Both the position numbers and the translations under genes were made by a program. Under the pieces are notes generated by a model, which was given only the letters and a program-made list of their open reading frames with translations, searched no databases and was not told where the DNA came from. A stretch of 64,000 nucleotides of DNA. Source: Cucumis sativus (taxonomy: Eukaryota > Streptophyta > Magnoliopsida > Cucurbitales > Cucurbitaceae). The stretch is taken from assembly GCF_000004075.3 (NCBI RefSeq), contig NC_026655.2, positions 6,634,001-6,698,000 on the forward strand, written 5' to 3'. Of this stretch, positions 1 to 64,000 are shown piece after piece (position 1 is the first letter of the stretch; each line of letters begins with the position of its first letter).

Positions 1-557
1 CCAAGATATCTTGCTTTTTACTTGTATGTTCAAGATCTTCTCCCTTTCTGGAGAGGAAATGACATAGTTGTGTTGTATGGCTTCAATACCAAACGTCACA
101 CCTCACCTCGGCCAGATAACCAGGCAAAACTTAGGGCGAGATGTGACAACAGTAAAGTTTTGTGCTAATGATTTACCTGTTGAAGTGTCACACCCCATCT
201 TAGATTACCTCATTGAACTTATGGCCATATCAAATGTCACACTCCACCCCGCCTGGATTACATAGCAAGACTTACAACGAGCTATGATGACGAAAGAATA
301 TCACACCCCATCTCAGATCATCTTACTAAACTTAGGGAGAGCTGCAACGACAACAGGGCAAGGCGGAGTAGGGTAACCAGGGACTCTACTGTCATCGTGG
401 CTCAACCGTAGGAAACTTGGGGCATGTGTGAGACACATTTGGAAAAAACAATATTCTCAATTACTATTTCAGAAAAGGCACACACATCCTAGAGTAAATT
501 AAGCGAAACACTGGAGACCCAAAAAACCAATTTTCATTGAAATTTATGTTAAAGTGA
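1..557. repeat. Degenerate repeated motif beyond the last visible glucanase exon
   Basis: No further glucanase exon could be recognised here, although the donor at about 574 on the minus strand requires one. At about 90, 187, 236 and 301 a similar motif recurs, starting with gtcacac or tcacacc followed by a C-rich stretch and then gat-t/a-a. It looks like a decayed tandem or transposon-derived repeat. The stretch is less AT-rich than the rest of the window's intergenic DNA. The missing final exon probably lies before position 1, beyond a long intron carrying this repeat. Confidence 0.4.
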
Positions 558-574
558 TTAAAAGAAAAACTCAC

Positions 575-2031
575 TTGGGTCAGTGGTGGTGATCATAGCC
601 AGACCCTTGAAATCGCAAGATCCAGAAGTTTTCCCTTCTTTCTGATAATAGCTATCAAATGCATAAGAAGCATGGTTCTTCACATTGTTAGGCTGATAAC
701 AAACCTCGCCAGGTTGAATCTCTGTACAATTAGCTTTGCCAGGTCCACAAGCCCAATCTAAAGCCGTTTGCAATGTCTTCACATCGAACTCATCTATTGC
801 AATACAATAAGTTTGATTCGTCGTATCATTAGCCAAAAACGTTCCACTTCCCGATACATGAAGCAAATATACCGGCGTGGAGTTTCCATAAAACAGCCCC
901 CAATTCGCCTCGGACACCGGCGGCGACCGTAAATCCTCATTGAACAGTTCATAGATATACACACTCGAAGTAACTTCAGGGTGAAATGGGGTTCCACTTC
1001 TGTCGATAATATGTTTGATTAGATTCGAATTGAAATTGTCGGCGTTGTTGATTGTGGCGTACGGCTCTTTCGAATCGCCCTTTGAAGGCCACCCAGTTTC
1101 AGTAACGAGAACCACCACGTCTGTGATATTAAGATTCTTCATCGAGAAATAAGCAGAGTCAATCATGGCGTCGAGAACATTGGTGTAGTGAAGCAGAGTA
1201 TTGGGATCAACCATTTCCTTAGACGGAACCAAGGGTTTGAAGAGCGCATTATCAAGAGGAACAACCCCTTTGTTTTGCATAAAAACATAATAAGGGTAAA
1301 AATTCATCATCAAAGGCGACCCAGTTCTTGAAAGGAACTGAAGCAGAGGAAGTATGAACTGAACCAAGCTCTGGTTGAAGAAAGCCTGCGATGGTGGAAA
1401 TGGGTCGAGAATAATCGAAGCTGCGTGTGGAGTCGAAATGGTGATTTGGGTATGAAGATTTGCAGCAACAAGGGCATTGTAAAGGGATTCAATAGCAGGA
1501 AGTAGCAAAGGAGAAGCAGAAGGGATGGTGGTTAAAACCTCATCGCCGACGGAAATGCCGGAAATTAGTGTCTGAGGGTAGTACGCCACCACATTCCGGG
1601 AAATCCATGCGGCAGCGGTAGTATTCGAATACCCAATTGCAAGAAGTTGGTTGTTGGGTACACTGATTACAACTCTAATTTTCGAACCCTTTAGGGCTTT
1701 GAGAATATCAGGGTTCGTATCGTAAAGCCGAATGTGAGTGATTTTCTGAAAATGCAAGAAGGAAACTAAATCTGAAGGCGATAAAAGATTCGAAACGTCA
1801 CTCCCAATATTAACCCCAACAAATGGCTGTTTATCATCTTTGTCCACCTTCACCCCCTTAATCAATGGCGGAAATTTACCTGCAAAAACCCCCCGAAAAG
1901 AGAAAGAAAGATAAGAACAAAAAAGAGAAACTTCTACAACGTGTTAGAAGATATCCAATGTACGTACCTTCTGAAACAGTGAGAAACACAAAAAGGAAGA
2001 GAAAAAACAAAGAAAACTTAGAATCTGCCAT
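575..2031 (-). CDS. Glucan endo-1,3-beta-glucosidase, GH17 with C-terminal X8 (CBM43) domain; 3' end outside window
   Basis: Hydrolyses (1,3)-beta-glucan (callose) at the wall or plasma membrane. Exon 1 (1968-2031) encodes a hydrophobic signal peptide beginning MADSKFSLFF. It splices through a GTACGT donor and TTTTTGCAG acceptor to exon 2 (575-1879), restoring the phase as SEGKFPP. The GH17 barrel spans about residues 30-345. The predicted acid is Glu135 in SVGDEV, where most relatives have GNEV. The predicted nucleophile is Glu282 in VTETGWPSKG. The X8 domain follows (about 382-456), starting YCIAIDE with the family's spaced cysteines. Exon 2 ends at GACCCAA|GTGAGT, just where relatives continue into a short C-terminal exon that often carries a GPI-anchor signal. 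At least 456 residues are visible. The family is certain; plasma-membrane anchoring is inferred because the tail is not seen. Confidence 0.9.
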
Positions 2032-4990
2032 TGAAATGAGGTTGAAGATGAAGCTTGAACTCAGATACTACGTCATTCTGGACCTCTGTTTCAGCTACAA
2101 ATCCTTGCATCATCCAATCTTTTATCAATTCTTTCTCCTGTACTTATTATGTCGGTTTCCTCTTCCGGGTCTGAGCAGTTGACCAAAAATAATCAACAAA
2201 TTGCAAACCCAAAGAGAAGACGCCATCGAATTGAATTGAAAGCTTGATTTTTTATTAAACGGGGTGGGGGGGGCTTAGTCTTATTACAGAAATTACAATG
2301 AAACGTGTTAGTTTTACTAAAACACCCTGGTGGGGCAATATCTTTTTTGGTGGACTTAATGCTTAAGTTTTTGGGTATTCCTATTGATTCCTTTCCTGTA
2401 TTGCACGTTGGTTGGGAAAAAAAGGGGTTAAAGGAGGGGAAAAGGGATGAGTTCTTTTGGGAATTTGAAGTTTGTGTTGAGGGTAGTAATGTAAATTGAA
2501 AAGGGGATTTCAAAAAGTGTCCGTTCTAGACGATTGTTGCTGAGGAAAAACAGGCTGTCCCTTACACAAACAAAGAGACGTTACAATTACACTTCCCAAC
2601 TGCTGCTGCTGCTGCTGCCTCTGCCTCTGCCTCTGCCTATGCCTTTGTGGTGTATTTTGTTTTTATCTATGGCGCCTCATTTTTAAACATGTCTTTTACC
2701 CATCCAACACCAATTTCACTCTCTTTACTTTACTTCTAAATTTATTACTTCTCACAATTAAATACATCGGATTCGTTTCTTTTGTAAATACTGTAATAAA
2801 TATTAATATAAGGTCTATGAATGTAAATTTATCAGGTGGATAATGGGAGTAGAAAATTTCAAAACAATCATTTCATTCTTAATCCAATTTAACATATCGT
2901 TAAATGATATAATCATTTACTTTATCAACTTTCCCTAGTTCTTCTTCTTTGTTTTGTTTTTGAACTACACGTAATTCTTAAATGCTATTATGGTTCTTAA
3001 ATGCTATTATGGTGACAATTAATAGTTGAAGATTTCAAAGCAAGTTTTCATACAACCAAACCAATATTATAGTGCTAGAGTTCTTTTTCATCTTAAGTTT
3101 TAGGTAGTTTTTATTTAGTTGATAAGCTTCAATTATATTTTTTATCGTTGAACTTTCTACTCTTACCCTTTGAGTTTTGTTAAATTCAATTTACCTTTGA
3201 TTTTCCTCATTTGTAATTTGTTCAGTCTTCAATGTTATTAATGTTTGTTAATTAAATCAATTAATTAAAAGCTAATCTCAAATACAGAAGTAAACATTGT
3301 TAAGAAATGACCAAAATTTCTGTGTATAGTATAAAGTTACATCACTCTAAAAAGAAATGTTTTTTAATTGTAATGTATTAGTACATTATTTGACATGTCA
3401 TTAAATGATTGATTAATCACGTAGACTTCACATAAGACTTCGTATAATTCTTAAAAACACATGTGGTAGATAGAGATGGTAGAAATTTCCTCCAAACTAG
3501 CATAAGAAAAGGAGGGTTATGGCCTAAAACAGGCAGAATTTTATACACTAAAAAAGGACAGACAAAAACACCAAACTGTGTACCTTCTACACAGCAGAGA
3601 GAGTCACGAGCACTTGAAATAGAATCACGTGACTCTCGATCTTACACCAAAGGAGAGGACATAGTATCAAATAGTAATTAATTAACAATATTCAGAGGCT
3701 GGGTTCGTGAATTCTTGGAATTTGAAGATGAAGTTTGTGAACATAAATGGCAGAAGAAAGGCATTGGATCCCTTTTGCTAAAAGGATAGTATCCACAATT
3801 ATTTATTTTCAATTGACAGTGCAGCAGAAATCAGCAGGGCATTGTGTTTGGTGGTTGTCAATATGTCATTCATCATCAACCAAAAAAGCAAGGCTTTGTT
3901 TATATTAATTAGTATAAGGTCAAATAGTTAGGCAACTTCAGAAACAATAAGGTTTTGAGTGAATATTTTGGTTCACCAACCTGCCTGTGTGCTTGTGTAA
4001 CACAGACTCTCACAGTCGTGTTACTTCTTGTTCTTGGTGGCTCTTTTAGGTTGAATTGGTTGGAACATAGTTGTGTAAAATCAAGGGATTTTCTAGTGTT
4101 TATCTTTAATTAGTTTGGAAAAGATGAGACTTTGATCCGCTTTTTTGAAACAAGTGTTTCGAACCTTTTTTCTTTTGCTGCTACGGTGCCTTATTCTAGA
4201 TTTATTGTTTGTTTTCTAGTTTTTCTAGTTCACTTTTTTGTTTTAATCATGAGTTATAACTCACTTTGTTCTTGCTCCTTTTTAGTTCTTGTTTAAGCTC
4301 TCGGGACATTATGCATCTTGAAAAAAATTACTTGTCTATAAAGTGTCTATATATTATAGGAAGAGGAAAAGTACAACACCGTCCATTGTCTAAAGAGTAA
4401 TAAGACAAGGGAGTAAAAATTTAGAGAAGGAAAGAAAAAGAAAATGTATTTAAAAAAGATGAAACTCATATTGATAACCATACCTCTGATAATACTGAAC
4501 TCGTGATTACTAGTATTTACAGTTAAGTTTTTGTTGAACAATTTCTACACCAAAGGGTATAGAAGAAAGGGAGACCAAAAAGTTTATAGTAATGTACGTT
4601 ACGATGGGATCATGATTGGGGAAAATGCTGTTCTTTTACAGTACTATTCCACCAATAATTTTGATTGGGAAATTCCCATAGAGGGCTTTACTTTGCAATC
4701 ATTCGACGGGGGAAAGAGGTACATAAGAACATGGCAGATTCTCCTTACGTCGTGGCAATGTTTGTCACACCAAAGTTATAAAACTGTGTGGGGACGGATA
4801 TCTTTCATTCAAATCATATGGAAAGGTTATATATCAAATAGTCGGTTTTAAGTATCAATCACTTTTAATACAGTGGGTCGCACACCACTTGCCAATTTGA
4901 GCCTAATTTCCACAAGTAGAAACGTTTAATTGAAGAGATGTAGGGGAAATCATAAAGGAAAGTGGCTCCTCGTTCTATCCCATCTTTGCA
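2032..4990. other. Gene-free interval between the glucanase and APS reductase
   Basis: No recognisable gene. Visible features are a trinucleotide/hexanucleotide stretch near 2597-2643 (TGC repeats passing into CTCTGC repeats), a 19-bp direct repeat near 2975-3012 (ttcttaaatgctattatgg twice) and a 10-bp-arm inverted repeat at 3599-3637. Short open frames here, for example at 3463-3681 and 4531-4851, show no family resemblance. The right end, about 4990-5270, probably contains the APS reductase 3' UTR. Confidence 0.5.
2597..2643. repeat. Microsatellite, TGC then CTCTGC units
   Basis: A run of TGC units passes directly into several CTCTGC units and a final degenerate copy. It lies upstream of the glucanase, outside any supported coding exon. 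Confidence 0.75.
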
Positions 4991-5270
4991 CAAACGTTAA
5001 TTAGTACAAACCAAAACCTCTACGGGAAAAACTGGTATATATACATGTACTACTATGTCACAAATGACAAACAAAAGCCTATTTTTCATGACCGAATGCT
5101 CGCTCTCTACTGAAAAAACATGCCCAAGCTTTGATTTTAATCTCATCTTCCAATCTAACAAAAGATTGGAGCCTCTGTGGGAGATTTTAGCTTCGTTGAT
5201 GACGCAGCCGAGTGTGATTAAGAATTCAGGACTTGAACTTTGCTTCAAGTGCATTTTGGATGTGTACGTA

Positions 5271-7411
5271 TCAACGTAGGGCATTCACAAAAGCCGTCAA
5301 CGACTCAACATCCCTCTTCTCAGATGGGTATTTGATTGCTTTAGATGAATGTTTGGGGAAGAGGAGTATTGTGGGGAATGACCCTAACTCCAGCTCTTGT
5401 TTGGCGAATTGCTTCTGCTCACCGTCAGCTCTGAACTTACCAACTTTCACTCCACTTCCTGCTAACTTGTCAGCCAATTCAACATATGACCCTTCCATAG
5501 CCTGTACAAAATTCAATGTCATTTATTGAGAACAAATGTATTGTACTTTTGTTTGTTAAGCTTACAAATGACATTTACCTGACAGAATTGGCACCAAGGT
5601 GCGTAAAGAACAACAAGCCAAGGTTCTTTCCTGTTATCCAGCCTTGTCAAGTTTTCCATTCCTGTTCTGTTCAGGTTCACCAAATTTTGGGAGATGAATA
5701 TGTCATTAACTGAGGGAGTTTCATTTCCATTGCCATTCAGCTGGGGGACATCTCCCTGTTTAAGGTTTCCTTTGTGAAGACCGCATTCCTTGGCCTTGGA
5801 ATCCTCCCACCACCATCTTCCTTCTCTTTCATGTTGCCCTGGAAGAACAGGCCTTGTACAAGGCTCACATCCAATTGAGACATATCCTTGAGAATGCAAA
5901 GAGTTTACAGGCACATTCATGGTCCGCAAGAAGTTCCATACGTCTTTACCATGGACGTTGGCGACAGGGTTCCACTTAATCAGGCTCCCAATGCCACCAT
6001 CCAACCCTTCAAAAACAGGATCAACTTGGACAACAGGAACTTCTGATCTAGTTCCGGGAGATTGGTCTTTTCTTTGTCCAGTGATCCAAGCTCTTAGTCC
6101 CTTTAAAGCCCTCCTCAATGGCCTCACTTTCCTTACTCGGCAGCACTCCTGGTGGCCATCATCGTAGAATGAAAACAGCCCTTTGTTCCTTACTAAACCC
6201 TGAACTTCAACAGCATCAGGGAACATGTACTCTATATGAATGCCATACTGTTTCTCCACTGCATCAAAGAATTGGTATGTTTCTGAATTCAACCTCCCTG
6301 TGTCCAGACTAAATACTCTAAATGGTCGACCAGTCAAACGAGCATATTCAATCAATGCAACATCTTCCGCACCACTGCAGTGTTAGATGTTTTGTTGGTA
6401 AGAGAAACACAAGGAAATTCTTTAAACCTTAAATGCTTTACTGCTAAATTCTTCTCAAGGGTGAAAATTACTAATACCCTTGAATCTATAATCATTAGTT
6501 GCATTAGGCTCTACCATCTACAGCTGATGGTAGCCAAAAGCTTATTGAAAATGAAACAATTAATAAACTAACAGAGTGAGAGGTGCAATATGAGTTGCCA
6601 TACATTTGTTTTGGATAGTCTTTGGTCATATTTAAGATAGGCGAATTAGGTGAACAATAAATAAATCCAGTAACACGAATCTCTAAAGAAAATGCTTGAA
6701 AAAGGTCTATTCTAATCATTGAACAATAACTATGTATAATATATGTGACTAAGATACATGTTACAGATCACAGATTCAACAGCATTACAATTTAAAGTTT
6801 CAGACATTTGAGACGTAATATTTGAAAATTAAACCTAAAGACAATTTAATCAAATAACGGGATAAAAACACACCTGAAAGCAATCGCAATATCGTCACCA
6901 AATTTCCCAAGAGCTTGGTCCATTATTTCCAGAGGGGAAGCATTTTCAAGGTCTTTGGCTAATCCATCATAGTCCACAATCTCCGTTCTCTCTGCCACCT
7001 CTGCAGACCCATCCCCATTATTCACACAATTCCCAGAAATGAAATACAATTGATGAAAATAGAAGAAAAGCTATTCAAAATTACCAGGAGCAAGAGTATT
7101 GGCCACGAACGGCACAAGCGAATCATTCCGTTTGGATTGCGCATTCATAGGCTTCACCACCGAGCATCCTCTAATTCGTGAATAATTCACTCCAGAAGAT
7201 AAAACATGCGGCGGATGCAGCAGCTGAAGAGAACCAATTGGTGGAACTGCAAACGGAAATGACATACATATACACAATTTAAGAAATTAAGATTGTAGTG
7301 AAAATAGAAATGTTGAAAGAAAAAAAAAAAGTGAAGAATACCATTAGGGTCAGAGGAAGCGGCAAAATGGTGAAAATGAGAAGAAGAAGAAGAAGAAAGA
7401 GAAAGCGCCAT
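5271..7411 (-). CDS. APR: 5'-adenylylsulfate (APS) reductase, chloroplastic
   Basis: Reduces APS to sulfite with glutathione in plastids, a key regulatory step of sulfate assimilation. Five exons: 7342-7411, 7085-7246, 6874-7000, 5579-6374 and 5271-5501. The phases close to 1386 nt, or 461 residues, normal for plant APR. Residues 1 to about 60 form a Ser-rich plastid transit peptide ([13 protein letters not shown]). The PAPS-reductase-like core spans about 100-320, with [12 protein letters not shown] near the nucleotide site, the Cys197-Cys198 pair in HQECCRVRK, Cys289 and Cys292 in IGCEPCTRP, and Cys317 in KECGLHKGN. These cysteines match the Fe-S cluster and catalytic set. A thioredoxin-like domain follows (about 360-461) with WCQFC (381-385), which serves as the glutaredoxin-like active site. 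The last intron falls directly after WCQFCQ. Which APR isoform this is cannot be told from the window. Confidence 0.96.
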
Positions 7412-7559
7412 GAAAGGCAAAAGAAAGTTGGAGTGTGTGGTTATGGGTTGGTTTGTAATGGGAAGTGGGAAGGCAAAAGAAAGGAAGGGAAGAAGAAGAA
7501 TAAATAAAAATGATGGTGGAATGAAGGGGGACGGAAATGAGGGAAGAGGGGGAATGCTG

Positions 7560-7760
7560 AAGGTGTTGTCCAAGTGGGGGGTTATGATTGGAAGAAGGTC
7601 CACACGCGTCGCCTCATGGTACCGTCACGTAGCGATATTTGACCGAAACAGAATGACATATCTCACGTGGCCTACTCTATTTCTGTGTTTTTCTGCATGG
7701 GACCTTTCAACCAATTTTCCGCCTCTAAATTCTTTTTTATTTTACATCTTTCTTTCCTTT
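7560..7760 (-). promoter_or_regulatory. Putative APS reductase promoter with G-box
   Basis: This lies about 150-350 bp upstream of the APR start on the minus strand. It contains a palindromic CACGTG G-box at 7664-7669 and a second ACGT core near 7626. It is more GC-rich than the flanking AT-rich DNA. ACGT cores are common bZIP/bHLH sites; their use here is inferred from position only. Confidence 0.35.
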
Positions 7761-8843
7761 TCTCTTCTTTTTTACTTCTAAACATTTTAATCTTAGATTA
7801 CATTTCCTAAAAATTACAACAAATTCTGTAATTGGTGAAAATATCATTTCACTTCATCCATATAGTCATCAAATTTTGTAATTAGATTTCCCTTTTATTG
7901 CATATACTTCTATAACTATTATCTCTACCTCCAAACATTTTGTGGCATTCATATTGATAACTATGTCAAAACTAAGAATTTTTGTTGTAATAATGATGAC
8001 AATATCAGTCCTCCAATTAAGCTTAATTATTTTCAAGTATAATTGGATTGGGTGTACTCGCGATCTAAATCATTGGGTTTCATTATTTTATTACAGAATT
8101 AATTTTAAATTTAATTTATTAGTAGCATAATACAAATTAACAACTAAAAATAATCAAATGAGACTCACTTGTTTTAATGTTTTGATCTATTATTTGGTAC
8201 CATTTTACCTAATTTATTTTCAAAATTATCCCAATTTTCATAACAACCGACTATTTTTTATCGTACTATTTTTAGAAAAATTTAAATTTAAATTTTTACT
8301 ATGTAAGCACGTATGAACAAATTTATGTAGTTTTTCAAAAATAGAAAAAAAAACTATTTACTAAAATACAAAATTGTTGGTAAATAGTTTTTTCTTTGTT
8401 TTTTTTTACTATTATCCAAATTTACAAGTAATTTTGAATTTATAATTACCTAAACAATGTATTTTCTAAAAGTGTTCGTTAAATCATAATAATACTAATT
8501 GTCAATAAATCACAATAACATTTCTTTCCTAAAAAAAAGGACTGATTAAATTAATTACAAATTTGGGTGAAGTGTTAATAATTAAAAGGAAAATAAAAAT
8601 GTACAATTAATTAACATATTGCAATTGCTTTTAATTCATTAGGGTGGAAACCTTTTTATGGATGGTGCGATCCTAAATAAAGGAGTTTAGTCAATTTAAA
8701 ACCGATTAAGCTTTTAATTACCAAATGCTCAATTCAATCAACCTTTTCTTAAATTGCCCATATACACACAACCTTTTTCACAATCAACACAATTTCAATT
8801 AATAAAATAAATAAACTGTTCATAGGCTATGGAGAAATGGAAT
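7761..8843. other. AT-rich spacer between APS reductase and the retroelement
   Basis: No gene or structured element recognised. The stretch is AT-rich with short poly-T/poly-A runs. The GGAAT at its right edge (8839-8843) is the left copy of the retroelement target-site duplication. Confidence 0.5.
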
Positions 8844-9013
8844 TATCACCGTAATTAAAGTAATTTAGCTGTAATTTAGGAATACATTATTGTAATTAGA
8901 TTAATTTGATCCTTTCCTTATAGGTTGTCCAAATTAACTATATATGTATCATTGTATTATTGATTTTAAATAACAAATAAAGAAGATCTAGAATATTCTC
9001 CATATTATTCACA
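8844..9013 (+). repeat. 5' LTR of the copia-type element
   Basis: 170 bp, identical by eye to the copy at 12311-12480. It begins TATCACC and ends TTCACA, directly before the primer-binding site. The 5' end is TA rather than the usual TG. Confidence 0.95.
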
Positions 9014-9169
9014 TGGTATCAGAGCCAAAACCCTAGACTTACTGTAGCCGCCGCCGTCGCCGCCGCCGGAAAAACTCTGCCGTGAAGTCCTGCCGTGAAG
9101 ACGCTTCCGCGAACGCCAGATCTCCCTTCAGTCAATCTTCCTGCCGCAGCCTTCTTCCACGAACGCCAG

Positions 9170-9420
9170 ACGCAAGACCTTCCCTCGGTCCTTGCCGTGA
9201 AGCCCTGCCGTGAAGCCCTGCCGTGAAGACACTTCCGCGAACGCCTTGCCGTGAAGCCCTGCCGTGAAGACACTTCCGCGAACGCCTTGCCGTGAAGCCC
9301 TGCCGTGAAGACACTTCCGCGAACACCTTGCCGTGAAGCCCTGCCGTGAAGACACTTCCGCGAACACCTTGCCGTGAAGCCCTGCCGTGAAGACGCTTCC
9401 GCGAACGCCAGATCTCCCCT
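9170..9420 (+). repeat. GC-rich 41-bp tandem repeat in the element leader
   Basis: Units beginning CTTCCGCGAAC recur at 9232, 9273, 9314 and 9355, exactly 41 bp apart, with partial units on both sides. Inside each unit the motif TGCCGTGAAG occurs twice, so the array is itself built from a shorter repeat. Open frames on the opposite strand across this array are products of its GC-richness and periodicity, not genes. Confidence 0.9.
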
Positions 9421-12310
9421 CGGTCAATCTCCCTGCCGCAACCCTCTGCCGTGAAAACGCTTCCACGAACACCGCGCCGCGAACTCCAGCAACCTCCTAC
9501 CAATATTCTGTGAACTGTATACTCGCCGCCGTCGCAAGCACCCTCCTGCCTTGAAGACCTCTGCTGGCGACCTCCTGCCGTGAAGAAACAACCGCGCCGC
9601 GAACTCCAGCAACCTCCTGCCTCGAATCCCAACTGCAATTCCAGTGAAATCCCAGCCACGAACTTTAGCCTCGAATCCCAGCCGCAAATACTCTGTGAAT
9701 CTCCAGCAGCTAATTATATTTAGATGGAGAAACATGAAGTTGCTCGTCCCATTAGCACCATTCTCGATGGAACTAATTATATCACTTGGGCCCACCAAAT
9801 GAGGAGTTTTTTGATAGGTCGAAAACTGTGGCGCATCGTTACTGGAGATATCACTAAACCAGTCAAACCTACTCCTCCGATGGACACCACTGAAAATATT
9901 GATACAGACCCATCTGATGTCACTGTTCAAGAGACGACTGCAGAAACCGACAAATATGATTCACACTCAATTCTCCAGCAAAATTAAAATCTTTCGAACT
10001 GATAATGCGATGGAATATAAGGACTCTCAACTTCTTTCCTTCCTTGCCCAGCAAGGCACTCTGATTCAACGCTCCTGTCCTCACACCTCTCAGCAAAATG
10101 GAAGAGCTGAACGCAAACATCGTCACATTCTTGACTCTGTTCGTGCTCAGCTTCTATCTGCTGCTTGTCCAGAAAAATTCTGGGGCGAGGCTGCCCTCAC
10201 CTCTGTCTATGTCATCAATCGTCTTCCTTCAAAAGTCACTAAAAATGTTTCTCCCTTTGAAAGACTATACGGTACTTCCCCTTCTTACTCCAATCTAAAA
10301 ATTTTTGGTTGTGCATGTTTCGTATTATTATATCCTCATGAACATACCAAACTTGAACCACGTGCACGTCTATGTTGCTTCTTGGGTTATGGTACTGAAC
10401 ATAAAGGATTTCGTTGTTGGGATCCCATCTCTCAACGATTACGTATATCTCGTCATGTCACCTTCTGGGAACATCGTATGTTTTCTAGTCTTTCCTCATT
10501 CCATGAATCTCTTTCAAGTTCTCACCCATTCTTCACCGATCCGTCTATTGACCTTTTTCCCTCACTTGATTCAACACCTGACACTACACCTTGCATGTTA
10601 CCTATACCTGAGCCCACTCAATCGGACCATATTTCTGCACTCCCGGATCTTCCATCTGCCCCTCTTGAGGAACCTGAATCTACACCAATCCGACGATCTA
10701 CACGGGTAAGAGAAATTCCCTCTCATCTTAAAGATTATCATTGTTTCTCCACCATCATGTCTTTAGTTGAACCTTCCTCGTATAAGGAAGCCAGCACTAA
10801 CCCATTATGGCAGCAAGCAATGAATGAAGAACTTCAAGCCTTAGAAAAGACTCATACTTGGGAATATGTGGACTTACCTCCTGGAAAGAAACCTATTGGT
10901 TGTAAATGGATCTTCAAAATCAAAACACACTCTGATGGGTCTATAGAACGATACAAAGCACGACTTGTAGCCAAAGGTTATTCTCAAGAATATGGCATTG
11001 ATTATGAAGAAACGTTTGCTCCAGTAGCTCGAATGACGTCTGTTCGTAGTCTTTTAGCCATTGCAGCTGCAAAACAGTGGCCCCTCTTACAAATGGATGT
11101 TAAAAATGCATTTCTCAATGGAACTCTATCTGAAGAAGTCTATATGAAACCACCACCTGGTACTACCCGCCACATCAGAAAGTATGTCTTCTTCGACGAG
11201 CTCTCTATGGTCTCAAACAGGCTCCCCGAGCCTGGTTTGCAACTTTTAGCTCCACTATTACTCAACTTGGGTTCACTTCCAGCCCTCATGATTCAGCCTT
11301 GTTCACCCGCCAGACACCTAATGGTATTGTACTCCTTCTTTTATATGTTGATGACATGATTATTACAGGCGATGACCCTCAAGCTATATCTGAATTGCAA
11401 TGCTACCTGGGAAAGCACTTTGAAATGAAGGATTTAGGACCTCTCAGTTATTTCCTTGGCCTTGAGATCACCTCCGTATCTGATGGCTATTACTTATCTC
11501 AAGCTAAATATGCTTCTGACCTACTCAGTCGATCTGGTATTACTGATTCTACAACATCCTCAACACCTCTGGATCCAAATGTTCGACTTACTCCTTATGA
11601 TGGTGTTCCCCTTGACGATCCTACTTTGTACCGGCAACTTGTTGGTAGCTTGATTTACTTAACTGTAACTCGCCCTGATATTGCGTTCGCAGTTCACATA
11701 GTCAGTCAATTCATGGCCGCTCCCCGTACTATTCATTTCACTGCTGTCCTTCGGATTCTTCGCTACATTAAAGGCACTTTGGGTCATGGTCTCCACTTCT
11801 CCTCACAGTCTTCTCTGGTTCTCTCTGGATTCTCTGATGCTGATTGGGCAGGAGATCCTACTGATAGAAGATCCACCACTGGCTATTGTTTTTATTTAGG
11901 TGATGCTCTTATCTCCTGGCGCAGCAAGAAACAATCTGTTGTTTCCCGGTCTAGCACTGAGTCTGAATATCGTGCTCTAGCTGATGCCACTTCAGAATTA
12001 TTATGGCTTCGTTGGCTTCTTACTGATATGGGAGCCCCACAAACATCATCTACTACTCTCCATTGTGATAACCGCAGTGCCATTCAGATTGCACACAATG
12101 ATGTATTTCATGAACGAACAAAGCACATAGAGAACGATTGTCATTTTGTCCGTCATCATCTTCAAAGCAACACTCTCCATCTTCAATCTATCTCTACCAT
12201 TGATCAACCTGCAGATATCTTCACCAAAGCTCTCCATTCTCCTCGTTTCACTCTGTTACTTCACAAACTCAAGGTGGTTTCTACTCTACCAACTTGAGTT
12301 TGAGGGAGGG

Positions 12311-12480
12311 TATCACCGTAATTAAAGTAATTTAGCTGTAATTTAGGAATACATTATTGTAATTAGATTAATTTGATCCTTTCCTTATAGGTTGTCCAAA
12401 TTAACTATATATGTATCATTGTATTATTGATTTTAAATAACAAATAAAGAAGATCTAGAATATTCTCCATATTATTCACA
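12311..12480 (+). repeat. 3' LTR of the copia-type element
   Basis: 170 bp, identical by eye to the 5' LTR. It is preceded by a purine-rich tract (TTTGAGGGAGGG, 12299-12310) and followed by the right GGAAT target duplication. Confidence 0.95.
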
Positions 12481-12485
12481 GGAAT

Positions 12486-13029
12486 GAAGACAATGAATAA
12501 GATGAATATTGCAAATTAAAATGTACAATCATATACAAAATATATCAACAATAATTTATATAAACTTAGTTTCCACATAATTGTCAATTGCAAATAAATC
12601 CCATTTCTGTGATTTCTCCATTCCCTTCATGAAACACATGATTTTGCAGCCTAATCAATAATAATGTTGTTCATATTATATATTAGATCATGATTAAAAA
12701 CGACAATCAAGAAAGTCTTATGCAAGACAAATCCTTGAATAAACTAAATCAAGTTGTTGAGTCCTTTAAATAAGTAAAGCCAGATCTGTATTTGTTGTTC
12801 TTGTGTGGTCCATTGTTTTACTAAATAACAAATTCGTAGTTGCTCAAATGCAATAATTGATCTTCATGTTACCATAATCTGTTGCATTTTTTATTCTTTG
12901 AGTTCCATATGTAAGGTGAGGATCAAACTTTACACCTCAACCAATTGCTATTCGTTTCAAGAAGGCTTATAAATCTCCCTTTTTCTTCATTATTTGTAAA
13001 CTTGGGTGATTACAAGAACAAAAGAACAT
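12486..13029. other. Spacer between the retroelement and glyoxalase I
   Basis: AT-rich, about 545 bp, with no independent gene. It presumably holds the glyoxalase promoter and 5' UTR, and possibly an upstream untranslated exon. A run ending near 13017 could serve as an acceptor before the chosen ATG, but this is not demonstrable. Confidence 0.4.
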
Positions 13030-15422
13030 ATGACAGAGCTGAATAAACATGTGGCTCCTGATGGGGATGAACAATTGTTGGAATGGCCCGGGAAAGATAA
13101 TCGGCGCTTTGTTCGTGCAGTTTATCGTGTCGGTGATCTCGATCGTACCATCAAGTATATCTTCTTCAATCTTACTTCAAATTCTGTCTTCTATCCTTCT
13201 TTATGGTAATGCATTTTCTATCTGCAGATTCTACACTGAATGCTTAGAAATGAAACTCCTAAGAAAATATGAAGTCCCAAATGAGAAACACACCAAAGCA
13301 TTGATGGGGTTTGGCCCTGAGGAATCTTCGTTCATACTTGAGTTGACTCACGGTATGTATTCTTAATAAGAGTAATACTTAGGTGCAAGTTAGACTATGG
13401 TTGTTCTTTACACAGTACCACAGTACAAACTTTTGTAAAAAATCGTTAGTCGTGCCGGTTAGATGATATAACATCGAATTTTCCTTTATTCATATCAATG
13501 TGAAATTTTAAGTCAATTAGTGACTTGAGGTAGTATCAAAGTAGATGATCTAAAAGTCATGTGTTCAAATGATCTCTAAAATGTTATTTCCTCCACAGTT
13601 ATAATTGATTTTCATTTATGGTATCTTCTATATATTTGAAAGGGCTATTAAATTAATTTTGCCTTCCCTCATTGACTTAAGTTTTTGGAACGGTATGAAA
13701 GAAGTCATAATCTCCTATGTTGTGTTAAAAATATGCAGAACATGGGGTAACCTCATATGACATTGGCACTGGATTTGGACATTTTGCCATTGCTACTCAA
13801 GATGTGGGTGAAGCCAATTTATTCATGGTTTTTGTTTTCCTGAAAATTGAGATGAAGAATATTAACATGAATTGTTTTTTTTGTGATTTTCCAAGGTCTA
13901 CAAAATGGTTGAAAATGTAAGGGCCAAGGGTGGTGAGAATATGATCATTAGAGAACCTTTTGAGCTGAAAGGCAGCCCTAATTTTTTGCTGGCCTACGTG
14001 AAAGATCCTAATGGTTATATCTTTGAGCTCATTCAAAGAGTCCAAACTCAGCCACTCTGTCATTTAATGCTTCGTGTTGCTGATTTACAACGCTCTATTG
14101 ACTTCTACCAAAAGGTAAAATCACAAATTTTCAAAAAGTTTCGAACAATTTAGCCCTCAAACTTTGGTACGGAAGAATTTAGTCACTTTTAACATTGGGT
14201 AACAACTTTAGTCTTTATAGTTTCTAACTAAGTCGTTTTCGTGTAAGCTAAGAGACTAAAATTGATTTTTAAGCAAAAAATGGTAAAAAAGTTGACTGTT
14301 GTTAGAAGTTTGTTAAATTTGAAGGATGATGGGAGTTTCCCACAATGAACAAAGAAAACATAAAATAGAATTCAGCACATGGATTATGGGAGAAGATAGA
14401 AAAATTCACCAGAAAACTTTTTACCATCATACAGAGAGATATCTTTCTACTGTGCTGCTAACATCTTATTTAACATTCATTTGGTTTTTCATTTTTGGAT
14501 TGTTAAAAATTAAGCTCACAAAAACTAAGTGAAATCTTAAAAACTAAAACTAATAGTCTTTACAAACTTGTTTTTGTTATTTGAATTTAGTTGAGAATTC
14601 AAATGATTAAAATGAAAAAGATAGAAATTGTGTAAAAAAAGTCATTAGACACGAAACGACAATTGTAAAAGAAAATTAATGGTTATGGAACGAGACCTTC
14701 CAAACTTTTTATCCTAAATTAGAATCTGTTTCCACATACAGGCAATGGGAATGAGGGTACTTACCCAGGTTGAGAGTGTTGAACAGAAGGTGAACTTTAA
14801 ACTTTTACTTTCATCAATTTTAGCAAATTGAAAGTTGACAAAATGCTATAATTTTCAATGCACAAACAAATTGACTCTGCAGTACGCCATAGCCCTAATG
14901 GGATATGCAGATGAGTTAGAGACAACTGCTCTGGAGTTGAATTACAATCATGGTGTTACACAACATTCCAAGGGAAATGGATATTCCCAGGTCAAAATTT
15001 TCCTTTCAACTTGGAGTTTGTCCTTGATTATAAGAACCACTAATTCCCATACTTGTGCTAAATTTTTGTTTTGATTTCAGGTTGTTATTGGCACCGATGA
15101 TGTATACAAGAGTGCTGAGATTGTTAATCTCATTACTAAAGAACTTGGTGGAGAGATAACACAACCACCCAGTTTGGATAGCCAAATCAACTCCAAGATT
15201 ACCAGTTTTCTTGATCCTGATGGCTGGAAAATTGTGAGTTTTCCTTCCAAAAAGATCTGCCACATAGTGTCAAGTTTCGAATTTTGTTAGAAATTATAGA
15301 GGATTGCTGCTTTCATATAATTTTGTTTTCTTGTTTTGTTATGTTTAAGGAATGCTTAAAACCAAGATTTTCTCTTTTAGGTTCTTGTTGACAATGAAGA
15401 TTATCTGAAGGGAATGCAGTGA
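13030..15422 (+). CDS. Two-domain lactoylglutathione lyase (glyoxalase I)
   Basis: Isomerises the methylglyoxal-glutathione hemithioacetal to S-lactoylglutathione. Eight exons: 13030-13154, 13228-13352, 13739-13803, 13896-14114, 14742-14789, 14883-14990, 15081-15233 and 15381-15422. They total 885 nt, or 294 residues, the usual length of plant fused-dimer GLX1. The start ATG gives MTELNKHVAPDGDEQLLEWP, matching the short cytosolic-type N-terminus; no transit peptide is seen. Two betaalphabetabetabeta halves lie at about 24-152 and 158-290. Metal-ligand positions by comparison with E. coli GlxI: N-half Arg29 (normally His), Glu80, His98 and Glu149; C-half His161 (normally Gln in plants) and Glu212. 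Relatives usually keep one working site, built from C-half Gln/Glu and N-half His/Glu. Here it would be His161/Glu212/His98/Glu149. The sequence is more diverged than typical GLX1, so this may be a paralogue. Confidence 0.93.
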
Positions 15423-16411
15423 AAGAAGGGTAATGAGAGTGTAAAGCTGATGTTGATTCTCTATTGAATGTAAAACAATAAGATGTAAAAGACATCAATA
15501 TCTATATGAAGCTGTCTAAGACTCGCTGATTTCAATAATTATGGTTCTTCTAGCCACTTTAAACCAAGAATTCTAGTGAACAATGCAAAAGTAAACAGCT
15601 TAAATGAAATATAATTGTGGGAGAGATATAGAATGGACTCACTGACAGACAAAAATAGCATGAAACTGACTGGGATGAGACACTTTGTTACTCTTTTTTT
15701 TTTTTTCTCTTCAAAATTAACTATTAGTAAATTTAACAAGAAAGTCTATTAAATGTTTTATCTGAAAGAAAATTAAACTTCGAAGCCAACAGAATAAGAA
15801 CTACAAGAATCAATTGCAGTCACCATGCAATAGGTCTGAATACTTGATCATTGTCGTTAAGATGATAAAAAAATCCGCTGGTGTAACATGATATATAATT
15901 TGTGGGTTTGTAAATATGAAAAGTATTCCAAGCATTTCGATTGGCTGGGGGGACTCTTCCTAATGAACATCAAAGTTAATATTTTGTCAAATAATGCCAA
16001 TACCTTTGCAAAGATGTCGACTAGTGAGCTTTGATTAGATTTTGATAATATTTTCAGTCTGTTCCAATTTGCATGGAATTACAAGTTCATGAATCGTGAA
16101 GTAGAAATGCAAGAAATATCTGATGTTACCATGGCATAGAACATACATTGGAAATAGGAAGTCGAAAATCATGGGTTCTCACTAAACAAACACCCACATT
16201 TCTTTTCTGTTTAGGCAGAGAGAACACCATCAAATTCAAAAACCAACAGTTAATGAAATCCTTAATGACACTAGCACATAACACTAACAGGAAAAGGAAA
16301 GAAAAGGCCTAAGGTAAACCAGAAATAGACGAGCTGCTAAGAGAATTAAGTTGGGAGTGGAATTTACAGCTTATTAAGTTCTATTTACAGAGGACTTTTG
16401 ATTTGAAGCAA
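15423..16411. other. Intergenic interval between convergent glyoxalase I and ATG8
   Basis: The 3' ends of both genes face this stretch. No gene recognised. Both 3' UTRs are expected here. Confidence 0.45.
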
Positions 16412-18025
16412 TCAGAACCCAAACGTGTTCTCTCCACTGTAAGTCATGTAAAGAAAACCATCTTCATCCTTGTTTTCTTCATAGATTGATGACATCAAAG
16501 CAGCTGTGACAAATAGAACACATACTATTAAAAAAAATTAAACCCAATTCTTCAGGCTACACTATGTGAAAGGTGTGTGTGTGTGTGTATATATTAAAAG
16601 AAACCGATATTCAGCTAACCAGTTGGAGGTAGTGTGTTTTTTATAAAGATGAAAATAGCCTTCTCGGAACTAAGCTTAATTCTTTTCCGGACAACATAGA
16701 CAAACTGCCCAACAGTCAGATCAGCAGGGACAAGGTACCTGAGAAAATTGCATAAAACCATGAGAGAATTATATTGCCCCACCCAGCATTCAATTATGTT
16801 CAATAGAATGTAGTATACAAAAGCAGAAACTTCAAAATTTATTTAATCTTATTCCATGTCCATCACCAGGAACCCCGTATGTTCTTCCTATCAACATGTG
16901 AGAGCACTAAAGTAACAGATATTTTGGGGAACTAGTAAGGATGGTAGCGGTGCATTGGTAATAAATAAGAGGAGTAGGACCACTTAGAAGGAAGGATCAT
17001 TTTGGTAAGTCAATTCTTAGTGGATCGGTTGTGGGAGAGAAATAGCCCTCTCGAAAGGGCTATTGATATTATAACTTTTTCACCGATATTACAATCTAAA
17101 TTTCTGTCTGAGAAACCTAACACTATAACAAAAATAAGCCACTACCACACTACACTTGGTATCTGACAATCAAGACCCCATCATCCACCGTCATGATTCG
17201 AAATGAAAAAATAACCCAGCACCTATTCATATAAACCAAGTTTGGGAGTTGTAATTCAATGCAGGGTCTCCCATTCCGGCTTCATCCCAGCTCATTTTGG
17301 TTAAGAAGTCCAGTTTTAACTGATTTTTATAAAATCAAGTCACAAGGTTACTTACTTCTTCTTATCTATGTCAGGAATGTCACTTCTTTCAGCTTTCTCC
17401 ACAATCACCTGCATAGATAAATCATATTAACAGACAAGAATATGAGTGAACTCTGTGTCAAACACTGTAATGAAAGTTTAGCATTCTTACGGGAATTCTA
17501 TCTGGGTATTTCTCCCTGATGCGAGCAGCTTCAGCTTGTCTCCTTTCTATAATATAGGAGGAATATTTTAGAACAAAGTAAAGAACATGCAAGACTGGAG
17601 TTGAAATGTGAGTTTAGAAAATGTGAGACTGAAACAATATCAGAGAGTGACTAAGAGAGAGCGAAAAGAATCAAAAGACTCGTTTTCAAGTAACCCCGGA
17701 GGCCAAATGGACAGCGGAAACATGTTTTCACCACAAAGATCCCTCTTTCACATCAAGATTCCCGCGAAAAGAGGACGACAAAGAAAAATAAAATAACCCC
17801 AATTACACAGTTCAAAGAAGCCCCTTTGCAATCTTGAATTTCCCCTATTAAATTTCTCTCATGAGCGCAAGAAAAAAAGAAAAAGAAAAAGAAAAGAATC
17901 ACACAAGTGCTAAATTTTAATAAAAATGCCAAAAACTAAAAAGTACAAGAAATGATCAAAAGGGTAAAAAAATTGTGAAAAGAAAAACCTAAGGGATGTT
18001 CGAGCTTGAAGGAGCTTTTCGCCAT
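16412..18025 (-). CDS. ATG8: Autophagy-related protein 8 (ubiquitin-like)
   Basis: The ubiquitin-like modifier conjugated to phosphatidylethanolamine on autophagosome membranes after ATG4 cleavage behind a C-terminal glycine. Five coding exons: 17989-18025, 17491-17546, 17356-17408, 16620-16738 and 16412-16503. They total 357 nt, or 118 residues. It starts [12 protein letters not shown] and contains [28 protein letters not shown] and SGENTFGF, all diagnostic. Only one residue (Phe118) follows the scissile Gly117, so ATG4 would remove a single amino acid. Upstream, minus-strand GT donors near 18166 and 18300 and a TTTTGCAG acceptor about 20 bp before the ATG suggest an intron in the 5' UTR. 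The isoform letter cannot be assigned. Confidence 0.97.
17041..17064. repeat. Inverted repeat inside ATG8 intron 3
   Basis: Arms aatagccct (17041-17049) and agggctatt (17056-17064) are perfect 9-bp complements around a 6-nt loop containing TCGA. Role unknown. Confidence 0.6.
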
Positions 18026-18486
18026 GGGGAATCTCAAATGTTTTCTGCAAAATCAAAAATCAGATGATTGTAACTCAAAATTGGACGCCCAGAAGTTCAA
18101 TGGAAACAAAATCGAATGAAAAGAAAATAGGAAAACTGAAGAAGAAGAGTTGTGTGAATGAAATACCGAGGCAGAATCGATGCAATCAGTGCCTAGAAAA
18201 CCGATTGGCAAAGGTTATTAAACGAAAGAGAGGGGAAAATGAAGGTGTGATGTGTGAATTGTAAAATAACGAGAGAAGACTTGGAAACGAAGAAGCGTAC
18301 CTGAGTTTTCTTCTTAATTCCACCACGTTAACCCAATAATCCCTTTATCTAACCCATTTGCTTGCATACCAAGCTATCCCACTTAATTGGGCCCATCTAA
18401 ATATTTTAGGCCCAATCCTTTTCAAACCAATCTTTCGGCCCAAAGTTTTTACACTCTTACTACTTTTACGTGAATTTTAGAAATAA

Positions 18487-18660
18487 TAATTTAAGTATAC
18501 ACTAACGTTTATAAAAATTATAAATATAGCAAAATTTATCACTCTTTTAGTTTATCGATCAATATTTGCAACATGATTTATTAGTGATAAATTTTGATAG
18601 ACTTTAACAAATTTTGTTATATTTGTAATTTTTTTTAATGTTATTATATACTTAGTTATT
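18487..18660. mobile_element. Foldback/MITE-like repeat, copy 1
   Basis: The outer parts read aaatatagcaaaattt near the left end and aaattttgttatatttgtaa near the right end, which are near reverse complements. A ttaagtata/tatacttag boundary adds to the inverted symmetry. Decayed copy of the family seen also at 18700-18892 and 50138-50360. Boundaries are approximate. Confidence 0.55.
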
Positions 18661-18699
18661 TTAAATATAATTATTATATTTGCAACCATTCCTAGATTC

Positions 18700-18892
18700 T
18701 ATATATAACAACATTTTTAAAAAATTATAAATATTGCAAAATCTGTTAAAATCTCTCAATGATAAGAGTCTATTAGCAAATATTTGTCTTTCACTCCTAA
18801 ATCAGTCTGTCAACATAGAAATGTCACTGATAAACTTTGTTATATTTGTAATATTTTAAAAATGTTACTATATACTTAATTATTATTACTAA
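18700..18892. mobile_element. Foldback/MITE-like repeat, copy 2
   Basis: Left arm atataacaacatttttaaaa with aaatattgcaaaat; right arm tttgttatatttgtaat with ttttaaaaatgttactatata. The arms are near reverse complements. It lies next to copy 1 in the same arrangement. Boundaries are approximate. Confidence 0.6.
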
Positions 18893-19552
18893 AATTGTTA
18901 TCCATTGTAATTACCCTTGTTTCATTTGTCATAAGATATAGATGGTCAACTTTTCACATTCTAACGGAAGAATCCTTTTGTTTCGCGTAAAGTTAGAAAA
19001 GTTCAAATTTTTAACTCTTACATTCATTTATATGAATAAAAAATGATTAAAGTTCTCATAGGAGGAGAGTGGATTACAAAAAAAACCTATGAGCCAAATG
19101 TAAAATTTGGAGAATTAGTACAATAATTGTAGTGATTATAGAATGAACATCCAACTCAAGGAAGGAGTAATGCTATTGACCAAAAAGAACACAACTCATT
19201 AGGTATGAAAATATTGTTATTGACTTAGGCTCTTTTCATATATAGTAAAATGGTAAAAGAAAGTTTCTAACTTTGTGGTTTTGGCATATTTGTAATGGAG
19301 AAAATGAGGAAAGGAGAAAGAAGAAAATAATGAAATTGTGAAATATATTAATGTGAGGACAACAGGAAGCTTGATTAAGCTGCAGTAAGAGTTTATGTTT
19401 TCCCTTCAAAGCAATTAACATATGAATCAAAACCTATAACAGATTAACTTCAACTTGATTTAAAGGCAGAAGGCAGAAAGAATTATATATGAGGATAGAA
19501 TTTCTTCTTTCAATCTTTCAAGTGCACAAAATCATTTGTGTTTTTGTTGAAT

Positions 19553-21973
19553 TCAAAAGCTTCCACTCCATAAAGAAGTCTCATTTTCAGCACATTTCTG
19601 ATGGACTTCACTCATCCTTTCAACTGAGTTGCATATCCCACTGCATTTCCAATCAAATGAAGCTACACAAACTTCACCTCCCAAAGCCTTTTTCTCACAA
19701 TCTACCCAAACAAAGTATTAAGAATCATCATTTGCAAAAGATGTGTTTATAAGTAACGGTTCTAAAAGCTTAGTAACTTACCAGGTGGGGTGCCGCAGCA
19801 TAGTTTCCTGTCATCCACTTGCTCCACATCTAAACCAATGAACCAAGATCCTAATGAAACATCTTCATTGGCATACTTGTGCAGCATGTCTCTGAAAGTT
19901 AAAACAAAGTAATGAAAGGATGAATTAGTTTAAGTTGTTTTATTCACAAGGTGAAGCTACTTTGGAACAATTTTGTGCATCGTAACAGCTTAAGAACTTA
20001 ACTGGTTTTGCGAGATGTAGGTAGCTAAGTCTTTTGAGATTCCATATAACTGTCCTGTTGCGTGACGAAAATACAAATTTCCCTCGTCGCCGAATCTCAA
20101 ATACTCCGGTTCGTGGTACTTTACTCCTCTGTACCAATTGAGTGACATTGTGAAAACCAAATCTATTGATAATAGTTTTTGTTCTTTTGAGCTAAAAGAT
20201 GCAATTTACTCTTACTTCTTAGAGAGAACGGGTCCGGACTTCATACAACCAATGTAAACCCGAGGCTTTTTACGATGTCCAACTAGGGTTGTTCCTAATT
20301 CAGCTGTAGTAGGTCAAAGGATAGAAGATCAAATATTTGAGAAAATACTCCTTATTGCATCAACAGTTCCATATATGATATTACTCAACAGTTCAAACCG
20401 GAGTGTCTAACAGTAGACTCACCTAAGTTCACATGGATGTCATCGTCAACTTTGACATAGAATTCGGCATCCCACATAGAAACAGCTGTAGCAAAGTAAT
20501 TCTTCGTCTTGGCCGATAATTCGAGATAACCTTCAATATGATTCTGCTTGTAACATTTGAACAGCAAAACTTAAATGCTGATCTTTAATGGTTCTCTTCA
20601 ACTAAAATTCATTGATTGAGACAGGTAGAACACAAAACAATAGTAACAATGGCAATGGTTGGATGATATTACCAATCTCAAGAAGTCTCCATGTTCACGC
20701 TCCTCTGCATCGATCGACTTGTCGAGTAAGCTGCCAGGACTTTCACTATTAACCAATACAAAGTAATTGATGTGATCTATTTGTCAAAGTAGTATATAAC
20801 TCAACAAGAATGAAATTGTGTTTTCTTCGTTTACCTTCGTCCAATAACGAAACGAATGACTATGCCTTTCTCTTCCTCCAGCTTCTTTCTTTGGTCACCT
20901 AGTAAGATTAAATTACAAACAACAATCCCATGTTTAACCAAATGAAAAATAAAAGGCACCAGAACCAAAGAAAAACTCAAGAATTATGACATAACAGACC
21001 TTGTGGCATCCAAGTTGCACGAACCGAATCTCTTCGTTTTCGGCTAGTAAAAGCTGTATTGATTCCTACAACCACTAGATATTTTCTCTTGGAAGGTTGC
21101 TCTGCATCGTTTTCCTTCACCACATCGCGAGATTCACGACCAATCGTCAAAGCTGCAAGCTTTCTCTCCAAATCTAAAATGCTGTTAGCAAGCGTCCTGC
21201 AGAAAATAGTTTAGCACACATTTTAACTTCCTCCTAAGCCACTCATTACATAGTGTCACATTACAGAAACCAAACTAGTTTGATTCAATTATCAGTATGT
21301 TACTTACTGAATACTCAACTGGGACCTTGAAAACTCCCCTCCCCCTACACCAGATGTTTCGGGTTTCGCCTTGTTAAAGAGAAACAATATTGAAAAGTAA
21401 GTTCATCATAAAACAATGAGTACATTACAACTCTAGTTTCATTCAAATTATTATAAAGTAAAGGGTAAGGATTAGCCTTGAGAGAACATAATCAAGAGTT
21501 CAAATGCAATGAACCCCACTCACAAGCTTTGGATCGTAAGACTCTGATTTTAATTCCATTTTTTCTGAGATTGTAGATTTCAGTGCAACACCATTTCCCA
21601 TAGGCACTATCCACATCCTGAAACAAATTACGAAAACCAAATATAGCAAAACCGCAATCGTAATGAAACATATTTTGAACAATTAAAGATCTATAAACTG
21701 TAGAAGAACAGTTAAACAAACAAATCTTCTAGACCTCTCATTTCTTTTACTGACAAATCAGCTATTTTCCTATGCCATGACAGGAGAAGCAATGAAAAAG
21801 TTGTGTTAAAATGTAAGGAAAAGACTATAATTGACAAAAATATTGTACCTGTTTGTAAAAAGCATGCCAGCACAAAAGCATACAAAACATAGGAAAAAGG
21901 CCCACTTCCTAAATAATACATATCTTGAAGCAAAGTCCAATCCAAATCCTCCAACTTTATTCTTCGTAGACAT
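19553..21973 (-). CDS. Beta-1,3-galactosyltransferase, GT31 family, Golgi type II membrane protein
   Basis: Transfers galactose from UDP-Gal in the Golgi to glycoprotein or arabinogalactan acceptors. Eleven exons: 21849-21973, 21524-21617, 21308-21369, 21000-21196, 20835-20898, 20673-20745, 20423-20543, 20216-20303, 20003-20128, 19782-19891 and 19553-19701. They total 1209 nt, or 402 residues, in consistent phase. A short cytoplasmic tail precedes one membrane anchor (about residues 24-40, [16 protein letters not shown]). A DUF4094-like stem and the GT31 domain follow, with [13 protein letters not shown], the metal-binding DDD (238-240 in [13 protein letters not shown]), [13 protein letters not shown] and a Cys-rich tail ([12 protein letters not shown]). 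The closest remembered relative is the Arabidopsis B3GALT subgroup including At1g77810; that assignment is from memory. An in-frame upstream non-ATG codon was not used. Confidence 0.93.
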
Positions 21974-22133
21974 TTTTTTGCTCTCCTTCTTCACCTAATT
22001 ACTTCACTCTTAAAGAGTATAAAAACTCCAAAACTGATCAAAGATCAGAGATGAATCTAAACTTTTAGATTAATTATGCACAAGAAGTGAATAAGCAAAT
22101 CGAAATTCTTGAAATCTAAATGGCTATGGGTAG

Positions 22134-22182
22134 AGCTGAAAGTGAAAATCCAAATTTTTTAAATCTAAATTCACTTTCAGCT
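22134..22182. repeat. Perfect 13-bp-arm inverted repeat upstream of the galactosyltransferase
   Basis: Arms agctgaaagtgaa (22134-22146) and ttcactttcagct (22170-22182) are exact complements separated by 23 bp of partly symmetric AT-rich DNA. It lies about 160 bp upstream of the galactosyltransferase ATG and overlaps the start of the tandem duplication. Confidence 0.8.
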
Positions 22183-24700
22183 CAAATGTGCATGATAGAA
22201 AGAGGAAAATATTTGCTTGTAGCTAAGAAAATGGAAGAAGGGACCTTTTAATAAGTTTTTTTTTTTTTTCAATTTCCACAACATTAATCATGTAATAAAT
22301 TTAGTTAGTAGAAACTCCCATTCATTTTTTAGTTTTAACTTTATAAGATTAACCAATTAAGTAAAGGAAAATCGTAACGTTTTAAAAATTAATGCAAATA
22401 AAAACACATCTTATAATAAATGACATTACTAGAATTGAACACTACTAATTTTTTAGATTTTAACTCATACGAATTGACCAATTAACTATACAAAAATTAA
22501 TGCAAATAAAAACTTACAATGGTAAAGTATCTTTTTTGATACTTAAATACTACAAATTTGCAATAGAACCTCTTTAGACCAACCATAAAAAAATTTCATG
22601 TTTCAACTTTCATCTTTTTGAAAGTTTTTTAAAATCCTCTTCTGCTTCTGTGTTTTTTTTTTTATTTCTGCAACGAAAAATAGAATATGTATTACGTTCG
22701 TGAGGTTGTTCGTCGAGGTTTCTCCTAGTGTTCTAATATTTTTTCTTGTTGATTTCGTGTTGTAAATATGATACATTGGATTTGATCTCTCTTTCTCAAT
22801 TTTTAACTAGTTGTTTAATGAGTCCTATCAAGAAAATTGTAAGTCAGTAGTATTATTTAGACTGACTTTTATGTGGTATCATCATTTTTATTTCTAACTT
22901 CACTTTCCTCAAACGTGAAAAAATGAGAGGGAAAAGGATTTTGCTTGTTTGTGGCTTAGAAATGGAACATTTTAAGAAGTTTTTTCTTCACAATATTATT
23001 CAAGATTACTACTAGAACATTCATTTTTTAAATATGAATCAATAAGATTAAAGTGATATCATTTTAAAAATTAAGATATGAAGGTATATACCAAATCAAT
23101 TCTCTCAAATGAAAAATCAAACGTATAAAAAATTTAGAAGAAAAAAAATAAATATAAGATATTCATTCAAGGTTAATCATATAATTCTTCTTTAAACTCA
23201 ACACTCTTGTAGTTATAGGATTAAATTATGTTTGTGTCACTAATTTGATATTTTATATCTTTTCGTAGTTTACTTATGTTAAATAGATAAATATAAACAA
23301 ATATATATAATATATATATGTATTTGAGTATGTGTTTTATTCTCTTTTCTCTCTTGAAAAAAGTTATTTTCTATAATGTAAATTTGCATTATAACCTTTT
23401 CACTAAACATATAAAAGTTAAGTTTCATGCATGTTTGTATGATGTTCAATACAAATTATAATAAATTCACTTTCAACTTAAATTTGTGTGAAAAAGGAAA
23501 AAGTATTTGCTGGCAGCTAAGAAAATGGAATAATATACCTTTATGTTCTTTTTTTCACAACATTAATATGTCATAAATTTGATTAGTAGAAACTCAATGC
23601 CATTAATTTTTTAAAAGTTTTAACTTATAAGGTTGAACAATTAATTAAAGAAAAATGGTAACATTCTAAAAATTAATGCAAATAAAAACAAATCATATAA
23701 TCAATGACATTAGTAGAATTTTAACTCATAACCGATTAACTATATAACAATTGTACCATTTTAAAAATTAAAATGCAAATAAAAATTCCTAATTGTAAAT
23801 TTTCTTTTTTGGTCGAACTGGCTCTTTTTCATTCATAAATACTACAAATCTGCAATACATAGAATTTTTTCATCTTTCAACTTTATATTCTTTTTTGGTT
23901 TCTACACCAAGAATGAAATATGTATATAGGTTTCTTCTTCTATTGTTCTAATTCTTTTCTGGATTGATTTCATGTTGTTACTAATGGATTCAATTTGACT
24001 CTCTAATTAACCTTTAATTAGTTGTCTAATGAGTCTTATAAATAAAATCGTGAGTTCGTTGTATATACCACGTTTTTACCTCACCATTTCTATTTCTAAA
24101 TTCACTTTTAGCTCAAATGTACAAGATGAGAGGGAAAAGGATTTACTTGTTCGTGGCTTGAAAATGAAACATTATTAGATTAGAACACATTCATTTTTTA
24201 AATTTAAACTCTTATGATTTATCAATTAATTATAAAAATGTGGTATCATTTCAAAAATTGATACATGACAATTTACACCCACACCCAGTTAATTCTTTTA
24301 TATATTTGAGATGAATTTTAACTCTAAAAGACCTAACTCGCTTAATTTTATAAAATTATTATAATTACTAGCTAATCAAATGAAAACAAAAATGAACATA
24401 TAAACAAATTTTAAGTAAAAATAAAATTTAAATACCCAAAATCATACATACATCGCACATGTGTACATGCGTGCGTGCACATATATAGATAGACACACGT
24501 ATGTTAACATTAGTTTTTCAAAAAGTAACGTTTTATTTCATTATATCCATGCATGGACTCATGTCCATGCTTCATAATTCTCTCTTTTCTCTCTTGGAAA
24601 AGACTCGGGTACATAAGTAGTCTAAATTTACAATAGAATTCGTTTTCAGGAAACACGGAAGTTAGTTTCATGTTTCAACGTTAGTCCCATTTTATCTTTT
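22165..24700. repeat. Decayed nested tandem duplication, about 1.25-kb period
   Basis: Copy 1 (about 22165-23463) and copy 2 (about 23464-24700) share many ordered landmarks: gctaagaaaatggaa, taatgcaaataaaaac, aaatactacaaat-tgcaata, gttctaat-ttttct, tgagagggaaaaggatt and cattcattttttaaat. Within each copy the block starting with ttcactttc recurs once more about 0.6-0.7 kb on (22895 and 24104), so the array looks like two rounds of duplication. There is no protein-coding content. Divergence is high, so the event is old. Confidence 0.65.
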
Positions 24701-27015
24701 AACCCGGAGTTTAATACCACATTTTTACATATCATTTATATTCTTTTGATATAAAGTTTATTTTTAAACATAGTTTCGTTTCTTTACCATGTTTAAACAA
24801 ACATGGAAGATTTTGATTATAAATGTTTTAGCCAAAAATAAAAAATATATAAATAAGTTTGTTAATGGTTGGGCATTTCCAATCCCCACCAAGAAAAAGG
24901 GAACACAATGAAAATATGGATGTGAAGCAAATATATATCCATGGATTTGGATTCCCATATTTAGTTTCTTTCAAGTGGTAGATGACAATGACAAAGAGCA
25001 CTAACCACAAATTTTCTTTTTCTTTTAAACTTAGAATTTTCTTTTCACTAAGTTCACAACAAAGTTTTTGAGCATAAGATCTAGAATCCATGTGGAAGCA
25101 AAATCAAAATCTAGGGAAGATGAGCCCTTCCTTTTTAAGGCTTTGCATCAAAAGACAGAATAAAAAGGAACATAGTTAGAATTTAGGAAAATAATTATAA
25201 GGAAGAAGAAGAGAATATAATTTAGTGCTCTTTCAAGAAAACCCCCTTTTGGATTTTGATGATCTTTGCTTCAACATGAGACTCTCATTTTTCCCACTAC
25301 TCCCAATGGAAAAGGGTCCCTCCAACAAAGTGGAAAGATGCTCTCATTTTTATTCCAAATGAGATAAAAAAGAAAGAAAAAAAAAAAACACCAAAACAAG
25401 TTTCTTTTTACTCTTCTTTTTATTTCACTTGCATGTGTTATTTGACAGCTTCTCCGAACAATCAATACGAAGTAGTCAAAATCGACGATGTGTCTTGATT
25501 GGATCCTTAAAACATAAATTATTGTATTTGTATTTATGTTATTTGCATGTTTTACGATTTTGACTTTAGAGTTTAGAAAAGTGTCAACTCTCTAAATGAA
25601 CTATACATTCAACGGTTTAGGGTTTTGACTGAACTAGGACTTAATTAGAAAAGTATATTATGCAAGCTCCATGTAACTTTTTAATCTAAATATACGCGTT
25701 GATTCTCTTTCGTTTTGCACTTTCTTGTCCGTCTTTGATTGTGGATCTCATAACAACATTCACGAAACTTTATTCGATCCAAACTTGATTAAGACGAACT
25801 AGAAGGATATCGACGAATATTATAGAAGAAAAAGGAAAAGAAAGAAAGAAGGAGATGTTTGTTGTAGACACACACACACATTTTTACACTGAAACTGATG
25901 GAAGGGGAAGGGAATAGTGAGTGAGGAAATGATGGTTGGTTGGTTGGTTGGTGCTGGAAAAAGGGGGAAAGCAAACTAAGACAAAGGCATATTGATTTTG
26001 GTGGAGTCAAGAGAATCTGTTACACTATGAGTCAGGTTCTGTGAGATACATATATATCAAAACGACGTGGTTTTGGTATAGATATGATATGATGCCCATG
26101 GAAACAGGAATCTGTCCATTGGAAGAGGAGCAGGATGATTGTTCTTTTTATAAAAGAAAAAATTGGTTGAATTTTCGTCTTTATTATGGAATTATTCGTG
26201 GACCCTTATTCGGATCAGAGAAAGGCTGTAGGAAGTGATTTGATGTATTTGATGCCACTGCCTGCCATATCCTACAGATATTCATACCTCAATTCCAAAG
26301 ACAAACAGCTTTTTCTATAACCAAACAAATTACATTTAATGTTTTTTTCCCTAAACCAGGTGTCTTCCCTTCCTTCTACAACTCTAATGGATAAAGCTGA
26401 ACTATACCCTTTTTATCATACACTCTAATGGGGTTTCTGTCTTTCGTTTTACACTCTTAAAAACGCTTCACTTCGAACCAAAATTCCATGCTTTGGTTGA
26501 TTCTTAATAATCATATTCATTAGTGAGTGAGTATGAGTAACCATTTTCAAAGCTATGGTCCAATTTGAGGGGGCAAAAATCCAACTTTTCCCAATATAAA
26601 TTTTACTTTAAAAAGCTTGATTTGATTCAGTAAATCTCAATATTACTTTTCCTTTCTTTTACCACCACCACCTCCAAACTGTGGAATATATATCTACACA
26701 AATTATGGGGATCCTAGTAAGTAATTTGTTATTTAATAAAAACCCAAAAAGAAGGATAGAAGAAGATCTATCAATTAATATATTAAAAAAATTTGCATTG
26801 GACAACACTATAAACTAAGAACTTCAACACACCATTCTTAACTCAAAATCATAGAACATGAAACAGTTCCCACTCCATTTTAAATACCCAAAAAAAGCTA
26901 CAAACAAGAAGGAACTCTGTTCTAACTAAGCTCATAACAATGGCAGTAAAGCAAACAAGAAAACACAGAACAAAATGATGAAGATGATGATGATCTCTCA
27001 AACAGAAGCAAAGAA
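24701..27015. other. Intergenic interval downstream of the S40-like gene
   Basis: AT-rich; no gene recognised. The 66-85-residue open frames here match no family I know. Short repeats include a CA run near 25869-25880 and a GGTT run near 25933-25951. Confidence 0.45.
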
Positions 27016-27549
27016 TCACTCTAAAAAACCCGTCTTTGTTAAAATGGCGTTTCGAACTTTACTTAAATCTCTTCCTTTGAGAGTTCTTCCAACCCCTTCA
27101 CAAACAGAGAATGACGAAATTCTGCTTCTTGCTAATTTCTGAGCAATCCATTCATGAGGAGGCACCATATCCTCATCTTCACCGTCTTCTTGATCTCTAA
27201 CGTCATCTTTATCCCCGGTGGATGACGAACCCATTTTTCCGTAAATTTTGGACCAATCGGGAATGTCCACCGGAGCAGAGGATCGATTATTCGCCATCTG
27301 GGTTTCATGTGCTCTTGTTGAAATGGATTTCGGGATCATTTTTGGAGCAGTTGGGAGACGCCAAGTGGAAGAAGAAGAAGATAAGGACGAAGAAGAAGAA
27401 GAAGAGGAGGAGTAATAATAGTCACTAGACTTTCTACTGATGAAATTTGAAGAATCTTCTTTACCTTCAACAGAATTCCATACATCTTCTTCTTCCAAAT
27501 CATCACTGAATCCATAGTTTTTTCTCAAAGCACTGCTCCAATTCGCCAT
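27016..27549 (-). CDS. Senescence regulator S40 family protein (DUF584)
   Basis: Small plant-specific, probably nuclear protein related to barley S40 and Arabidopsis S40 genes, which respond to senescence, dark and stress; biochemical role unknown. Single exon, 177 residues, starting at the ATG of MANWSSALRKNYGF. Upstream in-frame codons encode only a Leu/Phe run made by CTT-rich 5' UTR DNA, so they were excluded. There is an acidic N-terminus, a long Ser run (about 45-65), the motif IPDWSKIYG and the conserved C-terminal block VPPHEWIAQKLARSRISSFS ending in GRDLSKVRNAIL. The Ser run is encoded by a trinucleotide-rich tract prone to length change. Confidence 0.92.
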   Translation of the reverse strand: MANWSSALRKNYGFSDDLEEEDVWNSVEGKEDSSNFISRKSSDYYYSSSSSSSSSLSSSSSTWRLPTAPKMIPKSISTRAHETQMANNRSSAPVDIPDWSKIYGKMGSSSTGDKDDVRDQEDGEDEDMVPPHEWIAQKLARSRISSFSVCEGVGRTLKGRDLSKVRNAILTKTGFLE

Positions 27550-27947
27550 TGATATCTGATTAACGAGAAGAAGAAGAAGAGAAAAAAAAAAAAAAAACAA
27601 CAACAACAACAGTAAGTAAAAGATTAGTCATCTCGGGAATGAAAAAGAAAAAGGCAAAATAAAAATAGATTCTGTAGAATTTTAGTACCCAGGCTTTTGT
27701 GGCAGAGTTCTGTTGAGAAAAAAGCAGAGCTTTTTTCAAGAATTCCTGAAATGGGTTTTGTTCATAATCCAAAAAAACATGAGGAGAATGGGAGAGAAGG
27801 TGTAAAGAAAGAAGAAGGAAAAGGAAAAGGGGAAGGAGAAGGGGGAAGAACAGAGGTTTTGAATGTAATGTGGGAAAGGAGAAGACCACAAAAACAGAGA
27901 GAAATCAGAGATGGGTTTTAATGGCCAATTAAAAACTGAAAAGAAGA

Positions 27948-27948
<1 letters not shown>

Positions 27949-27980
<32 letters not shown>
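27949..27980. repeat. AAT microsatellite
   Basis: About ten AAT units in the putative promoter/5' UTR region of the S40-like gene. Confidence 0.9.
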
Positions 27981-28517
27981 TGAAAGAAGAGAAGAGAGAA
28001 GAGAGAAAAGAAAAAGAAAGTGATGGGTTATAGAATCTCAGTTTCCCAATATCACACATATTCTTAATTTTTAATTTAATCTTAGACTAAAGTTTTAATT
28101 TAAAATGTGAAAGGACAGAGGAAAGTGGTGGCAATAGCAAAAACAAAGAGGTAAAAGACAACAAACCATTATGTTTTTATTTATTTAAGAAAACTTTTTT
28201 AAAAAAGAAAATTACTATAACATGAAAAAGCATTATAACCCCATCTCAGGAAACACAGTTAATGGTGACAGAACAAATCATGAAAACACACCATTTCATG
28301 CTCTTCCTTCTCTCTCTCTTCTTATTTTCATACTTCAACTTCTAAATTTTCTCCTAAAATCAACTTAATTAACTCTAATTAGTATATTATTCTTTTCTTA
28401 TAAGTCGAATGTAGCAGGTTTTTTATCCTTTATCTTTCGGTAAATATACTTCTGAGAGACTTGTAAGCAAATATATAGACATAAAAATCAACTCCAATTG
28501 CACCCTTTTGAAAGCTC

Positions 28518-28549
28518 CAAAACAAAACAAAACAAAACAAAACAAAACA
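28518..28549. repeat. AAAAC pentanucleotide microsatellite
   Basis: About six AAAAC units in tandem in intergenic DNA. Confidence 0.85.
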
Positions 28550-29288
28550 TAAGGAGTGGATTAGGACACACATATAGACTATAACTATCTCTAAATCATA
28601 ACAGTCTCTATATTGGGAGTGCAAACTCGTTTCATCTAAAGCTTACAACAACAACAACAAAAAAGCATAGATAAATAGGGAGGGTTTTACTTTTACCTTG
28701 TTTAAAAAAGGTTAGTGAAGAAAAATGCAGATTAAGCATTGATTAAAGGGGAAGGTTTGTTGAAGAAGGTAGATGTAGCAGAAAGGAGAGAGAGAGAGAT
28801 GGGTATGAATGATGATATTGACATAAAGGTTTAAAGAATGGTGATATAATATGTGTGTAAGTGTTGTAACCTTATCCATCCCTCTCTTAACATTATTATA
28901 CCAACATAATTACATTATACATATATATATATATATTGAGAGAAAGAGAGAGAGAACATAGGAGGTAGTTGAAGACAACATAGTACTTTTTGTCTGCACA
29001 CATTTCATTAAAATGTGTGTGTAAAATATAAATTAAAGAAAGAGAAAAGAGGGAAAAAAGAAAAGGATTTATGGTTGGTTGAGATAATGAGGTTATAATA
29101 TTTATTAACTACAAACAAAGAAAGAAACAACTCTTTATCTCATCTGTTTTTTTTTACCTATTTTTTCATGTGAACTTCTCCTGCTTTTGTGGGGATCAAT
29201 TATTCTGCAATTACACTTCCCTTCCACCTTTGTTCCTCAAATCCAATACACTGTCCTTCCTTGTTCTCCATTTTCATTGCATTTTTAA

Positions 29289-29309
29289 CCCCCCCCCCCC
29301 CCCCTCCCC
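29289..29309. repeat. Cytosine homopolymer tract
   Basis: Sixteen consecutive C, one T, then four C. This is unusual in such AT-rich DNA. Its length may be inexact because of sequencing error. Confidence 0.85.
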
Positions 29310-32300
29310 TTTTAGTTTTTTTTATATAGGTTAAATTACAGTTTTGGTGTCTATGCTTTACTATAGGTTCAGTTATAATCTCTCCATTTTCAATAAAATA
29401 TTAAATTTAATCGATCAAAATTAATTTATATGTATATTGATTAAGTAATAATATGTGTTTTAAAAAAGTAAATATTATAAACCAGTAACGAAGAGAATGG
29501 TAATTAAAAGTATAGGAACTAACTACTAAAAGTTTCAAAAACATGGAATTTTTTGAAAGATCTGTTGGAAGTGATTTTGAAAATGTTAAACTTGTGTTTG
29601 TATTTAAAATTGTTTTAGTGATTTTAATACTTGTATGCAAATGACATTTAAATGTGCAAAAAATAATACACTTAAGGAAATTGAGTGCACAATAATTTTA
29701 AACATGATAAAAATATAATATATATATATATGTAACATATATATCATCATATATTTTTCCCTTTTTTTATTTTTTTCATTTTTATTAGAGAAGTATGCTT
29801 TTTCACATCAATCAACCTAATGAAAGTAAAATCTCAGCAATGGGTCAATTCTCATTGCTCTATATATTAGGTTACTATATTTATCTTTCATGTTTTAAAT
29901 TTGTGAAATGAAAAATGAAAAAAAGAAGAGAATTAATACTAGAAATTTATTTATTAGACACTTTATGAATTATACATTTATTATAAAAATTAATTTAATA
30001 CAAACTAAACAAATACAACATTGAAACATTAGTAATATATTTTGTGAAATATTAGTTATATTTAATATAATTTTCTAAGTCAACTTAACTTAAGAGTATC
30101 AACACGATCTCCCTTCTTAAACGCTAGAGGTCCAATTCCTACCTTATAGTGTCATTGTTCTAAAAAACAAACGTTTTGATTTTTGAGTATTTGTTTTCAA
30201 AAGTTAAACCTATAGACAACTTTACTTCTACCTCCAAATATATTCACTTTTGAGTACATGAAATAATCATATCTCAAATTGAAAATTGTTATCAGGGATA
30301 GTTTTTAATTTGAGAAATTTAGCAGGAAACGTCCAAAATGGGGTTGAACGTGGGTATTTTAGTCTTTTACTATTTCTATACTATATATGCTATTATTTTA
30401 GGTTTTTTTTTTTTTTTTTTTGTTATTCATGCCACTAACCTTTTTAAAAATTTGTTTTTTGTTTTTGAAATTTGACTAAAAAGAAGAAAACAAGTTTAAA
30501 AAATAAAATGGTTATTGGATAGACATAAGTAAATAGATTATATATAGTTGAGATTATATTCCATCTAATCTCTCCACACCTTATTAAACATGAAAAGTTG
30601 AATCTTTAGTTATTCTTTTTGAGTAAAAGGTTTATAAAAGTATCCAAATTGGTTGGTTGGTAAAGTAAGTAAGGAAATAATGGGAATGGTGTTTGTGTTA
30701 TTGAGGATAAGAGAAAATTGGTTGAAAAGGAAATTTCCCAATCAGGAAACCCACCGCATGGGTTATTGCATTTTTTTTTGCTATGCTTTTTCGCTACCAA
30801 TCGTGACACTTCAACTCCCTTTCTTGTTAGTATTTAAGAACAACAACACTTTTCTAATCACCTTTTTTTTCTTATGGAATTAGTTTGTTTTAATATTTAA
30901 AAACTTCATTTTTTTAAAATGGTGGTCATTTTTAGTTTCTGTATTAAGATTATTGATGAGTTACAATTTAAAGTTCTATTTCTACCTCTCTAGCCTTAGC
31001 TTCTACAATCACAACTTTGTTTCGTTTGTTGGTTATTCTCTAGACAATAGAAACCCTTCTTTTGGGATGGGCTTTGTATTCTTTCATTTTCTTTTGCAAT
31101 AAGATTGTGGCCATGTGGCAGATGAGGCAGCCCCAGCAGCAGGCAAGTTTTACTGTACAAATAATAATAATAAATAAGTAAGTTAGTTCATTAATGAGAT
31201 GGGAGTTATTATTATGGTGTTTATTAAAAGTTTGCAGCACATGGCATTTTGAGATGAGATTTACCCTTTTGTTTTCACCTTGGCATTAACTTTGCAAATA
31301 ATCCTAAATATGGGCCTATCTAAAAGTCAATAATTGGATTTTGTAGTTATGATCAGCTGTTCCTAATTAGATCCACCAAGTGTATAGGACTGCAAAAGAG
31401 TACCTGTAATCAATGGCTTTTCATCAATTGATGGAAGAAAGAACACCCATTTCCACCTCCCACATAAGTGATTAGAGGCCAAAAAACTCCACCAATCAAG
31501 TTAATACTCATTTAGTTTTTAGTTATTGAAAATTTAGTGTATAATCACTTCTTCCACATATATTTTCTTTTGGTTTTTGTTTGTTATCTCTCTAAAAGAA
31601 AATAGTTTCTTAGAATTTGTTGCCATTTGTGAAATTGAGTGTATAGATAATGAATGTATAAACAAAAACAAAAATTGTTTTCAAAGAAACAAACATAAAA
31701 TTTTTAAAATAAGTTATCTTAAGGATTTTGTAGACATTTACAAATAGTCGGTGTGTATAAAGATCAAAGCGGGCTGATTTAAGAGCTAATGATATAATTA
31801 ACTATTTGTTATCATAACCCAAAAAAGAAATAACCTCACATCATATTTTAGATAATCTTAACGCACCAAATCCCACTTCCCTAATTACTTTTTTTTCCCC
31901 AAAATCTTCTGAACTATTCTTGTCTTTGAGGATAAAGAGCATTAAATGGGGGCCTAGATATCAAAATCAATTGCTATCTTCCAAAAAGTTTTTGTTTATG
32001 ACAGTTGACAACCCCACAGTCAGTATTAAAACTATCATTTCCACTACCATCTACCACCTGAATGGCTGTCCTAGAAGAAGCAACTTCAACCATCAAAATT
32101 ATAATAATAATAACAATAACAATAACAATAATAATTCCTCTAAAAGATAATGAGCGATTTCAGTGGTGAAGAACTGACTATGCTTAAGCCACTTAAAATC
32201 TTATTATCAGATTCCATTTTTTGGGACATCGTAACATATTTCTGCTAAATAAAATGATAATGCTGCATTTATTTCTAAGTTGAAATATGTTCTCAATGTA

Positions 32301-32476
32301 CAGAAAGATGGATATTTGGCCTAATAGAGGGCAGTCACTAGGTGTAGAAGGAGATCTTTTCAATAAGAGAAATGAAAAGCAAAAATTATAACTAAACCTG
32401 TACAGTGCCCTTGAGTCGTTTCTTGGCAAACTGTTGATCCTTCGCTCCCTTATCTGATGATTGTTCATCTCGTTCT

Positions 32477-35400
32477 TCATTTTCGTGCTGCGTGATAAAG
32501 TTCCAAGTAGTCAAGAGCTGGTCGATTCCAAGACCAGTCTTGCTCCATAACTTTCTTGCACAATGAATGAAACCAACTTCGATCGTTGTACCATGCAGAA
32601 ATTGCTCTGAAATGAAAACAAAATTTCTTGAAGGGAAATTGTTGTAACATGTATACAATCGCGGAATTGGTAGGAACTTGATGGTGAAAAATACCAACTC
32701 TCAACCTTAAATCCCAAGTTCGTCTAAACAGATAAACAAACGAAAGAAAGTGTATCGTAATAAATAATCAGCAAGTAAAGTAGTAACCTTTGTCACTTTC
32801 CCTGGGAAAACTAGGATAAACGTATGAAGAAAATTTATGAAAGGCAGAAACTTTTGATGATGAAGAAAAGAAAACCCACTCATCAGATGGCTTGTTTACT
32901 GACCTATTAAGAGCATAGTCAACACCAGATGGATCTGCTCCTTCAAAACTGAATCCATTTGGTTCAAGGCCTGCTGCTTGTGCTCTTTCTTTATCATGAT
33001 CCACGTCAAACACAGTGTCATAAAGTCCTACAAATAAATGTAAACAGAGACTTCAGCGTGTAATTAGTTCTGGATTGTTGAAATGAAAAATGGCTACTTA
33101 TTATCCTTAAATTTCATAATCATAACGGTCTACAGTTTCATCTTTTAGATTCTTTATGACATGTTACATCCAAAATAATTAATTGATGTATTTTAAATTT
33201 AGCACTGTCCCTAGATTTACATACCAATTCCTTCCACAGGCATTTTATTTCAACTATGTTCGTACTTTATTAGAAAGAAATAGAAATTTTGATTATAAAC
33301 TACATATATACATATATGTATACAGGTCCACCGCAACCCAAGGCCCAAACTCCGAAACATCAAGAGTTCTCCATATTAAGATCACCTAAACATTTGAACA
33401 CCGGCCTCTAGGCAGGTGTTACACAGATACCACGGGCATAGCCACCCCATGAGATCATATTAACTTATTATTATGCATGGTCTGTACATTATTGCAAAGT
33501 TACTTCAACTATTAGTCGAAGTAATTCTATGCAAGTAATAGATAGATGAAAAGGGAATATGTCACTCTTTATGAGGAAAGAGTATTGCCCAAACCTCCAG
33601 TTTTTCGGACAACGGGTATTGAACCATATCTCATTGCAGTGAGCTGAGTTAGACCACATGGCTCAAAAATTGAAGGGACAAGTATCAGATCTCCACCAGC
33701 ATAAATCTGCAATTATTGAATAGCTGGGTTAATAACAAATCAGAAGAAGTATTGAATTAAGTTCTGCATAAACATACCAAGTGCGAAAGAGGCTCGTCAT
33801 AAGTCAAACAAAGACGAGCACGATCTGGAAAAGATGAATGCAACTCATTTGCCAAATTCACAAAATCATTTTGAATGCGTGGATCAGGAGCCGAACCAAG
33901 CAACACGACCTGTCATAGCACATCTTATTAGTGACAACATCTAGGAGCTAATTCTCACTACATTTCTTAGTGAACAGGCTTAATACTGGAATAAAACTCA
34001 AACATTAGCTGTGAAACTAAAAAGTAATCATGATATCACTTCAAGAAGAAAAAAAGAAAGAATAAAACAAGGAAGCATCATGGGAAGATAAACCTGTCCA
34101 CCCCGATCTAGAGTTCGCCAGATAGCATGCTTGATGAGATGGATTCCCTTTTGATGAGTTAACCGAGTGATAATTCCTACTAACGGAAGATCAGACCTAC
34201 TTAAGCCAAGTCTCTGTTGTAATGCTTCCTTGGCAGCTCTTTTTCCCTCAACAACATTCTCTGAAGTGTATGATACCTGGATAACATATAAATAGATATC
34301 AAATAAACTTCATTAGTAATAAAGTATCAAAGAAAAATACAGAAATTCAGGTTCACAGTAGTTCAAAACTCAAAAACCATTATCCCAAATTTTTCTCAAA
34401 TTTTTCATCAAGAAAAACTTTAAGAAAAAAATAAGATGTAAACATATAAACTTCTTTCAATGGATAAAAGGTGAAGATATATCTATATAACAGATTCTTG
34501 GGAGCAAGTTCTCAACAAATTTTTTTATTAAAAAAAATGGTTCTGTAGAGAGGCCACACTTCGTTATTGCATTTCTGCACTTGTATAAATCTAATTTACG
34601 TAAAATTTGATTAGTTGCATTAACTTTATAACTATTAATGAGAAAACCTTCCAAAAAAAGTTGCAACAGGAGAAAAGGGAGTGACGAAGAGACCTTTACA
34701 GACTTACAGGAATAAACTTATCATTATATGGGTCCCATATGTCAGGGTCAATTCCATTCACAATGCCATGAAACTTGTGAAGATGGGGAGCAATGACAGG
34801 ATTTCCCGAGACCTCCTTTGAGTATTTAGGAGATACCTACATGACAAAGAAGATTTGAATGATAAACTGCAAATCGATCAGAGATAAGGCCACATATCAA
34901 ATGACCGCAACTTGGGGTTTCTATCTCACATTCTTTTATTAACAATCCCATCCATAAAGTATAGATGATGTAGATATTATTTTATATTAGTTCAAAGTAT
35001 CAAAAATATTGTTAGCATCTAGATTGACTGATAGCCAATCAAGAAACGTTTGCCTCTTGGCTGCAGACATGATTAAGAAATTTCCAAATTTATCAAACTC
35101 TTAAGGTAAGAAATAGAGATATTAAAGCAGGAGAAAATACTTTGGAAGATATCATGTGTGCATAACAACTAAATTTTAAAATATCAGAGAAGAAAGTATT
35201 CTACATTAAAAGGATTGATGGGCCAACATACCAAATCAGAATCAGAAAGTAACCAATACCCAGAATTAATGCATCTAAAATCATGCATCGTAAAGCTTTT
35301 AATAATATTAAATTACTAACGGTTGTAGCTTTGTCTGAGTACAGCATTGCTCTCCCAATAAGCGGCGCTCCAAATTCTAAATTGTGAATGGTGAAAACAA

Positions 35401-38400
35401 CCCGTGCTTTAGAAAGGCCATAGTGCATGTATTGTTCCTTGAATAACCAAGAAACGGGTGCACTAGACCAATCATGGCAATGAATAATATCCTGCCGAAG
35501 ACAAAACATACTTAAGTAACCACTTGTTGTCATGATACACATGTACTTCCATGTATAGAGAAAAGCATAATAATCATCTAAGATCAATTGATTGTCCCAG
35601 CAGTCTCTTATAAGGTTCTTTTTTCATACAGAAGAAAAAGTTTCTTATTCAGCCTACCTTCTTCATACAAACATAAAATAACATATAATGGTATATCATA
35701 TCAGCAAAGGAATCACGCTAAAATTGCCGGATTTAAGGAAAAAAAACATATTACAAATTGATTAATTCGATTTCAATATGAAGAAGTTTAGTAAAAGTAA
35801 ACTACAATTATCCCCCACTTTGAAATAAATAGAAAGTACTCCCGCCAAGACATCTACTTCTAAATGTGTAAATACGCTTTTAAACATTCAGACAAATATT
35901 TGTTATCAACGTCTTGTTTTTTTATCTATTCTCATTTATACATTACGGGTTAGAGAACCTTATATGATAAGACCACTACAAATTAGTAGTTAGTTAAGAG
36001 AGTACTTACAGGATGAAAGCCTCCTTGGAGTAAGAATTCAAGAGCAGCATGACAAAAGAAACCAAACCTCTCTCCATCATTTGCACAACCATATATACAT
36101 CCTGTCCAAAAAAATCTAAGAAGTGGATATAAACATATTAGATATTTCTTTGAAGTGATTCTGTAAAGATGAAGCTCAAGTGCAAGCATAAGGGTGCTAA
36201 CAGAGAAACAGATACTTTGAAATGATACATTTTCATAGTCCAAAAGCAAGTAGAAGGCTTTTGTTAGGACAAAAATCAAAGGAAATGAGAGAGAAATAGA
36301 GTGGGAGTGGAGTGCAATAAGTAACTTGGGGTTTAAGGGTGTCATCAGAATATTGTTCCAAGGAATTACTACTGAGGCACAATACTACAGGAGTTACATA
36401 CGTGCCTATCAATCAATGTTTCAGACAAGATAAGAAATAAGAATCAATATATAGAAAGGGAAAAAAGGACTAGTCTCAAGTGGGATTATTAGATATCCTC
36501 TTCTCTAGCAATCAAAAGCTAAGGCAGAAATGAAATCCAATAATATAACCTATTCTTGATAACAATATGACATGAAAATTGACATATCTAAAAAACATGG
36601 TCATAATATTTACCCGTTTTGAGGCTCCAAAAAGTAAACAGAGAGCCCTTCCACTTTGCCGAACCAGACTTTTATTTCTGTTCCTCCCCAGAAATAATTT
36701 TGTCGATGGTGAAAATTTTCCACCTACATCACAAGTTTTTCCGGTCTGTCAATGTGTTCAAAATACTGAGAATGAGTAAAACAAGAAAGCTCTTGCGAGA
36801 GATCAATTGTGAAAAGGTACAGAAATGTTTCAAGATATTCAAGCATTCCTATTTCTTAGTGTTCACCTTTTGAAGCCTTGGAGGCCCTGAGGATATGGTG
36901 AAAAGGAAGAACTATAAAAATGTTTAGGCAAAAACTTGATCAATCTGGCACTGGCACCGTCATGCAATACATCCTTAACTATTCTAAGAAAACATCTTAC
37001 GCTGAAATCATTCCAATGAAACAAGCAGGTTGCACATATTTAAAGGTTCTTATCAACTGAGTGTTCTTAGCACATAAAAATTTGAGAAAATGAAAAATAA
37101 ATCTTACATTGGTTAGGTTCAGACAGTCATATTTAGGTAAAACAATGTCCACGTTATGATTCAAATCTTGAATGGCACGGGATAAACTAGTCACAACATC
37201 ACCAAGACCTCCAACCTGGATAGCATAATAAATAAAAGAAATACAAATGTATGAGTACTCTTATCTCGCAATATCTAGATTATCAAAATTAGGAAATCAT
37301 ATTTATCTCAAAAATATCCCACGATTGGATGCTGCTATTTTTGTCTCCATTTCTCCATTTCCATGAAGTGCAGTTAATTTAAGGTTCTAGTGGATGCAAA
37401 TTACTAAAAAGTTATCAAGTTATTTAGTGTTACGTTTAGGTTTAGATGTAGGCCTAAAGCCCAACAATTTAGGGTGTTAGTTTAGGGGTCCGTTTAGGGC
37501 TTGCTTGCCCAAATGATTTTCTTTCAATTGTTTATCTTTATTTTCCTATTCCTAGTTAAGGTTGGGTAGTTGAATGTCTATTTTAGCAAATAATACATTG
37601 CGGTTTTGAGATATGAGATTTTGATTGTTGAAAATTTATGCCTTGTACGTTTGGTTGCTAAGAGAGGTCCACCAATTTCTCAATTCATGTTACTTACAGT
37701 TGATTATCAAATTTGATGGTGTTAGTGTTTGCGTTGGAAGGTTTGTATAACCAAAAAATCGTCCTGGCCAATTTGAAAGTATTATCGTATCGTTTGGTAT
37801 CAAGGCATCTTTGGTACCAGTACCACATTGCTCGATTGGATGTTTTAGGCTCTAGAGATTAACGGGTGAAGCTTCAATTTCCAAGGAGTTCCTTGTCAAA
37901 AGGCTAGTGAGAAAATAGTTCAACAAATACTCTTTCTGTCTTTCCTTCTTTTAAATTTTTTAAATTACTTTTCAGAATAGTATTGATAGAACCAACTGTT
38001 TATCAGTGCCTTACTAATAATTTATTATTTAATTGCAAAAGGTCCTACCTATTTAATTTTAGAGGAAAGAGAATACAATAAACAGTAATTATTGTTTAGG
38101 ACATATTTTGGATTGGGATTCCCCATTGTCATGCTTAATCTCCATTGGTTGAGCTTTTAGAATTATATGCCTTTCATTTCAATAAAAAAATATATAATGA
38201 ATGATGAATCAACTCGGAACCAAAAGTTTACCTTTGCAATGGGTGCCATTTCTACAGCTATATGCACAATGTGCAATGGTGGCTCCTTATTTATTCCACC
38301 CACCACAGGTATATGGTAATCCATACCATTTTTATTGTCAAATATCCCACCATCTTCCCTCTCAGAAAATACAAAATCCATCATATATGCGTCTAGTGGA

Positions 38401-41400
38401 ACCTTAACTGCAGAAACAAATAATAACACTATCAAGCATCTCCTGAAGGACAAATAGAAAAAGGAGAAACAAGAAAATTTCCCGGCATCAAAATTGCACC
38501 AAAAAGGACCGGTTAGAAACATTAAGGAGAACACCATTAATCTAACCCAATGATTAAAAGGTGTTAAAAATGAAGTCTTACCAGTGGCTTTCACATGACT
38601 GCCACCATCTACAGGTAACATTTTTTGTGGTGGCAATGGACCCTTACGGTGGGACCAACGATTAAATGAACATCTGAACCATACTTCAGGTTTTCCATTA
38701 AGAGGTGTATTTGCAGGATTGTAAAAGACTGTCACTGCGCTTCCTGCTTGAACATCAACCGGATCAGTGAACACTATGTGCTTCTGTGACAACAAAAAGT
38801 TCTTCATGGTCCTTTCCTTTGTCTCAGATTTCATTCGAGCTGTTCTTTCAGCCTAGAACAAAGGGACACACAAATTAGTAGCTGCCAATGAAAGGGAGAC
38901 ATAAAAACTGGTTTTTCTTTCAGAAGAGAAACAATTTCAATGATGGATGATATAAAGAGAGGTAAAAGACACAAAATACCAAAAGGCGTCTTACAATGAA
39001 GCCTTCAAAAAGACTATTCTTTAAAAATTGTTTAAGTGCACTAATATAAAGCATGAAACAAAATTGTTCCCAAGGGGCAGCCTCGTTGGCAAGGGGCTCG
39101 AGTCTCTTGGTCAAACCGACTTAGAGGTCCCAAGTTCAACCCTTTGAGTGAGCTTAATACCAAAAACTCTTGATGTCTTCAAGTCCAACCCTTAGGGAGC
39201 AAATGCCCCAGGTAAAGGGGAGCTAAGCTCCAACTCCCAATTAAATAAAAATAAATAAAATAATAAAAGCATGAAATAAAGTCACTTCCAATAAACTATC
39301 AGAACTTGATGAAGGGGATCCCAACAAATCCTTCCATTCCACTCATATCAAAGATTCCAGAAGAAACCCTTGCTGATAGCAAGCCTCCACCACATTTGGT
39401 GTAATCAAAGAAGAAAGGGACGAAAAGAACAGATGGGAGAGTTAAGCGTTATGGCTAAACAAGAATATCCAAAGTACCTTTCAAGACAACCAATTAGAAG
39501 AAGCTACAGAATCACTAAATTAATAATATATATATATATATATATATAAATGGTCTTGAAAAACGCAAATATACAGCAATTTAGAATGCTTAATATTAAC
39601 TACATTCAGTAGAGGTATTTGAAAGGTAGCCTAAATATTTCTGCACATTATGGTTTTCTCTAAAGATATTTGTGTTGAATTGTTAGTTTAAATCAAAAAG
39701 AAATTAAATATTGAGTGAACTGTAAATTTTTGGTGATTGACCTTGGCACGAATAGCCTCCTCTCTCAATCTCCTCTCTTCCTGAAGTTTCCTATAAGTCA
39801 TGTGTTCTTCCTCAACCCAGTAAACCTCCTCAGAAATGGCTTTTGGAACAATGGCATGGAAATCAAGACGTTTGTTGTTATCATAAATATTGGCCTTTTT
39901 GGGCGGCCCATCAGCAAGAACCCAATCCAGAACAAGGGCACGGTCAGGTACAGTTACTGCAAAATGTATAGTTGTGACTTGTGTATGTCAGTACGTTTGA
40001 TGAAACTCAATGCTAAATATAAAAATTAAATGTAACATCAGCCTATAAATAAAGGGATCAGAGTACTCAATTAACGTTTTCCCCTCTTAAACCAAGGGCG
40101 GCTATAAATTTACAGCCTTATTTGATCCCCCACATACATCTTTCTAGAGCCATTAGAGGTTGTGTTGATCTGAAAACCAAAAAGTGTAACATTCTTTCCC
40201 CCATTCAATAAGGATTAACAACCTGGACCACAAGCAGAAAATTCATTTGGCAGCTAAAGATCACATTATGTATAATGTGACAATATCTACCGTTAAAATC
40301 TTCAACAATATCTACTATGTAGGATCTTTGTTTTGTGGAGGGAGAGAACTTGTGAAATATTATGGTGATAATTGTCTGGTGCCACACTAAATACCTGATG
40401 TTTTCCTCTACATTTTTTCTTTAGGACAGGGTCTTTCTTATTCTTGAAAGATCGATCAAGTCAAACATAAATTATTTGTTGTAAAAAGGCCTTGCATGTA
40501 AAACAATCTAAACAACAAGATGGATGGTAATTAAAGTTCTACATTTTTCAGGCCTCGCATTTTTGCTTACTTATCAAAGCTATTGCCTCCAAATGGTTAT
40601 TCAAGAGTTAAAGACCTCTAGGCTCTAAGTACATGTAGCATTTCTGGAAAATTTTCACTACTCTGTAAATACACCAGGGTAACTCAACATCGACATGCTA
40701 CCACAATATAAAAGGAATACATGACACATTCACACGTACCATCAGCATACCACCAATCACATTTGTCCTTTGTCACAGCAAAGACAAGCATTTCAATAAT
40801 GGATAACCCATCTTTCCAATTATTATGCCCACCATGAATCCAAATCTCTTCTGCCTGGGCAAGAGGACCAGAATTTTTATTGTAGTATAACCTGACTGAG
40901 TCTCCACCTTGAAACAGAGTAGGTTCAATATACCAAACATTATCAACAGACTTCACTGCCGTTTTTAAAAGATGTTTCAACACCTCTCTTCTCTTTTCAG
41001 TCTCCACCTTCGCCTGTGCTCTATCAGCTTCACTAGCAACCTTCTCAGCTTCTATTCGCTTCAGCTCTTCTTCTTGTCTTTCCCTTTCAGCCCTCTCTTT
41101 GGCAAGTCTTTCCAGTTCTTTACGTTTCTCCTCTAGTAAGAAATCTTCAAATGTAGAGGCGTCCATTCCGCCTTCCACATATATGCAGAAATCCTTTCCA
41201 TCGTTATTTTCATAGACATCTTTCCCATTTAAAAACACAAAGTCTATCTTGTAAGCCTCTTTGGGAACATGAATCTGACACGACCACCAATCCCCATCTA
41301 TATTTGCTTTGTTAAGCCTCGTAGTAAAAGATTTCCACTTCCAGTCATTGAACGCTCCCATGATCAAAACATCTTGCTCTCCATTCAGAATGGAAAGACT

Positions 41401-42644
41401 CCTATTAAAGAACAATTCTATATTTTGATCAGGTTTAACAACTGGCGGAAAAACAAACACTTGAATTCCTCCTAAGAAGTTTTCCTCAGCCAGTTTCTCA
41501 ATTTCCTGTCTCTTTGCATTTGCTTCCATCTCCAACTTTAATTTTAAAGATTCTTCAGTTAACTTTTCTTCTGTCTTCAGGGGTTCATCTTCCTCAGAGT
41601 TATCTAGGACATCTGAAACTGTTTCATCTGGTTCATTCTCCTCTTCTTTCTCCTGTAGTCTTCTGCCTATCCCACTTAACCTACCTGCCATTCCATTATC
41701 TATTGCTGCATTATTTTCATCAACAGAAGTAGATTTACTTGTCAAAGAGCTTTTCCTTTCCGCATCATTCCCAATTTTTTTCTGTACATCTTCATCCTTT
41801 TGCGAAACTTTAGCTGCTAAATCCACCTTATCTCCTACCGTCAATTTAACTGCTGCCTGATTGGGCTTTGTGTGTGCACTAGATTTGAGCGTTGCAGACC
41901 CTTCTTCCTCTTCATCATCTCTTTCAGGGGTGCTTGCTCCTACAGGAACTTTAGGTTTGAATCCCTTTGCTGCAGAGCTTTCAAGTTTCGCAGTTGACAA
42001 TTTCCTAGATCTCCTCCTCGAAGAATCTACAAGAATTCAATTTCAATTTAATCATAAAAAATAATGTATAGAAAATTAACCCATGAAGCATAAACGTGAA
42101 AGAAACCAACAGAACCAACCTGACTGACGGGCACTAGCAACAATTCTGAACGACCTCCCGGCCACAAGATGCCCTCTGAACGATAGGGGAGACTGAACCC
42201 GTAAAATTAAAGCAAGAAATGAAAGTTCAGGTACGTCAATCTCAACTCCAAATATCAAGATCATATAAACAGTAACACATTTCAGCCAGAAAAGTAGTGT
42301 AATGCTAACAAAAAAGCAAGTCACACAAAACTCTGCTCGTATGGCATTGAAATTCATCGATTCCAAAATCAACAAACCAACGAAAAACAGAAACTTCAAT
42401 GAATATCATTTGAATCAAGCACCATTACAACTAAAGAAAAGAAAAAAAAGAAGAAATCAAGACACGTAAGCAGAACAACGGTGGAATGGAAACAACGAAA
42501 AATCCAAAATACCAGTGTAGTAGAAGTGGTAGACGACGCTCTATTCCCATGAAATAGTCTGGACCTCAAACTCCCACCTTGTGCTTCACTCAAATTCGTC
42601 GTCCTCCAACACCGCGACACATGTGCTTGAAGCGCCACCTCCAT
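32477..42644 (-). CDS. SS3: Soluble starch synthase III, chloroplastic/amyloplastic
   Basis: Elongates amylopectin chains from ADP-glucose in plastids (GT5). Sixteen exons: 42513-42644, 42120-42192, 40740-42026, 39742-39956, 38582-38852, 38232-38407, 37108-37215, 36614-36723, 36010-36115, 35321-35491, 34708-34836, 34094-34276, 33778-33909, 33595-33706, 32904-33027 and 32477-32606. They total 3459 nt, or 1152 residues, with every phase consistent. A transit peptide ([13 protein letters not shown]) precedes an acidic, coiled-coil-rich arm (about 95-250). Three CBM53 starch-binding modules lie at roughly 254-350, 410-520 and 590-700. The GT-B catalytic part begins at KVGGLGDVV (718-726), includes [14 protein letters not shown] and [14 protein letters not shown], and carries the second KTGGL motif (about 1065-1069). 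The stop follows YHAARK. Exon 9 starts four codons before its strongest-looking AG, giving [11 protein letters not shown] as in relatives. Confidence 0.97.
39063..39265 (+). mobile_element. SINE in a starch synthase III intron
   Basis: A 203-bp insertion with a tRNA-like head: A-box-like TGGCAAGGGGC (39087-39097) and B-box-like AAGTTCAACCC (39132-39142), at the usual spacing. The tail is A-rich (AAATA units). It is flanked by a 15-bp target duplication with one mismatch, aaagcatgaaacaaa (39048-39062) and aaagcatgaaataaa (39266-39280). The orientation is opposite to the host gene, inside the intron 38853-39741. Family name unknown to me. Confidence 0.8.
39524..39550. repeat. TA microsatellite in a starch synthase intron
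   Basis: More than ten TA units within the same intron as the SINE. Confidence 0.85.
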
Positions 42645-44623
42645 TAGAAACAAAACAACGAGCGTATGAAAACTTCTTCTTCTTCTTCTTCTTCTTCTTC
42701 TACGTTGAACTCAAACACAGAAATGATTCATCGAAACAAGCTTTCAGATCGCAATCCCAATGAATCTCCGTCTAGAATTGCGCTATTGAACAATAATTAA
42801 AGAAAGGAATAAATAAATAAAATATATAAGAAACCGAAACCCAATACGTAGAAAAGGACGAAAACATCAATAAGAACACACCATGCAAGGCTCGGGCGAT
42901 AAAGAGGAAAAAGAAGAAGTGGGTATGGGTAGGCTCACAGCCATTGGAAGCAGCTATCAAAGCACGAGATTATGGTCAGTAAAAAAGGTCTTGTGATTTT
43001 TGGTTGGAAGAAGTCGTAAATTAATCAACGGTGCTAAATGGTTCGTTAGCTCATTTGGTTATGTGATCGGTGGCCAATGGAAAGGCGCAATCTCAGATTG
43101 CCACATCAAATCACACCTTGCCACGTCAATCCACCCCAAGACTATACTTAACATCACTCGCTCATTACTTAATTAATTAATTAATTACTAATGTGGATTG
43201 TCCGCCGTTAGATTTACTATATTATCTACGGCTTGATTATTTAACTATTTTATTTCTATCACATCACAAATATAAAAAGAAACAAAAGAATAATTTGGAT
43301 TTTGCCCCAAAACATTATTTATTTATTTATTTGCATGGGTTTTTTGAGATTTCATCAAAATATTATAATTTTAATTCTTACTTTTAAAAAATCATAATTT
43401 TTAATTAAGAGCACAAATCATACCTTCACGTGATTAAAACAGAATGTTACATTACAAAACTCATTTACTACATCAGCAAGTAGTTTATAAAGTATAATTA
43501 AGATTATGAAAATCATATTTGTGTCTTTTGACTTCGTCAATATAAATATAAATAACAAATTTTGTTCCATTTGCTAAAGTTTTGGATAAATTATTTTATA
43601 GGGGTTTTTTTTAAAATAGAAAGAAAAAAAAAAACAAAACTGACGGATCAATATAAACTATATTTTCATCCATCATAATATACATATAGTCACAAATAAT
43701 AGTCTATCTCGATCAATCGTACATAGATTATGTTATCTTATTTAAAGTGTAAATATTTTATTTCATTTTCACTCTATATTTGAAAATAGCCCAAACTTCT
43801 TGGGTTGGTCATGCTTTGATATTAAACTTCTACGCCGTAATATCTCAGTTGCTATTAATAAATTGTCATACTACACATTCTTTGCTTTCAAACTTGCCTG
43901 AAATATCAAACCAAACGGTAGCCTTTAAAATAGACTACATTTCGAGGAGATAAAATAAAAGCCAAGTATACATTTTACCAAACCAAATATACATTTTACC
44001 AAACAAAAAACAAAGAAGATGAAGAATTACGTCACCATGAACATAATTCAACTAATTAACACATATCTCAATTTCTATTAATTAAGAAAAAAAGTACACA
44101 CAATTCAAAAGAATAAATATTAGAACATAATGGCACTTAATAAAATCAAAATAATAGTGTTCATCGGCATCAAAATTTATATCCAGATTACCTTTTTTTT
44201 TTTTTTTGCCTCTCTCAATGAAATTCATACTCAACGTCAAGTTCAAATTGAATTAATTAAATAGTGTTTGATTTCCAGCATCCCAACCATCAGTGTACAA
44301 TTACTTATCTTGAAGAATACTTACAGAACAATACTACTAGCCATAGTATGGATATTATGAGGAAGAGTGCGGGATTCCTTTACAGTTCAAGATGGGAATT
44401 ATGAGATTCATTCAGAAGTTAGCAATTCCAAGGGAATATAAAACTTAGCAGAAAGTGAGGAAACAGAATATGAAAGAAGACTTACAATTTGCATATATTC
44501 TATAGAAATGGCATAATTTGAATGATATGATTGAATATAGAGACATGGCCGGTTGAAGTATGTAAAGGGAAGGAAGGGGGAAAAACCAAGCAAACATGGG
44601 AGGAGATATACACAAACATCAAA
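42645..44623. other. Starch synthase III upstream region and spacer to atpC
   Basis: A CTT microsatellite (42672-42701) lies in the probable 5' UTR. The DNA to about 43140 is less AT-rich and probably includes the promoter. Beyond 43140 it is AT-rich without a recognisable gene; a small direct repeat (tatacattttaccaaac twice) lies near 43967-44006. The last 200 bp or so likely carry the atpC 3' UTR. Confidence 0.5.
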
Positions 44624-45745
44624 TTAAGTCAAGGCATTAGCACCAGCAACAATCTCCAAGATTTCTCCAGTAATCTTAGCTTGGCGCTGTCTATTATACA
44701 CAATAGACAGAGTTCTCTTCAGCTCAGAAGCATTATCGGTTGCATTACTCATAGCACTCATTCTAGCAGCAAGTTCACTGGCCAATGACTCTTGCAATGC
44801 CCTCAAAATCTGGCTGTTCAAATACAAAGGCAATAAAGCATCCAAGATCTGAACTGGGTCTTGCTCGAACTCCAAAATTGGTGAAAAATCTGATGTGCTT
44901 GTCCTCACTGAATCCCTTTCTACTGTCAATTTCCCTTCCTTTGTTGTCAACCTGAAAAACTCATCTTCTGCAGCATCTACACAGACTCCATTTATATCAC
45001 AGATCTCACCTTTTGGTGATAGAGGAAGAAGAGTATGAATTACAGGATCAGATTTTACCAATGACACGAATTTTGTATACAAAAGCTCTACTTTATCAAC
45101 TTCCTCACTAACAAAGAGTGAAAAAACATCATCAGCTATCGCTTGAGCTTCTTTAGCTGTGGGAAGAGTACCACCTTCAAGGAACTTATCGACAGGAATG
45201 TACGGTCGGCGAAGGAAATAAGAATTACCCTTCTTTCCAACACTAATGACAGTGTAATCAAGACCAAGGGCCTTCAATTCCTTTATTCTAGCTTCAGCTT
45301 TCTTAATGATGCTATTGTTGAAACCACCACAAAGTCCTCTATCACCGGTGACAACAACTAATGCAACTTTCTTAACAGGTCTTACTTTGGTTAAAGGAAC
45401 ATCAACATCTTCTGTTTGAAGTTGCTCATTGATGTTGTAAAGGACTTCAACTAAGGCTTCAGAGAAGGGTCTTCCATTAACAACAGCTTCTTGAGCTCTA
45501 CGGACTTTGGCAGCAGCAACAAGCTTCATAGCTTCAGTGATCTTCTGGGTGTTCTTCACCGAATCGATACGGTCTCGGAGTTCCCGAAGACCGCAATGGA
45601 TTGGAGTAACTGACCATGATCGAGCAGGGGTTGAATTCTGGGAAGGAAGTTGAAAAGGGCTCAAAAAAGAGCGGAAAGACAGGGAGGATGCATCAGAAAC
45701 GGTGGGTTTTGAAGACACCCACATAGTCAGATTCGAACAAGACAT
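44624..45745 (-). CDS. atpC: ATP synthase gamma chain, chloroplastic
   Basis: Central rotating shaft of the CF1 ATP synthase on the thylakoid membrane. Intronless, 373 residues. The first 50 or so residues are a Ser-rich transit peptide. The mature part begins near GLRELRDRIDSVKNTQKI, the N-terminal rotor helix. LVVVTGDRGLCGGFN (129-143) lies in the conserved globular core, and the C-terminal helix contains ALQESLASELAARMSAM and NRQRQAKIT. The plant- and alga-specific redox insert is present: Cys249 and Cys255 in EICDINGVCVDAAEDE, the pair reduced by thioredoxin to activate the enzyme in light. This marks the photosynthetic gamma-1 (ATPC1) type rather than the cysteine-poor gamma-2. Confidence 0.98.
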   Translation of the reverse strand: MSCSNLTMWVSSKPTVSDASSLSFRSFLSPFQLPSQNSTPARSWSVTPIHCGLRELRDRIDSVKNTQKITEAMKLVAAAKVRRAQEAVVNGRPFSEALVEVLYNINEQLQTEDVDVPLTKVRPVKKVALVVVTGDRGLCGGFNNSIIKKAEARIKELKALGLDYTVISVGKKGNSYFLRRPYIPVDKFLEGGTLPTAKEAQAIADDVFSLFVSEEVDKVELLYTKFVSLVKSDPVIHTLLPLSPKGEICDINGVCVDAAEDEFFRLTTKEGKLTVERDSVRTSTSDFSPILEFEQDPVQILDALLPLYLNSQILRALQESLASELAARMSAMSNATDNASELKRTLSIVYNRQRQAKITGEILEIVAGANALT

Positions 45746-46730
45746 GGTTTAGCAGCCGAGGGAGGGAGGTGAGCTGTGGATTGGCGGAGAAGAGGGCCTG
45801 CACAGAAGGGGTTCAGGTTATTCTTGGGGTAAAGTCTTATCTTCATTCAATGGCGATGGTGGTTCTGGTTAGCAAGAAAGGAGTGAGAAATGAGTGGAGT
45901 AGAATATTGAGAGAGGATGAGGCTAAAGGATAACGATTTCGACAGTTGAGATGGTCGGAGGCAAGCTCTTGATACATTTAGTAAGGGGTGGGTCCGCCAT
46001 TTTATTTGTCATGGTGGACTAAATGTGGATACGGGTTTTTTGAGTTTTTTTTTTACCATTTTTCTAGTTATTGCGAATATTCTCTAACCAAATCCTGCCG
46101 ATCCTTTTCAATCCTGGGATTAGACTTGAGAGAAGGTATGAGAAACAGTAAAACTAGAGAAGTGGGAAGCTTTACAAACTATAACACATTGCTAAGTGGA
46201 TGTCGCATAGACTAACGGAGGAGGTTAGATCATTTCTGGGACAACGGATCAATGTGACTTTTCAAGCATACCATGCCGTTGACTAAGCAAAATGTGACGC
46301 ACACTTCGGGATTCGTCCTACACCCAACAAGGGGTGCCGCCAACCTAAAGGAACTAACAAGATGCAACGCTTTCATCGCCGGGGATACCAACGTAAGAAC
46401 CAATCAATTGCAGCCGCTCAACATACTTTTGAGGCACATCAATGCACCAAGCCTGTCAACACAAACTACCTGATCACCGCTTGGGTGCATGAATTTTGGA
46501 CTAATTAGAAGTTCAGAACAATAAATATATTTTTTATACTTGAAAAGGCAAATGAATTTACAACTGACAAAGTTAAATTTACAAGTAATAATTTACATTT
46601 GATCGATTTAACAATTTATGGGGGGAACACTAGCATTTATTATATAATACAGTTCGTTCTGAAGCAAAAAATGTAATATTTCATCCTACTGCTGCAATCT
46701 GTAGGTATGTTCCAATCGTGCTATGCGGGG
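45746..46730. other. atpC upstream region and spacer
   Basis: The first 230 bp or so are the probable atpC 5' UTR and promoter. A less AT-rich block at about 46220-46490 has no recognisable gene; its 66-codon open frame (46273-46473) has no family resemblance. The right end is the 3' side of the PPR pseudogene. Confidence 0.4.
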
Positions 46731-48663
46731 CTACCTCTCAGTGTGTTCTTGAAGGCAGGGGCTTACAAAAGACCGGTATGTTTTCCTATCAGGAACTGCT
46801 CCTTTAAGCATCATATAACCATGTAACTCAATTACATCCTCGGAGCCACAAGTCTCAACAAAATTGGTGATGAGAGTCGTGTATGTTATAAGGTCGGGAA
46901 TGATCCCCTGGCTAGACATTGCTCTCATCAGTTCCATGGCTTGTTGGATCAATCCCATCTTGCATAGAAAGTTAATCATTATATTGTAAGAAACTATGTT
47001 CACCAAACTCCCCACATTAATCATCTCTAAAAACAGTGCAAAAGCCTTCTCGATCTCCCCATTGACGCAGAATCCATGTAGCAATGTGTTATAGGTAACT
47101 GGATCGAGAAAACCATTTTGCTGTAATTTGTCTACCAAGAGTTTAGCAGCATAAATTGAACCTTGCTTGCACAGCCCATCTAAAATAGAATTATACACCA
47201 CAGCTTTGTCATAAATCTGAACCGCAGCTTCAATTTTTCCTTCCTTACAATGCCCATCAACCGGAGTGCCATAAGTAACCATGTCAGGTTTGATACCACC
47301 AACGATCATACTGCTCAGTAGTTGCTTGGCGCCTGCTATATTCCGGCTCTGAAACATATAGTTGATAAGAATATTATAAGTAAATGCATCTCTTACAAGG
47401 CTTCTTTCGACAATGTAGTAGTGAACTCTTAAAGCTTTATTGAGATGTCCACTTACGCAAAGACCTTTTGTAAGGATGGAGTAGGTAAACTCATCAGGGA
47501 GGATACGCCTATTAATCATGTCAGATAATAAAAAAGAAGCTTCTTCTAATTCTCCTTCCATGTATAGCCAGTAGATGAGGGAGTTATATACAAAAGTGTC
47601 TGGAATCAAACCTCATTTCAACCATTTCATCACATAACCTAAATGCCACATCCAAACTCCCTTTTCTAGCATATCCGTCAATCAAAGTGGCATATGTTCT
47701 CTCATTGAAATCTATTCCCAGCTTAATCATTTCACCAAGAACATTTTTTGCAGACTCTAACCTCCTTATCTTGCAGAATCCATTAATGATACAATTATAG
47801 GCAACTATATTAGGCGAAACACTGCCTCCTGAAATCACCTCAATGTTCCTTGTCAGCTTTAGAGCAAGATCCATCTCACCCATTTTATTTGCTTTATCGA
47901 TGATCATATTAAAGTAACGACATTAGGCCAAATTTCAATCTTCAGCATCAAATAAACAACATATATTGCTTCTAGTAATTTACATTCATTGCATAAAGCA
48001 TAAATAATCAAATTAAAAGTATTCACATTTTCACTGTAACCACTGGCAATCATTTCCTTATACATGTTCTAAAACTTATCAGTCTCGCCCAACTTTAAAA
48101 GTAGATTTAAGAAGTTATTCCAAGCATGAATCGTAACCCAAAAACCTTCTAGTCTCAACTTTCTTATTACGTCATATGCACCTTCCACGCTCCTTAACTG
48201 AGTGCACGTCCTCACCAGTGCTCAAAGACTGCAGGATTTGAATTACAAATTTCGTAGCTATTCATCAATCCTCCCAGAACCTCCAATGGAGACTTACCAT
48301 TTTAAGTATTAAACTCTCCATGATAGACAAGGCATCATTAAAGTTTCTGGAATTGACTAAAACGTGAACCAAGGTACAACGTGATTCTAATGAGTGGGAA
48401 AAGTTGTCTCTTGCCTCAACCCAGTTGTAGAATTCTAAAGCTAACTGTGGAGAGTTGCGAAATTCGCGAATAACACGACAGACCAACGAATTCGTGAGAC
48501 TTGGTGATAGTTGCTCTAAGAACTTCCATCTTCTCTGTTTTAAATTAACACAAATTGCTTTACAAATGATATCCTCGGTGCTTGGACTTAAAAGCTTCTT
48601 ACCCGTATGAAAACCTCGTCTGAAAACAGAACTTCCCCTCAGAAAAAGGAGGCTAAAAATCAT
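46731..48663 (-). pseudogene. Decayed mitochondrial-type PPR protein gene
   Basis: Relic of a P-class pentatricopeptide repeat protein, an organelle RNA-binding family. The likely original start (48663) gives a hydrophobic, Arg-containing presequence (MIFSLLFLRGSSVFRRGF). PPR motifs follow in three separated frames: about 48663-48265, 47907-47584 and 47609-46731, with classic blocks such as VTYNTLLHGFCVNGEIEKA and FTYNILINYMF. The gene is interrupted by about four single-base frame changes (near 48298, 48220, 47912 and 47607), a TAG in place of an expected sense codon near 48073, and an apparent in-frame loss within one repeat near 47205. A functional intron explanation is unlikely because PPR motifs run continuously across the breaks. 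It may be allelic, with an intact copy elsewhere. Confidence 0.82.
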
Positions 48664-51600
48664 AGAATGCCAAAAACCCAGTTCATGAAATACCCTAATA
48701 TCTGCAAGCAAAACAAAACGAAGAGAAGTACAACTAAGTAAACCTCTAAATACACCAATATAATGTTCATTAAATTGTGTGAAGCAAAAAATAAACACCC
48801 CAACTTCCTTCAAGTATAGCAAACAAGAAATATAAGTCAGAGAAAGTCGCAACCCAGTCATCAACAACAGTATCTTACCTCCCAAGCTTCGCCAAAGAGA
48901 GCGCAGAGGATATGGGAATCAAAGAACACGAAACTCTATGCCATAAAACAACTTCTTAAAAACTTCGCAGTTTCTATCTGCTCCCAACACTGGAAGTTGA
49001 TTGCTCTCGCGCAGTCGGAACTCGACGGCAACAAGAGAGAAGCTGCGCACTGCGAATGAAGCTAGTTGGTTATCATCAGAATGAGGTTGGAAGTCGCCAC
49101 TGAAGCACTCACAGCCATTGGTTTTCCCGCGCAAATGTGTAAAAGTGCAGATACCGTCGCCAGCTCCGCCGTAGAGTGGCGGCGAATGAAATGGAGGGTC
49201 GTAATTGTGGTAATAGCAATCAATGTATTGCTTGGGTAAGATATGCTCTACAGGCTTTGAGCCTACAAGTTCAACACTCCTTTCGGCCCATCATTTTCCT
49301 GGCCCATTAAATTGCCCCAAGTTTTTTCTTGTTCGGCTTCTACATAAAACGCATTAAGATGAGGCAAAATGTTAGTTAATGTAGTCTCGTTTTAGTTGAA
49401 ATATAATAGTATGTACTTACGATGTTTGATTGTTTTAATTTCGATAAAAAAAAAATAGTAAATACGATTCTTATTTTTATCTATTTACTATTAAACCCTT
49501 TTTCAAATATTTTCTATTTTAAAAAAGAAAAGTTTTCTCCTCCATTTTTCCTTTCTTCCATCTCCAATTCTCTTTAAAATATCTCTTGTCTTTTCGTTCA
49601 AGATCTACTTGATGTATATACTTGTCATATAGATATTGTAATATCAAAATTTTCCAACTACTTGAGTGTATTTCAAATATATTTTTTACTACTGTATAAC
49701 TAATTTTCAAATAAGGAAGGGAATGTATCACATAATATAAAAAGTTAAATAAGAGAAAATATGGATTAATATGGATAGTCATTCGGACCTGTGACATCTT
49801 TTTCACAAATTCTTTGCATAAAAATTACTTCAAATCTTGTTCGTTGAGCAAGAAATTTCGGCCAATTAAATTACGTCACATCATCACAACAAATATTTGA
49901 TAATTATATTTTTATTGAATTTTGATAATTAAGTTTACTCAATCCAACCAAATTCAAGTCCAATAAGCGATTAGCCAAAAGCCTATGAGCCCAAACCCAA
50001 TAAAGCAAATGGGCACAAGCCCAAGTCCAAACCCAACAGATAAATTAGTCCAAGAGCAAATGGGCTCAAGTCCACCTAAAGCCCACAAAATTTTTCTATA
50101 AATAGATGAGTTAGTTGCAAATTTAGCAATTAAATTCAAATTAATTAAGTATATAGCACAATTTTAAAAAATTTGCAAATATAGCAAAATTTGTCAAATT
50201 CTATCAATGATATAAGTCTAACACAGATAGATCATGTTGCAAATATTGGTCTATCACTGATATACCATATAAAGTCTATCAGCGATACAAGTCTATCAGT
50301 GATAATTTTGCTATATTTACATTTTTTTTAAAATGTTGCTATATATTTAATTATTATTGCTAAAATAGTCTTCCATTGCAATTTCCCTAAATAGATACTT
50401 TTGTCATTCATTTGAGGGGGGTTTTGGTTGAAGGAAGAATTGAAGTTCTGAAGTACTGGAAACGTGCAAATTCGTATCAACCTCGAGATCAACAACTTCT
50501 AAAGATTGAAAACTTGAAAGATTAAACTTTTTTTTTATTTTAAAAGATTGAAATTCAAATCAACTTGTAATTATAACATCTAAATATCGAATACCAAAAA
50601 GTTCTAAAATTTTAACTTATATTAAAGAAAAAACATCAAATAAATAAATACTATAGATTGTATCCGCTGTATTCATCAATATATCAAATTTCAATTCCAC
50701 ATATTACATTTCGAATAATTATTTTATCTCTTCCAATAAAAATATAAAATTTATATTAAATGCATCTCGTATTCAAATTGGTAAAGACCCTACTAAATTC
50801 ACACTCTCTCCACAATAAATAAATTTTCTCTATCATTAAATGAGCTTCATAAATAGAAAAATATATATTCAAATTGGGTGTAAAGTAAATACAAAATTGG
50901 TAAAACCGTTCAAAATTAGCATTCAAATACATATCAATTTTAAAAACATTCATTATTGGACATTAATAAAAATGTATTTGTTAAGAGTTATATTTTAACC
51001 AAATAAGTTTATTTTCTTTTTCTTATTTTGTAGAAAAACTCGTATTTATTCTTTAATTATGATAAAAAGAAATACATATTTAAATAACTAAAACATCCAA
51101 CTTACTCGTATGGTAGATAAGTCTAATATAATATTTAAAAAAGTAAAATAAATTATCGATCACATTATATATATATATATTGGATAGTTGAGTTACCGTG
51201 GTTGAAATAAAAATGATAAAATAAATCATTAAATTCAAAATATGAAAATAGGGTATATTTATCCCAATTACATTATTGCTTACATATATGTCATAAAAAA
51301 AATTGGAATTATTTTTTCTTCTTATTTTGAACTTATCAAAGGGTTATTTATAATTTCTAAAGCTGAATTGAAGTGAAAATATTAATAATTAAATGAAATG
51401 AATCAAAAGTGCATTCCAAAGAAACACATATTTCTATGTGTTGGAAGTCTGGTAGTAATTAATGTGCATTTATGGAGTTTTAGTTAGAGTAACGTTGCAA
51501 AAACCGAGCTTCGAAGTTTAGGGATCAATGGGTCAATGGCGGGATCCGCCTCCTCCTTAATTAGCGTCTGTCGGTGCCCATCCATTTTCTTATTTTACTT

Positions 51601-54600
51601 TTTACCTAAACCATTTCAGTCCTTATAAATGTAGTTAGATTGCTTATAAGATCAAGATGTAATAGATTAAATTTCGTATTTCAGTAAAATTACGACGTAA
51701 CAATTCTTCATGTTCGTTGAAAAATAAGTCACAATTAATTTCTTAACAACTTAAATTAACGTTCAAGCTAATAACTAGATGAACAACTTGAGTATCAGTA
51801 CAAAAAGACATAATAAAATACCAGTCCAGTTTGGTGTAATCACACCTACATCTAGGAGACCTTTAGCTTGATTGAAGAGGATCACAAGCATATGACTTAT
51901 CAAGAATCAACTATCCTGAATAATATTACTTTTACAAGATAAACGTTTAGACTACTCCTATATCAGAACAGTCGTCAATGTTAGACACCCCTAACCTATA
52001 TATATCTTCTCAAATAAGCACTTCGCAATAACAGTAACAAGATGTTCCAACAAGTACTTGTGAGGATGTTCAAACAAGTGTTCAACATGACACATCACAT
52101 AAACTGACTACTTTGTAAAGACTTTCTCAACACATAATTTGTTGCACATACACTAACACTTTTGTCTTTTATCATCAAAGTGTCCCAATTGTACCTTTAC
52201 GAATTCTAATATTTAAACATCCATTCCAATTGCCTCTGTAATGATAAACAACAACTCCAATTTAACTTTCTTGTTTAGGCAAAGATATCTCTACAAAAGT
52301 AAAAATAAGAATCCAAAACTACTTTTTTTCAAACTTTGTGGAAGGTTTGCTTTATTTATTCATTTATTTATATATATAATTAATTACTACTTTCCCATAA
52401 AGTACATTTTGTCGATAAAGAAAAGGAAAATTTTAAACATTTCCAGTTTGTATTCTCCTCTACTTGTTGGACTACAAACAAAAATAAAAATCTATAATAT
52501 AGCCATTTTTTAGAAAATAGGTTCAATTAGTTGAGCTATTGCCTCTTCTCTTCTCTTAACGTTAAAGATTTGAATATTTGTTTATGAGTATAAATTGTTG
52601 AATTTAAAATATTATATTTTAATAAAATCATGCAACTTAACTAATAAATAACAAGGATAAAATCACAGAAAAAAACTCAATCAACTAGTCCAACCATCGT
52701 TAAAAGCAAAAGAACGAACAACAACTCCTCTCTGATTTTATTTATGCATCATTGAATTTTGAAAAGTATAAGAGAGAGTTAGGAGCAAAAACTAGAACTA
52801 ACACCTTCTTGATATTAGCAACTAGGTACACTAATTAATTAAACGCTATTTCAAAACTCTATTTTATTACTGTTTTTTATTATCTACAAAGTTTACTATT
52901 TATACTTAAAATGTTTATTAAAATAACCTATATTAAAATAATCTACATTCCAAATAAAAAGTGTTGTATCCAACCACAACAATCATTTACTCTTCAACGT
53001 ATAAATAAATACATAAGTACGTGATTACATATCTTTTTTACCACGTTAAATTAAAAAGAAAAGAGTGACAAAAGACATGTCACAAAGTTTTATAAATTAC
53101 AAAATAAACACATTCAACAAACCCTAATTGCATTGTCTTTAACCATCCTTACAAAAATTATTCAGTCGCTTTCTTGAATTTAATTTTCAAAACGTACAAT
53201 TATATAATATTTGGATCAAATTTCAACAAAGTTGCTTGTTATATTATGCAAAAACTTCATCCCTCTTTTTCTGTCAAATCTTAATTAATTGGAAATAATT
53301 GTTGATAAGTTAATTAAAAGGCCCCAACATGTGTGACCAATAATGCAAATTAAAGAAATATTAACTTTTTTTCTCTCTTTTGGGGTGCCATTGAAAGTGA
53401 CAAGTGACCATCATGATAGCTTGGCTTCCATTGTGTTTATTCAAATGGAGTGTACTACTATTACTATATACTATGGTCTCTAGTGTAGAAATAGTAAAAT
53501 GATCTCATTCACACAGTGCCTTCCACTTCCACTTCAAATAAATGATGACAAATCATAACCTATTGCTTTCTTCATACCCACACCCATATACAGTGAACCA
53601 CCTCATCTTAATTCAAATCTTCCTACTTCAAATTGAACTAAGAAAATTTCTAAAGATGAATACAAAAATACAAATCTTATGATGACCGTTTTTGCTTATT
53701 TTTCTTTCTAACGTTTGAGATGAGAGATTTAAACTTACGAATTCTTTTGTTGTGAGTATTAGAGTTAATGTTTTTGTATTGTTCATTTGAGTTAATAGTA
53801 AACAATACATTGATTTATCATCTTAAAAGTCGATGATTTGATGGTTCATATCTATGGTTACTATAACTGTAACAATTTTTTATGTATGAAATAAAAGTTT
53901 TGTTAACCAAGTAGAGTGATTTAATTTGAATCCTCTAAATCTAAATGTAATTAAGTTTTTTTAAAGAATATATTTATTTGCAAGGGTGCATAAGGTCAAC
54001 TATAACATGTTTTGTTTCCGTAGAAAAATTTAAGAACAAAAATTTAGTGAAAAAAATATTTGATAATTAATTTCAAAGATTTTTTGTAGTTTGAATCTCA
54101 ATTAATAGTCAATTGTTTTTAGTACAATTGATGAATGAAAAAGCTTCTAACCAAATATCTTAAAAGTTATCCACCATATTACATTTGATATTCATTTTGA
54201 TAATTTATTCAGTTAGATGCGAATATACTTTCCACAATTTTGATTTAGGTTTGTGAAAACTTATTTTTGAAACAGACAAACAAAATTTTGAAACCCTCTC
54301 AAAATGATTTATAAAAAAGTTTGAAAACAATAACAAATAATTCTAACTCAATTACATTTACAAATACTTCTAACCTCAGAATTAGAGGTTTCTTATGAAT
54401 CTTAAATTCCTCTTCATACTTAATTGTGGTTTTTAAATTGATTGATGGTAACACAACACCACAATGTTTTTAAAATTGTAATGTACACAGATCTTTGGAT
54501 TAAATAATTTATTTTTTCAGACTATATAATAAGATATTCATAAGAGATTCCCACCCTAGAGATTCCCTTGGGTATAATGTTATATGATTATCTTGGAAGT

Positions 54601-55904
54601 CCAAGTCCTAAGAAAAAAGTTTGTAGAAAGTAGTAGCGTCGGCCATCGCAAGTTGACAACTTTTCTATTAACATTACTTCATTAGTGTCATCAGTTTTTA
54701 TTAAAATTAAATATATAAATGTATTATACACATTGTCTATCTTTATAAATCTCTTTAAACTGTTTTCGATCATTATTCTTTTAATATTGTCTCTAAATTG
54801 TTATTATTTATTTAAACGATTATATCCAACATTCTATAGCTATTGTTAAAGGTAGAAATCTTTTCAAGCTTACACCAAAATTAGATTTTTAAATGGTGTA
54901 ACGATGATATAGAACAAAAATTTCAATAGTTACTATCACTGTAATTGAATGTGTTATTTGAAATTTTAATTTTGTTTATTTATTTCAAAATAGTTTTTAA
55001 ATGCTTATTAAAAATTAGGAAAATTGTAAAAAGAAAAAAGACAAATTTAACACAATACACCCAAATCAATGTGCTTCAAATTTTCTATAAAAATTAAAGG
55101 TAATATAAATAAAATTTGGGTAATTTTTTTTTTTAATAGTAAAATTGCTAAAAATGCAAACTATCTATGTTTTATGAAAAAAAAATATCAAAAGACAAAA
55201 AAATTGAAGTGTAAATATGTTTTCCAGTTATTGTAATTTTTCTTTACCATCTCTATCACATATTTGTAAAAAAGTACAAAATGAGAAGTTATTTTGTTTT
55301 GAATGATTTAATGAATATTAAAATTTCTTCAATTGGGAGACAAGTGGGCGTTGGTAACTTACGAACAAATCCCAATTGTATTAAAGATAGATTCTTCTCA
55401 AAGTGAAATAGCCACGTGGGTGAAGAAATAAGTGTATCAAAGGCATCCACACTACAATAAATGGAAGCGCCATTCTCTGCTGATTCATTCATAAGTTTTT
55501 CATATAATTTCTGAAGAAAGGCCAAAGTTTTTATGAAAACGACTGTCATAGCAGTAAATGAAGCACAGCGCCGCTGTAAGACAGCTCAAATTGCATGCAA
55601 ACCCACATCAAATTTCTCATAAAGATCAGTTTTTTTTTTTTTGGGGGGGGGAGGGTTCAATTACCCAAAAGTGAAGTAGTTGAAAACCATTAAACAACAA
55701 AAAAACCAACAATTTTGTAATTTGTTTGTACAGAAGTAAGAGATAGAATCATCGTTAACCATTCCTTTATTTCTTATTACAACTCATCAATCATCTCTCT
55801 CTCCCTCTCGGCCTTTATCTTTCTCTTCCTCCATTATTTAAGTACTACCCAAGTGAGCTAAAAGCTGGTTCAGTGAAGAGTGTTGTAAGAACCACTACAG
55901 AAAA
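48664..55904. other. Long AT-rich gene-free interval
   Basis: About 7.2 kb with no recognised gene. DNA at 48664-49240 is less AT-rich and may be the former PPR promoter region. A foldback element lies at 50138-50360. A weak tRNA-like SINE relic may lie near 52525-52590. The rest is AT-rich spacer with short TA and T runs. A poly-T/poly-G junction is at 55630-55655. The last 200 bp or so form the peroxidase promoter and 5' UTR. Confidence 0.5.
50138..50360. mobile_element. Foldback/MITE-like repeat, copy 3
   Basis: The best-preserved copy. The left arm contains tatatagcacaattttaaaa and gcaaatatagcaaaattt; the right arm contains gataattttgctatattt and ttttaaaatgttgctatata. These are near reverse complements over about 60-70 bp. 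The middle has repeated ctatca-tgata blocks. Flanks are rich in ttaatta, a possible target preference. Same family as 18487-18660 and 18700-18892. Confidence 0.7.
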
Positions 55905-57418
<1,514 letters not shown>

Positions 57419-58410
57419 ATTATGGCAAGCTTGCTCAAGATCCATGTGATCTGCCTCTCTCTGGTTAAGGGAGATGAGGGAGTGAGTTTTGGCTAAATAA
57501 TTAAGATTGTGGTTTATCCACCTCTTGTAAGCTAGTGTGTTTTGATGGAGGCTGTGCTGGTCACTGCTGCTTCTGTTTGCTCTTTAGGATTATGCCAAGT
57601 TGTGCTTGCTGTGAGCTTTGTGTTGGTAAAAGGGAATGTATGAACGGATGTTGTAAGTATATATACGTATGTATGGATGGATGGTGGAGAGATGGTGTAG
57701 ATGATGATGCATTAACCATATCGATGCCTGGTTATATTCAGGATCCATGGGAATGTACTTGAATTATCTTCTTGTAGTAATAAAAGCTGCATAATGGCAA
57801 GATATTCAGGCTTTGCACATTTATACATACTCGTATTGAAGGAGATGCAATTATAATTTATATTGGCTAAAAACACTGAAAATATTGGAAAGAGAAAAAG
57901 AAATATTTGTTCATGTAGAAAGAAAATAGTCAGACAAACAGGAAAAAACAAATGCACTTGTCAGCAACAGTATTTTGCTAAATACTAATTGAATTCTTCG
58001 GGACCCTTGTAGGGACGTCTGTTTAGTATATCCAAATGAAATAAATTTAGTACTAGAGAAGAAAAGAACGATATCATAATTTTCACAACTTTTTGGTGGC
58101 AATGATACTAATTCAAAATCACTTTCAAGATGGTAAAATCACCTTAAATTGATCATTTTTATCTTGATCTAAACAAGAACTTATCTTTATCAAGATGAGT
58201 GAAGATGATACAAAGGAAAAATTGGTTATTATTTTTCATTACGATGAAGAAACAAGGAGTGGTTACTTAGTCAAACAGATTGCCCCACTTTAAAGGAGAG
58301 ACAAATGTAAAGTTCCAACTGAGATGTGGGACCTCAATATAAAGCCTCAAAATACAGCAAGAGTATCATAAAGGAGACTGGGTTTACCGTTTGCTTCTTG
58401 TTTATATGTT
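57419..58410. other. Convergent 3' regions of the peroxidase and the recombinase-like gene
   Basis: The peroxidase 3' UTR probably extends to about 57800 (a late AATAAA-type run is at 57779). The other gene's 3' UTR would come in from the right. No additional gene seen. Confidence 0.45.
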
Positions 58411-61380
58411 TTAATCTTTACTGCTTGAAGTATTGTCAGAATTACTTTCTGTTTCTTCAGAGATATCTTCATTCTTTGCATTTTCTTCCATAGCTTTTGG
58501 CATGAAGGAGCCAAAGGGAAAGCTGCAGTAAGGCTGTGATTGGAAGGAGATGTAATTTCCACTTGATGGAAAAGAATGGGAAGCATAAGCTGAAGGGTAA
58601 ATCCCTGAATTGAAAGAATTTGGAGGCGGCCAATACATGAAAGGAACAAATGCGTTTGGTGGGAAATAATTAAATGAGTTGTGACCTTGGTAAGAGGCCA
58701 TAGCAGTACAGGAACTAGCAACCATAGGGTTTGGAATTGGATGGTTACTGTCTACTGGAGCTTGAGATGGAGATGGCAGTGACTGAAATGCTGCCACAGC
58801 ACGAGTTTGGATTGAAGTATACCCTACTAATCCAAATTTTGTTGTAGTATCTGAAGAGCCAGGCTGTTGGTAAGTACTACTTGGCTTTTTCCCCTTTGAT
58901 CTTTTTGAAACTGTTCTTCCAACTAGATGCTTCTGAACAAATTTGTTATCCTGTGTCGAACAAATTGTGTCAAGGTCTCAAGTTCATGATGCAATTATAG
59001 ATAAGGGATTGTATCTTAGATCTTACAATGTTATCTGTCGTCGAGTGTGCAAGAAATAACTCCTCGCCTTCGGCATCTTTGTCTGTCCTGCAAAAGAAAG
59101 TTCATCGCTCAAGTGCAGCATACTAGCAACCTATCGTGTTAAATAATTCAATTAGCAGAAGAAGAGTTGTTCTTATCATGACAATGACAAGGTTCTCTAG
59201 GTGTAATTACAATCCTCCATAAACCATATTTCAAAAATGCTTCTTTTTTCTTGTTAAGTAACACCAGCTTTCAAACATCTCCATAATTGTATGAACCACG
59301 ATATAGTCCATTTTGGACATGAAACTGTATAGCTTTGCTTTTAGTTTCACCCCAAAAAGGCCACATCCTAATTGCATTACTTACATACTCATGATCATCA
59401 CTTTATCTAGTCAATGTAGGACTTTGGTCACATTTCCAACCGTTCTTTTTGGTTATCTTCATGGCAATTATTGCAATACCTGTAGTATTTCTGAAGCAAG
59501 TCCAAATTACGGTATTTGGTTTCTTTGCGGACAAGATCATCAGGAAAACCAGCCATGAAAAGAAGTGTAATGCCCAAGGCTTTGAAGAAAAAACTCCCAC
59601 TACGAATATTCGCCAGCATAGCCATCCTGCACACGAGTGGCCCAAATGACTTGAGCTTGTTTCTTCCCATTCGCTGCCTCACATACCTTAGCATATCCAG
59701 TGACAAAATCTTCTAGTTAATCAATAACCATATATGAACACAATGCAAAGGTAAATTTGTTTGATAACAACATCGCTCTTCTCGTAAAATAGTTGTCTTA
59801 CTCGTTTTGTGGAAGATTTCTTGTCCTGCCACCATATTTGATGCAGAGAAAGAAGCAAGAAGGACAGTTAACATCCAATGGTCGCATAGATTTCTCTTCC
59901 TCTAGTATTTGAACCGGACATAATGTTGGATTATGCCTATTGGGGTAGAAAATCCTCCTCCTAATACCATGATTCTCATACAAGACATGCTCCTGGTAGC
60001 AAATAAAGTACATTTTAGCCTTTTAGATTGATGGACAACAGACATAATAAAATGTGAAAATATTTTACTCGTCTATATTTAAAGCAGTTAAAGGAAATAA
60101 TAGTGACAATGGTGCATATGGGCATTCTTTGATGTCCAAATCAAACTCATTGTGAGAAAAATGCCCTTTGGTTTAGAAGTGAACGTCGTAACAACCACTA
60201 GATATTTCTGAAACACGACTTCAACAAATCTTGATATACTTACCCCAGGATTTTGAGGAGAAATGAACGGCTCTCCTTTCCTTAGAATACTGAATTGATC
60301 GAAGTCCAAATCGTATATCTCTTCACACCCATGCCTTATACCAAGACATGAAAACACTATTATTTTCCTCATGGTATGAGACTGAGCATTTTTTTGCAGC
60401 AAGACTTCCGATTCAATAATTCTCTTTACTTCTTTAGGACAGAAGGCTAACTTTGGTGGCTTTTTTTGAAGCGAGACGTTTCGAAATCCTACTTTACAAA
60501 CTTCATTCCCAGATACAAGGATGTTTGGTGGTCTATCATACAGTTCAAAGTTTTTGGTTTTTTCACTTTTATCTTCTACCTCACTTTTAGCCTCCTGTAT
60601 TTTTCCATATTCTTTAGCTTTTGTTTGATTGTTTTCAGCACCAGAGTGATTCTCCAAGTATCTTGAATTTGAATCGAGGTATATATGTTGTTTAGGATCA
60701 TTGGCACCTTTGGAGTTTCCATTAATTTCCCAATCCTTGATGTCAAAAGGAATTTCCCTCCCCTCGTGATAATAATTTTCTTCATCATCAGTTTCATCTG
60801 TATCTACAGAATCTACTCTTATATCACATTCCTTTAATTTTTCACAATGCACAAACTGTGTCTCATCCATACTCATCCAACTAACCAATTGATCCTCTAG
60901 ATTTGTATCTTTTGAAGACAAGAGGTCAGTTCCATCCTTCATTAGTGTTTCATTTTTCTCAACATTATGATGACTTCTACCTGTTTCTTCTTTGCTTCTC
61001 TTAAGCCTCTTGAAACTTCTTCCCACTGTCTTGGAACAACTTCCCTGCAATGGAAGGAGAAAATGGGCATTCAGAACATGAAACAGAATGAGAAAATACA
61101 ACGAAATGAGTGGGAAAAGAAAAGGAGTAACCAAATTATAACTGAGAAAACATACTAGTTTATCAGCAACTTGGGAATCCTCAACTCTCTCCTCTAACAA
61201 TTTAGCTTCAAGAAATGATATTCTCTCCATAAGCTCTGCATTTCTCTGTCTCTCTCTTTGTAACTCATCAGCCATTTGTGCAATAACATTCACAGTCTCC
61301 CCTTTGGACTCGTGGTCTATTGTAGCACATAACCCACGTGGATTAACCAAACCAGAAGCACAAGCTTGAAGCTCCACCAT
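58411..61380 (-). CDS. Uncharacterised protein with Crypton/DUF3504-like tyrosine-recombinase fold
   Basis: Six exons: 61156-61380, 60244-61044, 59802-59992, 59480-59686, 59027-59087 and 58411-58950. They total 2025 nt, or 674 residues, in consistent phase. Residues 35-60 form a coiled coil (MADELQRERQRNAELMERI). A basic stretch (RSFKRLKRSK) near 85 could be a nuclear signal. Residues 100-260 are acidic and probably disordered. Residues 300-475 read like the tyrosine-recombinase fold of Crypton-derived DUF3504 proteins: box-I-like FSCLGIRHGCEEIYDLDFDQ (Arg312), NPTLCPV (363-369), MGRNKLKSFGPLVC (412-425), then ITLLFMAGFPDDLV and the C-terminal LLQKYY (Tyr473/474). The HxxR box is FxxK (438-441). 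The C-terminus is Ser/Pro/Tyr/Phe-rich and low complexity. Likely a nuclear, non-catalytic DNA-binding or scaffold protein. The fold assignment is inferred from motif order, without a search. Confidence 0.72.
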
Positions 61381-64000
61381 CGACCAAAAAATAATTTTTT
61401 TAAAAAAAGAAAAAACTACTTATCCCAAAAACCAACAGTTTAAGAACAAATCATCAACTCATTTACTAAACCCCAATACCAAAACCCGTCAAGTCCTTGT
61501 TCTTTATTACAAAAATCAATACCCAGATGAAAAAGTGAACTAAAATGCTGGATCAAAGAAACCCATGTCAAAATCGCATCAACAAATAAGGAAACTGGAA
61601 AAACAATCGAAATGGGAATGGTGAAAAGGGTCAGAAAATGAATTGAAGTTCAGAGAAAAACAAAATGGATTGGTAATGAATTGAATAAGGATGAATCCTA
61701 ATATCACAGATCATTCTAAAGAAGGCAAAAAGAAATGAAAAAGGAGTCGTAGTGATAAGTTGCTAATGAAGCAAAACGGAGAGAGGAAGAAGAAGAAGAA
61801 GAAGAAGAAAATAGCATGCAACATAATGTGCAGTGGAATTATTATTTATTCCCTCCCTTGAAAAAAAGTTGTATGCATCAATCAAAATGTCAAAAACTCC
61901 CTCTCTTCCTTCAAATTGAAAAAGAAACAATATTTAAACAGAATGCAAGCTGATAGAATTATATTTGTTTGTTCTAAGCTTCATTCATTTTTTGTATACA
62001 GTCAACCATCCAATAAACAACAACAGTTTACTGTTCATATGTTGTTACAAACTAAGTTTAACTCATTCCCTATCTAGTTGTCAACACGAGTTTAACCCAA
62101 TTAGCAATCAATTGTACTTAGTAATCACAAGGTTCGTTGTTCGAACCTTTCTATTCTCAAAATTCCGTCAATTTTACATGCAATAATTCAAACTACGAAT
62201 ACACTTATTTGGTTTAAAATGTTTTCCTGTTAAGTTTTAGAAAGTTATATTAAGAAAAAGAAAATTTCAACTTTTAACCCAAAAAAAAAGAAAACAATTT
62301 ATTCCACCCAACCTTAAAGTAATTGTTTCTTTATTACTTATAAACATCTACTTATTAGATGAATTAAATATTGGGAAACAGCTGTAGTTTTTGCAAAGGG
62401 GGATTCTGAAATTTGTGCATTTCCTTTTTCTTGGTTTCTTAATTCTCAAATTAATCCAACTCTACTCATAGGCTATTCTAACACAATAAAATAAAATATC
62501 ATAAGCTAATTTACTATTAGTTTTGTTGAAAAACAATGCCATAATGAATACATTTGAAATGGGAAATAAATTAGTATTTGTAGACAAAGTGAAAATGTAC
62601 TCTTTCTCTTTTATAATTGACATGTCAGAAGAAATGGGTGTTTTCCTTTTTGATACTCCAAAAACAGAGATGAGATAAATAATAGAAAAATGAGTGCACA
62701 CGTGCAAGTAATTTAAAAATACAAACTCACGTGCAAATGCTAAATTTAAATAATTGTGCCTTTAAGCTTTAATTGCATTTCCCCCTTTTTCTGTGTCAGG
62801 GGAATACTAAGCTTAACCTTGGATTCCTATTTCACACTTTCCCCCTAATCTCACTCTTTTAGGCCTTTAATGGGTTCAATTACTATATTACCCCCCTAAA
62901 TATTCTATTCTAATGGTCGTCTGGCTTCAATGATAAGTTTCGAGTTAGAAAGTTTGTGTTTCGATTTGTAGAGTTATGATATTGAGTTTCTTGACGAATG
63001 TAAGAAGTAGAGAAAGGATGTAAGGTTGTGTTAAGTTACTCGATATATGTGTAAACTTTATTACTATTTATTCATGCAAGCTTACTTAAAGAGTCCGTGG
63101 ACTATAGTGCGAATGATCATTTGATTTAAGAAGTTATTTGAAACAATTATACGTTTCATAGACTTCTTAAGTTTGGAACTTTGGAGAATGTTGGTAATTG
63201 TTTTGCTTATGATAAAGTTTAAGTTTTAAATTTATTGAACTTTTTTCGTAAATATATTTAGTTTAACTTTCTTTCATTTTTGAACCTAAGTTACTTATAA
63301 AATTTTAAAATCTATGACCAATCATTATTTAATCTCTAAATTTCAACTGTTATTACTTTTTCTCTAGTTTTGGAAACCTTTGTTCTAACAACTTTGGTTT
63401 TTTTTTTTTTAATAAATAGTCACATTTTCTCCTTCACATATCATAAGAATTAAATTCATTATAATAAAATTAGTATGGGCTAATTTTCTCTGCATCATAG
63501 GTTCTTACCATGTTTTAAATTAATTAAGGCTAATATAGAATGAAAGTAAGCATTATCGAAAATATGTGGATTTAACAATGTAAAATTTTGAAATATCGAG
63601 ACTAATAAAAAAAACGAAACATACTGGTGACAAAAATTAAACATTTTAAAACCGAAAACGACAAAATAAAAACTATACTATAAAAATTGGTTTTTTTTTT
63701 TTTTTAATCTTTGTATACGGGATATTTTGTCTACTTACATACATTTAGTGTTTCATTATTAAATTACGAAAATTAAAATTACTTTTAAAAACTAACGAAT
63801 GAGCCTAATTTAATTAGCACATAAATGTCAAGGTTCATCGTGTTGATTTTATGGAATAAATCTATATTTCATTTATTATTTAGTAGAGATACAAGCCTAT
63901 ATATAACCATAGAGAAATACACTTAAGGAAATAATATCAAATAATATCTCTAGAATTATATCTCCTAATAATAATCTAATTATATTAATACATCGTAAAA
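61381..64000. other. Promoter region of the recombinase-like gene, then intergenic DNA
   Basis: About 61381-61830 is the probable 5' UTR/promoter, with a GAA microsatellite at about 61787-61809. Beyond that the DNA is AT-rich with no recognised gene. A weak tRNA-like SINE relic with a B-box-like ggttcgttgttcgaacc may lie near 62075-62160. Confidence 0.45.

What the first reader, a model, noticed from the sequence alone, without database searches (positions are those of the whole stretch)
58411..61380. Plant gene that reads as a domesticated Crypton-type tyrosine recombinase
The middle of this 674-residue protein carries, in the right order and spacing, the landmarks of the DUF3504/Crypton recombinase fold known from animal ZMYM2, ZMYM4, QRICH1 and KCTD1: a box-I-like GIRHGCEEIYDLDFDQF, a CPV segment, MGRNKLKSFG, an AGFPDDLV helix and a C-terminal LLQKYY. 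Cryptons and their domesticated copies are described mainly in animals, fungi and oomycetes. I know of no named plant family, so this could be an independent or very old plant domestication. What is seen is the motif order; homology is inferred.
Basis: partly seen in the sequence, partly recalled or inferred. Interest (0 to 1): 0.8.

Follow-up and report, generated by a model that had tools for sequence, protein, structure and literature searches.

The report
Plant gene built from dead recombinase
A plant gene appears to carry, in its middle, the inactivated core of a DNA-moving enzyme of the Crypton type, a kind of gene capture so far described in animals and fungi, so plants may have tamed such a mobile element too.

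Summary
No further copy was found in its 226.6 Mb genome. Curated libraries give nothing significant and two single-sequence AlphaFold2 runs failed. Homology to the DUF3504/Crypton recombinase domain still has statistical support: a profile of three Crypton-type sequences scores 29.5 bits from the CPV segment to the terminal tyrosine, 0 of 2000 shuffles reaching it. The box I arginine and terminal tyrosine remain; both histidines are replaced and the second arginine is a lysine. Most likely a domesticated, inactive recombinase now used as a nuclear DNA- or protein-binding module. Fold, plant-wide conservation and age are untested.

The parts
61156..61380 (-). exon 1 (residues 1-75); holds a Glu/Leu/Arg-rich stretch, residues 39-65, that reads as a coiled coil
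   Evidence: coiled coil judged by eye, not computed
60244..61044 (-). exon 2 (residues 76-342); basic cluster KTVGRSFKRLKRSKEE 80-95, acidic linker, then the start of the recombinase-like domain
59802..59992 (-). exon 3 (residues 343-406); an alternative acceptor at 60019 would add AKMYFICYQ
59480..59686 (-). exon 4 (residues 406-475), MGRNKL to the terminal YY
59027..59087 (-). exon 5 (residues 475-495)
58411..58932 (-). exon 6 (residues 496-668 and stop); basic cluster 496-512, then a tail rich in Ser, Pro, Phe, Ala and Tyr (530-640)
59087..60459 (-). recombinase-like domain, residues 271-475, net charge +13, spread over exons 2-5
60301..60342 (-). box I-like GIRHGCEEIYDLDF (310-323) with Arg312 at the place of the first catalytic arginine
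   Evidence: outside the stretch scored
59912..59932 (-). NPTLCPV segment (363-369)
59641..59670 (-). MGRNKLKSFG (412-421), counterpart of the Crypton PLGxNxLGxF segment (label recalled)
59482..59487 (-). Tyr473-Tyr474; Tyr473 at the place of the recombinase nucleophile tyrosine

Best explanation
The gene encodes a host protein whose residues about 271-475 descend from the catalytic domain of a Crypton-type (DUF3504-related) tyrosine recombinase. In the alignment the first arginine (Arg312) and the tyrosine (Tyr473) are kept, the H-x-x-R pair has become Phe438 and Lys441, and the later GH histidine Tyr464, so it should not cut or rejoin DNA (inferred, not tested). It has six exons and no second copy was found in its genome, so it is a gene and not a transposon. 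Most likely it works in the nucleus (two basic clusters) as a regulator: the N-terminal coiled coil pairs it with itself or a partner, the positively charged recombinase fold binds DNA or chromatin proteins, and the Ser/Pro/Phe/Tyr-rich tail recruits transcription or chromatin factors. The homology step is supported by computation here; the functional steps are inferred from architecture and from what is published for animal DUF3504 proteins.
For: The alignment is collinear from residue about 358 to the terminal Tyr. Among 1449 six-frame ORFs of the window and fetched loci (this gene's own exons included) the protein ranks 4th (29.1 bits) and 2nd (22.8 bits) with the two profiles; the three ORFs and the one ORF above it are bacterial recombinases; the best ORF outside this gene and the recombinase loci has 17.0 and 7.0 bits. 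Masking control: 6 of 6. Single sequences: K1 and K3 0 of 2000 shuffles each, ZMYM2 and ZMYM4 2 each, K4 4, ZMYM3 13. ZMYM/QRICH1-only profile: 8 of 2000.
Against: No curated model reports the protein: Pfam at E up to 10, NCBIfam, PHROGs and PDB sequences (PDB best an unrelated E 2). PF12012, PF00589 and two single Crypton-type queries, run against the whole genome exon by exon, do not find this gene. A profile of 34 bacterial recombinases finds nothing (183 of 200 shuffles reach it; 44 of 1000 in another test). An end-free alignment to the whole ZMYM/QRICH1 profile is weak (24 of 400 shuffles; 3 of 148 bacterial segments). The C-terminal part alone gives no signal with the bacterial or the ZMYM/QRICH1 profile. 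Both AlphaFold2 runs failed (mean pLDDT 38.3 and 33.6). An unrelated ORF reached 17.0 bits with the three-sequence profile, so its E-values are optimistic.
Confidence: 0.74

Rival explanations
1. A plant-specific domain unrelated to recombinases that happens to share a few short motifs (CPV, RNKL, a terminal YY).
Against: 29.5 and 22.8 bits with 0 of 2000 shuffles each, ranking beside bacterial recombinases among 1449 ORFs, collinear matches, and shared residues that are the ones weighted by Pfam's curated DUF3504 model.
Confidence: 0.18
2. A recombinase fold captured from another tyrosine-recombinase element (DIRS-like retrotransposon, polinton-like virus, organelle or bacterial integrase), not from a Crypton. 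This overlaps with the best explanation and differs only in the source element.
For: Plants already use a domain from DIRS-1-like elements (ALOG; PMC3537659, abstract); 15 ALOG matches were reported in this genome. The origin cannot be told from one diverged sequence.
Against: The plant domain scores 29.5 bits with the Crypton-type profile but -0.3 with the bacterial profile. DIRS and polinton-like recombinases were not tested.
Confidence: 0.2
3. A recent or decaying Crypton transposon copy rather than a host gene.
For: Only that mobile elements lie in the same window (a copia element at 9.8-12.3 kb).
Against: Six exons with clean splice sites and 668 open codons, no second copy found in 226.6 Mb, long N- and C-terminal regions outside the domain, H-x-x-R changed.
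Confidence: 0.03

Closest known systems
Animal DUF3504 proteins (ZMYM2/3/4, QRICH1, WOC, KCTD1, KIAA1958), Pfam PF12012
   Same: The CPV, F-[FY]-L and [GD]-x-N-x-L segments align collinearly with ZMYM2; catalytically incomplete; part of a longer protein.
   Different: Below Pfam's reporting level. The ZMYM/QRICH1 regions used here end before the box II part, while the plant protein continues to the terminal tyrosine. Kojima and Jurka report that the human DUF3504 proteins lost the catalytic tyrosine and second arginine; here the tyrosine position is kept. No MYM-finger or BTB match.
Crypton transposons and KIAA1958-like Crypton-type recombinases (names of K1, K3 and K4 recalled)
   Same: Best profile match, with [GA]-[LIF]-R, P-V, P, G-x-N-x-[LI] or similar, and the C-terminal spacing x-P-x(3)-[IV]-x(14)-Y of K1, K4 and the plant protein.
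   Different: H-x-x-R and GH replaced, introns, no second copy.
ALOG domain of land plants (LSH1/G1), from DIRS-1-like elements
   Same: A plant regulator made from a tyrosine-recombinase part (PMC3537659, abstract).
   Different: [quoted passage not shown] here it is the catalytic domain, and no ALOG match was found in the protein.
Bacterial XerC/D-type recombinases (PF00589)
   Same: Same superfamily as DUF3504 (DNA_BRE_C, PMC8371274, passages).
   Different: No direct sequence similarity detected.

Membership tests
DUF3504 (Pfam PF12012) | Match above Pfam's curated cut-off of 29.7 bits | tested here: not met
   Nothing at E up to 10; the genome scan gives only a 16.4-bit stretch on C3
DUF3504 / Crypton-type recombinase domain | Significant similarity to known members over the domain | tested here: met
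DUF3504 / Crypton-type recombinase domain | Box I, CPV, GxNxL, C-terminal helix and tyrosine in order | tested here: met
   box I by alignment only
Crypton (active element) | Complete R-H-R-Y catalytic set | tested here: not met
   Arg312 and Tyr473 keep their places; His to Phe438, Arg to Lys441, GH His to Tyr464
Crypton (active element) | Several copies in the genome | tested here: not met
   No second copy found; two Crypton-type queries find no significant locus, nor this gene
Domesticated recombinase gene | Intact gene with introns and without further copies | tested here: met
Domesticated recombinase gene | Conserved at the same place across species under purifying selection | not testable with these tools
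   No plant genome other than its own was offered; genome contigs gave one spurious match
Tyrosine-recombinase fold | Structure | tested here: inconclusive
   mean pLDDT 38.3 and 33.6
ALOG (PF04852) | ALOG domain match | tested here: not met
   No such match in the protein; 15 matches elsewhere in the genome

The most novel reading that the evidence does not exclude
Land plants hold an ancient, single-copy nuclear regulator made from a Crypton recombinase, captured independently of the animal ZMYM/QRICH1 and fungal lines and keeping the catalytic-domain C-terminus that ZMYM and QRICH1 lack; it would be the first Crypton-derived gene known in plants and evidence that Cryptons once lived in the plant lineage.
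Probability: 0.5. Interest if true: 0.76.

Novelty: new variant of a known kind. Interest (0 to 1): 0.6.

Why it matters
Cryptons are described from animals, fungi, oomycetes and a diatom (PMC3212892, abstract). A 2020 review says they had not been described in Arabidopsis (PMC7385966, passages), and a 2026 review says they are not described in plants (PMC13317346, passage). A plant gene with a Crypton-type domain would extend the recurrent capture of these recombinases for gene regulation to a further kingdom, give an unnamed plant protein a fold and a testable function, and offer a comparison for DUF3504, a domain of unknown function in several human genes.

Tried and rejected
Bacterial recombinase route: 34 sequences from 35 loci fetched with PF00589 show no similarity to the plant domain. 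Curated libraries and PDB sequences: no significant match; searches used the 677-residue model with 9 extra residues, and PDB and PHROGs were repeated with the corrected domain, again without a significant match. Relatives elsewhere: genome contigs gave L004, rejected because the match lies in a wrong frame over what reads as a methyltransferase ORF; viral contigs gave nothing for the plant domain or its MGRNKLKSFGP motif, nor for DUF3504/Crypton-type queries; phages gave five matches at E 5 or worse, taken as chance. Other loci in the same genome: C3 4656910 (16.4 bits to PF12012) is a short stretch with a stop, taken as chance; L050 and L051 taken as chance. AlphaFold2: two jobs, both unusable, so no fold search was run.

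The profile test against ZMYM/QRICH1 alone was only suggestive; the Crypton-type sequences were added after that, so the strong result follows a weaker one. The short segments (box I segment against the bacterial profile, 8 of 1000) were chosen after looking. K2 is a consensus-like composite and gives the highest single score (26.6 bits; 38.0 in a four-sequence profile); results without it are quoted as the main ones. In the masking control the random sets were drawn from aligned residues that differ from the plant protein. The Phage_integrase score does not follow the DUF3504 pattern: masking the plant-identical residues cost more than random masking only for K4 (2 of 6 comparisons), which fits the changed catalytic residues. 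K1 was trimmed at its N-terminus for the masked versions, and its unmasked score is that of the longer version.

Full report
The window is a stretch of contig C1 of a 226.6 Mb genome in 88 contigs, a plant by its gene content. The finding lies on the minus strand. Six exons with GT-AG borders give a protein of 668 residues ending at 58411. The exon 3 acceptor is uncertain by 27 bases: 60019 gives 677 residues, 59992 gives 668; the later one is used here.

Architecture (parts by eye): residues 39-65 read as a coiled coil; 80-95 and 496-512 are basic clusters; 76-270 is an acidic linker; 271-475 is positively charged (net +13) and is the candidate domain; 530-640 is rich in Ser, Pro, Phe, Ala and Tyr.

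In its own genome no second copy was found. The domain finds three stretches and the whole protein six, all of them in this gene. Scans with DUF3504 (PF12012) and Phage_integrase (PF00589) find no significant locus, and do not find this gene; the same holds for two single Crypton-type queries. ALOG (PF04852), another recombinase-derived plant domain, gives 15 matches, so family scans work here.

Direct look-ups fail. Pfam at E up to 10 lists only a 0.3 match to an unrelated domain and nothing for the domain; NCBIfam and PHROGs give nothing and the PDB sequences only an unrelated E of 2. Two AlphaFold2 runs on the single sequence have mean pLDDT of 38.3 and 33.6 and say nothing about the fold. 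No relative turned up in the viral or prokaryote collections.

Because no eukaryote collection is at hand, I tested homology against known families. A profile of 34 bacterial recombinases, from loci fetched, shows no similarity (hhalign score 10.5, 183 of 200 shuffles reach it). A profile of these four gives 5.3 bits, reached by 8 of 2000 shuffles, and hhalign 3 of 1000; an end-free alignment over the whole profile is weaker, 24 of 400. This was suggestive only.

Pfam gives them DUF3504 at 93.6-107.3 bits and Phage_integrase at 38-40 bits, and K1 finds annotated tyrosine integrases by tblastn, weakly (best E 0.02 in phages and 0.003 in plasmids). The profile of the three scores the plant domain at 29.5 bits, with 0 of 2000 shuffles reaching it (best 4.9); seven sequences together without the composite K2 give 22.8 bits, 0 of 2000, and an hhalign probability of 92%, 0 of 500. 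The scored alignment runs collinearly from residue about 358 to the terminal tyrosine; box I lies outside it and is matched only in the multiple alignments, with one extra residue. Singly, K1 and K3 are reached by 0 of 2000 shuffles, K4 by 4, ZMYM2 and ZMYM4 by 2 each, ZMYM3 by 13, and QRICH1 by 130. Against 1449 six-frame ORFs of 50 residues or more from the window and fetched loci, the protein ranks 4th and 2nd with the two profiles; the ORFs above it carry the recombinase motifs. The best ORF outside this gene and the recombinase loci reaches 17.0 and 7.0 bits. That 17-bit chance match over 38 residues shows that the nominal E-values are too good, but the plant protein stays 12 and 16 bits above the best such ORF.

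The weakness is that the strong profile rests on recalled sequences, and I had read the plant sequence before writing them. I therefore masked, in K1, K3 and K4, the 35, 37 and 35 residues identical to the plant protein, and for comparison two sets each of equally many other aligned residues drawn at random. DUF3504 scores fell from 95.5 to 42.7 (random: 60.0, 82.7), from 93.6 to 30.8 (random: 53.2, 34.9) and from 107.3 to 58.7 (random: 75.7, 61.0): lower than random in 6 of 6 comparisons. The residues shared with the plant protein are thus those that Pfam's curated model weights, which is not what contaminated recall would be expected to give. The Phage_integrase scores do not follow this pattern (lower than random in 2 of 6).

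Catalytic positions, from the alignment read: Arg312 sits at the first arginine and Tyr473 at the nucleophile tyrosine; the H-x-x-R pair falls on Phe438 and Lys441, and the GH histidine on Tyr464. The protein is probably inactive as a recombinase, although arginine to lysine is a mild change. The seven human DUF3504 proteins lost the tyrosine and second arginine (PMC3212892, section 10 read), so the plant protein kept a different subset and the C-terminus, which argues for a separate history; this is inference from one sequence.

Function: Kojima and Jurka propose DNA binding or protein-protein contact for domesticated recombinases and note that many are transcription regulators (section 16 read); a later paper cites structural likeness of DUF3504 to BEN DNA-binding domains (PMC10579616, passages). 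With its coiled coil, basic clusters and positively charged domain, the plant protein fits a nuclear DNA- or chromatin-binding regulator. No step of this was tested.

Novelty: eight full-text searches were run, with 40 of 246, 25 of 61, 2 of 2, 10 of 20,136, 10 of 137,316, 15 of 27, 15 of 750 and 1 of 1 papers listed; none of the listed titles and abstract openings describes a Crypton-derived gene in plants. Of twelve papers opened, I read two sections and passages of one (PMC3212892), the abstract and outline of one (PMC3537659) and passages of ten. Kojima and Jurka name one candidate DUF3504 gene in the mitochondrion of a green alga. Reviews of 2020 and 2026 state that Cryptons have not been described in A. 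thaliana and in plants (PMC7385966; PMC13317346), and a 2016 paper lists six superfamilies of DNA transposons in plants without them (PMC4938662). The library lacks most subscription papers, so an earlier report cannot be excluded.

The homology is likely (about three in four), the loss of catalysis probable, the role inferred, and plant-wide conservation open.

Noticed in passing
window 9818-12297 (+): A copia-type retrotransposon polyprotein in two overlapping ORFs; the first ORF has RVT_2 and retroviral SH3-like matches.
   Followed up: no
window 558-1943, 5519-6382, 27016-27627, 40684-42036, 44624-45748, 46731-47612 (all -): Ordinary plant genes: glycosyl hydrolase 17 with X8, PAPS/APS reductase, senescence regulator, a CBM53 protein (starch synthase-like), ATP synthase gamma-type chain, PPR protein.
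   Followed up: partly
L005 1501-1587 (own genome C3:4656910-4656996, +): A short stretch with one stop resembling the FYLTP...WF..SPL segment of DUF3504 (16.4 bits, E 1.04); chance, or a very old Crypton fragment.
   Followed up: partly
own genome, 15 matches (C1, C2, C3, C4, C6, C7, C81): ALOG domain matches, some of them probably pieces of one gene; ALOG is the known plant domain taken from a tyrosine-recombinase retroelement.
   Followed up: no
PDB 9hjt, 9hju: Solved entries containing a 776-residue QRICH1 chain exist; their content was not read, but they may offer a DUF3504 structure to compare with.
   Followed up: no
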